64,000 bases of DNA from contig NZ_LR026975.1 of NCBI RefSeq assembly GCF_900603025.1, positions 2,232,001-2,296,000 on the forward strand. Direction: 5' to 3'. This DNA comes from Mycolicibacterium hassiacum DSM 44199 (GTDB lineage: Bacteria; Actinomycetota; Actinomycetes; Mycobacteriales; Mycobacteriaceae). The notes beneath the pieces are model-generated. The model saw nothing but the letters and a program-made list of their open reading frames with translations, made no database searches and had not been told where the DNA came from. This document shows, piece by piece, positions 1 to 64,000 of the stretch; within the stretch, counting starts at the first letter, position 1; each line of letters starts with the position of its first letter. The position numbers and the translations under genes are program-made.

Positions 1-1083
1 CCGGTCGAACCGGCCCTTGGGGTCGACCGGGGTGACCGCCTCGATGCCGCCGGCCTGCGCGGTGAGCATGTCGTCCTCGCCGTAGGCCGGCGCCATGTGC
101 ACGATGCCGGTGCCGTCCTCGGTGCTGACGAACTCCGCGGGCAGCGCCCGGAAAGCGTTGGCGGAGTCCATGAAATACGGAAACGGCGGCACATAGCGGG
201 TGCCCACCAGATCGGCGCCCCGGTAGCGGGCGACGATCTCGGGCTGCTCGCCGAGCTCGCGGGCGTAGGCGCCCAGCCGCGCCTCGGCCAGCACGTAGCG
301 GCGGCCGTCCGGCGCCTGCACCGCCACGTAGTCGACTTCGGGGTTGACCGCGACCGCCTGGTTGGACGGCAGCGTCCACGGGGTGGTGGTCCAGATCAGC
401 AGATAGCTGTCGGCCAGCGGGCCCTCGGGCACCCGGAACCCGACGGTGATGGCCGGGTCCTGGCGGCTCTGGTAGACGTCGTCGTCCATGCGCAGCTCGT
501 GGCTGGACAACGGGGTCTCGTCGTTCCAGCAGTACGGCAGGACCCGGATGCCCTCATAGGCCAGGCCCTTGTCCCACAGCTGTTTGAACGCCCAGATCAC
601 CGATTCCATGAACTCGGGATCGAGCGTCTTGTAGTCGTTGTCGAAGTCCACCCAGCGGGCCTGACGCGTCACGTAGTCGCGCCACTCGCGGGTGTAGCGC
701 AGCACCGAGGCACGGCAGGCATCGTTGAACTTCTCGATGCCCATCTCGTCGATCTGGGCCTTGTCGGTGATGCCGAGCTGGCGCTGCACCTCGAGTTCAG
801 CGGGCAGGCCGTGGGTGTCCCAGCCGAATCGGCGCTCCACCTTGTAGCCGCGCATGGTGCGGTAGCGCGGCACGATGTCCTTGACGTAGCCGGTGAGCAG
901 GTGCCCGTAGTGCGGCAGGCCGTTGGCGAAGGGCGGACCGTCGTAGAACACGTACTCGGGCGCGTCGGCGCGCCGTTCGATGCTGGCCCGGAAGGTGTCG
1001 TCGGTCTCCCAGTACTTGAGGATCTCGGCTTCCAACGCCGGGAAGTTCGGTGCCCCGGCAGCCGGCTTCGGATAGGCGGTCAC
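1..1083 (-). CDS. ileS: Isoleucyl-tRNA synthetase, N-terminal part (runs off the window)
   Basis: Charges tRNA-Ile with isoleucine in the cytosol. Translating the minus strand from the GTG at 1083 gives about 361 residues with no stop before the window edge, so roughly the N-terminal third of an enzyme of about 1040 residues is present. The class I signature HYGH (residues about 58-61) lies in the usual PPFANG context, followed by the [14 protein letters not shown] block, and the start of the CP1 editing domain ([10 protein letters not shown]) is visible. The protein follows mycobacterial IleS (Rv1536) closely. The start is supported by an AGGAG-like site just upstream and by the T-box leader that ends there. 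Identity is certain; only the C-terminal part is missing. Confidence 0.97.
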
Positions 1084-1089
1084 GTGTCT

Positions 1090-1325
1090 CCTGTGCCGTG
1101 TGGAGTTCAGGCACGGGGACGACGTCGCGCGGTGCGCGAGCGCCGCGGTACCACCCCGCTTGCGCACCCGCTCACCCTCGGGCGGGGTGCGCCGCTCACT
1201 TTCGGGCTGTGACGGGCCCACCCGTTCGGTTCTACTGAGCCGGCGTCCAGTGAGCTGGTGCCCAGCCGTTCTTCCGAAGGCTCCCCGGTGATAGCCGGAT
1301 CAGCGCCGTTGCCACCGATTCTAGT
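1090..1325 (-). promoter_or_regulatory. T-box riboswitch leader of ileS
   Basis: The leader upstream of ileS carries the conserved T-box sequence TGGTACCGCGG (complement of 1143-1153), which pairs with the uncharged tRNA acceptor end. About 140 nt upstream is a specifier-type loop with the sequence CTATCACCGGGG; the ATC at 1292-1290 is an isoleucine codon. Actinobacterial ileS T-boxes are known to act on translation by exposing or hiding the Shine-Dalgarno sequence. The RBS here lies directly after the T-box domain and no U-run terminator is visible, which fits that mode. The 5' limit is approximate. Confidence 0.9.
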
Positions 1326-1344
1326 AACCGGCGCAAATCGGCCC

Positions 1345-2004
1345 TCAGCGCGGCGGCAGCGCGTCCGAGGTCACCTCGTAGAGGGCGAGCACGAACTGGT
1401 CGGCCAGCTCCTCGACCGTGTAGGGCTCGTACCGGTCGGCGTCGTACCACCAGTCCACGTGCACCCCGTCGGCGGTGCGGTACACCCGCAGCTCCAGCAC
1501 GTGCCCGAGCCCGGGCGGGCTGTCCTGCACCGGCACCGGCACCGCGGTCTCCGGCACCTCGCCGAGGTAGTTCAGATAGACCTGCACCACGCCGGTCGCC
1601 GGGGCGTGTGCCGCGGACGCCGGGTAGTCCGCCAGCGCCCGGTGGACCCGGTGCAGCAGTTCGGTGATGTCGGCCCGCTCGCTGGTGGCGCACACCAGCG
1701 GCACCCCGTCGAGCATGCTGCCGCGCTGGCTGGCCACGTCGACCCGCACCACGCCCTCGCCGAGGGTGCGCCCGATCGTGCGGCACAGCGCCGTCAGCAG
1801 CACCTCGTCGGGGGCGACCCCGAGCCAGCGGACGGCGCCGTCGAGTTCGGCGGTGAGGTCGTCCGAGCCGGAGCCGGACAGCCGGACCATCCGGCCCGTC
1901 GCATCCGGCGAGTCGTAATCGACGACGCGGACCGGGGTGGCCGCGAGTTCGCTGAGCGCCGTGCCGGCGTCGGTCACCAGGGGCGCGGGATGGGGAGCAA
2001 CCAT
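1345..2004 (-). CDS. Condensation/epimerisation-domain-like protein
   Basis: A 219-residue protein read from the ATG at 2004. Its central and C-terminal parts resemble the C-terminal half of NRPS condensation or epimerisation domains: a helix with LLTALCRTIGRTLG, a strand with VRVDVASQRG, and a VYLNYLGE segment like the FNYLG motif of those domains. The HHxxxDG catalytic motif of the N-terminal half is absent, so it is probably not a complete acyl- or peptidyl-transferase. There is no signal peptide or membrane segment. It diverges from the HTH gene at 2140. A longer start at 2067 is possible, but it would run through the shared promoter region. The function is not known. Confidence 0.75.
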   Translation of the reverse strand: MVAPHPAPLVTDAGTALSELAATPVRVVDYDSPDATGRMVRLSGSGSDDLTAELDGAVRWLGVAPDEVLLTALCRTIGRTLGEGVVRVDVASQRGSMLDGVPLVCATSERADITELLHRVHRALADYPASAAHAPATGVVQVYLNYLGEVPETAVPVPVQDSPPGLGHVLELRVYRTADGVHVDWWYDADRYEPYTVEELADQFVLALYEVTSDALPPR

Positions 2005-2139
2005 GGACCCAACAATAATTGGAGTGTCCCAGAAATGGGATACATCTCCCTGAACTGTGACGCCCATGTCAATAAAGAAATCGTTGACCGGTTTGCGGAC
2101 ACCACTGCCTTATCCGGGAGTTTGGGCTATGGTTATCGG
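2005..2139. promoter_or_regulatory. Divergent promoter region between 1345-2004 and 2140-2511
   Basis: For the minus-strand gene, TATTGT lies 7 nt before the ATG. For the plus-strand gene, TATGGT (2128-2133) lies 6 nt before the GTG at 2140. Both spacings are typical of leaderless mycobacterial transcripts. A short inverted repeat, TCCCA-gaaa-TGGGA (2027-2040), lies between them. The promoter calls are by eye. Confidence 0.45.
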
Positions 2140-2511
2140 GTGCCTAGGACCGACGAGAACGGCAGGCAGCTGAAGGCCCTGCTCGACTATCTGCTCGACG
2201 GCGAAGTCGATGCCAAAGACATCTACGAGGCGCTCGGGATTTCCAGCAGCACGTATTACCGGCGCATCAAGGAGGCCGATTACCCCGACGCGGAGGAGTT
2301 GCGGCGGGTCGCCGACCGGTTCGGGCTCAGCTATCCCGACCTGCAGATTCGATTCGGCCTGATGAGTCGCCAGGAGGTGTGGAACTACATCGAGTCCACG
2401 CCGATGGGGGTGACCGCGGTCCGCGAGGCCGTCAAAGACGAGACCAAAACCCGCCGCAAGCGCCAGAAACTGTCCGAACTCAAGCCGCGCAGCGACGCCC
2501 CGCCACTGTAA
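2140..2511 (+). CDS. Small helix-turn-helix regulator
   Basis: A protein of 123 residues with a helix-turn-helix near residues 20-50 (DIYEALGISSSTYYRRIKEA), a second helical segment (LRRVADRFGLSYPDLQIRFGL), and a basic tail (TKTRRKRQK). It is probably a DNA-binding repressor or activator. The frame is open upstream to an ATG at 2035, but codons between 2035 and 2139 are unusually AT-rich at third positions (AAT AAA GAA GTT TTT TTA), unlike the rest of the gene. The GTG at 2140 follows a good -10 element. I therefore choose 2140, a likely leaderless start. The membrane protein gene at 2553 follows in the same direction after 41 bp, so the two are probably co-transcribed. Confidence 0.75.
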   Translation: MPRTDENGRQLKALLDYLLDGEVDAKDIYEALGISSSTYYRRIKEADYPDAEELRRVADRFGLSYPDLQIRFGLMSRQEVWNYIESTPMGVTAVREAVKDETKTRRKRQKLSELKPRSDAPPL

Positions 2512-2552
2512 ACTGCGTTTGCTGACATTCCGGGTGTAGTAAAGGCGGCGAT

Positions 2553-3290
2553 ATGGCTCAGGCGGCACTCATCGCAATTACGCTCGGCTGCATCGCCTGG
2601 AGTCTGTGGATCCGGCGGGTGACCTGGTCATCCCGGTGGGAGTTTGCTGCCACGCTCAATATCGCGATGCAGGGCGGCGCGGTGCTGCTGATGTCGCCGT
2701 GGGCCTCGGAGACCATCGGGGTCCGGCTGCACGCCCTCACCGGCAAGTGGAACCTCGAGGACTACATCGGCCACGATCTCTACATCGTCGCGGCCTCCGC
2801 GGTGGTCTACAACGCGCTGGGCCGCCTGCAGGACGACCACGCGCTGCAGCGGTCGTTCAAACAGTACGTGGAGCTGCCCGCCACGCTGTGCATCCCGCTG
2901 CTGTTGGCCACCTTCTCGTTCGGCAACGGCGCCCGGATCTACAAGCCCGACTTCTTCCAGGTGCCGACCGACTTCTGGCTGAACATGTACTGGCTGCTGC
3001 TCTGCGGCACGCTGATCTACCTGCTGCTCTACGGCGGGCGGGCGCTGCTGGTGCTGCGCCGCGATCCCCGGTCGCGCCAGGTGGCCAACGTCTATCTGAT
3101 CGCGTCCGGCTCGGGTATCGCCGCCTGCCTGGCCCGGCTGGCCACCGCGTTCATCCCGCAGCTGCAGCAGTGGGAGAACGGCTCGGTGCTGGTGTGGGTG
3201 TTCGCCTGCGGCTGCGGTGTCGGGTTCGCGCTCACCTCGGCGGAGTCGTGGCGCAACAAGACCCGCTGGTTCACCAACGCGAATTACTGA
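2553..3290 (+). CDS. Polytopic membrane protein paired with an HTH regulator
   Basis: A 245-residue protein with about six to seven hydrophobic segments: residues 1-17, 33-55, 74-92, 108-125, 142-165, 180-200 and 212-230. It has a short conserved-looking loop GKWNLEDYIGHD. The pattern resembles the MAB_1171c-type membrane proteins that actinobacteria encode beside small HTH regulators, but this is recognition by eye. The start is the ATG at 2553 with an AAAGG site 7-8 nt upstream. The gene converges on lipL with only a 24-bp gap. Transport or signal sensing are both possible roles. Confidence 0.75.
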   Translation: MAQAALIAITLGCIAWSLWIRRVTWSSRWEFAATLNIAMQGGAVLLMSPWASETIGVRLHALTGKWNLEDYIGHDLYIVAASAVVYNALGRLQDDHALQRSFKQYVELPATLCIPLLLATFSFGNGARIYKPDFFQVPTDFWLNMYWLLLCGTLIYLLLYGGRALLVLRRDPRSRQVANVYLIASGSGIAACLARLATAFIPQLQQWENGSVLVWVFACGCGVGFALTSAESWRNKTRWFTNANY

Positions 3291-3314
3291 TCCGGGTCTC
3301 CGGCGTTCGCGCCG

Positions 3315-4595
3315 CTACCCCGCCACCGGGTGGCTGACCTGGTAGGGCGCACCGAGTTCGGGCACCGTCTCATAGCCGCGCCGGCGGGCGCGGGCGGCGT
3401 CGCGGCGGATCAGCATCTGCAGCCCGGCGAACGTCGCCTGGTCGAACACCATCGGGGTCAGCAGCCGGTTGTGCACGAACGCGAACGCCATCCCGGTCGC
3501 CGGGTCCGCCCAGCCCACCGAGCCGCCCAGGCCGGCGTGCCCGAAGCCGGGCATCACCCCCGGGATCGGCACCGCGTGGTAGCCGAGGTGGAACGACAGC
3601 GGCACCCAGACGTTGCGGTCCGGCGCCAGCGTCGGCTGGCCCTGCAGGCCGGCCACCCGTTCGGCGGACAGGAACTGGCGGCCGTCGATCCGCCCGCCGT
3701 TGGCGATCGCACCGTACATCTTGGCGATCGCCCGGGCGGTGGCCACGCCGTTGGCCGCGGGGATCTCGGCGTCCAGGAACGGCATGTCGCCCTGCAGCAC
3801 CTGGATCATTCCCGGGAAGTACAGCGACCCGAACATGCCGGAGATCGCCAGCGACGCGACCCGGGGCGCCAGGTAGTTGTACGCCGGGGTGAGCACCGGC
3901 CAGGACCGGATGCGCTGCGGCGCCAGGGTCTGCGCCGCCCGGGTCGGGGCCCCGGCGGGCGGACGGCCCAGGTGCAGGCCGTCGGTGTTGAGCGGCTCGG
4001 CGAGCTCCTCGCGGATCAGCTCCCGCATGCCCTTGCCGGTGATCGCGCGGGCCAGCCCGGACATCAGCCAGCCGTAGGTGAGCGCGTGATAGGCCTGATG
4101 CCCGTAGAGCACCTTGTTCACCGGCGCGGCGGCGATGCGCTGTTCCATCGCGACGTGGTCGAGCAACTCCTCCGAACCGACCCCGTTGAGGTGGGACAGC
4201 CCGGCGCTGTGGCGCATGACGTCGCGTACGGTGATGTGCGCCTTGCCGTTGGCCGCGAACTCCGGCCAGTACGCGCTGACCGGGGTGTCGTAGTCGACCA
4301 GCCCGCGGTCGGCCAGCCGGTGGATGACGGTCGAGGCCAGCCCCTTGGTCACCGAGAACACCATCGCGCCGGTGTCGGCGGTCCAGTATTCGGTGCCCTC
4401 CCGGTCGGCGTAGCCGGTCCAGACGTCGACGACGGGCTCACCGTGCAGGTACACCGCGAGCGCGCCGCCGCCGAACCGCCGCCCCGGGAACAGCCGCGAG
4501 AACGCCCGCACGGTGCAGGCGAAATTCGCGTCGGCCGCACCCTGAACTCCATGCGGAAGCGCCGCGCCGCGCTCCCGGAACTTGACGCCCGTCAC
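3315..4595 (-). CDS. lipL: Beta-lactamase-fold esterase/lipase LipL
   Basis: A serine beta-lactamase/class C penicillin-binding-protein fold, acting as esterase or lipase. The catalytic SxxK is in the context FSVTKG near residue 90, and the C-terminal conserved segment GFGHAGLGGSVGWADP is present. The protein matches mycobacterial LipL (Rv1497) along its length, including PGRRFGGGALAVYL and AEPLNTDGLHLGRPPA. The start is taken as the GTG at 4595 (426 residues). The reading frame stays open to 4634, but that would consume the palindromic promoter. It lies downstream of meaB with a 59-bp gap containing its own promoter-like palindrome, so it is probably transcribed separately as well. Confidence 0.88.
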   Translation of the reverse strand: MTGVKFRERGAALPHGVQGAADANFACTVRAFSRLFPGRRFGGGALAVYLHGEPVVDVWTGYADREGTEYWTADTGAMVFSVTKGLASTVIHRLADRGLVDYDTPVSAYWPEFAANGKAHITVRDVMRHSAGLSHLNGVGSEELLDHVAMEQRIAAAPVNKVLYGHQAYHALTYGWLMSGLARAITGKGMRELIREELAEPLNTDGLHLGRPPAGAPTRAAQTLAPQRIRSWPVLTPAYNYLAPRVASLAISGMFGSLYFPGMIQVLQGDMPFLDAEIPAANGVATARAIAKMYGAIANGGRIDGRQFLSAERVAGLQGQPTLAPDRNVWVPLSFHLGYHAVPIPGVMPGFGHAGLGGSVGWADPATGMAFAFVHNRLLTPMVFDQATFAGLQMLIRRDAARARRRGYETVPELGAPYQVSHPVAG

Positions 4596-4603
4596 ATCAG
4601 ATG

Positions 4604-4628
4604 AATTTACCTCTAGGCAAGGTAAATT
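4604..4628. promoter_or_regulatory. Perfect inverted repeat in the lipL promoter
   Basis: The arms AATTTACCT (4604-4612) and AGGTAAATT (4620-4628) are perfect complements separated by 7 nt. On the minus strand the right arm supplies TAAATT, a plausible -10 placed 8 nt before the GTG start of lipL. A repressor bound here would cover the -10 element. The cognate regulator is unknown. Confidence 0.6.
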
Positions 4629-4654
4629 AATCACCGGTTACTCGATTCGTCACG

Positions 4655-5680
4655 TCAGTGCACGTCAGCCGCGTCAAGCAGCTGTTGCGCCGCGAGTGTC
4701 GGGGTCAGTTCCCCGTCGCGCACCTTGCGTTCCACCTCGGCGCGGATCTCGGTGACCGCCGGATTGGACAGCAGCCGGTCGAGCACCGCCTCGCGCACCA
4801 TCGACCACATCCACTTCACCTGCTGGGTCCGGCGCCTTGCCTCGAACTCGCCGGCGTCCATGAGCACCTGGCGGTGCTTGAGCACGGTGTCCCACAGTTC
4901 GGCCAGCCCGGTGCCCTCCAGCGCGCTCATGGTCAGCACCGGCGGGCGCCACAGCGTCTCGCGCGGGTAGATCAGCCGGATCGCGCCGGTGAGCTCGCGC
5001 GCGGCCTTGCGGGCCTCGAGGGTGTGCTCGCCGTCGGCCTTGTTGACGACGATGATGTCGGCGAGCTCCAGCACACCCTTCTTGATGCCCTGCAATTGGT
5101 CGCCGGTGCGGGCCAGGGTGAGGAACACGAAGGTGTCCACCATCTCGGCGACGGTCACCTCGGACTGGCCCACCCCGACGGTCTCCACCAGCACCACGTC
5201 GTAGCCGGCGGCCTCGACGAGCACGATGGTCTCGCGGGTGGCCTTGGCCACCCCGCCCAGCGTGCCCGCGGTCGGCGACGGCCGGACGTAGGCGTCGGGA
5301 TGCACCGCCAGCCGGGCCATCCGGGTCTTGTCGCCGAGGATCGACCCGCCGCTGCGGGTCGACGACGGGTCGACCGCCAGCACCGCGACCTTGTGGCCCC
5401 GCTCGATCAGGTACATGCCGAGGGCCTCGATGCTGGTCGACTTGCCGACACCGGGCACCCCGGTGATGCCGACCCGCACCGCGTCGCCGCTGGCCTCGGT
5501 CAGCTGCATCAGCAGCTGCTGGGCCTGTTCGCGGTGGTCGGACCGGGTGGACTCGACCAGGGTGATGGCCTTGGCCAGGGCGGCGCGGTCGCCGTTGCGG
5601 ACGGCGGCCGCCAGCGTGGAGACCGGATCGCTCATCGGGGCCTCGGGTGCGGAACCGGCTCGGCTACTTGGTGAGGTCAT
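4655..5680 (-). CDS. meaB: Methylmalonyl-CoA mutase-associated GTPase MeaB
   Basis: A G3E-family GTPase chaperone (341 residues) that loads and protects adenosylcobalamin on methylmalonyl-CoA mutase. Visible motifs are the P-loop GVPGVGKST (residues about 74-82), the switch region [27 protein letters not shown], and the NKADG base-specificity motif. Its ATG overlaps the 3' end of mutB by 17 nt, so the two are translationally coupled. An alternative in-frame ATG lies 15 codons downstream. Equivalent to Rv1496. Confidence 0.96.
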
Positions 5681-7925
5681 AGCCCAGCCGTTCGGCCAGC
5701 TTGTGCAGCAGGCCGATGGCGGCGTCGGCGATCACCGTGCCGGGCGGATAGATCGCCGTCGCCCCGGCGGCGTAGAGCTCGTCGAAGTCGCCCGGCGGGA
5801 TGACACCGCCGACCACGATCATGATGTCGGGCCGGCCGACCTCCTCGAGCGCCTTGCGCAGCGCCGGCACCAGGGTCAGGTGCCCGGCGGCCAGCGACGA
5901 CACGCCCACGATGTGCACGTCGTTGTCGGCGGCCTGCCGAGCGACCTCCTCCGGTGTGGCGAACAGCGGGCCGACGTCGACGTCGAAGCCGATGTCGGCG
6001 AACGCGGTCGCGATGACCTTCTGGCCGCGGTCGTGGCCGTCCTGGCCGATCTTGGCGACCAGGATGCGCGGCCGCCGGCCGTCGGCCGCGGCGAACTTCT
6101 CGACCAGTTCCGTGGCGGTTGAGATGCTGCTGACCTGTCCCACCTCATCTCGATAGACGCCCGAGATCGTACGGATCTCGGCCTGGTGGCGCCCGAACAC
6201 CTTCTCCAGCGCGTAGGAGATCTCGCCGACCGTCGCGTGTGCCCGGGCGGCGTTGATGGCCAGCGCCAACAGGTTGTTGTCCAGGTTGTCCGCGCTGGAG
6301 CGGCTGGTCTCGGCGGCCGCGCGGGTCAGCGCGTCCAGCGCCGCCTGGGTGGCCGCCTCGTCGCGTTCGGCGCGCAGCTTCTCCAGCTTGGCCAGCTGCT
6401 CGGCGCGCACCTTGGAGTTGTCGACCTTGAGCACCTCGATCTCGGCGTCCTCGTCGACGCGGTACTTGTTGACCCCGATCACCGGCTGCTGACCCGAGTC
6501 GATCCGGGCCTGGGTGCGGGCGGCGGCCTCCTCGATGCGCATCTTCGGGATGCCGTCGCTGATCGCCTGCGCCATCCCGCCGTGCTCCTCGACCTCGCGG
6601 ATGTGCGCCCGCGCCTTCTCGGCGAGCTGGTGGGTGAGCCACTCGACATAGTACGACCCGCCCCACGGGTCGATCGGACGGGTGGTGCCGGACTCCTGCT
6701 GCAGCAGCAGCTGGGTGTTGCGGGCGATGCGCGCGGAGAAGTCGGTGGGCAGCGCCAGGGCCTCGTCGAGCGCGTTGGTGTGCAGCGACTGGGTGTGGCC
6801 CTGGGTGGCGGCCATCGCCTCGATGCAGGTGCGGGCGACGTTGTTGAACACGTCCTGGGCGGTCAGCGACCAGCCGGAGGTCTGCGAATGGGTGCGCAGC
6901 GACAGCGACTTCTCGTTCTTCGGGTTGAACTGGGACACCAGTTCGCTCCACAGCAGCCGGCCGGCGCGCAGCTTGGCCACTTCCATGAAGAAGTTCATCC
7001 CGATGCCCCAGAAGAACGACAACCGGGGCGCGAACTTGTCGATGTCGAGCCCGGCGTCCAGCCCGGCGCGGATGTACTCGATGCCGTCGGCGAGCGTGTA
7101 GGCCAGCTCCAGATCGGCGGTGGCACCGGCCTCCTGGATGTGGTAGCCGGAGATCGAGATCGAGTTGAACTTCGGCATCTTCGCGCTGGTGTAGGCGAAG
7201 ATGTCGGAGATGATCCGCATCGAGGGTTTGGGCGGGTAGATGTAGGTGTTGCGGACCATGAACTCCTTGAGGATGTCGTTCTGGATGGTCCCCGCCAGCT
7301 TCTCCGGCGGCACCCCCTGCTCCTCGGCGGCCACCACGTAGAGCGCCAGGATCGGCAGCACCGCGCCGTTCATCGTCATCGACACGCTGACGCTGCCCAG
7401 GTCGATGCCGTCGAACAACTGGCGCATGTCGAGGATGGAGTCGATGGCCACCCCGGCCATGCCGACGTCACCGGTCACCCGCGGGTGGTCCGAGTCGTAG
7501 CCGCGGTGGGTGGCCAGGTCGAACGCGACCGACAGGCCCTTCTGCCCGGCGGCCAGGTTGCGCCGGTAGAAGGCGTTGGACTCCGCGGCGGTGGAGAAGC
7601 CCGCGTACTGGCGGATGGTCCACGGCTGGTTGACGTACATGGTCGGGTACGGCCCGCGCACGAACGGCGGCAGACCCGGGAAGCTGTGCAGCGGGTAGCC
7701 GGCCTCGGCCACCGCGTCGCGGTCGGCGCCGATGTAGACCGGCTTGACATCGATGCCCTCGGGGGTGGACCAGGTCAGCTGCTCCGGGGCGTAGCCGTGT
7801 GCCGCCGCGGCGGCCGCGATGTGCTCGGCGACGGCGGCCTCGGTGGTCGGCTCGGGGGCCTTCTCGCCGTACAGCGGGACGTCGGCGAAGCTGTTGATCT
7901 TCGGTGATACGGCCGTCATGGTCAT
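5664..7925 (-). CDS. mutB: Methylmalonyl-CoA mutase large subunit MutB
   Basis: Catalytic subunit (753 residues) that interconverts methylmalonyl-CoA and succinyl-CoA with adenosylcobalamin, feeding propionate carbon from odd-chain lipid and sterol breakdown into the TCA cycle. The N-terminal TIM barrel shows the substrate-binding [13 protein letters not shown] segment. The C-terminal B12-binding domain has the DxHxxG motif in [10 protein letters not shown] and the downstream PPG(D/T) loops. The ATG at 7925 overlaps the mutA stop as ATGA; a second ATG lies two codons downstream. Confidence 0.97.
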
Positions 7926-9769
7926 GCCCCCAATCGGGTCAGCAGGGTCGACAGCGCGGCAATCGCGTCGATCTTGGCGGTCAGGTACTCGTCGGGTTTG
8001 TGGGCGGCGTCGGCCACCGCCTGTTCCGGCCCGGCCAGGTAGACGTGGGCCACACCGGCCGCACGGGCCGCGGCGATCACGTCCGAGGCCTCCTCGGCGT
8101 AGCGGGCGTCGGTGCCGCACACCACCGCGGCCGTCTTCGGGCCGTCGGCGACGGCGGCGGCCACCCCGGCCGCGTCGACGGTGCCCGGGTTGACCGCCTC
8201 GATGCCGCCGGCGGCCAGCAGGTTGGTCGCGAACGTGGTGCGCACGTTGTGTTCGGCCAGCGGGCCCAGCGGCAGCAGCAGCGCCTTGGGCCGCTCGCCG
8301 TGTTCGGCGAGATAGGCGTCGGAGCGGTCGCGCAGCGCCTCGAAGTCGGCGGCGTAATGGTTCACCCCGGGCACGGGATCGGATTTGGGCAGCGGCGGTT
8401 CGTCGAGGTTGGGGAACTCGTTGACGCCGGTGATCGCGGTGCGCCGGTGCGCGATGTCGTCGCGGCGGCGCCGCCAGATCTCGTCGATCTGTTCGGTGAT
8501 GTAGTCGCGGGCGGCGACGAAACCGCCGCGGTTCTCGATGTCGCGGAAGTGCGTCCAGGCCTGTTCGGCCAGCGAGCGGGTGAGGTCCTCGACGTACCAG
8601 GAGCCCGCGCCCGGGTCGAGCACCTGGCCGAGGTGCGACTCCTCGAGCAGCAGCAGCTGGGTGTTGCGGGCGATCCGCCGGGAGAAGGTCGGCGAGGTGC
8701 CGGGCAGCCCACCCGGGATCGCGCTGTCGAACGGGTGCACGTGCACGGTGTCGGCGCCGCCCACCCCGGCGGCGAACGCGGCCACCGTGGTGCGCAGCAT
8801 GTTCACCCACGGGTCGCGCTGGGTCATCATCGGCTGCGAGGTCACCGCGTGCAGCACCGCGGCCCCGGCGTCGGGCTCGCCGACCACCTCGGCCACCCGC
8901 GCCCAGAGTTGCCGCGCCGCCCGCAGCTTGGCGATCGACATGAACTGGTCGTCGTCGACGACGAGCCGGAAGCTGATCTGGCGCAACGCATCCCGCACAC
9001 TCAGCCCGCGTTCGGTGAGCAGCCGCAGGTAGCTGACGCCGGCGCCGATCACGGCCGCGAGCTCCCAGGAGGCGTTGGAGCCGAGGTTGTGGCACGCCGG
9101 TCCGTCGACGGTGACCGCGCGCACCCTGCCGTCGTATCCGGCGATGCGCGCCGCGACCGCGGCGACCTCGTCGGTCGCCGGTGCCGGGCGCCGGCTCAGC
9201 GGGGCGGTCAGCGGGTCGGCGCCCAGATCGATCGACAGCCGCGCGCGCCGCTCGGCGTCGAGATCGCCCACCAGCGCCAGCAGCGCGTCCGCGGCGGCGG
9301 TGTAGTCGGCGCCGGCGACCAGCGTGACCGGCACCAGCTCGAGGAACACGCCCTCCAGCAGCCGCTCCAGGTCGGCGGCGGCCACACCGCCCTCCCCCAC
9401 CGTAATGATCAGGGCGCTGGCACCCTCGGTCAGCGCGGTCAGCACCGCCCCGTTGCCGTCGGCCACCGACACCTGACCCGGTGCCGGAAACGCCTCGGCC
9501 ACTTTCCATCCCGACTTCACATCGCGCATCGCGTCCCCACCGCGGATGAACGGCCAGCGGCCCGGCAGCGGCGGTTCCGGCTGGGCGTCCAACGCCGTGT
9601 ACAGCGGGTGGATCGGAAAACCCTCATAGGTCGGCGAATCCAGGAGCTGCTCGGGGGCCGGGCCGAGTTCGGCGGGATCCTTCCGCTTGGCCTTGGCCAA
9701 CACCGAGGCAACCGCGGTGCGCCACTGTTCGCGATCCGACTCCGATACCACGGACGTATCTGAGGACAC
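7922..9769 (-). CDS. mutA: Methylmalonyl-CoA mutase small subunit MutA
   Basis: Non-catalytic partner (615 residues) of MutB. It keeps the barrel architecture ([38 protein letters not shown]) but its C-terminal domain has lost the DxHxxG cobalamin motif, as expected of the small subunit. The start is the GTG at 9769 behind AGGAGAAACC. It is the first gene of the mutA-mutB-meaB operon. The M. tuberculosis equivalent is Rv1492; the MazEF4 toxin-antitoxin pair found between mutB and meaB in that species is absent here. Confidence 0.96.
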
Positions 9770-9902
9770 GGTTTCTCCTGTTGTCGCTGCGATGTGCGCT
9801 CATCAGGCTAAATGATCAGTTCCGGCTGCTGATCGGTGGGCTGGCGACGCGCGGGTCCGGCGAGCCGATGGCACCGTCCGGCTGCCCGTACTGTTGATTG
9901 AT

Positions 9903-10631
9903 GTGAACACCGCCGTCAGCACGATGCGGGCGCTGCGGGCCGCGCTGATCACGACGGCGCGGTCGGTGCCGCCACCGCGCCTGGCGGCCCTCGTCGCCAC
10001 GATTGTGATCCTCGTCGCAGTCGTGGTGTTGGTGCCGCTGCCGACGGCGGTGCAGCTGCGGGACTGGGCCCGGTCGGTGGGGCCGTGGTTTCCGCTGGCG
10101 TTTCTGGGCGCCCACATCGTGGTGACGGTGTTCCCGTTCCCGCGCACCGCATTCACCTTGGCCGCGGGTCTGTTGTTCGGCCCGGCGCTCGGTATTCCGC
10201 TGACGGTGGCGGCGGCCTCGATCAGCGCGGTGCTGGCGCTGCTGCTGGTGCGGGCGGCCGGCTGGCAGCTGAGCCGGCTGGTGCCGCATCCGCGCGTCGA
10301 CTCGCTCGACGCCCGGCTTCGCGAGCGCGGCTGGCCGACGGTGCTGTCGATGCGGCTGATTCCGGCGGTGCCGTTCTCGGTGCTCAACTACGCGGCCGGG
10401 GCGTCGGCGGTGCGGGTGCTGCCGTACACCGTCGCCACCGTGGTGGGCCTGCTGCCCGGCACCGCGGCGGTGGTGCTGCTCGGCGATGCGCTGACCGGGC
10501 GGGTCAGCCCGGCGCTGGTCGCGGTGTCGACGATCACCGCGCTCGTCGGTGTAAGCGGGCTGGTTTACGAGGTGCGCCGCAACCGCCGGCCCCGGCCGGC
10601 GCCGGACGCCGAACCGGTCGTCACCGGTTGA
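9903..10631 (+). CDS. VTT/DedA (TVP38/TMEM64) family membrane protein
   Basis: A 242-residue integral membrane protein with hydrophobic stretches near residues 25-50, 65-90, 95-120, 160-185 and 195-220. The family signature region shows the FPFPRTAFTLAAGLLFGP glycine-rich block and a later RLIPAVPFSVLNYAAGAS block. It is the Rv1491c equivalent. VTT proteins are implicated in lipid scrambling, but the mycobacterial role is not established. I take the GTG at 9903 as start because TACTGT (9889-9894) lies 8 nt before it, suggesting a leaderless mRNA; a TTG at 9894 is in frame. It is divergent from mutA, and its 3' end overlaps the convergent gene by 11 bp. Confidence 0.85.
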   Translation: MNTAVSTMRALRAALITTARSVPPPRLAALVATIVILVAVVVLVPLPTAVQLRDWARSVGPWFPLAFLGAHIVVTVFPFPRTAFTLAAGLLFGPALGIPLTVAAASISAVLALLLVRAAGWQLSRLVPHPRVDSLDARLRERGWPTVLSMRLIPAVPFSVLNYAAGASAVRVLPYTVATVVGLLPGTAAVVLLGDALTGRVSPALVAVSTITALVGVSGLVYEVRRNRRPRPAPDAEPVVTG

Positions 10632-10971
10632 CCGGCGGCCCCTGCACCGTCAGCGCGGCGTAGAGCGCCAGAAACGATGCGGCCGGCACCATGTTGACCG
10701 CCTTGTCCCGCACCCGCAGGTGGGCACCGAGCGCCAGCACGAAGTACAGCGTCAGCATCGCGGTGGTGAGCCGGGCCAGCCGGGGGTGACGCGGCACTGA
10801 CGCCAGCCCGACCGTGGAGGCGGCCTTCGCGGCGACCATCACCCAGCGCAGCTGCGGCGGCACCCGCAGGTCGTTGAGCGCCTTGGCGATCGGCGGCACC
10901 GGGATCGCGCAGGCGACCGCGTCGCCGGCCTGGAACGCCGCCAGCGCCTGGTAGAGCCGGGCCCGGTTCAC
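10621..10971 (-). CDS. Small DoxX-like membrane protein
   Basis: A 116-residue protein with two or three hydrophobic helices (QLRWVMVAAKAASTVGLAS, LTTAMLTLYFVLALGAHL, AASFLALYAALTV) and the layout of short DoxX-family proteins. It is equivalent in position and size to Rv1489. The GTG at 10971 overlaps the stop of the SPFH gene by 3 nt, so translation is coupled to it. No enzymatic residues stand out. The function is unknown. Confidence 0.78.
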   Translation of the reverse strand: MNRARLYQALAAFQAGDAVACAIPVPPIAKALNDLRVPPQLRWVMVAAKAASTVGLASVPRHPRLARLTTAMLTLYFVLALGAHLRVRDKAVNMVPAASFLALYAALTVQGPPVNR

Positions 10972-12203
10972 TGACCGGTCCCCGGCGGAGGGGCGGCGTG
11001 CCCGGGATCGTCGTGCTGCGGATATGCCGGCACCGGGTTCGCGGCCGGGCCGGGCGCGATGGTGCTCGGGGGCGTGATCTGCCGCGGCGCCCCGTAGGCC
11101 GGTCCGTCGACCGGGGTGCGCGCCTCGGCCTCGGCGTCGGCGACGGCCTGCGCGATCGTCGGGTCGGTGCTGGTGTCGAACCAGTCGGCGACCTCGTCGG
11201 AGTCGTCCTCGGGTTTGGGCAGGTCCTCCTCCACCGGCGACGGGGTGTAGCGGAACGCCCCGTCCTCCCCCGGCGCGCCGAGCATCTTGGCGAACCCCTG
11301 CAGCGCGTTGCCGAAATCGCTGGGCACGATCCACACCTTGTTCGCCTCGCCCCGAGCGATATGCGGCAATGTCTGCAGGTACTGGTAGGCCAGCAGTTCC
11401 GGAGTGGGCCGACCGGCCTTGATCGCCGCGAAGGTCTTCTCGATGGCCTTGGCCGTGCCCTGCGCCTGCAGGTACGCGGCGGCCCGTTCGCCCTGGGCGC
11501 GCAGGATGCGCGACTGCCGCTCGGCCTCGGCGGCCAGGATCGCGGCCTGCTTGGCGCCCTCGGCGGCCAGGATCTGCGCCTGCTTCTGTCCCTCGGCCTG
11601 TTTGATCGCCGACTCGCGCGAACCCTCGGCGGTCAAGATCATCGCGCGCTTCTCGCGGTCGGCGCGCATCTGTTTCTCCATTGAATCCTGGATTGACGGC
11701 GGCGGGTCGATGCTGCGCAGCTCGACCCGGTTGACCCGGATCCCCCATCGGGTGGTCGCCTCGTCGAGCACCCCGCGCAGCGCGCGGTTGATCTCGTCGC
11801 GCGACGTCAGGGTCTGCTCCAGGGTCATGCCGCCGACCAGGTTGCGCAGCGTGGTCATGGTCAGCTGTTCCACGCCGACGATGTAGTTGCTGATGTTGTA
11901 GACCGCCGCCTGCGGGTCGATCACCGCGAAGTACACCACCGTGTCGATCTGCACGGTCAGGTTGTCCTCGGTGATCACCGGCTGCGGCGGGAACGACACC
12001 ACCCGCTCACGCAGGTCGACCCGCGCCCGGATCCGGTCGATGAACGGCACCAGCACCGTCAGCGTTCCGGACACCGTGCGGCTGTAGCGGCCCAGCCGCT
12101 CGATCACCGCGGCCTCGGCCTGCGGGATCAGCGCGATCGACTTGGCCACGATGATGGCGGCGAACACCACCAGCACGAACAACACGGTCAGACCTGCGGC
12201 CAC
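10968..12203 (-). CDS. SPFH/band-7 (stomatin/QmcA-like) membrane protein
   Basis: A 411-residue protein anchored by one N-terminal helix (residues 4-25), followed by an SPFH/band-7 domain (AEAAVIERLGRYSRTVSGTLTVLVPFIDR onward), an alanine/glutamate-rich coiled coil of about residues 195-275 (REKRAMILTAEG, repeated QAQILAAEGAKQAAILAAEAE), and a proline-rich tail. SPFH proteins form large membrane cages that organise microdomains and proteases. The gene pairs with nfeD directly upstream, a widespread arrangement. The start is a GTG at 12203 with a strong AGGAGGGG site. Equivalent to Rv1488. Confidence 0.92.
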   Translation of the reverse strand: MAAGLTVLFVLVVFAAIIVAKSIALIPQAEAAVIERLGRYSRTVSGTLTVLVPFIDRIRARVDLRERVVSFPPQPVITEDNLTVQIDTVVYFAVIDPQAAVYNISNYIVGVEQLTMTTLRNLVGGMTLEQTLTSRDEINRALRGVLDEATTRWGIRVNRVELRSIDPPPSIQDSMEKQMRADREKRAMILTAEGSRESAIKQAEGQKQAQILAAEGAKQAAILAAEAERQSRILRAQGERAAAYLQAQGTAKAIEKTFAAIKAGRPTPELLAYQYLQTLPHIARGEANKVWIVPSDFGNALQGFAKMLGAPGEDGAFRYTPSPVEEDLPKPEDDSDEVADWFDTSTDPTIAQAVADAEAEARTPVDGPAYGAPRQITPPSTIAPGPAANPVPAYPQHDDPGHAAPPPGTGQ

Positions 12204-12234
12204 CTTCGCCCCTCCTTAGTTCGGTGCCGACGTG

Positions 12235-12666
12235 TCAGCTGAGTTTCTGTACGACGGCGATGGCGCCGTCGATCCGCACCACCGTCACCTGGTCCCCCGG
12301 TTCGTACACATCGGTGTCGTGCATGGGCCGCGCGGTCCACACCTCGCCGTCGAGTTTGATCTGTCCCTCGTGGCGGGTGATCCGCTCGAGCACCTGCGCG
12401 CTCTTGCCCTCCAACGCCTTGATCGGATCGATGTGCCCGGGCCCGGAGTGCATCCGTCGCCGCAGCGCGGGTCGGACCAGCACCAACAGCAACACCGACA
12501 CCACCGCGAACACCGCGCCGTGGATCCACAGCTGATCGAAGACCAGGCTCGACCCCGCCGCAGCCAGCGCACCGCCGGCGAGCATGAGCAGAAACAAGTC
12601 GCCGGTGAGCGCCTCCGCGCCGGCCAGGGCCAGGGCGGCGATGAGCCAGATCAGCGCAACGGGCAT
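12235..12666 (-). CDS. NfeD-like membrane protein
   Basis: A 143-residue partner of the SPFH protein. It has two or three N-terminal transmembrane helices (residues 5-25, 30-45, 48-65) followed by an OB-fold domain ([28 protein letters not shown]...[17 protein letters not shown]). It is of the short NfeD class without the ClpP-like protease domain. The ATG at 12666 follows a TAGGCT element by 6 nt, suggesting leaderless transcription. Equivalent to Rv1487. Confidence 0.9.
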
Positions 12667-12693
12667 ACCCGTAGCCTATAGGCACGAGACGGG

Positions 12694-12708
12694 TTACCGA
12701 GTCGGTAA
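12694..12708. promoter_or_regulatory. 15-bp palindrome in the nfeD / Rv1486c-type divergent promoter
   Basis: TTACCGAGTCGGTAA is a palindrome with 7-bp arms around one central base. It lies between candidate -10 elements for the two divergent genes (TAGACT at 12714-12719 for the plus strand and TAGGCT just upstream of 12666 for the minus strand). A single bound regulator could control both. The regulator is not identified. Confidence 0.55.
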
Positions 12709-12727
12709 ACAACTAGACTCGACCACC

Positions 12728-13567
12728 ATGTGGTGCCCCAGTGTCTCGTTGTCGGTCTGGGCCAACGCCTGGCTAGCCGGCGTGGCCGCACCCGACGATG
12801 TGCTGGATGCGCTTTCCCACTGGGCACCAAAACATTCCGTCGCCGCCTACGACTCGGTGGCGGCCGGGCACACCGGCCTGCCGTGGCCGGACATGCCCGA
12901 CACCGGCACCGTCGGACTGTTGCAGACGCTGCGCACCGCGGCCGGCCCGGCATCCGCACCCCCGCTGACGGTCGCGTTACCGGTGCCCGGTGATGTCCGG
13001 GGGCTGCCGGCCGGTACCCAGTTCCAGCGCGATGCGCTGGAGGCCGGCGAGGCGGTGATCGTCACCAACCGGCAGTCCGGCACCGCGATCGGCCTGGTGC
13101 CCGATTACGAGTACCCGGACGACGACCCCGACACCGAACCGTCGGGCCTGTCGTGGACGGTGTACTCCGCGCCCGGCCCGGCCGCCCCGCTGCACCTCGA
13201 CCTCGGCGAGGCCGAGTACGCCATGCGGTCGGCGGTGCGCTCGGCCGCCGAGACGCTCTCCGCCCTGCACGCCGACGCCGTCGCCTCCGGTATCGAAGAT
13301 CCCCGGGGCCTGGTCGAGCGGGCAGTGGAATCCCAACGGCGGCACCCGATTCCGCCGCACGCCCCGACCCGCGCGCTGCGGGTGCTGGAGAACGCGGCGA
13401 ACGTCGACGCCATCCTGACGGTGAGCGCGGAGTTGATTCCGAGCGGGCTGACCAGTGCGGCCGACATCCGCGCCGCCGGCGACGTGCTGCGGCCGTTGGC
13501 TCAGGTGGTGCGCTCGGCGCGGCTCGCCGCGATCGAGGCGATCCTGGCCTCGGCCTGGCGGGCGTGA
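12728..13567 (+). CDS. Conserved mycobacterial protein of the Rv1486c type
   Basis: A 279-residue soluble protein, equivalent to Rv1486c by position and by its N-terminus ([18 protein letters not shown]). It begins with a helical stretch and an acidic middle ([13 protein letters not shown]), with no signal peptide or catalytic motif that I recognise. The ATG at 12728 follows TAGACT by 8 nt without a Shine-Dalgarno sequence, so it is probably leaderless; the frame is open further upstream into nfeD. It ends back to back with hemH. The function is unknown. Confidence 0.85.
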
Positions 13568-14578
13568 TCAGCCGCAGGCCGTCGTACACAGCCCGCCGTT
13601 GACCGAGAACCCTTGCAGTGGCGGCTGATTCGCTGCTGGGACCCGTGCGGGTGAACGTCCGGCGCGCAATTCGTCGATGAGATCCGCGGCCACCTCCGCC
13701 AGATCGGCGTTGGGGGTGGCCGCCCGGGCGAACGCGATCCCGGCGCGCTCGGCCTGTTCGCGCAGTTCGTGGTCGAGGTCCCACACCACCTCGATGTGGT
13801 CGGCGACGAATCCGATCGGGCAGACCACGACCGCCGTTGTTCCCGAATCCGTAAGGGCGGCAAGGTGATCGGCGACATCGGGCTCGAGCCAGGGCACCTG
13901 CGGCGGACCGGACCGGGACTGCCACACCTGGTCGTAGTCGTCGTAGCCGGCCGCCGCGGCCACCAACCGGCAGGCATGGGCCACCTGGCGCGCGTAGAGG
14001 TCCTCGCCGCAGCGGGACCGGGCGCGCTGCGGGATCGAGTGCGCGGTGAACACCAGCCGCGCCCCGGCGGGCACGGTGGCCGCCGCGGCGGTGACCGCGT
14101 CGGCGAACATCCGCACGAACAGCGGGTGGTCGTAGTACTGGCGCAGTTTGATCAGCTCCGGCGCCGCCGCACCGGCGGCCCGCCGGGCGCGGGCGATGTC
14201 CTCGTTGTACTGCACGCAGCCCGAGTAGCCGCCCCAGGCCGAGGTGGCGAACACCGCGGCGCGCCGGACGCCGTCGTCGCGCATGGCGGCCACGGTGTCC
14301 TCGACGTACGGCTCCCAGTTGCGGTTGCCGAAGTACACCGGCAGGTCGACGCGCCCGCGTAGTCGCTCGATCAGCGCGCGGTTGATGCCGTTGATCGGCG
14401 ACACCCCGCCGAAGTGCAGATAGTGCTCGGCGACCTCGACGAGCCGCTCGCGCGGCACCCCGCGGCCCCGGGTGACGTTCTCCAGGAACGGCATCACCTG
14501 CTCGGGACCCTCCGGGCCGCCGAACGACAGCACCAGGACGGCGTCGAGTTCGGTCGGCGCGAGCGGCTCGGGCGACAC
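13568..14578 (-). CDS. hemH: Coproporphyrin ferrochelatase
   Basis: Inserts ferrous iron into coproporphyrin III in the actinobacterial coproporphyrin-dependent haem route (now often called CpfC). The 336-residue protein begins [14 protein letters not shown] and carries the catalytic histidine in [10 protein letters not shown] near residue 180. It has cysteines in SGCVQYNED and at the extreme C-terminus (GGLCTTACG), consistent with the [2Fe-2S] cluster known in mycobacterial ferrochelatases. The GTG start at 14578 is 4 nt after the inhA stop, which places it last in the fabG1-inhA-hemH operon, as in M. tuberculosis. Confidence 0.95.
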
Positions 14579-14582
14579 CGGG

Positions 14583-15392
14583 CTACAGCAACTGGGTGCT
14601 GGCGCCGCCGTCGGCGTAGATGACGGTTCCGGTGGTCGCCGGCAGCCAGTCCGACAGCAGCGCGCACACGGTCTTGGCCACCGGGGTCGGATCCTTCATG
14701 TTCCAGCCGACCGGGGCCCGCTGATCCCAGCCCTCCTCGAGCAGCCTGATCTGCTGCTGGGTCTCCTCGCCGAGCGCGCCGCCGACGATCGCGCTCATCG
14801 CCAGCGTGCGGATCGGGCCCGCCGCAACCAGATTCGAGCGCACCCCGTACGGCCCGGCCTCGCGGGCGACGAACCGGTTGATCGACTCGAGCGCGCTCTT
14901 GGCGACGGTCATCCAGTTGTAGGCCGGCATCGCCCGGCTGGGGTCGAAGTCCATGCCGACGATGCTGCCGCCGCGGTTCATGATGGGCAGCAGCGCCTTG
15001 GCCAGCGCGGCGTAGGAGTACGCCGAGATGTGGATGCCCTTCGACACGTCCTCGTACGGCGCGTCGAGGAACGGGCTGAGCCCCATGCCGGACTGCGGCA
15101 TGAACCCGATCGAGTGCACCACGCCGTCGAGCTTGTTGCCCTCGCCGATCTCGGCGGTGACCCGCTCGGCGAGGGTGTCGAGGTGCTCCTGGTTCTGCAC
15201 GTCGAGCTCGAGCAGCGGTGCGGGCTTGGGCAGCCGGTCGACGATGCGCTGGATCAGCCGCAGCCGGTCGTAGCCGGTGAGCACCAGCTCCGCGCCCGCC
15301 TCCTGGGCGACCTTGGCGATGTGGAACGCGATCGAGCTGTCGGTGATGATGCCCGTGACCAGAATGCGCTTGCCTTCAAGCAGACCTGTCAT
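14583..15392 (-). CDS. inhA: NADH-dependent enoyl-ACP reductase InhA
   Basis: The FAS-II enoyl reductase that completes each elongation cycle of mycolic acid precursors, and the target of the isoniazid-NAD adduct. Its length (269 residues) is identical to the M. tuberculosis enzyme. Key residues fall at the same numbers: Ser94 (VVHSIGF), Phe149 (MDFDPS), Tyr158 (AYNWMT) and Lys165 (VAKSA). It lacks the canonical Rossmann GxxxGxG and shows GIITDSSIA instead, as InhA does. It is 21 nt downstream of fabG1. Confidence 0.98.
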
Positions 15393-15413
15393 CTCAAAAA
15401 AGTCCTATCCGTC

Positions 15414-16208
<795 letters not shown>

Positions 16209-16274
16209 TTAATGCCTGACCTGCCGCGAACCGAAATCGGCTCCCACCGGCGACGGCTCGTCCCGCGGATTCGC

Positions 16275-17282
16275 CTAGGTCGGCAGCCGCCGGTTGATCA
16301 GCAGTGCCGCCAGCGCGGCCACCGCCAGGATCAGCGCGCCCAGCCGCAGCCATCCGACGCTGGCGTCGCCCCTGATGGTCTCGTAGCCGATCTGATCCTG
16401 CAGGTTCGCGTAGACCTCGCGCAGCTGCTCGAGGCTGGACGCGGTATACGCCTCGCCGCCGGACAGTTCGGCGATCCGGTTGAGCATCTCGTCGTCGACC
16501 GGCACCGGCTGGCGCTGGTCGTTGATCTCGACGTAGCCGTACGGCGTGCCGAACGCGATCGTCGAGATCGGGACCCCCTGCTCCTTGGCGGTGCGGGCCG
16601 CGGTGTAGGCGCCCTTGGGGTTGTCCGGGTTCGACGGCACGGTCTCCTTGCCGTCGGAGAACAGCACGATGCGGGCGGGCGGGGGTTCGTCGCCGCCGCC
16701 GATCACCGCGCCGACCGTGGCGATCGCCTGCAGCGCGGTGAAGATCGCCTCGCCGGTGGCGGTGCGGTCGGCGAACTGCAGTTTGTCGATCGCCGCCTTG
16801 GTGGCCTCGCGGTTGGTGGTCGGCGACACCAGCACGGTCGCGGTGCCGGCGTAGGCGATCAGCCCCAGGTTGATGCCCGGGGTGAGCTCGTCGGCGAACT
16901 GTTTGGAGGCCTCCTGCGCGGCCACCATGCGGCTCGGCGCCACGTCGGTGGCGCGCATCGACTGCGACACGTCCATCACCAACATCACCACCGCGCGGTT
17001 GCGCGGGATCCGCACATCGTGGGTGGGGGCGGCCATCGCCACGGTGAAGAACAGCAGGCTGATCACCAGCAGGATCGCCGGCAGGTGGCGCCACCGGCTC
17101 GGCCGATTCGGCGCGACGCTCTCCAGCAGCTCCATGTTGGCGAACCGCAGCATCCGGCGGTGCCGGGCCAGCTGCATGATGATGTACAGCGCGATCAGGC
17201 CCGCCACCACCAGCAGGAACAGGAAGAACCACGGGCTTTGGAAGCCCGACAGCGTCATCGGACCGAGAATCGGTAATGTCAT
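16275..17282 (-). CDS. Membrane-anchored von Willebrand A protein (Rv1481 type)
   Basis: A 335-residue BatA-like protein. It has N-terminal transmembrane helices (residues 17-38 and 67-88), a periplasmic vWA domain with an intact MIDAS motif DVSQS (near residue 103) and later LFSDGKET, and a C-terminal helix near residues 310-330. It follows Rv1481 residue for residue over long stretches. With the DUF58 protein and MoxR ATPase upstream it forms a MoxR-BatA type module, thought to aid folding or activation of envelope proteins. Confidence 0.93.
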
Positions 17283-17332
17283 GGGCGCCTTGTCATTTCA
17301 TGTGTCCTGGTCGCAAGTCCGTTTCACCTGGG

Positions 17333-18276
17333 TCACTTCGAGCGGCCGGCCAGCGCCAACCGCCGGGTCGCCACGAACCGCACCACGTCGGTGATCCAGT
17401 CGCGGTCGGTGCGCAGGCTCAGCAGCGGGGCGTCGCAGCGGCGCAGCGTGCGGGCCACCTCCTCACGGTGTGCGGCGGCGGCGCGCGCGAAGTCCTCGCG
17501 CAGCTGCTCGTCGATGGTGAACTCGCGCACCCGTCCGGTCTCGGCGTCCTGCAGCACGACCTCCCCCACCGGCGGCAGCTCCACGTCGCGCGGGTCGAGC
17601 ACCTCGATGCCCAGCACCTCGTGTCGGCCCGCGATGGCCCGCAGCGGCCGGACCCAGTTGATCGGGCCGAGGAAGTCGCTGATGATCACCGCCATCCCGC
17701 GGCGCCGCTCCGGCCGCCGCAGCGCGTCGATGGCCACGGCCAGATCGCCCCGCACCCCGGCGGGTGCCCGCGGGGTGGTGGCGATCGCGCGCAGCACCTC
17801 GCGTTCGTGCATCTGCCCGCTCAGCGCCGGGACCCGCCGCATGGTCTCGCCGTTGGAGATGATCGCGCCCAGCCGGTTGCCGCCGCCGCTGTTGAGGAAC
17901 GCGATCGCGGCGGCCGCCGCCACCGCCAGGTCGCGCTTCTCGCAGCCCACGGTGCCGAAGTCCAGGCTCGCCGACACGTCGACCACCAGCCAGGTCTCCA
18001 GTTCGCGGTCGGCGATCATCTCGCGCACGTGCGGTTGGGTGGTGCGCGCGGTCACCGACCAGTCCATCCGCCGCACGTCGTCGCCGGGCTGGTACAGCCG
18101 CGACTCGCCGGGCTCGGAGCCCGGTCCGGGCAGCAGGCCCTGGTAGTTGCCGTGCAACACGCCGTCGAGCTTGCGGCGCACCGTCAGTTCGAGCTTGCGC
18201 AGCGCCGCCGACAACGCAGGATCGCGGATCTCCCCGCGCTTCATCGACGGCAGGTCGACCCGACGTCGCGAGCTGG

Positions 18277-18280
<4 letters not shown>
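17333..18280 (-). CDS. DUF58 domain protein (Rv1480 type)
   Basis: A 315-residue protein with the DUF58 signature: [26 protein letters not shown], followed by a degenerate vWA-like fold starting [16 protein letters not shown]58 proteins are the usual partners of MoxR AAA+ ATPases. The GTG start at 18280 overlaps the moxR1 stop (GTGA), so translation is coupled. There is no membrane segment. Confidence 0.92.
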
Positions 18281-19455
<1,175 letters not shown>

Positions 19456-19661
19456 TAACGGTCCTCCCACATCACTCTCGGGCCTGTCTGCCGGCTCGCG
19501 GCAGCTGTCCGCCGCACGCGCTCGTCGTCAACTATTCCAGCCGAGGCGACATCCGTCGACGCTGCCCGGCGGCGCGCCGCCCCCGCCGGGGTGATTGCGA
19601 ACCGCTGTTCAGCGTCGTCTCAGCCGGCCCTCAGGTTCGCCGCGCGGGCGCGCCGAGGGGT

Positions 19662-20366
19662 TCAGCTCTCGATGATCCGCGCCGCGTAGGGCTGCAGTCC
19701 GGCGCGGCGCACCGGGCTCACCGTCACCTTGCCGGCGGCGCTGGAGGCCTCCAGCATCTGCCCGTTGCCCAGGTACAGCGCGACGTGCTGGGTGCCGCCC
19801 GGACCCCAGAACAGCAGGTCGCCGCGTTTGGCCTGGGACACCGGGACCTTGCGGCCGGTGTTGTACTGGTCGCCGGAGTACTTGGGGATCAGCACCCCCA
19901 CCCCGGCGAACGCGAACTGGGTGAACCCGGAGCAGTCGAAGCCGACGATGTTGGCGCCGGAGTCCACGCCGCGGCTCGGTCCGCTGGGTTTGCCGCCGCC
20001 CCACGAGTACGGCACGCCGATCTGGGAGGCGCCGCGGCGGATGACGTATTCGATGGCCTGCGGGCCGCGCACCCGGCCGGGAACGACGCTGGCCACCTGC
20101 GGGGACGGGCCGAAGCCGAGGCTGGCGAGGAACTTGCGGCCCAGCTCCATGGTGATCTGGGTGGCCTGCGCGGTGGCGGCCAGCGACGCGTTGGCGATCG
20201 CCACCGGATCGCCCGGCGCCCCGGAGCTGACCACCTTGGGCAGCGTCGGGTCCCACTGGCCGTCTTCGGGGGCGGCGGCCGCGGGCTGCGCGGCGGTGAG
20301 CGCGACGGCCAGCGCCGCGACCGGGGTCACGAGTCCGATGAGGAATCGAATCAGACTGGTACGCAA
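19662..20366 (-). CDS. ripB: Peptidoglycan endopeptidase RipB (NlpC/P60)
   Basis: A secreted D,L-endopeptidase that cleaves peptidoglycan stem peptides. The 234-residue precursor starts (TTG at 20366, AAGGAAG site upstream) with a signal peptide ending near AAQPAAA (about residue 32). The C-terminal NlpC/P60 domain shows the catalytic cysteine in VGFDCSGF and the histidine in TQHVALYLG. It lacks the coiled-coil N-terminal domain of RipA, as expected for RipB. It is 19 bp downstream of ripA. Confidence 0.94.
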   Translation of the reverse strand: MRTSLIRFLIGLVTPVAALAVALTAAQPAAAAPEDGQWDPTLPKVVSSGAPGDPVAIANASLAATAQATQITMELGRKFLASLGFGPSPQVASVVPGRVRGPQAIEYVIRRGASQIGVPYSWGGGKPSGPSRGVDSGANIVGFDCSGFTQFAFAGVGVLIPKYSGDQYNTGRKVPVSQAKRGDLLFWGPGGTQHVALYLGNGQMLEASSAAGKVTVSPVRRAGLQPYAARIIES

Positions 20367-20385
20367 AGTATCAGCGCTTCCTTAA

Positions 20386-21795
20386 TCACCATTCGATGAG
20401 CCGGACGGCGTAGGGGGTCATACCGCTGGTTCGGACCGGGGAGATCTTGACCACCGACCCGGTGTAGGGCGCCTCGATCATCTGGTTGTCACCGAGATAG
20501 AGCGCGACGTGCTGGCTGCCGCCGGGGCCCCAGAACAACATGTCGCCCCGGCGCATCTGGGCCGTCGGCACCTTGCGCCCGGCGTTGTACTGCGAGCCGG
20601 AGTAGTGCTCGAGCTTGATGCCCACGCCGGCGAACGCGTAGAGCATCAGGCCCGAACAGTCGAACCCGACGGTGTTGGCGCCCGATCCGATACCGCGGCT
20701 GGGGCCGGCGGCGTTGCCGCCGCCCCACGAGTAGGGCACGCCGAGCTGCGACATCGCCCGCCGGATGACGTACTCGGTGGCCTGGCGGCCGTAGACGCGC
20801 GGGATGACGCCGTTGGTGTAGCCGGTCGGTGTCGGGATCAGCCCGATGCGCTGCATGAACTTGCGCCCGAGGTCGGCGGTCACCTGTGCGGAGGTGGCCG
20901 CGATGCCGAGCACCGCGTTGATGATCGCGATCGGGTCGCCGCTGACGAACGCGCTCGGGATGGCCGGCAGGGTGGGATCCCACAGCGCCCAGTCGCCACC
21001 GCGCTGGCCCTGCGGGGCCCGGTCCCAGTCGGCGGCCGCCGGGGCGGCGGGTCCGGCCGCGTCGCCCGGCTGCGCAGGCGCACCCCTCGCCGGCGCCGAC
21101 GACGCCCGGGCCTGCTCGAGCCGGGCCTTGACGGCGTTGCGTTCGGCCTTGAGCCGATCGAGTTCCTCCTGCTGTCTGCGGAACGTGTCCTGGGCGTCGG
21201 TGAGCGCGTTGACCGCGGCCTGCTGGCTGGCTTCGGCGTCGGCGACGGCCTGGTCGGCCTTCTGTTTGGCCAGCCGCGCCGCGGACTCCTGGTTCACCGC
21301 GTCGGTGCGCGCCCGCTTGAGGTCGTTGATGACCTTCTGCGAGGCGAGGGCCATCGCCTCGCCGGCGGCGGCGGTCCTGATCACGTCGCCGGGATCGGAG
21401 GCGAGCAGATACGAGCTGGGCGGGCCGTTGACGTAGACGGCGGCGGCGAACTTGTTGAACCGCTGCTGGGCCGCGGCGATCGCGGTGTTGGCGTCCTCGA
21501 CCCGCCGTTTGGCGGCCTCGACCTCGCGCTGGGCGGCGTCGGCGTCCTCGCGGGCCTTCTGCAGGTCGACGATCGCCTTGTTGACGCTCTCCTGCTTCTG
21601 CTGGATCGCCGCGCCGAGATCCTGCAGTTTCTGGTCGACCTCGGCGATCTGGGCCACCAGTGCGGCGATGTCGTCGGTGGGAGCCGGCTGGGCCGTCCCC
21701 AGGCCCGGAGTGGCGAGCAGCAGGGCCGCGATCAGGGGTACCGCGCAGACCCGCCCGCACATGCGCGAAGCAGAGGCGCCGAGGATGCGTCTCAT
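20386..21795 (-). CDS. ripA: Peptidoglycan endopeptidase RipA (NlpC/P60)
   Basis: A septal peptidoglycan D,L-endopeptidase required for daughter-cell separation in mycobacteria. The 469-residue precursor has a signal peptide (about 1-36, ending GLGTAQP) and a long alpha-helical coiled coil (about 45-235) that in RipA acts as an inhibitory and targeting domain. A proline/alanine linker follows, then the NlpC/P60 domain with the catalytic cysteine in VGFDCSGL and histidine in SQHVALYLG. The ATG at 21795 has a TAGGAGA site upstream. The upstream region is rich in repeats and is annotated separately. Confidence 0.96.
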   Translation of the reverse strand: MRRILGASASRMCGRVCAVPLIAALLLATPGLGTAQPAPTDDIAALVAQIAEVDQKLQDLGAAIQQKQESVNKAIVDLQKAREDADAAQREVEAAKRRVEDANTAIAAAQQRFNKFAAAVYVNGPPSSYLLASDPGDVIRTAAAGEAMALASQKVINDLKRARTDAVNQESAARLAKQKADQAVADAEASQQAAVNALTDAQDTFRRQQEELDRLKAERNAVKARLEQARASSAPARGAPAQPGDAAGPAAPAAADWDRAPQGQRGGDWALWDPTLPAIPSAFVSGDPIAIINAVLGIAATSAQVTADLGRKFMQRIGLIPTPTGYTNGVIPRVYGRQATEYVIRRAMSQLGVPYSWGGGNAAGPSRGIGSGANTVGFDCSGLMLYAFAGVGIKLEHYSGSQYNAGRKVPTAQMRRGDMLFWGPGGSQHVALYLGDNQMIEAPYTGSVVKISPVRTSGMTPYAVRLIEW

Positions 21796-22035
21796 CGCGA
21801 AGGTCTCCTATGGCTCAGCGCGAACGTTGGGCACATTCGTCGTCAGGCCGATGAACAGGAGCCACAAAATGCACTCCCGCAACATCAGCACAAAATGCAC
21901 CGTACGTCACATCTGACGCCGAGGAAACTTTAGTAACGAATTACAAGTTTGTAATTGAGAAGAGCGTTATATTCCTGTGACTTTTCGAGCCCGAATCGGG
22001 GCAAAACCGCGGTGCGAGGCGGGATTTCGCGCCCG
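21796..22035 (-). promoter_or_regulatory. ripA upstream region with palindrome and direct repeats
   Basis: This 240-bp gene-free stretch separates ripA from the upstream membrane protein gene. It contains a perfect palindrome ATTACAA-gt-TTGTAAT (21940-21955) and two identical 12-bp direct repeats CACAAAATGCAC (21863-21874 and 21889-21900, repeat period 26 bp). The local base composition is much more AT-rich than the genes. A GTCACA element occurs further upstream on the minus strand. I see no c-di-AMP riboswitch consensus. Confidence 0.6.
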
Positions 22036-25589
<3,554 letters not shown>

Positions 25590-25617
25590 TCGTCGCGCCG
25601 GCCGAGTAGGGACCCCA

Positions 25618-26181
25618 GTGCCCCGGGTCACCGACGACCATCTGGCGGCGCGTCGTCGGCAGATTCTCGACGGCGCCCGCCGGTGCTTCGCACAGTACGG
25701 GTACGAGAAGGCGACCGTGCGGCGGCTCGAGCAGACGATCGGGCTGTCGCGCGGCGCCATCTTCCACCATTTCCGCGACAAGGACACGCTGTTCTTCGAG
25801 CTGGCCCGGGAGGACGCCGAGCGGATGGCCGATGTCGCCGCCCGCGAGGGGCTGGTGCAGGTGATGCGCGACATGCTCGCCGCGCCGGAGCAGTTCGACT
25901 GGCTGGCCACCCGGTTGGAGATCGCGCGCAAGCTGCGCAACGACCCGGAGTTCCGGCGCGGCTGGGCGGAACGGTCGAAGGAACTGGCCGAGGCCACCGA
26001 ACAGCGGTTGCGGATGCAGAAGCAGGCGGGCCGGCTGCGCGACGACGTGCCCAGCGCGGTGCTGCAGACCTACCTCGACCTGGTGCTCGACGGCCTGGTG
26101 GCGCGGCTGGCGTCCGGTGACGACCCGGAGCGGCTGGCCGCGGTGCTGGATCTGGTCGAGGATTCGGTCCGCCAGCGTTGA
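25618..26181 (+). CDS. acnR: TetR-family repressor of aconitase (AcnR type)
   Basis: A 187-residue TetR regulator. The N-terminal HTH (about 26-50: ATVRRLEQTIGLSRGAIFHHF) is followed by an all-helical ligand domain. It sits immediately downstream of acn, as AcnR does in corynebacteria and Rv1474c in M. tuberculosis. AcnR is known to repress acn in response to iron and citrate-metal complexes. The matching operator upstream of acn supports the assignment. GTG start at 25618. Confidence 0.9.
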   Translation: MPRVTDDHLAARRRQILDGARRCFAQYGYEKATVRRLEQTIGLSRGAIFHHFRDKDTLFFELAREDAERMADVAAREGLVQVMRDMLAAPEQFDWLATRLEIARKLRNDPEFRRGWAERSKELAEATEQRLRMQKQAGRLRDDVPSAVLQTYLDLVLDGLVARLASGDDPERLAAVLDLVEDSVRQR

Positions 26182-26193
26182 ACCGCCGGCTTA

Positions 26194-26213
26194 TCCGGGG
26201 CCGCCGGAGTTTT
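26194..26213 (+). terminator. Possible terminator after acnR
   Basis: TCCGG-ggccg-CCGGA followed by GTTTT lies between the convergent acnR and mini-HTH genes. The stem is only 5 bp, so this is a weak call. Confidence 0.3.
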
Positions 26214-26228
26214 CGCGTCGCGGGCGGG

Positions 26229-26429
26229 TCAGCTCGCGGTGCGGCGGCGGCCCCGGTGATTCGGTCCGCCGCGGCTGCGCATCGTCGTGCCCGACTCGCG
26301 CAGCATGCTGTGAATCGAGCCGTACGATCGGCCGGTGCTCGCCACCAGCGTGCGGATGCTGGCACCGCTTTCGTATGCGGCGCGCAGTTCGTTGAGCAGT
26401 TCCTCGCGGGACTTCTCGTTGTCCTTCAT
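26229..26429 (-). CDS. Small HTH protein of the Rv1473A type
   Basis: A 66-residue protein made almost entirely of one helix-turn-helix (ELLNELRAAYESGASIRTLVASTGRSYGSIHSMLRESG) with an arginine-rich tail. The motif resembles the C-terminal DNA-binding helices of Lsr2 and similar mini-HTH proteins. Position and size match Rv1473A. The ATG at 26429 is preferred over the GTG two codons upstream because GGGGAGG lies at normal spacing. It is probably a DNA-binding protein; no target is known. Confidence 0.8.
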   Translation of the reverse strand: MKDNEKSREELLNELRAAYESGASIRTLVASTGRSYGSIHSMLRESGTTMRSRGGPNHRGRRRTAS

Positions 26430-26525
26430 CGGCACCTCCCCACGCGTTGCTGCACCGACTGATACCCAGCGTAGGGAGCCGCTACACCGCCGCGGCGGAG
26501 TTTGGCCAAATGATTCGGTTCGGGT

Positions 26526-28148
<1,623 letters not shown>

Positions 28149-28267
28149 GCTGCGGCTCCTCGGTGACGAGGGCATGGCTCGGCCACGCCCGGGGTGGTTG
28201 GGATACGGCATCCGAGGCTAGCGGCTCGGGCGGGCCGGATGCCAATCGGTTTTCGGACCCCGACCGG

Positions 28268-29086
<819 letters not shown>

Positions 29087-29117
29087 GGCTGAGCACGCTA
29101 GCGCGTGCCGGTCAGGA

Positions 29118-29489
29118 TCAGGCCTGTTCGGCCTCTTCGGCCTCCTGCGCCGCGATAGCGGCGTCGATGTCGAACTCCTTGATCTTCTGCACCAGCTCGT
29201 CCAGCGCGGCCGGCGGCAGGGCACCGGCCTGGTTGTAGACCAGGTAGCCCTTCTTGAACGCCATCAGCGTCGGAATCGAGCGGATGTCGGCCGCCGCGGC
29301 GAGCTCCTGCTCGGCCTCGGTGTCGACCTTGGCATGCACCACGTCGGGGTGCTTCTCGGCCGACGCGGCGAAGGTCGGCGCGAACGCGCGGCAGGGCGCA
29401 CACCAGGACGCCCAGAAGTCCACCAGCACGATCTCGTTCTCCGAGATGAGGTCGTTGAACTGATCGGCGGTGATGTCTCGTGTAGTCAC
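29118..29489 (-). CDS. trxB1: Thioredoxin
   Basis: A 123-residue thioredoxin with the redox motif WCAPC (about residues 28-32) and the cis-proline loop RSIPTLM, followed by an acidic tail (EAEEAEQA). It reduces protein disulfides in the cytosol. It is equivalent to Rv1471. In M. tuberculosis a second thioredoxin (trxA) and ctpD lie beyond this point; here the accessory island begins instead. GTG start at 29489. Confidence 0.94.
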   Translation of the reverse strand: MTTRDITADQFNDLISENEIVLVDFWASWCAPCRAFAPTFAASAEKHPDVVHAKVDTEAEQELAAAADIRSIPTLMAFKKGYLVYNQAGALPPAALDELVQKIKEFDIDAAIAAQEAEEAEQA

Positions 29490-29592
29490 GCTGTGGTCAA
29501 CGCACGGCACGGCCGGGGTGTTCCCGGATCAGGAATGTCGCTGTGCCACCCGCTCGGCGCGCCGGACGAAAGCCGGCACCGTGACCGTCGGG

Positions 29593-30873
29593 TCATTGGG
29601 TGCCGGTCTGTTCGATCCGGGGTTCGGGTTCATGTCGCCGGCGACGGTTGGCCAGCACTCCCCCGAAGTCGATCAGCTGCTGCCCGACGTTACTGAGCGC
29701 ACGACTGGTGCCCTCCAGCGCCATGTCGACCGTGGCGGAGACGGCTCGCAACGGCGTGGGTACCTCGAGATGCTCCCACTGTTCGGCCTGTCGGCGCCGG
29801 GCTCGGGCGAAATCGTCGAGGGCGTGGCGCAGCCGTTCGCGGTCCTCGGTCAGCCGACGTAGCGCCGGATAGCGGAAGCCGTCGAGTTCGGTTCGGCTGG
29901 CTGCCTGCTCGATGGCGCTCTTGGCCACGCGGTACAGCCTGCCGTCTTCCTGGACCTGGTGGGCGAGCAGCTCCCGGGTGGCTTCGATGACCTGCTCGCG
30001 ATGTTCGGGCTCGTTGGCAACCACTCGGGCGATGAGCAGCCGCTGCCACTTGAACAGGGAGTCCTGGGCGACGAGCAGCAGATGCAGGGTGTCGATGATC
30101 CGGTTCTCCTCGAGCACCCGGCGCATCCGCTTGGCGCGCTCGGACACCGAGCCGTCTGCCGGAACGCTGCGCAGCGAGATCTCGAAGTGGTTGCGCAGCT
30201 TCTCGACGACGGCCTCCAACGCCGGTCCGAGCGAGGCGACGGACTCCCATAACGCATCGGGGAGGGTGCCGTGGCTGTCGAGGTAGCGGATCAGCCGGTC
30301 GAGGCTGGTGTGGTGGCCGACGACGTCGCCGAACCGCTCCGCCTCGGCGAGTTTGAGGACCGCGTCGACCTTGCCCTCCACGCGCTGCACCGACTCATCG
30401 ACCTGGGCGATGGCCGAGGTCAGCGCCATCTGCACGGCGATGAGCTGGATACTCGCCATCCGTTGCGGGCTGAGCGAGGTCGGTTTCCACTGCAGCTGTT
30501 TGACGAACCTGCCGCCGGCACCGCGGGTCATCATGCGGAAATACCCGGCGTCCCCGGGGATGGCGCGTGCCGCCTTGAGTGCCTTGAGGCTGTCCTGCGA
30601 GAGCATGACGAATCGGCCGGATTGCCGCGCGACCGACGCCGCCCCGGCCACATACCCGGCTGCCGCACCCACGGTTGCCGAGTCGACCGATGACTCGTGA
30701 AACGACTCGCCGGCGAGTCGGCGGAGGTGTGCGACGTACTCCTCGACCTCGTCGGGTTCGCCCTCGATCAGCAGCCCTTCGGGCTCTACCGCAATGCTGA
30801 TCTCGCGGACCGGCTCGATCGCGCCATCACCGCTCAACCTGTGCCCCCTCATCCCCGGTACGAACGCACTCAC
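29593..30873 (-). CDS. Unrecognised 426-residue protein at the island edge
   Basis: I do not recognise this protein. Residues about 20-55 form a small alpha/beta segment (ISIAVEPEGLLIEGEPDEVEEYVAHLRRLAG). A glycine/alanine-rich hydrophobic stretch follows (about 66-82, ATVGAAAGYVAGAASVARQ). The rest is nearly all helical, with long charged helices (VEGKVDAVLKLAEAERF, LTEDRERLRHALDDFARARRRQAEQWE) suggestive of coiled coil. There is no obvious catalytic motif. It starts at the GTG at 30873, or at the ATG at 30852. It is followed upstream by the UvrA-like gene in the same orientation after 44 bp. The base composition is like the chromosome. Confidence 0.7.
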   Translation of the reverse strand: MSAFVPGMRGHRLSGDGAIEPVREISIAVEPEGLLIEGEPDEVEEYVAHLRRLAGESFHESSVDSATVGAAAGYVAGAASVARQSGRFVMLSQDSLKALKAARAIPGDAGYFRMMTRGAGGRFVKQLQWKPTSLSPQRMASIQLIAVQMALTSAIAQVDESVQRVEGKVDAVLKLAEAERFGDVVGHHTSLDRLIRYLDSHGTLPDALWESVASLGPALEAVVEKLRNHFEISLRSVPADGSVSERAKRMRRVLEENRIIDTLHLLLVAQDSLFKWQRLLIARVVANEPEHREQVIEATRELLAHQVQEDGRLYRVAKSAIEQAASRTELDGFRYPALRRLTEDRERLRHALDDFARARRRQAEQWEHLEVPTPLRAVSATVDMALEGTSRALSNVGQQLIDFGGVLANRRRRHEPEPRIEQTGTQ

Positions 30874-30917
30874 AATGTACGGAATACGGGCGACGCTCCG
30901 CGTCGTATCGGCTCACG

Positions 30918-33449
<2,532 letters not shown>

Positions 33450-33549
33450 GGGGACACGGTACGGGGCACCGGAGTGGGGTCCCTAACGCCGATACTGGAA
33501 GCCATCGCCTCACGAAATCGCCCTATGACAGAACCACTCTCCTTCTCGA

Positions 33550-35388
33550 TCAGGAAGTCTTTGTGTTCGTTAGATGCCGGCCGATATACCCTATATATAT
33601 CTTCCCGGTACCATTTGTGTCATCATAATAGTACATTCTGGGAGCAAAGGCGTCACGCCACGTCGGCTTGAAATGTGCCTCCATTAGAACTTTGCCCGAG
33701 GGGTTGACTGACGTTGGAACCGAAAATATCCTCTCGCTGCCCCAGCGTTTAAGCGTTGTTTCGCTTTCCTTTGGCGCATGGCGCGACGGTGCGCATTTAT
33801 GGCCAACGATCTCGTCGTTCGTCAGATAGTGGTGGACACCCCCGGAAATGCGCCCCTGCGCTCGACCTTCGGCGTAATCATATAGGACATGGATGAAATC
33901 CCAGAAGGCGTGGGCATACCTCGGAGTTGGCTCGTATACATCAACCTCGAGCGCCTTGTCTTCATCGCCAGTGAATTCGACCCTGCTGAAAACAATATGT
34001 TCACTTCCCGGCGTGATTCGCTCAAGCAGATTCAATATGTCGTCCGGAGGATCCCATACACTGTCTTCTCTTTCAACGTAGACGAGTTCCACTCTACCGG
34101 ATGCCACCAGCCGTTGACGCAGAACAACGACTTCGCGCTCATATTTTCGCCGCTCCTCTTCGGCAACGGCAAGATCCAGCGAAAGGTTTTCGACTTGCGC
34201 TCTCAGTTCGCGAATATTATTTTCAAGCTTCTCTCTAACTTCAGCAGCCTTATTGAGCTCATCATGCCGCAACGCCGCTTCAAATGTTCGGCGCTCGAGT
34301 AACTCGTCGAGCTTCGTCAGCGAGCTATCGGAGATAGCCCAATCATCGCCAAGCCAGCGATTAATCAGAACCGATAGCCGAGTCATCGGTGTTGCAACAG
34401 CTGGATCTTGACGCGGTTCTTGAGTTTGAATAACAGACTGCGCGTCGACAATCTGCCGCTCTAGATCCCAATTCCGTTGAGCCTCTGCGTGAACCCGCGC
34501 AAGGATATCCAAGCCACGTCGGACGTCGCCCGGTAGATCACGCTCGATAAAACGAAGACGAGAGGCGTGAGCATGCAATCCAACGAGTTCATTCCGAACT
34601 TTACCTCGACGGATATATCTAATTAGCGTTTTCGGATATAGTTTAGGGTGACGTAACGAGTCTTCGGGCGATTCGATATCAACCTTAGGCGCAAATGTCC
34701 TGATGACAGCCTTTTCAATCTGATGCGACTGCGGTAGAGACTGCTGTAAAATCGCAGTGGCAGCTTCGTCGAGGATAAATGTAGATGCTACCCCCACACT
34801 ATATGAGGTTAGCTCGCGAATCAACGCCCGCCATTTCTCTTCGTCGTCCGGCCAGGGCAACGGAGCGACTATAACAGAGGCTGTCCGCGCCTGATCGAGA
34901 ATTGCGGACTGAACGGTGTCGACATCGATTTTCCGGACGACTTGCGGCTCCCCTGTTAGCGGCATTCTTCCATCGAACGCGCGATGGGAGTCAAGAATTC
35001 GGCGCATCAGGCGCGGTGGCGCGACCGTCCGAATAGCCTGGTCGACAGTTTCGACGTCTAGCTCTACATCGACAACCAGAGTGTTTGGAAAACTTTTCGC
35101 TCGCGGCACCGAAAGAGCGTAAAGAGAAACTGTAAAAGTTCCGCGATTGTTGGACTCCATAAGTCGGTATAGTCGGCGACAGGAACCGTCTGGTCTCTCG
35201 GTGTCGTGCACGACGGTCAGTCGCGCATTCGAACCAAGGCGAAATTCGCCTTCGCCATCCCAATCAGCAGTTTCAAGAGTACCCTTTTTTTTCTTCTCTC
35301 TGAGCCATGCGACCAGCTGCGATTCTGCGGCGATGATGGCATCATCGGAATCGTCTAGCCGGACAATCGCCCGATACCCCAGCGCCAC
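33550..35388 (-). CDS. AT-rich unrecognised coiled-coil protein, divergent from the defence operon
   Basis: I do not recognise this 612-residue protein. The N-terminal third is alpha/beta. Residues about 160-300 contain a strand-helix region with SVIVAPLPWPDDEEKWRAL, TFILDEAATAIL and AVIRTFAP followed by RHPKLYPKTLIRY. Residues about 360-430 are a strong coiled coil (ELRAQVENLSLDLAVAEEE). The C-terminal domain (about 445-612) ends in EAHFKPTWRDAFAPRMYYYDD and GKIYIGYIGRHL, a strand-rich end with conserved-looking H, K, R and Y residues. Codon use is markedly AT-rich (many ATA, TTA, AAT, TCT), unlike neighbours, which indicates recent transfer. The GTG at 35388 lies 9 nt after AGGAGG; a TTG two codons upstream is possible. 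It diverges from the helicase operon. Confidence 0.8.
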   Translation of the reverse strand: MALGYRAIVRLDDSDDAIIAAESQLVAWLREKKKKGTLETADWDGEGEFRLGSNARLTVVHDTERPDGSCRRLYRLMESNNRGTFTVSLYALSVPRAKSFPNTLVVDVELDVETVDQAIRTVAPPRLMRRILDSHRAFDGRMPLTGEPQVVRKIDVDTVQSAILDQARTASVIVAPLPWPDDEEKWRALIRELTSYSVGVASTFILDEAATAILQQSLPQSHQIEKAVIRTFAPKVDIESPEDSLRHPKLYPKTLIRYIRRGKVRNELVGLHAHASRLRFIERDLPGDVRRGLDILARVHAEAQRNWDLERQIVDAQSVIQTQEPRQDPAVATPMTRLSVLINRWLGDDWAISDSSLTKLDELLERRTFEAALRHDELNKAAEVREKLENNIRELRAQVENLSLDLAVAEEERRKYEREVVVLRQRLVASGRVELVYVEREDSVWDPPDDILNLLERITPGSEHIVFSRVEFTGDEDKALEVDVYEPTPRYAHAFWDFIHVLYDYAEGRAQGRISGGVHHYLTNDEIVGHKCAPSRHAPKESETTLKRWGSERIFSVPTSVNPSGKVLMEAHFKPTWRDAFAPRMYYYDDTNGTGKIYIGYIGRHLTNTKTS

Positions 35389-35747
35389 GCCCAATGCCCT
35401 CCTGCGACCTAGGAATTGCTCTCCGGCGGAAGCCTACACAGAGAACTCAGACAAGTCACCACAAAAGGTGTACATTTCGCAGGTCGTTCCGACCGGGGAT
35501 CGCCTTCCAGTCCTCACATCCTGGTCAGCGAGACGAATCCCGCTTGACCCACTTGCCCCGGGCCTACAACAGCAGTACCTGAATAGCGAATAGATGCTCT
35601 TCATGACACGTTTACTACGTTGCTATCGTCGAACCCGACAGACGCTGGCGACATGGAACACGCCCACGGCGCGACTCGAAACCACCGTCGCCCTATTGTC
35701 GGTAGCGTCGACTACCGTTAAGCAGCTATCGAACTGGGAGGGGCGCG
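35389..35747. promoter_or_regulatory. Divergent intergenic region of the defence cluster
   Basis: This 359-bp gene-free stretch separates the AT-rich gene from the helicase. It carries an AGGAGG site for the former at 35398-35403 and GGGAGGGG for the latter at 35737-35744. Short frames inside it have poor codon use and no RBS. A candidate promoter for the helicase is TTGTCG (35696-35701), 17 nt, TAAGCA (35719-35724). I see no RNA gene or repeat array. Confidence 0.5.
35700..35717. promoter_or_regulatory. Inverted repeat in the helicase promoter
   Basis: CGGTAG-cgtcga-CTACCG has perfect 6-bp arms and falls exactly in the spacer between the proposed -35 and -10 of the helicase operon, 30 bp before the GTG. 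The position suits a repressor or autoregulator. Confidence 0.5.
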
Positions 35748-38700
35748 GTGCTGCTGGAGGACCTGAAGCCAGGTCTGCGAGTCGACGGGTTGATCCCGGG
35801 TACGACGATCACCGTCATCTTTGCCCAGTGGCACGGCACCGACGCCCTCGAGCTGACCTACAAGACCAGCGACGGGGGTCTCGGCCAACAGGTGGTTTTC
35901 CGTAAGGACGAGGACAAACTGTCCGTCGCCCAGACCGGCAGCCGCGCCTTCGACGCCAATGCGACGGACTTCAAGCTGGCGGCCGAGGCCCAGCGGATCT
36001 CCCTGGCCGGGTTGTTCGACCCGATGCTGGCGGTGGCGACCAGCGATGTCCGGCCATTGCCCCACCAGATCAGGGCCGTGTACGGGGAGTTGCTCCCCCG
36101 GACGCCGCTACGCTTCCTGCTCGCCGACGACCCAGGTGCCGGCAAAACCATCATGGCCGGGCTCTACATCAAGGAACTTTTGCTGCGCGACGATGTGCGA
36201 CGCTGCCTGGTGGTGGCTCCCGGTGGCTTGGTCGAGCAGTGGCAGGATGAGCTGTTCTTCAAGTTCGGCCTGCGGTTCGATCTGCTGACCAACCAGCTCA
36301 TCGACGCCAACGCCAACCTCAACGTCTTCGAGACCCACCCGCTGCTCATCGCGCGGATGGACCAACTTGCCCGCAACGAGGAGTTGCAGGCACAGCTCGG
36401 GGAAACCGAGTGGGACCTGGTGATCGTCGACGAGGCGCATCGCATGGGTGCCCACTACTTCGGTGGGAAGGTGGAGAAAACCAAGCGCTTCCTGCTCGGG
36501 GAGCTGCTCGGCACGATCACGCGGCATTTCCTGCTCATGACCGCCACTCCCCACTCCGGCAAGGAAGAGGATTTCCAGCTCTTTCTCACGCTGCTGGACC
36601 GTGACCGGTTCGAAGGCAGGAACACGAGGACTGCCGACACCAGCGGCATCATGCGCCGCATGATCAAAGAAGAGCTGCTGACCTTCGAGGGCAAGAAGCT
36701 CTTCCCGGAGCGGATCGCCGAGACCGTCCCGTACGAGGTCACCGAACGCGAGTACGACCTCTACGAACGGGTCACCGAATACGTGCGGGAGGGCATGAAC
36801 CGCGCCGACAAGGTGGGCGGCAAACGCAAGAACACGGTCGGATTCGCGTTGACAGTCCTGCAGCGCCGGCTCGCCTCCAGCCCGGAGGCCATCTACAAGA
36901 GCCTGGTTCGGCGCGCCCAGCGGCTGGAGCGCAAGAAGCAGCAGCTCCTCGACGGCACCTACACCGAAAAAGAGCCGACGGTCGATCTCGAAGCACTCGA
37001 CGCCGATGACTACAACGCCGAGCAGATCGAAGAACTCGAAGAAGAACTGCTCGATGCGGCGACCGCGGCGCAAACCGTGGAAGAGCTCGATGCGGAGCTA
37101 CGCCATCTCGCGGAGCTTATCGAGGTCGCCCGCCAGGTCCGCGACTCCGGTGTCGACCGCAAGTGGACCGAGTTGAGCAGAATCCTGCAGGACGAGGCCC
37201 TCACCCTCGACGCCAAGGGGTACCCCCGGAAGCTCATCATCTTCACCGAACACCGCGACACCCTCGACTACCTCGCCGCGCGGATTCGCTCGCTGATCGG
37301 CAAAGCCGATGCCGTGCAGGCCATCCACGGCGGGGTGCGCCGCGCCGAGCGACGCCGCATCACCGAGGAGTTCACAAAGAACCCGGGATGCCAGATCCTC
37401 ATTGCCACCGACGCCGCCGGTGAGGGGCTGAACCTGCAAGCCGCGCACTTGATGGTCAACTACGACCTGCCCTGGAACCCGAACCGCATCGAGCAGCGCT
37501 TCGGCCGCATCCACCGCATCGGCCAGCAAGAGGTCTGCCGGTTGTGGAACATCGTTGCCGGCAACACCCGCGAGGGCGAGGTATTCGTTCGTCTACTCGC
37601 AAAGATCGAAGAGCAGCGAAAAGCCTATGGCGGAAAGGTTTTCGACGTCCTGGGCCAGGTCTTCACCGAGACGCCATTGCGGGATCTGCTGATCGAAGCG
37701 ATCCGTTACGGCGAACGGGACGATGTCAAGGCCAGGATGCACGAGGTGATCGATCACAAAGTCGCTGACGGCCTCAAGGAAGTCCTGGAGCAGCAGGCGT
37801 TGGCGTCCGATCATCTCGCTGAAGCAGACATGGCCCAGTTGCGCGCGGCCATGGACGAGGCCAGAGCGATGCGGCTGCAGCCGCACTACATCGAGATGGC
37901 CTTCAAAGCCGCATTCACCCGGCTCGGCGGGCGCATCGCCAAGCGCGAGCGTGGCCGCTACGAGATCACCCACGTCCCGGCCCAGCTCCGCGCGGGCAAG
38001 TACCAGCCGATCGCCACCAAGTATGACCGCGTCACCTTCGACCTGGACCGGGTCGAACCCGACGGCCTCCCCCGCGCAGACCTCCTCGCGCCCGGTCATC
38101 CGCTGCACGACGCGGTGATGGACGAAGCCATTCGCCAGTTCGGTGGCGCACTGAATTCCGGCACCGTGCTGGTGTCGGCGAAACTCGAGGAACCCCACCT
38201 GCTGGTCGGGGTGATCGAGGAAATCGTTGATGCGACCGGCGCCACGGTGTCGCGCCGCTTCGGCTATGCGCTCGTCGACAGTACCGGCACAGTCACGCCA
38301 GCCGGGCCGGCACCGTATCTCGACTGTGTCGCCGCACCTGAGACCCCGACGGTGGCGGAAGCACGGCAACTGCCGTGGCTGGCCGACGCGGAAGACCGCG
38401 CGACGAGCTGGATCATCACCAATCACCTCCCCGAATACCTCGCGGAAGTACAGCCCCGCCGGGCCGCCGATTTGGCCAAGACCCGAGAACTGGTCGTGAA
38501 GCGGCTGGAGAGCGAACGAGACCGCCTTCTGCTCGAAGCCGCTGTGGCCGCCGAAAAGGAGCGTGCCGGCGAGAAGCCGAAGGAGTCCGCCGAGAGCCTC
38601 AACCGCAAGGCCGTCGAACTCGATGCCCGACTTCGCAAGCGGCTCGAGGTGCTCGATCAACAGGCGCAGATGTCCACCAAGCCGCCGCGCATCATGACCG

Positions 38701-39158
38701 CGGCGTTGATGCTGCCGGTGAGCATGGTGGATGGTGACCTGCCCGACTCGGTGCCGATCCACGCGAAGGAAACCACCGCCGTCGAGCGCCGCGGCATCGA
38801 ACGTGTTCTCACGGCTGAGCGCCGGCTCGGCCGCATACCTGTCGAACAAGCGCACAACAACAAGGGCTTCGACATCCTGTCGTCGGACCCGAGCGGTGAC
38901 ACCTACCGCATCGAGGTCAAAGCGCGCTTGGCTGGCGCAACCGACTTCTTCGTCACCCACAACGAGGTGATGGTGGGCAAGAACGCCGCCCCGCGCTACA
39001 GACTCGCCCTGGTCAAGGTCGACCCGCGCGGACCCGACTACGACGAAGTCCGTTATCTCGACAACCCATTCGCGACGACCGAGTTGGGCGACTTCGAAGC
39101 CACCGGGGTTCGCGGCGACTGGAACAAGATGTGGAGCAAAGGAACCGAACCGTTCTGA
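35748..39158 (+). CDS. SF2/SNF2-type helicase with C-terminal DUF3883 domain (Hma-type defence helicase)
   Basis: A 1136-residue DNA translocase or helicase. Motifs in order: DDPGAGKT (Walker A, 127-134), VIVDEAH (225-231), TATPHS (265-270), a helical insertion rich in glutamate (about 390-470), then the second RecA domain with TDAAGEGLNLQ and QRFGRIHRIGQ (near 583-593). The C-terminal region has a charged coiled coil (about 900-970). It ends with a DUF3883-like domain in which GFDI (about 1040) and IEVKA (1055-1059) resemble the catalytic core of PD-(D/E)xK nucleases. GTG start with GGGAGGGG upstream. Its stop overlaps the methylase ATG (TGATG). Such helicases occur with DUF1156 and DUF499 proteins in anti-phage clusters. 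Confidence 0.93.
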   Translation: MLLEDLKPGLRVDGLIPGTTITVIFAQWHGTDALELTYKTSDGGLGQQVVFRKDEDKLSVAQTGSRAFDANATDFKLAAEAQRISLAGLFDPMLAVATSDVRPLPHQIRAVYGELLPRTPLRFLLADDPGAGKTIMAGLYIKELLLRDDVRRCLVVAPGGLVEQWQDELFFKFGLRFDLLTNQLIDANANLNVFETHPLLIARMDQLARNEELQAQLGETEWDLVIVDEAHRMGAHYFGGKVEKTKRFLLGELLGTITRHFLLMTATPHSGKEEDFQLFLTLLDRDRFEGRNTRTADTSGIMRRMIKEELLTFEGKKLFPERIAETVPYEVTEREYDLYERVTEYVREGMNRADKVGGKRKNTVGFALTVLQRRLASSPEAIYKSLVRRAQRLERKKQQLLDGTYTEKEPTVDLEALDADDYNAEQIEELEEELLDAATAAQTVEELDAELRHLAELIEVARQVRDSGVDRKWTELSRILQDEALTLDAKGYPRKLIIFTEHRDTLDYLAARIRSLIGKADAVQAIHGGVRRAERRRITEEFTKNPGCQILIATDAAGEGLNLQAAHLMVNYDLPWNPNRIEQRFGRIHRIGQQEVCRLWNIVAGNTREGEVFVRLLAKIEEQRKAYGGKVFDVLGQVFTETPLRDLLIEAIRYGERDDVKARMHEVIDHKVADGLKEVLEQQALASDHLAEADMAQLRAAMDEARAMRLQPHYIEMAFKAAFTRLGGRIAKRERGRYEITHVPAQLRAGKYQPIATKYDRVTFDLDRVEPDGLPRADLLAPGHPLHDAVMDEAIRQFGGALNSGTVLVSAKLEEPHLLVGVIEEIVDATGATVSRRFGYALVDSTGTVTPAGPAPYLDCVAAPETPTVAEARQLPWLADAEDRATSWIITNHLPEYLAEVQPRRAADLAKTRELVVKRLESERDRLLLEAAVAAEKERAGEKPKESAESLNRKAVELDARLRKRLEVLDQQAQMSTKPPRIMTAALMLPVSMVDGDLPDSVPIHAKETTAVERRGIERVLTAERRLGRIPVEQAHNNKGFDILSSDPSGDTYRIEVKARLAGATDFFVTHNEVMVGKNAAPRYRLALVKVDPRGPDYDEVRYLDNPFATTELGDFEATGVRGDWNKMWSKGTEPF

Positions 39159-42022
39159 TGACCGAGAACGTGACCAGCGCACCCAAGCGCAAGCTGATCG
39201 AGGTATCACTGCCACTCGAGGCCATCAACCGTGAGTCAGCGCGGGAGAAGTCCATCCGGCATGGGCACCCGTCGACACTTCATCTGTGGTGGGCGCGCCG
39301 TCCGCTCGCCGCTGCCCGTGCGGTGTTGTTCGCACAGCTCGTTGACGATCCGTCGTCCCGCCCTGAGGAGTTCCCCACCGAAGAACTCCAGCGCAAGGAG
39401 CGGGAACGCCTCCATAAGCTCATCGAGCGACTCGTCGTGTGGGAGAACTCCAACGACGAAACGCTCCTGGCCGAAGCCCGAGCCGAGATCCTCAAGTCGA
39501 CCAACGGCAATCCCCCGCCCATCTTGGATCCCTTCGCCGGCGGCGGCACGATCCCGCTCGAGGCGCAACGGCTCGGTCTCGAAGCCCACGCTTCGGACCT
39601 CAACCCCGTTGCGGTGCTTATCAACAAGGCGTTGATCGAGATCCCGCCCAGGTTCGCCGGCAGACCACCGGTTTCTCCGTCCGTCTCGAAAGAGGAGCTT
39701 GCTCACCCGTGGCCTGGTGCGACCGGACTGGCCGAGGACGTTCGTCGTTACGGACAGTGGATGCGTGACGAGGCCGAGAAGCGCATTGGAGACCTCTACC
39801 CCAAGGCCACGCTTCCCGACGGATCCGAGGCCACCGTGATCGCCTGGATCTGGGCCCGGACGGTTACCTGCCCCAATCCGGGATGCGGGATTGCCATGCC
39901 ACTCGTTCGGTCATGGTGGCTCGGCAAGAAGAAAGGAAAAGAGTCGTATGTGGTGCCGTCCGTGGTAGACGGCAAGGTCCATTTTTCGATCGGCCACGAC
40001 CCGAAGAGCGCGCCTCAACCGGATGGCACGGTTGGACGTACCGGCGCAACGTGCATCGGCTGTGGAACAGCTGTTGAACTGAAATACATTCGCGCAGAGG
40101 GGCAGTCAGGACGCATTGGCGCCAAGCTAATGGCAATAGTTGCAGAACAAGATCGGTCACGAGTTTATCTCGAGCCGACGCATGAACATGAAGTTGCCGC
40201 GAGCGTCTGTAGACCGGAAAATATCCCTTCAGGAGAGCTACCGTCCCAGGCGCTTGGTTTTCGTGTTCAAGCCTACGGCTTCAAGGAATACACCGACTTA
40301 TTCACTCCACGCCAACTCACGACGTTAACCACCTTTAGCGATCTTGTTCTTGAGGCTCGCGAACGGGTACGGGCGGATGCACTCGCCGCAGGGATACCTG
40401 ACGGGGACAATCTCGAGGCAGGCGGAACTGGTGCCGCAGCTTATGGGGACGCGGTTGCAACCTACCTTGGAATGGCCGTGAGCCGACTCGCGGACATTGC
40501 GAATAGCTTATGTCGGTGGGAGAACACAAAGGGACAGATTCGTAACCTTTTTGCACGGCAAGCAATCCCAATGGTGTGGGATTACGCCGAGACCACCCCA
40601 TTCGGCAAAGCCGCTGGCTCATATCTGGTAAGCCTTGGCAGTATCGTAAAGGCCATCCGAGTTGTGGGTGATCGGTCCGGTCACACTGAGCAGGCATCGG
40701 CGACCAATCGATCGTTCGGAGGCTACGTTATTTCGACCGACCCGCCCTATTATGACAATATCGGTTACGCCGATTTATCGGACTTCTTCTACGTATGGCT
40801 TCGTCGGTCTTTGCGATCGATTCATTCAGAGTTATTCCAGACCATGCTGACGCCGAAAGCCAATGAACTCGTCGCTAATCCATATCGTTACGGCGGTAAA
40901 GACGGCGCGAAACGGTATTTTGAGAACGGCCTTCACGAGGTTTTTCGTCGTGCACGTGAGGCAGCGCTACCTGACTATCCAATCACCACTTACTACGCGT
41001 TCAAGCAGTCAGAGACTACCGATTCCGGCGAGACCTCCACGGGTTGGGAGAGCTTTCTTGAAGGGATAATCAGCTCCGGTTGGGCAGTGACATCAACTTG
41101 GCCGCTCCGCAGCGAGCTTGAAAATCGGCCCCGCTCACTTGGATCGAATGCTCTGGCCTCCTCGATCATCTTGGCATTACGCCCGCGCTCAAGTTCCGCC
41201 CCGAGAACAGACCGAAGGCAGTTCATTGAGGCTCTCAAAGCAGAACTTCCGCCCGCGTTGAAGGACCTCCAGCATGGGGCGATAGCCCCAGTAGATCTTC
41301 GCCAAGCAGCTATCGGACCAGGTATGGCTGTCTTTAGCCGGTATTCAGCTGTAATCGAGCCGGACGGTTCGAGGATGACAGTTCGTTCGGCGCTCGCGCG
41401 TATCAACGAAGTACTTGCCCAGGTCCAGAATGATCAGGTGAGTGATTTCGACTCGACAACGCGCTTCGCCATCTCTTGGTATCAGCTGAACGGCTATAAT
41501 ATTGGCCGCTTTGGTGATGCCAACACCATAGCCAATGCCGAAAACACTTCGGTTGATGCCATGGCTCGCAGCGGCATCTTGACGAGCAGGGCAGGCAAAG
41601 TTCAACTGATCAGACCATCCGATCTCGACCCTGAATACGACGTCCTTAGGGATGCGCATACGAGCAACTGGGAGGCTCTACACCACCTCATCCGACTTCT
41701 CGAGGGTGAAGGTATTCCGGCAGCGGGCTCCTTCCTCCAGTCAGCATTGAGCCGGCCGGATCACGTCGTCGATGCGGACCTCATCAAGGAGCTCGCCCAC
41801 CTGCTCTTCCGCATCGCGGAGTCGAACGGCTGGACCAACGACGCGCTGAGCTTCAACAACTTGGTGACGAGCTGGCCGGAGATCCTGGCGGCGACAAGGT
41901 CGAGCGGCGAGCGTCAGGATGTCCAAAGAGGCTTTCGACTTCGCCACCGACGAGTCGTGATGAGGGCCAGGAAACGTGGAGTCGAGGAACCCGAGACGGG
42001 GGTAAGACGGGAATGGCACTAA
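39158..42022 (+). CDS. DUF1156 adenine-specific DNA methylase
   Basis: A 954-residue N6-adenine methyltransferase of the COG1743 type. The N-terminal DUF1156 segment is LIEVSLPLEAINRESAREKS...HLWWARRPLAAARA. The SAM-binding motif is DPFAGGGTIPLEA (near residue 125). A zinc-ribbon-like part has CPNPGCG and CIGCG. The catalytic motif is DPPYYDNIGYADLSDFFYVWLRR (near 530). The ATG overlaps the helicase stop (TGATG), and the annotated 3' end overlaps the ATPase gene by 10 nt. The middle of the gene (about 40050-41700) is visibly less G+C-rich than either end. The last 30 or so residues are arginine-rich and may result from a frame change near 41900 (see findings). It likely marks host DNA. Confidence 0.92.
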   Translation: MTENVTSAPKRKLIEVSLPLEAINRESAREKSIRHGHPSTLHLWWARRPLAAARAVLFAQLVDDPSSRPEEFPTEELQRKERERLHKLIERLVVWENSNDETLLAEARAEILKSTNGNPPPILDPFAGGGTIPLEAQRLGLEAHASDLNPVAVLINKALIEIPPRFAGRPPVSPSVSKEELAHPWPGATGLAEDVRRYGQWMRDEAEKRIGDLYPKATLPDGSEATVIAWIWARTVTCPNPGCGIAMPLVRSWWLGKKKGKESYVVPSVVDGKVHFSIGHDPKSAPQPDGTVGRTGATCIGCGTAVELKYIRAEGQSGRIGAKLMAIVAEQDRSRVYLEPTHEHEVAASVCRPENIPSGELPSQALGFRVQAYGFKEYTDLFTPRQLTTLTTFSDLVLEARERVRADALAAGIPDGDNLEAGGTGAAAYGDAVATYLGMAVSRLADIANSLCRWENTKGQIRNLFARQAIPMVWDYAETTPFGKAAGSYLVSLGSIVKAIRVVGDRSGHTEQASATNRSFGGYVISTDPPYYDNIGYADLSDFFYVWLRRSLRSIHSELFQTMLTPKANELVANPYRYGGKDGAKRYFENGLHEVFRRAREAALPDYPITTYYAFKQSETTDSGETSTGWESFLEGIISSGWAVTSTWPLRSELENRPRSLGSNALASSIILALRPRSSSAPRTDRRQFIEALKAELPPALKDLQHGAIAPVDLRQAAIGPGMAVFSRYSAVIEPDGSRMTVRSALARINEVLAQVQNDQVSDFDSTTRFAISWYQLNGYNIGRFGDANTIANAENTSVDAMARSGILTSRAGKVQLIRPSDLDPEYDVLRDAHTSNWEALHHLIRLLEGEGIPAAGSFLQSALSRPDHVVDADLIKELAHLLFRIAESNGWTNDALSFNNLVTSWPEILAATRSSGERQDVQRGFRLRHRRVVMRARKRGVEEPETGVRREWH

Positions 42023-45000
42023 GCAATCGTGACCGCATCGATCGGATGTTCCAGATCATGGCGCCCGCGCTCGATGACTTCATCGCCACCGTCATCGGTC
42101 AAGGTGATGCAGCCCTAGGTGCGGTGTGGACGAAGCTTGTTCAGGCGAAAGACTCCAAGAACGGTGCGCCGTCCGACAAGACATACGACCCCCTCGATCC
42201 GCAGGTCCAGTTCCGGATGCTGACCGAACGGAACATCACCACGAAGTTCAAGACCGGCTGGTACCCGTTCGACGATGCCTTGGGCCGGATCGGCGAATCT
42301 TACGCGATCGAACTTCGCGATATCCGCAACAAGTGGGCTCACAACGGCACGTTCACCGATGATGACGCCTACCGAGCGCTCGACACGGGTGAACGGCTTC
42401 TCCGCCTGATCAACGCCACAGAAGAAGCCGACCAGGTTCGGGACATCCGACTGAACCTCCGGCGAGTCGCCGCCGACAAGGATGACAAGAAGGCCCTGAA
42501 GACCGCGGTGACGAACCCGGAATCGTCCGGGCTGAAACCGTGGCGCGAGGTACTTCCACCGCACGACGATGTGGCCACCGGGAACTTTGCGGCCTCCGAG
42601 TTCGCTGCGGACCTCTACAAGGTCGCTGTCGGCGGCGAACAGGATTCGGGATACGCAGATCCGGTCGAGTTCTTCCGGCGCACGTATATCACCGAGGGGT
42701 TGGCCGACCTGATCAGCGGTGCGGTTCGGCGCCTGAGCGGTGACGACAACGCACCGCCGGTGATCAACCTGCAGACAAACTTCGGCGGCGGCAAGACTCA
42801 CTCGATGCTGGCGCTGTGGCACATCGCGGCAGGCCGACCCATCGGCGACTTCCCACAGGACACCCAGGAGTTGCTCGCCGCCAACGGTTACACCGGGGCC
42901 AAAGTCAACCGCGTCGCCATCGTCGGAAACCATCTCAGCCCCTCAGGATCCGTCAAGAACGACGGCACCCAGGTCAACACCGTCTGGGGAGAGCTGGCAT
43001 GGCAGCTCGGCGGGCCAGAAGCCTACCGGATCGTCGAGAAAGCCGACTTCGACCGAACCCCGCCGGGCGAAGCCCTGCACAAACTGCTCGCACAGTATTC
43101 GCCGGCCATCATCCTCATCGACGAATGGGTCGCCTACGCCCGGTCACTCGTCGGGCGGGACGATCTCGCCGGCGGCACCTTCGACGATCAGTTCACGTTC
43201 GCCCAGGCACTGACCGAGGCTGCCAAGAGCACCTCGGGTGTGTTGCTCCTGATCTCCATTCCGGCCTCCGAGGCCGGCGACGATCCCAACGAGACCGTCA
43301 AGGGAAACGCCGAGGAAGTTGGCGGCGCCCACGGACTGGAAGCGCTGAAACGCCTCCAGAACGTCGTCCGCCGTGTCGCACACCAGTGGCGGCCAGCCTC
43401 CTCCACCGAGGCGTACCAGATCGTTCGCCAGCGGCTCTTCACCCAGCCCGACGCCGCAGCCCTCGCCGCAATCAGCGCAACAGCGCGGGCCTTCGTCGAC
43501 ATGTACCGCAGATACACCGACGACTTCCCGCGCGAGGCCCGCGACCCCGAATACGAAGAACGGATCAAGCAGACCTACCCGATCCACCCCGAGCTGTTCG
43601 ACCGGCTTTACGAGGAATGGTCCTCGCTCGAACGATTCCAGCGCACCCGCGGCGTGCTGCGTCTGATGAGCGCTGTGGTCCACGCCCTGTGGACCGGCGA
43701 AGACGCATCCCCCATGATCATGCCGGGGTCGATCCCGCTGGCGGTCGCCAACGTGAACGCAGAACTCACCGGCTACCTGCCTGATTCCTGGAAGGCAATC
43801 ATCGATGCCGACGTCGACGGCCCCAACTCGGAGCCGGCACGCATCGACAAGGACAAGCCCCTCTTCGGTCAACGCTCCCTCACCAAGCGATTGGCTCGCA
43901 CCGTCTTCTTCGGCGCAGCGCCGACAATCGGCGCCGCACACAAAGGCCTGGAAGCCCGACGCGTCTTCTTGGGCACAGCCATTCCGGGCGACGTGCCAGG
44001 CAACTTCCATTCCGCCCTGACCCAACTGGCCGACCGCGCAACCTACTTCTATTCCGGCTCGGGCAAGTACTGGTACGACCTGCAGGCCAACATCTCGCGA
44101 CGCGCGAAGGACCAGGCCGAACGCCTCCACAAGGAAGACGTCTGGGCCGATATCGCGCGGCGGCTTCAGACGCAGGCGCGGACCCGGGGCGATTTCGCAG
44201 GAGTCCATGTGTGTCCCGAGTCGAACGCCGACATACCCGACACCGACGAAGCTCGCTTGGTGATCCTGCACCCCAAGGTGGCGCATAAACGCGGGACCGA
44301 CTCACCAGCCAAGGAGTTCGCCCACAAGGCAACCGAGCAACGGGGTACGGCCAACCGCACCCACCGCAACATGCTCGTCTACCTCGCCGCCGACGAGGCG
44401 CGGTTGGAGGAGCTCGAGTACGCGGTCCGCGACTACCTCGGCTGGTCACACGTACTCGACAACGAAGCGGAACTCGACCTCACCCAGAACCAGAAGAACC
44501 AGGCCGTCCAGCGGCAATCACAGGCCGATCAAACCGCCAACGCCCGCCTGCTCCAAACATTCATCTGGGCGCTCGTGCCGTCGCAGCCCGACCCGAGCGC
44601 ACCGTTCATCATCCGTGAGACCAAGATCGAAGGCCAGTCGGAATGGCTGGCCGAACGGGTCTCTCGCAGGCTGGGCAGCGACGGCGATCTCTCGACACGG
44701 CAAGCTGCGGTGAACATCCGGCTCGCGATCAACAAGGTGCCTCAAGTCTGGAAAGACGGCCACGTGGCGCTCGGCACCTTGTGGGGGCTCTACAGCCAGT
44801 ACCCGTATATGCCGCGGCTTCGCGACCGCAAGGCTCTCGAGGAAGGCGTCACCGATCTTCCGATGCTGTGGGAGACCGATGCCTTCGCCCTCGCATCCGG
44901 CTACGACGCAGCAAAGCAGCGGTATATCGGGCTCTGGCTGCCACACGAACAGAACACCCCCCCAGCTCCTAACGACTCGATGCTGCTGGTCCAGCCGGAG

Positions 45001-45363
45001 GTTGCCACCCGGCAACGCAATGAGGAGGTGCCGCACGACTCCGCTGGTCCAGACAGTCAGCGAGCCGAGAGCGCTGAACGAGGGCAGCACTCTGATCCAC
45101 ACCGCCGTCCGGAAATCGACATCGCATTCCCGCCGACGCGGTTCTTCGGTGTTAAGACATTGAACTCCGACAGAATCGCATTGGAGTTCAAGAACATCGC
45201 CGACGAGGTGATCGCGAATCTGCGCGAGCAAGGAGTCAACCTCACCGTACGCATCGAGATCGAAGCAACCGCAGATCACGGATTCGACGAGTCGAAAGTC
45301 CGTACCGTGTCGGAGAACGCCCGAACGCTGAAATTCGACCAGTCCGGTTTCGAACGCGACTAA
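42013..45363 (+). CDS. DUF499 ATPase with N-terminal Swt1-type HEPN domain
   Basis: A 1116-residue protein. Residues 1-135 match Swt1-type HEPN domains, with the motif RNKWAH (R105 to H110) inside a helical bundle; in other HEPN proteins an R-x4-6-H pair is the ribonuclease centre. The DUF499 AAA+-like ATPase core follows: Walker A TNFGGGKT (about 255-262), Walker B IILIDEWVAY (366-374), and later ISIPASE as a sensor. The C-terminal strand-rich domain (about 1030-1116) carries RFFGVKTLNSDRIALEFKNIADEVI. The ATG at 42013 lies inside the end of the methylase frame. Third gene of the helicase-methylase-ATPase operon. Confidence 0.93.
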   Translation: MALSNRDRIDRMFQIMAPALDDFIATVIGQGDAALGAVWTKLVQAKDSKNGAPSDKTYDPLDPQVQFRMLTERNITTKFKTGWYPFDDALGRIGESYAIELRDIRNKWAHNGTFTDDDAYRALDTGERLLRLINATEEADQVRDIRLNLRRVAADKDDKKALKTAVTNPESSGLKPWREVLPPHDDVATGNFAASEFAADLYKVAVGGEQDSGYADPVEFFRRTYITEGLADLISGAVRRLSGDDNAPPVINLQTNFGGGKTHSMLALWHIAAGRPIGDFPQDTQELLAANGYTGAKVNRVAIVGNHLSPSGSVKNDGTQVNTVWGELAWQLGGPEAYRIVEKADFDRTPPGEALHKLLAQYSPAIILIDEWVAYARSLVGRDDLAGGTFDDQFTFAQALTEAAKSTSGVLLLISIPASEAGDDPNETVKGNAEEVGGAHGLEALKRLQNVVRRVAHQWRPASSTEAYQIVRQRLFTQPDAAALAAISATARAFVDMYRRYTDDFPREARDPEYEERIKQTYPIHPELFDRLYEEWSSLERFQRTRGVLRLMSAVVHALWTGEDASPMIMPGSIPLAVANVNAELTGYLPDSWKAIIDADVDGPNSEPARIDKDKPLFGQRSLTKRLARTVFFGAAPTIGAAHKGLEARRVFLGTAIPGDVPGNFHSALTQLADRATYFYSGSGKYWYDLQANISRRAKDQAERLHKEDVWADIARRLQTQARTRGDFAGVHVCPESNADIPDTDEARLVILHPKVAHKRGTDSPAKEFAHKATEQRGTANRTHRNMLVYLAADEARLEELEYAVRDYLGWSHVLDNEAELDLTQNQKNQAVQRQSQADQTANARLLQTFIWALVPSQPDPSAPFIIRETKIEGQSEWLAERVSRRLGSDGDLSTRQAAVNIRLAINKVPQVWKDGHVALGTLWGLYSQYPYMPRLRDRKALEEGVTDLPMLWETDAFALASGYDAAKQRYIGLWLPHEQNTPPAPNDSMLLVQPEVATRQRNEEVPHDSAGPDSQRAESAERGQHSDPHRRPEIDIAFPPTRFFGVKTLNSDRIALEFKNIADEVIANLREQGVNLTVRIEIEATADHGFDESKVRTVSENARTLKFDQSGFERD

Positions 45364-45387
45364 TCACCCAACCCGAGGTGCACCGAG

Positions 45388-46269
45388 ATGGACGGATCGA
45401 CCACCCGCCGCGTCCCGGCGAGCGACGGGGTGGAACTCGCGGTCTACGAGGACGGCGACCGCGACCGGCCCACGGTGCTGCTGGTGCACGGTTACCCCGA
45501 CGACCACACGGTCTGGGAGCCGCTGATCCCGCACCTGGCCGAGCGCTTCCACGTGGTGGCCTACGACGTGCGCGGCACCGGCGCCTCCGGCGAGCCGGCC
45601 GGACGCGAGGGCTACCGGCTGGCGCAGTTGTGCGACGACCTCGCCGCGGTCATCGCCGCGACCAGCCCCGACGCACCGGTCCACCTCGTCGCGCACGACT
45701 GGGGGTCGGTGCAGAGCTGGGGCGCGGTGACCGACCGTGCCTTCGCAACCAGGCTCGCCTCGTTCACCTCGATCTCCGGCCCGAGCTTCGACATGGCCGG
45801 GCTGTGGGTGCGCAACGGGTTTCGCCATCCGGTCGCGACGCTGCGGCAGGTGCTGGCCTCGTGGTACATCTTCGCCTTCCAGCTGCCGCGGCTGCCGGAG
45901 TGGCTGGTGCACCGCGGGGTGCTGCAGGCGATGGTCGCCCGCTCGGAGCGCACCGGCGCCCCGCCCGGCCGCCACCGGGTGCGCCGCAGCCGCCGCGACG
46001 CGATCAACGGAATCGAGCTGTACCGGGCCAACATCCACCGGCTGTTCGCTCCGCGCCGCCCGGATCCGGCGGTGTGCCCGGTGCTGGTGCTCGCGCCCAC
46101 CCGCGACCCGCACGTCACCGCCCCGCTGGCGCTGGAGGCACCGGTGCCGTTCGTGCCGGACCTGACCGCCCGCACCGTGCCGGGCAACCACTGGGTGGTG
46201 GCGCAGGACCCGGCGCTGATCGCCAGGCTCGTCACCGGGTTCGTCGATCTCCTGCCGGCCGCCCGCTGA
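45388..46269 (+). CDS. Alpha/beta hydrolase, epoxide-hydrolase-like
   Basis: A 293-residue alpha/beta hydrolase. The HGYP oxyanion motif (34-37) and the nucleophile elbow HDWGS with Asp104 are those of epoxide hydrolases. The acid is probably the aspartate in PTRDPHV, and the base is the histidine in GNHWVVAQDP. It resembles the N-terminal hydrolase domain of EphD, but without the C-terminal short-chain dehydrogenase part. The ATG at 45388 has GAGG about 12 nt upstream. It starts 25 bp after the defence operon in the same direction but has normal chromosomal codon use, so it is probably not part of the system. Confidence 0.85.
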   Translation: MDGSTTRRVPASDGVELAVYEDGDRDRPTVLLVHGYPDDHTVWEPLIPHLAERFHVVAYDVRGTGASGEPAGREGYRLAQLCDDLAAVIAATSPDAPVHLVAHDWGSVQSWGAVTDRAFATRLASFTSISGPSFDMAGLWVRNGFRHPVATLRQVLASWYIFAFQLPRLPEWLVHRGVLQAMVARSERTGAPPGRHRVRRSRRDAINGIELYRANIHRLFAPRRPDPAVCPVLVLAPTRDPHVTAPLALEAPVPFVPDLTARTVPGNHWVVAQDPALIARLVTGFVDLLPAAR

Positions 46270-46272
46270 CGG

Positions 46273-48162
46273 CTACCGCTGGTTCACCAGCCAGCCGCGG
46301 TGGCGCATCGCCGCCTTGCGCGCCGCCCGGGCGATCCCGGCGTCGGGCAGGTGCCGGCCCAGGGTGTCGAGCACCTCGGCGGTCTCGGCCGCCGGGCAGC
46401 GCCACATCTGCTCGAGCAGCTCGAGCATGTCCGCGGCGCTGCGGTCGGCGACGAACAACCGGCACAGCTGCGCGGGGTCGTCCAGGGCGGCGCCGAGGAT
46501 GTCGACGAGCACCCCGATGTGCACGAAACCGCCCACCGTCTCGGTGTCGGCCAGGCCGTGCTGGATCAGCCACAGCGCGGCGTGCCCGCCGGCCGGGCTG
46601 TCGAGCAGCTGCCGCACCATCGGGGCGCTGGCCTGCGGGTCGAGGTGTTCCAGCCCGACGAACCCGCCGATCCGGTGCGCGGCGGTCCGGGCCTCGCCGA
46701 TGGCGGTCACGAGCGCCTCGGTCCGCTCGGCCGGGGTCCGGTCGGGCTGCCAGGCGGCGATGACCTCGGCGTGCCGGTCCTCCGCCACCGACACGAGCGC
46801 CTCGATGAGCGCGGCGCCGTCGGCGGCGGCGAGGTCGTCGACGGTGCGCAGCACGTACCCGGCGTCGGGCACGAACTCCGCGACGATCTCGCGGCCCAGG
46901 GCGGTGAGCCGCACCTGCCCACCGACCCAGACCGAGCAGCCCCGGTCCTGCAGTTTGACCACCCGGTCGTCCCAGGCGACCACGCCCGTGGTCCGCAGCG
47001 TGTCGAAGATCCGGCTCACCCGCCCCTCGACGAGGTCGGCGAGGTCGAACGGCTGCCGGACGTGGCCGAGCTGCCGGTCGCTCGCTGCGAGGGCGATCTC
47101 GACGATCCGGTCGTAGTCGGCCTGGGTGTCCTGCGCCAGCAGCGGGGCCAGCCAGTGCACCACGCCCTCGTCGAGCAGCCCGTCGAGTTCGTCGACGAAG
47201 GGGTGCTCCGCCCGGCCCCGGCAGCCGAGCACGCCGATGGCGAGCACCGTGTGGGCCAGCCGCCGGGCCCGGCGCGCCGCCGGCTCCCGGTCCCAGGCGT
47301 GCACCGGCACCAGCCGCTGCCGCAGCACCCGCACCGCCCCGGCCTCCCGGGCGGTCAGCACGACGAAGCCCAGCCCCTCGAAGAACGCGGTCGAGTGCCG
47401 GTCGACCTCGTCGCCGGTGCCGAGCAGCGCCACCAGCGCCCGGCCGTCGGCGAGCCGCAGGTTGCCCTTCTTGGTCAGCGGTTTGCCGTCGGCGCCGAGG
47501 TACTCCCGCAGCGCCTCCGCCTTGGCCAGCAGCGGTGTGGCCGCGGCGGCCTCGAGCTCGGCCGCGGTCGGCGGCAGGTACAGGAACGGCAGCTCGTGCG
47601 GTTCGTCCGGCTCGTCGAAGAACTGGTCGGTGAGCGCCTTGCGCTGTTCGTAGGGCAGCGAGTTGAACTCGGCCATCCGCGCGGCGAGCGCCTCCTCGAG
47701 CTCCTCCTCGGTCAGCCCGGCCACGTCGAGCCCGGCCAGCAGCGTCTTGGTCAGCCCGAAGTTGTCGGAATCGACCATCGCCGTGCGCATCTCGCCGACC
47801 AGTTCGCCGCACAGCGTCATCAGCCGGGCGGCCCGGGCCAGGCCGCCGGCCAATCGGCCGGTGTCGGCGAGGAACTCGATGAACACGCTGACCGCCCAGC
47901 ACAGCCCGTCGACGGCGGCGGCCGGCAGCGACACCTGCTGCGGGCAGTACTCGAGCAGGAACTCGGTGAGGTCGGCGTCCTCGTAGCCGTCGAGCACCCG
48001 GTTGGAGTAGTAGAACCGCCAGTCCAGCAGCAGGCCGGCGTCGGCGGCCACCTCGTCGGCCGCCACCGGGTCGTGCCGCTCCCCCAGCCAGCGGGCGAAG
48101 TCGTCCAGCAACCGCTCCCGGGTCGCGGTGTACTCGTCCTCGTCGGCCGGTGTCAGCGCCAT
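46273..48162 (-). CDS. Unrecognised 629-residue soluble protein
   Basis: I do not recognise a named family for this large, mostly helical cytosolic protein. Residues about 215-250 (LLAKAEALREYLGADGKPLTKKGNLRLADGRALVALL) form a segment of the kind seen next to plasmid pRiA4b ORF-3-type domains. A winged-helix-like part near 385-420 (RIFDTLRTTGVVAWDDRVVKLQ...VRLTALGREIV) follows. There are no signal peptide, membrane helices or catalytic motifs. G+C content and codon use are chromosomal. It converges on the hydrolase gene with a 3-bp gap and lies 40 bp downstream of sufT. Confidence 0.8.
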   Translation of the reverse strand: MALTPADEDEYTATRERLLDDFARWLGERHDPVAADEVAADAGLLLDWRFYYSNRVLDGYEDADLTEFLLEYCPQQVSLPAAAVDGLCWAVSVFIEFLADTGRLAGGLARAARLMTLCGELVGEMRTAMVDSDNFGLTKTLLAGLDVAGLTEEELEEALAARMAEFNSLPYEQRKALTDQFFDEPDEPHELPFLYLPPTAAELEAAAATPLLAKAEALREYLGADGKPLTKKGNLRLADGRALVALLGTGDEVDRHSTAFFEGLGFVVLTAREAGAVRVLRQRLVPVHAWDREPAARRARRLAHTVLAIGVLGCRGRAEHPFVDELDGLLDEGVVHWLAPLLAQDTQADYDRIVEIALAASDRQLGHVRQPFDLADLVEGRVSRIFDTLRTTGVVAWDDRVVKLQDRGCSVWVGGQVRLTALGREIVAEFVPDAGYVLRTVDDLAAADGAALIEALVSVAEDRHAEVIAAWQPDRTPAERTEALVTAIGEARTAAHRIGGFVGLEHLDPQASAPMVRQLLDSPAGGHAALWLIQHGLADTETVGGFVHIGVLVDILGAALDDPAQLCRLFVADRSAADMLELLEQMWRCPAAETAEVLDTLGRHLPDAGIARAARKAAMRHRGWLVNQR

Positions 48163-48202
48163 CCGCCCAGTCTTTCACCGATCGGGCGCCGACGCCGCCG
48201 CG

Positions 48203-48544
48203 TCAGACCGTGAAGCCCAGCGCCCGCAGCTGCTCGCGGCCGTCCTCGGTGATCTTGTCCGGGCCCCACGGCGGGGTCCACACCCAGTTGATCTTCAGCT
48301 CGTCGACCAGCCCGGCCCCGACCAGCGCGGTGCGCGACTGCTCCTCGATGACGTCGGTGAGCGGGCAGGCCGGCGAGGTCAGCGTCATGTCGAGGGTGGC
48401 GACGGTGCCCTGCTCGCCGCGCTCGACGTTCATGTCGTAGACCAGGCCCAGGTCGACGACGTTGATGCCCAGCTCGGGGTCGACGACGTCGCGCATCGCT
48501 TCTTCGATGTCGGCGAGCAGGTTGTCCGATGCGGTGTCACTCAT
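48203..48544 (-). CDS. sufT: SufT-like Fe-S maturation protein (DUF59/MIP18)
   Basis: A 113-residue DUF59 protein that helps mature iron-sulfur proteins. Visible features are VVDPELGINVVDLGLVYD and the cysteine-containing TLTSPACPLTDVIEEQ loop. The ATG at 48544 overlaps the sufU stop (ATGA); longer starts would run into sufU. Last gene of the suf operon, equivalent to Rv1466. Confidence 0.94.
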   Translation of the reverse strand: MSDTASDNLLADIEEAMRDVVDPELGINVVDLGLVYDMNVERGEQGTVATLDMTLTSPACPLTDVIEEQSRTALVGAGLVDELKINWVWTPPWGPDKITEDGREQLRALGFTV

Positions 48545-48999
48545 CCTGCCTCCTGAAACTCTCCCGACGCCTGTGCCAGCGCGTCCTTGAACGCCATCCA
48601 GCCGAGCAGCGCGCACTTGACCCGCGCCGGATACTTCGCCACCCCGGCGAACGCCACCCCGTCGCCGAGGACCTCCTCATCACCTTCGATGGTGCCGCGC
48701 GAGGACACCATCTCGGTGAACGCAGCCACGGTCTTGAGCGCGTCCCCGACCGACTTGCCGATGACCTGCTCGGTGAGCACCGAGGTGGCGGCCTGTGAGA
48801 TCGAGCAGCCCTGCCCCTCGTAGGACACGTCGCGCACGGTCTCGCCGTCGTCGGACAGCGTCACCCGCAGCGTCACCTCGTCCCCGCAGGTCGGATTCAC
48901 CTGGTAGGACTGGCCGTGGAACGGTTCGCGCAGCCCGCGGTTCTGCGGGTGCTTGTAGTGCTCGAGAATGACTTCCTGATAGATCTGCTCGAGTCGCAC
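48541..48999 (-). CDS. sufU: SufU zinc-dependent sulfurtransferase
   Basis: A 152-residue IscU-like protein. The zinc-ligand positions of SufU are all present: PTCGDE, GQGCSIS and RVKCALLGW. SufU accepts persulfide sulfur from SufS and passes it to the SufBCD scaffold. The GTG at 48999 starts 1 nt after the sufS stop. Equivalent to Rv1465. Confidence 0.96.
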   Translation of the reverse strand: MRLEQIYQEVILEHYKHPQNRGLREPFHGQSYQVNPTCGDEVTLRVTLSDDGETVRDVSYEGQGCSISQAATSVLTEQVIGKSVGDALKTVAAFTEMVSSRGTIEGDEEVLGDGVAFAGVAKYPARVKCALLGWMAFKDALAQASGEFQEAG

Positions 49000-49000
49000 G

Positions 49001-51034
<2,034 letters not shown>

Positions 51035-51038
<4 letters not shown>

Positions 51039-52231
51039 TGCTGCGTGATTCCTTCAGTGAGTGCAAGTTCGTGTTCGATGGCCTCGGTGAGCCGGTCCCG
51101 CACCGCGGGCACGCTGATCTGCTGGATGATCTCACCGAAGAAACCGCGCACGATCAGCTTGCGGGCCTGGTCCTCGGGGATGCCGCGAGCCTGCAGATAG
51201 AACAGCTGCTCGTCGTCGAACCGCCCGGTAGCGCTGGCGTGGCCGGCGCCGGCGATCTCCCCGGTCTCGATCTCGAGGTTGGGCACCGAGTCGGCGCGGG
51301 CGCCGTCGGTGAGCACCAGGTTGCGGTTCGTCTCGAAGGTGTCGGTGCCGGTCGCCGTCGCCCGGATCAGCACGTCGCCCACCCACACGGTGCGGGTGTC
51401 GGGCTTGTCCGACCTCGGATCTCCTTGCAGCGCACCCTTGTACGTCACCTGCGAGCGGCAGTTCGGCTGGGCGTGGTCGACCAGTAGCCGCGACTCCAGG
51501 TGCTGGCCGTCGTCGGCGAAGTACAGCCCCAGCATGGTGGCGTCCCCGCCCGGTGCGCCGAACCGGACCCGGCCGGTGAACCGCACCAGGTCCCCGCCCA
51601 GGATCACCGCGGCGTGGCGCAGTACCGCGTCCTTGCCCAGCGCGGCATGGTGCATCGAGACGTTCACCGCGTCGTCGGCCCAGTCGGCGATCGACACCAC
51701 CTTCAGCCTCGCGCCGTCCCCGACGACGAATTCGATGTTGTCGGCGTAGGTTCCGCTGCCGCGGTGATCGATGACGACCGCCGCCTCGGCGAGCTCCTCC
51801 ACCCGCACCTGCAGGTGCCCGTAGTCGACCACGCCGACACCGGGACCGGTGATGGTGATCTCGATCGGTTCCTCGACGACCGCGCCCTTGCCGACGGTGA
51901 CGATGGTCGCCTCATTGAACGATGAGAACGCCTGCGCGGCAACGCGATCGGCGGGCACCCCGCCCGCACCGAGACGCTCGTCGCCACGGGCGACGCGTTC
52001 GACCGTCACCCCGTCCCGCTCGGTCACCTCGATGCGCGCGGCGCCACTGGCCGGGCCCGCGGTCCCGTCGTGCAGGCCGCGCAGCCGGCGCAGCGGGGTG
52101 AACCGCCAGATCTCGTCGCGCCCGCCGGGCACCTCGAAGGCGTTGACGTCGAACGAGGTGAAGATCTCACCCTTGTTCAGCGCGGAGCCGGCGGTGGTGC
52201 CCTCGACGGCGGTGGTCAGTTCCGACGTCAC
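51035..52231 (-). CDS. sufD: Fe-S assembly scaffold SufD
   Basis: A 398-residue beta-helix scaffold protein, paralogous to SufB. The C-terminal family region is visible (ASATGRFDDEQLFYLQARGIPEDQARKLIVRGFFGEII). It works with SufB and SufC in cluster assembly. The GTG start follows the sufB TAA without a gap. Equivalent to Rv1462. Confidence 0.96.
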
Positions 52232-53677
52232 TTAGCCCACCGCGCCTTCCATCTGCAGCTCGATCAGCCGGTTGAGCTCCAGCGCGTACTCCATCGGCAG
52301 CTCCTTGGCGATCGGCTCGACGAAGCCGCGCACCACCATGGCCATCGCCTCGTCCTCGGTCAGCCCGCGGCTCATCAGGTAGAACAGCTGGTCCTCGCTG
52401 ACCTTCGACACGGTGGCCTCATGACCCATCGTCACGTCGTCCTCGCGGATGTCGACGTACGGGTAGGTGTCCGAGCGGCTGATCGTATCCACCAGCAGCG
52501 CATCGCATTTCACGCTGGAGCGCGACCCGTGCGCACCCTTGTTGACCTGCACCAGGCCGCGGTAGGACGCGCGGCCTCCACCGCGGGCAACCGACTTGGA
52601 CACGATGTTGCTCGACGTGTTCGGCGCCAGGTGCACCATCTTGGCGCCGGTGTCCTGGTGCTGGCCCTCGCCGGCGAACGCCACCGACAGCACCTCGCCC
52701 TTGGCGTGCTCACCGGTCATCCACACCGCGGGGTACTTCATGGTGACCTTCGAGCCGATGTTGCCGTCGATCCACTCCATGGTGGCCCCGGCCTCGGCGC
52801 GGGCCCGCTTGGTGACCAGGTTGTAGACGTTGGTCGACCAGTTCTGGATGGTGGTGTAGCGGCAGCGCGCACCCGGCTTGACGATGATCTCCACCACCGC
52901 CGAGTGCAGCGAGTCGCTCTTGTAGATCGGCGCGGTGCAGCCCTCGACGTAGTGCACGTAGGCGCCCTCGTCGACGATGATCAGCGTCCGCTCGAACTGG
53001 CCCATGTTCTCGGTGTTGATCCGGAAGTAGGCCTGCAGCGGGATGTCGACGTGCACGCCCGGCGGCACGTAGATGAACGAACCGCCCGACCACACCGCGG
53101 TGTTGAGCGCGGAGAACTTGTTGTCCCCGGCCGGGATCACGGTGCCGAAGTACTGCCGGAACAGCTCCGGGTGCTCGCGCAGGCCCGAGTCGGTGTCGAG
53201 GAAGATGACGCCCTGCTTCTCCAGGTCCTCGCGGATCTGGTGGTAGACCACCTCGGACTCGTACTGCGCGGCCACACCGGCGATCAGCCGCTGCTTCTCG
53301 GCCTCCGGGATGCCCAGCTTGTCGTAGGTGTTGCGGATGTCCTCGGGCAACTCGTCCCAGCTGGTGGCCTGCTTCTCGGTGGACCGGACGAAGTACTTGA
53401 TGTTGTCGAAGTCGATGTCGTCGAGGAACGCGCCCCAGGTGGGCATCGGCTTCTTCTCGAAGATGCGCAACGCCTTCAGGCGGATGTCGAGCATCCACTC
53501 CGGCTCGTTCTTCTTGGCCGAGATGTCGCGCACCACCTCTTCGGACAGCCCTCGGCGGGCCGAGGCGCCGGCGTCGTCGCGGTCCACCCAGCCGTAGCCG
53601 TAGCGGCCCAGTGAGGCGATGGTCTCCTCCTGGCTGAGCGGCTCACCTACCTTGTGGACCTCGGGGGTGGTCGTCAT
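52232..53677 (-). CDS. sufB: Fe-S assembly scaffold SufB (no intein)
   Basis: A 481-residue SufB scaffold subunit on which nascent [Fe-S] clusters form. The conserved [24 protein letters not shown] and the [17 protein letters not shown] segments are intact. M. tuberculosis SufB is interrupted by an intein; here the protein is continuous and of normal length. The ATG at 53677 overlaps the sufR stop by 4 nt. Confidence 0.97.
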
Positions 53678-54417
53678 GTGGACGCTCCTTGCGTATTCGT
53701 GGCGGCTTCGACGCGGGCTGTGCGTCGAAGGGGTGCAGCGGCCTTCCGGGCGCCGCGTTTGGCGCCGGTGTCGAGCGGCACGTGGGTGGTACATGCGACG
53801 TCGCCGTTGACGATCGTCGCAAGCCGCTGCACGTGCGTTCCCAGCACCTCGGCGAACGCCTCCCGTTCGGCCTCGCACAGCTCCGGAAACTCCTCGGCGA
53901 CGTGCGACACCGGGCAGTGGTGCTGGCACAACTGGATCCCGCGGATCGGCCCGCTGACCGGCGTGGTGGTGGTCGCGTAACCGGCTTTCGTCAGCGCCGC
54001 AGCCACCTGGTCGGCAGTAGCTGCAACGTCACCACCCCCCGGGGTTACTCCCGCGAGGATGGAATCGATGCGCCGGCGTGCGAACGTCCACACCGCGTCG
54101 TCACCGCCGATCTCCCGCAGCTGCCGCATCGCCGCGACAGCCAGATCGTCGTAGGCGTGATCGAGCTTGGCGCGGCCCGCGGCGGTCAGCCGGTACCGCT
54201 TGGGCGGACGGCCGCGGCCGGTGTGCTGCCACGGCGCCGCCGGCACGGATTCGGCGTCACCGGCCTCGATCAGCGCATCGAGGTGGCGCCGTACGCCGGC
54301 CGCCGAGATGCCGAGCCGGTCCCCGATCTCACCTGCGGTGATGGATCCGGACTCCAGCAACAGACGGACGATCGCCCCACGGGTGTGGCGGTCGGAACCG
54401 TCCGAGCTGAATTTCAC
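53674..54417 (-). CDS. sufR: Fe-S sensing repressor SufR
   Basis: A 247-residue winged-helix regulator that represses suf when its cluster is intact. The N-terminal wHTH (about 12-60: [31 protein letters not shown]) is followed by the [14 protein letters not shown] wing. The cluster cysteines are in [11 protein letters not shown] and EFPELCEAE. It is first in the suf operon and coupled to sufB. The GTG at 54417 lies inside a palindrome (54414-54430), a probable autoregulatory operator. Equivalent to Rv1460. Confidence 0.95.
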
Positions 54418-54430
54418 AACAACATTGTGA
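54414..54430. promoter_or_regulatory. Palindrome at the sufR start, likely suf operator
   Basis: TCACAA-caaca-TTGTGA has perfect 6-bp arms and covers the GTG start of sufR. Read on the minus strand it includes CACAAT, a possible -10 placed 6 nt from the GTG. A repressor bound here would shut the operon, which fits SufR autoregulation. Confidence 0.6.
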
Positions 54431-54508
54431 CGTAATTCCGGGGGCCGCGTAAAGCAAGGGCACCCTTAGTAGGCGGGGGCCGGGGTGGGCGGCGGTTACG
54501 CTGCTCAG

Positions 54509-56266
54509 GTGGCAGGCCGCCTCCGTTCGTTCAGCTCGTCGATTGCCCGCTGGCACGCCGACGAACGACCCGTCGGCTCCCCCCTCAACGACGCCGAGGT
54601 CATCGCGCTGCGCCGCACCCGGTTGTTCGGGGCGATGGGCACGGTGCTCATGGCCATCGGTGCGCTCGGGGTGGGCGCGCGCCCGGTCGTGCAGGACCCG
54701 ACGTTCGGCGTGCGGCTGCTCAACCTGCCGTCCCGCATCCAGACGGTGTCGCTGACCATGACCACCACCGGGGCGGTGATGATGGCGCTGGCCTGGCTGA
54801 TGCTGGGCCGGTTCACGCTGGGCGATCGGCGCATGACCCGCAGCCAGCTGGACCGGCTGCTGCTGCTGTGGATGCTTCCGCTGCTCGTCGCGCCGCCGAT
54901 GTACAGCCGCGACGTCTACTCCTACCTGGCCCAGAGCGAGATCGCACTGCGCGGTCTGGACCCCTACCGGGTCGGCCCGGCGTCCGGGCTGGGCCTGGAC
55001 CACGTGTTCACGTTGTCGGTGCCGAACATGTGGCGGGAAACACCGGCGCCCTACGGGCCGCTTTTCCTGTGGATCGGCGAGGGCATCTCCGCGCTGACCG
55101 GTGAGAACATCGTCGCCGCCGTGCTGTGCCACCGACTCGTGGTGCTGCTGGGCGTCGGGCTGATCGTGTGGGCCACCCCGCGGCTGGCCCGCCGCTGCGG
55201 GGTGGCCGAGGTCAGCGCGCTGTGGCTGGGCGCGGCCAACCCGCTGCTGATCATGCACCTGGTCGCGGGCATCCACAACGAGGCACTGATGCTCGGCCTG
55301 ATGCTGGCCGGCACCGAGTTCGCCATGCGCGGCGTCTGCGCAGCCGGCCCGCTGCTGCCCCGCCCGGTGACCCTGCCCCGCACCCGGGCCGAGTGGGACC
55401 GCTGGACCCCGCTGGCGATGCTGCTGCTCGGCGTGGTGCTGATCACGATGTCGTCGCAGGTGAAGCTGCCGTCGCTGCTGGCGCTCGGCTTCGTCGCGGT
55501 GGCGCTGGCCAACCGCTGGGGCGGCACCGTCCGCGGTCTCGTCGTGGCGGGCGGGTCGCTCACCGCGGTGTCGCTGGCGGTGATGGCGCTGATCGGCTGG
55601 GCCAGCGGGCTGGGCTTCGGCTGGCTCTACACGCTCGGCACCGCCAACGCGGTGCGCAGCTGGATGTCGCTGCCCACCCTGTTGGCGCTGGCCACCGGGC
55701 AGATCGGGATCCTGCTGGGGCTGGGCGACCACACCACCGCGGTACTCGGCCTGACCCGCGCGATCGGCGTCGGCCTGATCGCCATCATCGTGACCTGGCT
55801 GCTGTTGTCGGTGCTGCGCGGCCGGCTGCACCCGGTCGGCGGGCTCGGCGTGGCGCTGGGCATCACCGTGCTGCTGTTCCCGGTGGTGCAGCCGTGGTAT
55901 CTGCTGTGGGCCATCATCCCGCTGGCGGCGTGGGCCACCCGCCCGGCGTTCCGCACCACGACGATCGTCATCACGCTGCTGGTGTGTGTGTTCGGCCCGA
56001 CCGCCAAGGGCGACCGGTTCACGGTGTTCCAGATCGTGATGGCGATGACGGCCAGCGCGCTGATCGTGGCGGTGCTGGCCGCGATCACCTATCACCGGAT
56101 ATCCCGGCAGATCTCGTGGCTGCACCCGCCGCACGAGCACGCCGACGGCCCCGCACCCGACGGGGCCGCACCCGACGGGGCCGGCGCCGACGAGGTGTCG
56201 TCCGACCGGCAGAACCGACCGCCGCGACAACCCGCCGCGCCCGACGCCTACGCTGAGTCTCCGTGA
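54509..56266 (+). CDS. mptB: Alpha-(1->6)-mannopyranosyltransferase MptB
   Basis: A GT-C glycosyltransferase (585 residues, about 12-13 transmembrane helices) that starts the mannan backbone of lipomannan/lipoarabinomannan using polyprenyl-phosphate mannose. The family loop with acidic residues reads MYSRDVYSYLAQSEIALRGLDPYRVGP. The C-terminal tail after about residue 535 is soluble and contains a short PDGAA repeat. The GTG at 54509 is chosen because TACGCT lies 6 nt before it (leaderless); the frame opens further upstream. Equivalent to Rv1459c. Confidence 0.93.
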   Translation: MAGRLRSFSSSIARWHADERPVGSPLNDAEVIALRRTRLFGAMGTVLMAIGALGVGARPVVQDPTFGVRLLNLPSRIQTVSLTMTTTGAVMMALAWLMLGRFTLGDRRMTRSQLDRLLLLWMLPLLVAPPMYSRDVYSYLAQSEIALRGLDPYRVGPASGLGLDHVFTLSVPNMWRETPAPYGPLFLWIGEGISALTGENIVAAVLCHRLVVLLGVGLIVWATPRLARRCGVAEVSALWLGAANPLLIMHLVAGIHNEALMLGLMLAGTEFAMRGVCAAGPLLPRPVTLPRTRAEWDRWTPLAMLLLGVVLITMSSQVKLPSLLALGFVAVALANRWGGTVRGLVVAGGSLTAVSLAVMALIGWASGLGFGWLYTLGTANAVRSWMSLPTLLALATGQIGILLGLGDHTTAVLGLTRAIGVGLIAIIVTWLLLSVLRGRLHPVGGLGVALGITVLLFPVVQPWYLLWAIIPLAAWATRPAFRTTTIVITLLVCVFGPTAKGDRFTVFQIVMAMTASALIVAVLAAITYHRISRQISWLHPPHEHADGPAPDGAAPDGAGADEVSSDRQNRPPRQPAAPDAYAESP

Positions 56267-57195
56267 ACTCGGCCGCGTCCCACCCCGTACGGCTGCGCGG
56301 GGTCACCAAGCGTTACGGGTCGACGACCGCCGTGTCGAACCTCGACCTCGACGTCGAACGGGCCGAGGTGCTCGCCCTGCTGGGCCCCAACGGGGCGGGC
56401 AAGACCACCACGATCGAGATGTGCGAGGGCTTCCTGCGGCCCGACGCCGGCACCGTCGAGATCCTCGGCTTCGATCCGGTCCGCGACAACGCCCGGGTCC
56501 GTGAGCGTGTCGGGGTGATGCTGCAGGGCGGCGGCGCCTACCCGGCCGCCCGGGCCGGGGAGATGCTGCGGCTCGTCGCCTCCTACGCCGCCAATCCGCT
56601 GGACCCGCAATGGCTTCTGGACACCCTCGGGCTGACCGAGGCCGCCCGCACCACCTACCGGCGGCTGTCCGGCGGCCAGCAGCAGCGGCTCGCGCTGGCG
56701 TGTGCGGTGGTGGGCCGGCCGGAGCTGGTGTTCCTCGACGAGCCGACCGCGGGCATGGACGCGCACGCGCGGATCGTGGTGTGGGAGTTGATCGACGCGT
56801 TGCGCCGCGACGGCGTCACCGTAGTGTTGACCACCCACCAGCTGGCCGAGGCCGAGGAGCTGGCCGACCGGATCGTGATCATCGACCACGGGGTGGCGGT
56901 GGCGCAGGGCACCCCCGAGGAACTGATGCGCACCGGGGCGGAGAACCAGCTGCGCTTCCGCGCCCCGCGCCGGCTCGACCTGTCGCTGCTGATCGCCGCG
57001 CTGCCGGAGTCCTACCGGGCCACCGAGACCGCCCCGGGCGAGTACCTGGTGGAAGGCGTGATCGACCCGCAGGTGCTGGCCACCGTCACCGCGTGGTGCG
57101 CCCGACTGGGGGTGCTGGCCACCGACATGCGCGTCGAGCAGCGCAGCCTCGAGGACGTGTTCCTGGAACTGACCGGCCGGGAGTTGCGCCCATGA
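56263..57195 (+). CDS. ABC transporter ATP-binding protein (Rv1458c type)
   Basis: A 310-residue ABC ATPase of the exporter (ABC-2) class. Motifs: Walker A GPNGAGKTT, signature LSGGQQQR, Walker B LVFLDEPTAGMD, H-loop LTTHQ. The C-terminal part ends RSLEDVFLELTGRELRP, as in drug or lipid exporters. The GTG overlaps the mptB stop (GTGA) and its own stop overlaps the permease ATG, so the three genes form one operon. The substrate is unknown. Confidence 0.94.
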   Translation: MNSAASHPVRLRGVTKRYGSTTAVSNLDLDVERAEVLALLGPNGAGKTTTIEMCEGFLRPDAGTVEILGFDPVRDNARVRERVGVMLQGGGAYPAARAGEMLRLVASYAANPLDPQWLLDTLGLTEAARTTYRRLSGGQQQRLALACAVVGRPELVFLDEPTAGMDAHARIVVWELIDALRRDGVTVVLTTHQLAEAEELADRIVIIDHGVAVAQGTPEELMRTGAENQLRFRAPRRLDLSLLIAALPESYRATETAPGEYLVEGVIDPQVLATVTAWCARLGVLATDMRVEQRSLEDVFLELTGRELRP

Positions 57196-57980
57196 GCGAG
57201 AACCGGTTCACCCCCGGCACCTTCGCCCCCGATCCGCGGCCGGCGCCGGTGCCGCGCATGCTGGCCGCGCAGTTCGGGCTGGAGCTCAAGCTGCTGTTGC
57301 GCAACGGCGAACAGCTGTTGTTGACCATGTTCATCCCGATCACGCTGCTGGTCGGGCTGACCCTGTTGCCGTTCGGCGACTTCGGCGACGACCGCGCCGC
57401 GACGTTCGTGCCCGCGATCATGGCGCTGGCGGTGATCTCGACCGCGTTCACCGGCCAGTCCATCGCGGTGGCGTTCGACCGCCGCTACGGTGCGCTGAAA
57501 CGCCTCGGCGCCACCGCGTTACCGGTGTGGGGCATCATCGCCGGCAAGTCGATGGCGGTGGTCGCGGTGGTGTTCCTGCAGTCGATCCTGTTGGGCGCCA
57601 TCGGTGTCGGGCTCGGATGGCGGCCGTCGCCGGCCGGGCTGGCACTGGGCGCGGTGGTGATCGCGCTGGGCACCGCGACGTTCGCGGCGCTGGGGCTGCT
57701 GCTGGGCGGTACGCTGCGCGCCGAGATCGTGCTGGCGGTGGCCAACCTGTTGTGGTTCGTGTTCGCCGGGCTCGGCGCGCTGACCGTCGAGGGGTCGGGC
57801 GAGAACGGGCTGGTGCCGGCGACGCTGCAGACCATCGCCCGGCTCACCCCGTCCGGCGCGCTGACCGAGGCGCTGACCCGGGCGATGACGCTGTCGGTGG
57901 ACTGGTTCGGGTTCGCCGTGCTGGCGGTCTGGGGTGCGCTCGGCGCGCTCGGCGCGCTGCGCTGGTTCCGCTTCACCTGA
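57192..57980 (+). CDS. ABC-2 type exporter permease (Rv1457c type)
   Basis: A 262-residue integral membrane subunit with about six transmembrane helices (near residues 43-62, 75-93, 115-140, 150-172, 176-196 and 232-252), partner of the preceding ATPase. The sequence has the ABC-2 layout with an N-terminal amphipathic segment (LAAQFGLELKLLLRNGEQLL). ATG start at 57192 overlapping the ATPase stop. Substrate unknown; mycobacterial annotations call it antibiotic transport without direct proof. Confidence 0.92.
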   Translation: MSENRFTPGTFAPDPRPAPVPRMLAAQFGLELKLLLRNGEQLLLTMFIPITLLVGLTLLPFGDFGDDRAATFVPAIMALAVISTAFTGQSIAVAFDRRYGALKRLGATALPVWGIIAGKSMAVVAVVFLQSILLGAIGVGLGWRPSPAGLALGAVVIALGTATFAALGLLLGGTLRAEIVLAVANLLWFVFAGLGALTVEGSGENGLVPATLQTIARLTPSGALTEALTRAMTLSVDWFGFAVLAVWGALGALGALRWFRFT

Positions 57981-57981
57981 C

Positions 57982-58674
57982 ATGCGCCGTGCGGGCACAC
58001 ACACCGTGCTGGGTGTCGACGCCTGCCGCACCGGCTGGGTGGGTGTACAGCTGCGGGACGGCGAGTTCGCCGCCGCACACGCCGCGGCCACGCTCGCCGG
58101 CCTGCTCGAGGCCGTGCCCGGCGCCCGGATCGTCGGCGTGGACATGCCGCTGGGCCTGCTGGGGTCGGGCGAGCGCGTCGCCGAACGGCTGGCCCGCCGC
58201 CGGCTGGGCCGGCGCGCGTCGAGCATCTTCCTCACCCCGCCCCGGCCGGTGCTCGAACAACCCGACTACGACACGGCCAAGGCGCTGTGCCGGACGCTGG
58301 TCGGCTGGATGCCCAGCCGGCAGGCGTGGGGGCTGCGCGACAAGCTGCTGGAGGCCAACGCGCTCTACGACGCCTTTGCGGAGCTGTACGAGGTACATCC
58401 GGAGTCGTCGTTCGCCGAACTGGGGCTGCGGCCGGAGGACGGCGGCAAGAAGACCTGGCGCGGTCAGCGGGCCCGGCTGCGGGTGCTGGCCGACGCCGGG
58501 GTGGTGCTGCCCGAGGACCTCGGGGCGGCGGTGGCTCGGGTGCCGGCCGACGATGTGCTCGACGCCGCGGCGGCGGCCTGGACCGCCGACCGGATCGCCC
58601 GCGGCGCAGCGCTGTGTCTGCCGGATCCGCCGCAGTACAACGAGCGGGGCCGGCCCGTGGCGATCTGGTGCTGA
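57982..58674 (+). CDS. DUF429 family protein
   Basis: A 230-residue protein with the DUF429 pattern: an N-terminal GVDACRTGWVGVQL strand with an aspartate, then VGVDMPLGL, a basic ASSIFLTPPRPVLEQPDY region, YEVHPESSFAEL, and a C-terminal DDVLDAAAAAWTADRIA. These acidic motifs recall RNase H-like nuclease folds, but activity is unproven. The ATG at 57982 lies 1 nt after the permease stop, so it is co-transcribed. This gene is not in the M. tuberculosis order between Rv1457c and ctaA. Confidence 0.85.
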   Translation: MRRAGTHTVLGVDACRTGWVGVQLRDGEFAAAHAAATLAGLLEAVPGARIVGVDMPLGLLGSGERVAERLARRRLGRRASSIFLTPPRPVLEQPDYDTAKALCRTLVGWMPSRQAWGLRDKLLEANALYDAFAELYEVHPESSFAELGLRPEDGGKKTWRGQRARLRVLADAGVVLPEDLGAAVARVPADDVLDAAAAAWTADRIARGAALCLPDPPQYNERGRPVAIWC

Positions 58675-58682
58675 CCAGCCCT

Positions 58683-58697
58683 ACTACAGGGTGTAGT
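58683..58697. promoter_or_regulatory. BlaI-type operator upstream of ctaA
   Basis: ACTACAGGGTGTAGT has 6-bp arms (ACTACA/TGTAGT) around GGG. It matches the TACA/TGTA core of BlaI operators. In M. tuberculosis BlaI (Rv1846c) is reported to control Rv1456c, the equivalent of this ctaA. The downstream TACGAT lies 6 nt before the GTG, so the site is just upstream of a leaderless promoter. Confidence 0.7.
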
Positions 58698-58720
58698 GAG
58701 CGCTGAACTACGATCGGACC

Positions 58721-59731
58721 GTGCCCGTCGGACGACTTTTCCTGCGGCTCGTCGACCTGTTGCCGATGCCGAGCCTGCGGGTCCAGCGCGCCGTGGCCGC
58801 GGCCGTCATCCTCACCCAGGGTGGCATCGCGGTGACCGGCGCGATCGTGCGGGTCACCGCGTCCGGACTCGGCTGCCCGACCTGGCCGCAGTGTTTCCCG
58901 GGCAGCTTCACCCCGGTCCCCCACCCCGAGGTCGCGATCGTCCATCAGGTGGTCGAGTTCGGCAACCGGCTGATCACCTTCCTGGTGGTGCTGACGGCGG
59001 CGGCCGCGGTGCTGGTGCTCACCCGCGCGCGGCGCCGCCCCGAGGTGCTGGTCTACGCCTGGCTGATGCCGGCGTCGACGGTGGTGCAGGCCGTCATCGG
59101 CGGCATCACCGTGCTGACCGGGCTGCTGTGGTGGACGGTGGCCATCCACCTGCTGGCCTCGATGCTGATGGTGTGGCTGGCGGTGCTGCTCTACGTCAAG
59201 GTGGGCGAACCCGACACCGGCGTTCCCGTGCGCCGGGTCCCGAAGCCGTTGCGGCAGCTGACGTTGCTGATCGGCGTCACGCTGGCCGCGGTGCTGGTGA
59301 CCGGAACCCTGGTGACCGGCGCCGGACCGCACGCCGGCGACAAGAGCATCGACCGTCCGGTGCCGCGGCTGCAGGTGGAGATCACCACGCTGACGCACAT
59401 GCACTCGTCGCTGCTGGTGGCGTACCTGGCGCTGATCATCGGCCTGGGCTTCGCACTGCTGGCCGTGCGTGCGCCGCGGCCGGTGCTGCTGCGCGCCGGC
59501 GTGCTGGCGGCGCTGGTGTGCGGCCAGGGCCTGATCGGCGTCGTGCAGTACTACACCGGGGTGCCGGCGGCGCTGGTGGCGCTGCACGTGGCGGGCGCGG
59601 CGGCCTGTACCGCCGCGACCGCCGCGCTATGGGCGTCGATGCGACAGCGGACCGAGCCCGAGGCGCTCGAGGGCGTCCCCGACCGCGACGGCGAAATCGC
59701 GCTCGCGCAGCGCCCGGGTGGCCTCGTCTAG
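58721..59731 (+). CDS. ctaA: Heme A synthase CtaA
   Basis: An eight-helix membrane enzyme (336 residues) that oxidises haem O to haem A for cytochrome aa3 oxidase. Conserved features: VTASGLGCPTWPQCFPGSF with the paired cysteines of the first extracytoplasmic loop, and histidines in VHQVVEFGNR, VAIHLLAS, LTHMHSSL and VALHVAGA. GTG start at 58721 with no Shine-Dalgarno; TACGAT is 6 nt upstream. The last 105 bp overlap the convergent ATP-grasp gene. Confidence 0.95.
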   Translation: MPVGRLFLRLVDLLPMPSLRVQRAVAAAVILTQGGIAVTGAIVRVTASGLGCPTWPQCFPGSFTPVPHPEVAIVHQVVEFGNRLITFLVVLTAAAAVLVLTRARRRPEVLVYAWLMPASTVVQAVIGGITVLTGLLWWTVAIHLLASMLMVWLAVLLYVKVGEPDTGVPVRRVPKPLRQLTLLIGVTLAAVLVTGTLVTGAGPHAGDKSIDRPVPRLQVEITTLTHMHSSLLVAYLALIIGLGFALLAVRAPRPVLLRAGVLAALVCGQGLIGVVQYYTGVPAALVALHVAGAAACTAATAALWASMRQRTEPEALEGVPDRDGEIALAQRPGGLV

Positions 59732-60568
59732 CTGACCCCAGCCCAGCGACGGTTCGATCAGCTCGAGCTCGGACAGCCGCGGATCGTCGGCTCCCCCGAA
59801 CACGTCGACCCGCGCGTAGAGCAGGTCGCTGGTGCCGACGCCGAGGTGGTCGGCGGCCGCGCGCAGCGCCGCATAGCCCACGTCCCACAGCTCGAAATCC
59901 GGATCCGCGGCGCCGAGCCGCTCCTTGGCGTAGCTGCCGGTCTCGTCCAGCTCCGGCCGCGCGCCGGCCGGCGGCAGGATCGCGGCCTTGCGGAACGCGT
60001 GCGACTGTTCGCCGGCGATGAACACCAGCGCGGTCTCGCCGTCCTCCACCCGCGGGTCGTAGGGCTGCAGCAGCGCGGTCGCACCCGCCGCGTGCAACCG
60101 CTCGGCGTAGGCGTGCGCCACGTCGGGATCGGAGAACCTGTGCACCCCAACGGATCCCGCACCGACCGTGGGTTTCACCACGATCTCGTCGGCGTCCGGC
60201 ACCCGGATCGGCTCCCCCGGCGCGGCGAACTCACTGGGCACGATCGGCACCCCGGCGGCGGCCAGGTCGGCCAGATACCGCTTGTCGCTGTTCCAGCGCA
60301 CCACCGCCGGCGCGTTGAGCAGATTGCGCACCCGGGTGGTCCAGTCCAGGAACTCCTCGAGCCGGTCGGTGTAGTCCCAGGTCGCCCGCAGGATCACCAG
60401 GTCGGCCCGCAGCGTCTCCGGGTCGTCCCACGGCAGCCAGCGGGCATGCAGCCCGCGGGTGCGCAGCGCCCCGACCAGACCGGCGTCGTCCCCGTCCCCC
60501 TCCGGCAGGCGGCGGCAGGAGGCCAGCACGATGCGAGGGTGGAACAGGTCGGGGCGGGCGAGCTTCAC
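59627..60568 (-). CDS. ATP-grasp family protein (Rv1455 type)
   Basis: A 313-residue RimK/glutathione-synthetase-like ATP-grasp protein. Visible parts: RWNSDKRYLADLAAAGVPIVPSE, the nucleotide-binding DEIVVKPTVGAGSVGVHRF, LLQPYDPRVEDGETALVFIAGE, and YARVDVF...LSELELIEPSLG with the metal-binding acids. The substrate is unknown. The GTG at 60568 follows TATCCT by 6 nt. The 3' end runs 105 bp into ctaA on the opposite strand. Equivalent to Rv1455. Confidence 0.9.
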   Translation of the reverse strand: MKLARPDLFHPRIVLASCRRLPEGDGDDAGLVGALRTRGLHARWLPWDDPETLRADLVILRATWDYTDRLEEFLDWTTRVRNLLNAPAVVRWNSDKRYLADLAAAGVPIVPSEFAAPGEPIRVPDADEIVVKPTVGAGSVGVHRFSDPDVAHAYAERLHAAGATALLQPYDPRVEDGETALVFIAGEQSHAFRKAAILPPAGARPELDETGSYAKERLGAADPDFELWDVGYAALRAAADHLGVGTSDLLYARVDVFGGADDPRLSELELIEPSLGWGQLDEATRALRERDFAVAVGDALERLGLGPLSHRRP

Positions 60569-60585
60569 CAAGGCAGGATAGAGGG

Positions 60586-61557
60586 ATGCACGCGATCGAA
60601 GTTGCCCAGACCGGTGGACCGGAAGTCCTGACCTCCGTCGAGCGGCCCCGCCCCGAACCGGGCCCGGGTCAGGTGTTGATCAAGGCCGAGGCGATCGGGG
60701 TCAACTTCCTCGACACCTACTTCCGCTCCGGGCTCTACCCCCGGCAGACCCCGTTCGTGGTCGGCAACGAGGTGTGCGGCACCGTCGAGGCGGTGGGCGC
60801 CGGGGTCGCCGCGCTCAAACCCGGCGACCGGGTGGTCACCGCGCAGGCCGACGGGGCCTACGCCGAGTACTCCACCGCGCCCGCGGATTTCTGCGCCTAC
60901 GTGCCGGACTCGGTCACCCCGGAGGTGGCGGCGGCGGCCCTGCTCAAGGGGATGACCGCGCACTACCTGATCAAGTCGACCTATCCGGTGCAGGAGGGCG
61001 ACCCGATTCTGCTGCACGCCGGCGCCGGCGGCGTCGGGCTGATCCTGACCCAGTGGGCCACCAGCCTGGCCGCCCGGGTCATCACCACGGTGTCCACGCC
61101 GCAGAAGGCCGAACTGTCGCGGCGGGCCGGCGCGGTCGAGGTGCTGGACTACCCGGACGATCCGCAGGAATTCGGCCGCCGCATCAAGGAGATGACCGAC
61201 GGCGGGGTCGCGGTGGTCTACGACGGGGTCGGCGCGGCGACGTTCGAGGCGAGCCTGGCCAGCCTGCGGGTGCGCGGCGTGCTCGCGCTGTTCGGGGCGT
61301 CCAGCGGCCCGGTGCCGCCGTTCGATCCGCAGCGGCTCAACGCCGCCGGCTCACTGTTCCTCACCCGCCCCACCCTGGTGCACTACACCCGAACCCCTGA
61401 CGAGTTCGCTTGGCGCGCCGGGGAACTGCTCGATGCGATCGGCAACGGCACGTTGTCGGTGACGGTGAGCAACCGCTACCGGCTCGCCGACGCCGCCCAG
61501 GCGCACCGGGATCTGCACGCCCGCAAGACGGTCGGCTCGGTGGTGCTGATCCCCTAG
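60586..61557 (+). CDS. qor: Quinone oxidoreductase (zeta-crystallin type)
   Basis: A 323-residue NADPH:quinone reductase of the zinc-free MDR family. N-terminal GroES-like fold ([17 protein letters not shown]), and a nucleotide-binding [14 protein letters not shown] in the Rossmann domain. No catalytic zinc cysteines are present. ATG start at 60586; its promoter must share the 17-bp gap with the divergent ATP-grasp gene. It converges on ctaB, sharing a palindromic stop. Equivalent to Rv1454c. Confidence 0.93.
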
Positions 61558-61566
61558 GGGATCAGC
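61545..61566. repeat. 22-bp perfect palindrome over the qor/ctaB stop codons
   Basis: The arms GCTGATCCCC (61545-61554) and GGGGATCAGC (61557-61566) flank TA. It contains both overlapping TAG stop codons and gives both proteins the same last residues, Leu-Ile-Pro. It may act as a bidirectional hairpin, although no T-run follows on either strand. Confidence 0.7.
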
Positions 61567-62486
61567 GGCAGCGCCAGCACCGAGTCGACCGCCAGCGCCA
61601 GGAACACCACCGCCAGGTAGTTGTTGGACTGCAGGAACAGCCGCAGCGGGCGCACCGACTCGCCGCGGCGCACCCCCCGGTACAGCTGGTGCGCCATCAC
61701 CACGAACCAGGCCCCGGCCAGCAGCGCCACCGCGGCGTAGAGCCAGCCGGTGGTCGGCACCAGCGCCAGCGTGGCCAGCACGGTCAGCCAGGTGTAGATC
61801 AGGATCTGCTTGGTGACCTGCTGCTCGGTGGCGACCGCGGGCAGCATCGGCACCCCGGCGGCGCGGTAGTCGTCCTTGTACTTCATCGCCAGCGCCCAGG
61901 TGTGCGGCGGCGTCCAGAAGAAGATGATCGCGAACATCACCAGCGCCGGCCAGGCGATGGTGTCGGTGACCGCCGACCAGCCGATCATCACCGGCATGCA
62001 GCCGGCCGCCCCGCCCCACACCACGTTCTGCGAGGTGCGGCGCTTGAGCACCAGGGTGTAGACGAGCACGTAGAACGCGATCGTGGCGCCGGCCAGGTGC
62101 GCCGACAGCAGGTTCGTCGTCCACCACAGGTAGAAGAACGACGTCACCGACAGCGTCAGCCCGAATACCAGCGCATGGCTGCGCGGCACCGTCGCCCGCG
62201 CCAGCGGGCGGCGCTCGGTGCGCTTCATCACCTTGTCGATGTCGGCGTCGGCGACGCAGTTGAGCGTGTTGGCACCGGCGGCCGCCAGCAGGCCCCCGAC
62301 CAGGGTGTGGAAGATCAGCAGCGGATCGACCGAACCGCGGTCGGCCAACAGCATCGCCGGGATCGTGGTGACCAGCAGCAGCTCGATGACCCGCGGTTTG
62401 GTCAGCGCCAGATAACCCAGCAGCGTGGTGCGCCACCGCGGCGCCTCGTCGACGAGACTGCCGACCCGGGCCTCGCTAATGTCCAC
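61554..62486 (-). CDS. ctaB: Protoheme IX farnesyltransferase CtaB
   Basis: A UbiA-family prenyltransferase (310 residues, about nine helices) that makes haem O, the substrate of CtaA. The aspartate-rich motifs are [18 protein letters not shown] and the second is [28 protein letters not shown] is the family hallmark. The GTG at 62486 lies after AAGGAG at normal spacing; the frame runs about 30 codons further upstream into the promoter region. Divergent from tkt. Equivalent to Rv1451. Confidence 0.95.
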
Positions 62487-62655
62487 GCAGTCAACTCCTT
62501 GGGAAAACGCCGACGTCGCGGCTTCTACTACAGACGATGGTAGTCCGAGCGTCCACCGCGACGTAATCAGCCCCACGGGTCGTAGTGCGCCCCGTCACCG
62601 CACTAGGGTGGACCCATCGGATCCCCGATTAGGCCGATTCAAGGAGAACGCGCCA
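62487..62655. promoter_or_regulatory. ctaB-tkt divergent region with a degenerate BlaI-like site
   Basis: This 169-bp region contains ACTAC (62527-62531) and GTAGT (62540-62544) as an inverted pair with an 8-nt spacer (ACTACAGACGATGGTAGT). The left part, ACTACAG, is identical to the ctaA site. AAGGAG at 62641-62646 serves tkt. Confidence 0.4.
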
Positions 62656-64000
62656 GTGACCACAGTCGACGAGATAGCCGCCCTGACCCGTCCCCGTCAT
62701 CCGGCCGACTGGACCGACCTGGACACGGCCGCGGTGGACACGGCGCGGGTGCTCGCCGCCGACGCGGTGCAGAAGGTGGGCAACGGGCACCCCGGTACGG
62801 CGATGAGCCTGGCGCCGCTCGCCTACACCTTGTTCCAGCGGCAGCTGCGCCACGACCCCAACGATGTGCACTGGATCGGCCGGGACCGCTTCATCCTGTC
62901 GGCCGGACACTCCAGCCTGACCCTCTACATCCAGCTGTTCCTCGGCGGCTTCGGGCTGGAGCTCGACGACATCAAGGCGTTGCGGACGTGGAAGTCCAAG
63001 ACCCCCGGACATCCCGAGTTCCGGCACACCCCGGGCGTGGAGATCACCACCGGCCCACTGGGCCAGGGCCTGGCCTCCGCCGTCGGCATGGCGATGGCGG
63101 CCCGCTACGAGCGCGGCCTGTTCGATCCGGACGCGGCCCCCGGCACCAGCCCGTTCGACCACTACATCTTCGTGATCGCCTCCGACGGCGACATCGAGGA
63201 GGGCGTGACCAGCGAGGCGTCGTCGCTGGCCGGCACCCAGCAACTGGGCAACCTCATCGTGTTCTACGACGCCAACCAGATCTCGATCGAGGACGACACC
63301 CAGATCGCGCTCACCGAGGACACCGCCGCGCGCTACCGGGCCTACGGCTGGCACGTCCAGGAGGTCGAGGGCGGTGAGAACGTCGTCGGCATCGAGGAGG
63401 CCATCGCCGAGGCCAAGCGGGTCACCGACAAGCCGTCGCTGATCGTGCTGCGCACGGTGATCGGCTATCCGGCGCCGAACCTGATGAACACCGGCAAGGT
63501 GCATGGCGCCGCGCTGGGCGAGGAAGAGGTCGCCGAGGTCAAGAAGATCCTCGGCTTCGACCCGGACAAGACCTTCGAGGTGCGCCCCGAGGTGCTCGAG
63601 CACACCCGCAAGCTGGTCGATCGCGGCCGCGAGGCGCACCGCAAGTGGCAGGCCGAGTTCGACGCCTGGGCGCAGCGCGAACCCGAGCGCAAGAAGCTGC
63701 TGGACCGGCTCACCGCGGGCGGACTGCCCGAGGGCTGGGATGCCGACCTGACCCACTGGGAGCCGGGCTCCAAGCCGGTGGCCACCCGTGCGGCGTTCGG
63801 CCAGGTGCTCAACGACGTCGCGCCGAAGCTGCCCGAATTGTGGGGTGGCTCAGCCGATCTCGCGGGCAGCAACAACACCACGATCAAGGGTGCGCGGTCG
63901 TTCGGGCCGCCGTCGATCTCGACCAAGGAGTTCACCGCCGACTGGTACGGCCGGGTGCTGCACTTCGGGGTGCGCGAACACGCGATGGGCGCGATCCTGT
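62656..64000 (+). CDS. tkt: Transketolase, N-terminal part (runs off the window)
   Basis: A thiamine-diphosphate enzyme of the pentose phosphate pathway. The frame is open from the GTG at 62656 to the window end, about 448 of the usual 700 residues. Features: QKVGNGHPGTAMS at the start, SAGHSSLTLY, GPLGQGLASAVGMA, and the ThDP motif ASDGDIEEGVTSEA...FYDANQIS, then the second domain (GGSADLAGSNNT). Equivalent to Rv1449c. Confidence 0.97.
   Translation, partial: MTTVDEIAALTRPRHPADWTDLDTAAVDTARVLAADAVQKVGNGHPGTAMSLAPLAYTLFQRQLRHDPNDVHWIGRDRFILSAGHSSLTLYIQLFLGGFGLELDDIKALRTWKSKTPGHPEFRHTPGVEITTGPLGQGLASAVGMAMAARYERGLFDPDAAPGTSPFDHYIFVIASDGDIEEGVTSEASSLAGTQQLGNLIVFYDANQISIEDDTQIALTEDTAARYRAYGWHVQEVEGGENVVGIEEAIAEAKRVTDKPSLIVLRTVIGYPAPNLMNTGKVHGAALGEEEVAEVKKILGFDPDKTFEVRPEVLEHTRKLVDRGREAHRKWQAEFDAWAQREPERKKLLDRLTAGGLPEGWDADLTHWEPGSKPVATRAAFGQVLNDVAPKLPELWGGSADLAGSNNTTIKGARSFGPPSISTKEFTADWYGRVLHFGVREHAMGAIL

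What the first reader, a model, noticed from the sequence alone, without database searches (positions are those of the whole stretch)
33550..35388. AT-rich divergent gene is a candidate undescribed component of the defence cluster
This 612-residue protein matches no family I know. It is divergent from the defence operon across a single 359-bp promoter region. Its codon use is much more AT-rich than the chromosome and similar to the atypical middle of the methylase. It has a central coiled coil and a strand-rich C-terminal domain ending in a conserved-looking R-Y-Y-Y...IGYIGRHL pattern, which could be a small effector fold (RelE/HigB-like is one guess). It could be an effector, sensor or regulator of the Hma operon.
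Basis: partly seen in the sequence, partly recalled or inferred. Interest (0 to 1): 0.85.

Follow-up and report, generated by a model that had tools for sequence, protein, structure and literature searches.

The report
HEC-07 defence candidate beside Hma operon
The gene is a real, apparently acquired member of a known but uncharacterised phage-defence candidate family (HEC-07), and it probably works on its own as swappable cargo next to the Hma defence operon, not as a missing part of it.

Summary
In detail: a 612-codon gene at 33550-35388(-), with its own ribosome site, lies 359 bp from hmaA and is far more AT-rich (GC3 0.52) than the chromosome. "No known family" is wrong: residues 123-286 match PADLOC's HEC-07 ("Hma-embedded candidate", E=7.9e-12) and residues 540-607 the C-terminus of Menshen NsnC (E=2.2e-10). 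Evidence favours an independent module over an Hma subunit or regulator. HEC-07 and HmaC co-occur in 2 of 396 genomes (about 2.1 expected by chance). Relatives sit beside BREX, DISARM, Wadjet, Shango or AbiE genes (8 of 26 loci; neighbours picked by eye). One genome keeps a whole HEC-07 beside half an hmaA. A same-genus Hma operon (about 76% DNA identity) has an AbiEii-like gene in that position, and four of six plasmid Hma operons viewed carry other genes there. Only H572, R584 and H605 are invariant in 29 C-domains, suggesting a catalytic or ligand site. The RelE/HigB guess got no profile support. The structure model was poor. No function was tested. Verdict: new member of a known, uncharacterised family; moderate interest.

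The parts
33550..35388 (-). HEC-07 family gene, 612 aa, GTG start
   Evidence: ORF and translation; HEC-07 profile PDLC04161 on own genome E=2.4e-10 and on residues 101-329 E=7.9e-12; 63% full-length homologue
34531..35022 (-). N-terminal region matching HEC-07 profile positions 142-307 (residues 123-286); contains P125, R168 and A201, conserved in 17-18 of 18 aligned members
34102..34329 (-). predicted coiled coil, residues 354-429
   Evidence: one long helix in a low-confidence model; weak coiled-coil matches
33553..34071 (-). C-terminal domain, residues 440-612, shared with NsnC and ATP-cone proteins; invariant H572, R584, H605
   Evidence: NsnC PDLC03912 E=2.2e-10 over residues 540-607; alignment of 29
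35389..35747 (.). 359-bp divergent intergenic region; only the 60 bp next to hmaA align with the same-genus Hma locus
   Evidence: no promoter-, terminator- or repeat-like match
35748..39158 (+). hmaA, helicase (neighbour, not part of the gene)
   Evidence: PADLOC HmaA E=0, 1300 bits
39131..42022 (+). hmaB, DUF1156 adenine methylase (neighbour)
   Evidence: PADLOC HmaB E=0; DUF1156 E=4e-31
42013..45363 (+). hmaC, DUF499 ATPase with N-terminal HEPN_Swt1 (neighbour)
   Evidence: PADLOC HmaC E=2e-266; HEPN_Swt1 E=4e-30

Best explanation
The gene encodes a HEC-07 family protein: a self-contained, single-gene defence candidate carried as interchangeable cargo beside the Hma (Type-1 BREX-related) operon. 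Shown: family membership, composition unlike the chromosome, defence genes near a share of its relatives, and variable occupancy of the position upstream of hmaA. Inferred: the N-terminal region senses an infection cue, the coiled coil drives self-assembly, and the C-terminal domain, the part shared with NsnC and ATP-cone proteins, is the acting end, with H572, R584 and H605 (and mostly E541, R553, D590) forming a catalytic or ligand-binding site, perhaps a metal-independent nuclease or nucleotide-cleaving site.
For: The HEC-07 profile hits this gene alone in its genome and directly at E=7.9e-12. 10 of 10 relatives scanned hit HEC-07. The C-domain matches NsnC and follows an ATP-cone in two other proteins (L015/L054, one gene; L065). 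Defence genes near relatives: PglX-BrxL-HEC06-DrmD (L067), BrxC (L047), DrmB and DrmMI (L052), DrmD and DrmMI/type IIG (L054), DrmMI-DrmA-DrmB (L072), JetABC (L062), SngAB (L050), AbiE (L065), hmaA remnant (L053): 9 of 26 loci, neighbours picked by eye in 10 of them; L054, L065 and L072 are C-domain-type relatives without the HEC-07 N-domain. Leave-one-locus-out panel: 7 of 26 against 0 of 34 control windows (one of the seven is probably a housekeeping helicase). Co-occurrence with HmaC in 2 of 396, about chance. Same-genus Hma has an AbiEii-like gene in that position; four of six plasmid Hma loci viewed carry other genes there. A whole HEC-07 overlaps the stop of a truncated hmaA in G278, which is not among the 35 genomes with HmaC. 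A 63% relative lies in a phage-like record without HmaC. H/R/H invariant in 29 of 29 C-domains.
Against: No function tested. Physical links to Hma recur: here, in G278 (overlap with half an hmaA), and perhaps as a 184-aa N-terminal fragment 3 bp behind hmaC in G360 (HMM E=1.7e-9; but no PADLOC hit, and no significant pairwise match); these could reflect cooperation. In two of eight close Hma operons viewed there is no defence-like gene divergent from hmaA. The AbiEii-like gene in G029 covers only part of its profile and may be broken. 16 of 26 relative loci were not scanned for defence neighbours. The catalytic reading rests on conservation alone; the structure model had mean pLDDT 56 and no fold match reached E 0.001.
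Confidence: 0.6

Rival explanations
1. The protein is an accessory component or regulator of this Hma operon, acting through HmaA/B/C or through the shared intergenic region.
For: Divergent across 359 bp; hmaA remnant and HEC-07 overlap in G278; a possible HEC-07 fragment 3 bp behind hmaC in G360; the family is named for Hma embedding.
Against: Absent from the 77/76%-identical Hma operon of the same genus and from six plasmid Hma loci; at most a fragment in 1 of 18 fetched Hma loci (in at least 7 of these the flank upstream of hmaA was cut off or nearly so, so absence there is weak); no co-occurrence beyond chance; composition differs from HmaA and HmaC.
Confidence: 0.2
2. It is a plasmid- or prophage-borne maintenance or superinfection-exclusion gene whose defence neighbours merely reflect shared mobile islands.
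For: Homologues on actinomycete plasmids (10 of 72,556 records), an ICE-like locus (L048, read by eye) and a phage-like record with a minor tail gene.
Against: 0 of 50,697 phage records and sporadic on plasmids, so not a housekeeping gene of either; panel hits exceed control windows.
Confidence: 0.12
3. The C-terminal domain is a RelE/ParE/HigB-type RNase and the protein is a toxin-like effector.
For: Helices followed by strands in the low-confidence model, two invariant His and one Arg, and a C-terminal strand with a late His recall such RNases (recalled likeness).
Against: Profile-profile: 7.6% over 15 columns to ParE_toxin and 0.2% to Gp49/HigB-like, while ParE against Gp49 gives 91.9%; no Pfam hit in 29 C-domains below E 0.02; no such toxin among the 10 PDB sequence matches.
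Confidence: 0.1

Closest known systems
PADLOC HEC-07 (Hma-embedded candidate 07; Payne et al. preprint, doi 10.1101/2024.01.29.577857, seen only as a reference in PMC11411939; the preprint is not held and was not read)
   Same: Direct profile match of residues 123-286; relatives match across nearly the whole 553-position profile (for example L050); same N-domain/coil/C-domain build; lies beside Hma.
   Different: Divergent member: a whole-protein scan at E 0.1 did not list HEC-07; it flanks the Hma operon, it is not inside it; activity of HEC-07 unknown to me.
Menshen NsnC (PADLOC PDLC03912, PDLC03879)
   Same: C-terminal residues 540-607; up to about 150-170 residues in relatives.
   Different: No match to the NsnC N-terminus and no Menshen partners recognised among the window ORFs scanned; NsnC profiles are 305-316 positions, this protein is 612 aa. 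The Menshen paper PMC12065111 is not held.
[quoted passage not shown]
   Same: Genes found embedded in Hma clusters and reported to function independently (passage of PMC11411939).
   Different: GmrSD-like proteins, not matched by this one; antiviral activity is reported for several HECs including HEC-06 (passage of PMC12988326), HEC-07 not named there.
Hma / Type-1 DUF499 BREX-related system
   Same: Neighbouring operon.
   Different: Described as ATPase, methylase and helicase only (passages of PMC12839542); HEC-07 is not among its core parts.

Membership tests
HEC-07 | match to the PADLOC HEC-07 profile | tested here: met
   own-genome search E=2.4e-10; residues 101-329 E=7.9e-12; not listed in the whole-protein scan at E 0.1
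HEC-07 | whole-length relatedness to other HEC-07 members | tested here: met
   L073 63%, L002 and L009 37% full length, each hitting HEC-07
HEC-07 | located in or next to an Hma cluster | tested here: met
   359 bp from hmaA; flanking, not inside
HEC-07 | anti-phage activity | not testable with these tools
   needs a bench assay; no paper on HEC-07 found in the held library
Menshen NsnC | C-terminal NsnC region | tested here: met
   E=2.2e-10, residues 540-607
Menshen NsnC | whole NsnC protein with NsnA and NsnB as neighbours | tested here: not met
   only the C-end matches; of the neighbours, HmaA/B/C and three flanking ORFs were scanned, with one weak NsnB match (UvrA-like ATPase, E=3e-7)
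RelE/ParE/HigB toxin superfamily | profile similarity of the C-terminal domain | tested here: not met
   7.6% and 0.2% against a 91.9% positive control; HigB PF05015 itself not compared
RelE/ParE/HigB toxin superfamily | RelE-type fold | tested here: inconclusive
   model pLDDT 56; C-domain job failed and the tool was then off
Hma (Type-1 BR) core | regular part of the operon | tested here: not met
   0 of 6 plasmid Hma loci; at most a fragment in 1 of 18 fetched Hma loci, G029 among them

The most novel reading that the evidence does not exclude
The H-R-H C-terminal domain is an unrecognised shared effector enzyme that different defence proteins (HEC-07, Menshen NsnC, ATP-cone proteins) couple to different sensors, and the divergent position upstream of hmaA is a plug-in slot where Hma operons collect such independent modules (HEC-07, AbiEii-like, DEAD and UvrD helicases, a TIR-like protein).
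Probability: 0.3. Interest if true: 0.65.

Novelty: new member of a known kind. Interest (0 to 1): 0.42.

Why it matters
It gives an actinobacterial, divergently placed member of a family known to me only as a candidate, links its C-terminal domain to Menshen NsnC through three invariant residues, and suggests that the flank of hmaA is a variable cargo position. That makes clear tests possible: does the gene protect alone, and do H572, R584 and H605 matter?

Tried and rejected
Whole-protein Pfam, NCBIfam and PHROGs scans gave no real family. PDB sequence searches gave mostly coiled coils, one insignificant match, CP12 at E=1.2e-4 to the helical part of the C-domain only, and nothing better than E=1 for the N-terminal region. 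Structure prediction of the whole protein had pLDDT 56 with a nine-sequence alignment, and Foldseek found nothing at E<=0.001. RelE/HigB by hhalign: rejected on sequence. GIY-YIG from the 'IYIGYIG' letters: considered and dropped, as the motif order and the downstream R/E are wrong (recalled motif, no call). Promoter, terminator and repeat scans of the intergenic region: nothing. Flanking genes as insertion-site markers: of little use, both are themselves accessory at the cut-offs used (1 of 60 and 7 of 60 genomes). Phage records: no match. Viral-contig scans: none, 9 loci, 2 loci of which 1 new, 1 repeat. Menshen and HEC literature: the Menshen paper and the HEC preprint are not held.

Full report
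Observation. The window carries a 612-codon ORF at 33550-35388 on the minus strand. Its GTG start has AGGAGG nine bases upstream (sequence). It diverges from hmaA across 359 bp. Its GC3 is 0.517, against 0.845-0.978 in eight sampled flanking genes, 0.836 in hmaA, 0.789 in hmaC and 0.47-0.58 in the middle of hmaB. The neighbours are a complete Hma operon: HmaA, HmaB and HmaC by PADLOC, DUF1156 in HmaB, DUF499 and an N-terminal HEPN_Swt1 in HmaC.

Identity. Pfam, NCBIfam and PHROGs do not place the protein. PADLOC does. The C-terminal residues 540-607 match Menshen NsnC at E=2.2e-10. That whole-protein scan did not list HEC-07, but a search of the own genome with the HEC-07 profile PDLC04161 finds this gene and no other (E=2.4e-10), and a scan of residues 101-329 finds HEC-07 at E=7.9e-12. 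All 10 relatives scanned match HEC-07. HEC stands for Hma-embedded candidate (a passage of PMC12988326); [quoted passage not shown] The HEC preprint and the Menshen paper PMC12065111 are not held and were not read. A text search found no paper on HEC-07 (the single match to the term was a COVID paper).

Relatives. The closest is 63% identical over 610 residues. It lies at the end of a 61-kb viral record with a minor-tail gene nearby; HmaC is not in that record, which may be a fragment. Full-length relatives of 37% identity occur in a Microbacteriaceae genome and in G356. Of 72,556 plasmids 10 hold a match: Streptomyces 6, Nocardiopsis 2, Kitasatospora 1, Amycolatopsis 1; of 50,697 phages none. 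Among 148 relatives searched, 2 matched, self included; in a phylum sample of 396 genomes the protein finds 8 and the HEC-07 profile 24, self included in both.

Anatomy. In 18 aligned members W28, R168, H572, R584 and H605 are invariant, and P125, A201 and D590 are shared by 17. In 29 C-terminal domains only H572, R584 and H605 are invariant. The C-terminal domain also follows a weak DUF4406-like part plus an ATP-cone in L015 (the same gene as L054) and an ATP-cone in L065. So it is a module re-used behind different N-termini. Profile-profile comparison gives no support to ParE or Gp49/HigB-like families (7.6% and 0.2%, with a 91.9% positive control).

Is it part of Hma? In the 396-genome sample HEC-07 is in 24 genomes (E<=1e-3) and HmaC in 35 (E<=1e-20); both are in 2, G000 and G307, and about 2.1 would be expected by chance (the expectation is my arithmetic). 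In G307 the two lie on different contigs and the relative is the ATP-cone type. Window HmaB and HmaC match none of 31 fetched neighbourhoods of relatives, while HmaA-like helicases match six. Conversely, 18 Hma loci were fetched, G029 among them: one (L161) holds a 184-aa ORF 3 bp behind hmaC that the family HMM scores as an N-terminal fragment (E=1.7e-9), although PADLOC and pairwise BLAST do not recognise it. In at least seven of the 18 the flank upstream of hmaA was missing or nearly so, which weakens the absence. Six close plasmid Hma loci hold none. In the same genus, G029 has the same operon (77.2% and 75.9% DNA identity over 4.5 and 3.4 kb); homology begins 60 bp before hmaA, HEC-07 is absent, and an AbiEii-like gene, partial against its profile and perhaps broken, points away from hmaA instead. 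Of 47 plasmid records matching hmaC I viewed six: divergent from hmaA is a DEAD helicase in two (66% identical to each other), a UvrD-type helicase in one, an annotated nucleotide-binding protein (TIR-like to my eye) in one, and nothing defence-like in two; these last two carry a gene inside the operon (a DUF262 protein; an 819-aa unknown). In G278 a whole HEC-07 (540 aa from ATG 9257; another in-frame start lies at 9233) overlaps the stop of an hmaA of which only profile positions 650-1169 of 1176 were found, and G278 is not among the 35 genomes with HmaC. These facts fit swappable cargo better than a subunit, though the repeated physical link to Hma is real.

Is it defence at all? Neighbours were picked by eye and scanned with PADLOC in 10 of 26 fetched loci; BREX, DISARM, Wadjet, Shango or AbiE genes or an hmaA remnant were found in 9 of the 26. 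Three of the nine (L054, L065, L072) are C-domain-type relatives without the HEC-07 N-domain. With a 21-protein panel, excluding panel proteins from the same locus, 7 of 26 neighbourhoods hit at 70 bits against 0 of 34 control windows from 17 of the same genomes (Fisher p=0.0017); at 100 bits 5 of 26 against 0 of 34. One of the seven (L066) is, to my eye, a housekeeping DEAD-box helicase. Caveats: apart from the window's Hma proteins the panel came from these very loci; some of the 26 are weak or partial profile hits; control windows came only from contigs over 100 kb.

Mechanism. Best reading: a stand-alone module in which the N-terminal region senses, the coiled coil assembles, and the C-terminal domain acts through H572, R584 and H605. 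Only the conservation is shown; sensing, assembly and catalysis are inferred. A nuclease or nucleotide-cleaving activity is the likeliest guess, at modest odds.

Verdict. Already named as a candidate family; this is a new member with an informative position. Interest moderate.

Noticed in passing
window 40203-40972: Middle of hmaB (about residues 358-614) loses DNA homology, but for a 78-bp piece, to the otherwise 77%-identical same-genus hmaB and has low GC3: probably an exchanged specificity region of the methylase.
   Followed up: partly
L148 9470-10996: In G029 hmaB lies in two ORFs with a transposase-like ORF (by eye) between them, so that Hma copy is probably inactive.
   Followed up: no
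L214-L219 and L148, upstream of hmaA: The position divergent from hmaA holds different genes in close Hma operons: DEAD helicase (two), UvrD-type helicase, nucleotide-binding (TIR-like by eye) protein, AbiEii-like.
   Followed up: partly
L067 4142-16139: PglX, BrxL, HEC-07, HEC-06-like and DrmD-like genes in a row: two Hma-embedded candidates together inside a BREX-like cluster.
   Followed up: partly
L054 8846-10243 and L065 8552-10243: Proteins with an ATP-cone (and a weak DUF4406/deoxyribosyltransferase-like part in L054) followed by the same C-terminal domain.
   Followed up: partly
window 30918-33449(-): 843-aa UvrA-like ATPase, in 1 of 60 sampled genus genomes at E<=1e-200, self included; residues 510-824 match PADLOC mad3 at E=4e-67.
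   Followed up: no
window 29593-30873(-) and 46273-48162(-): ORFs of 426 and 629 aa beside the island; neither had a PADLOC or Pfam hit, and the first had no NCBIfam hit.
   Followed up: no
residues 467-510 of the protein, about window 33859-33990(-): Profile match of the C-domain's helical part to CP12 (6gfo, E=1.2e-4): weak, possibly a helical hairpin of the same kind.
   Followed up: no
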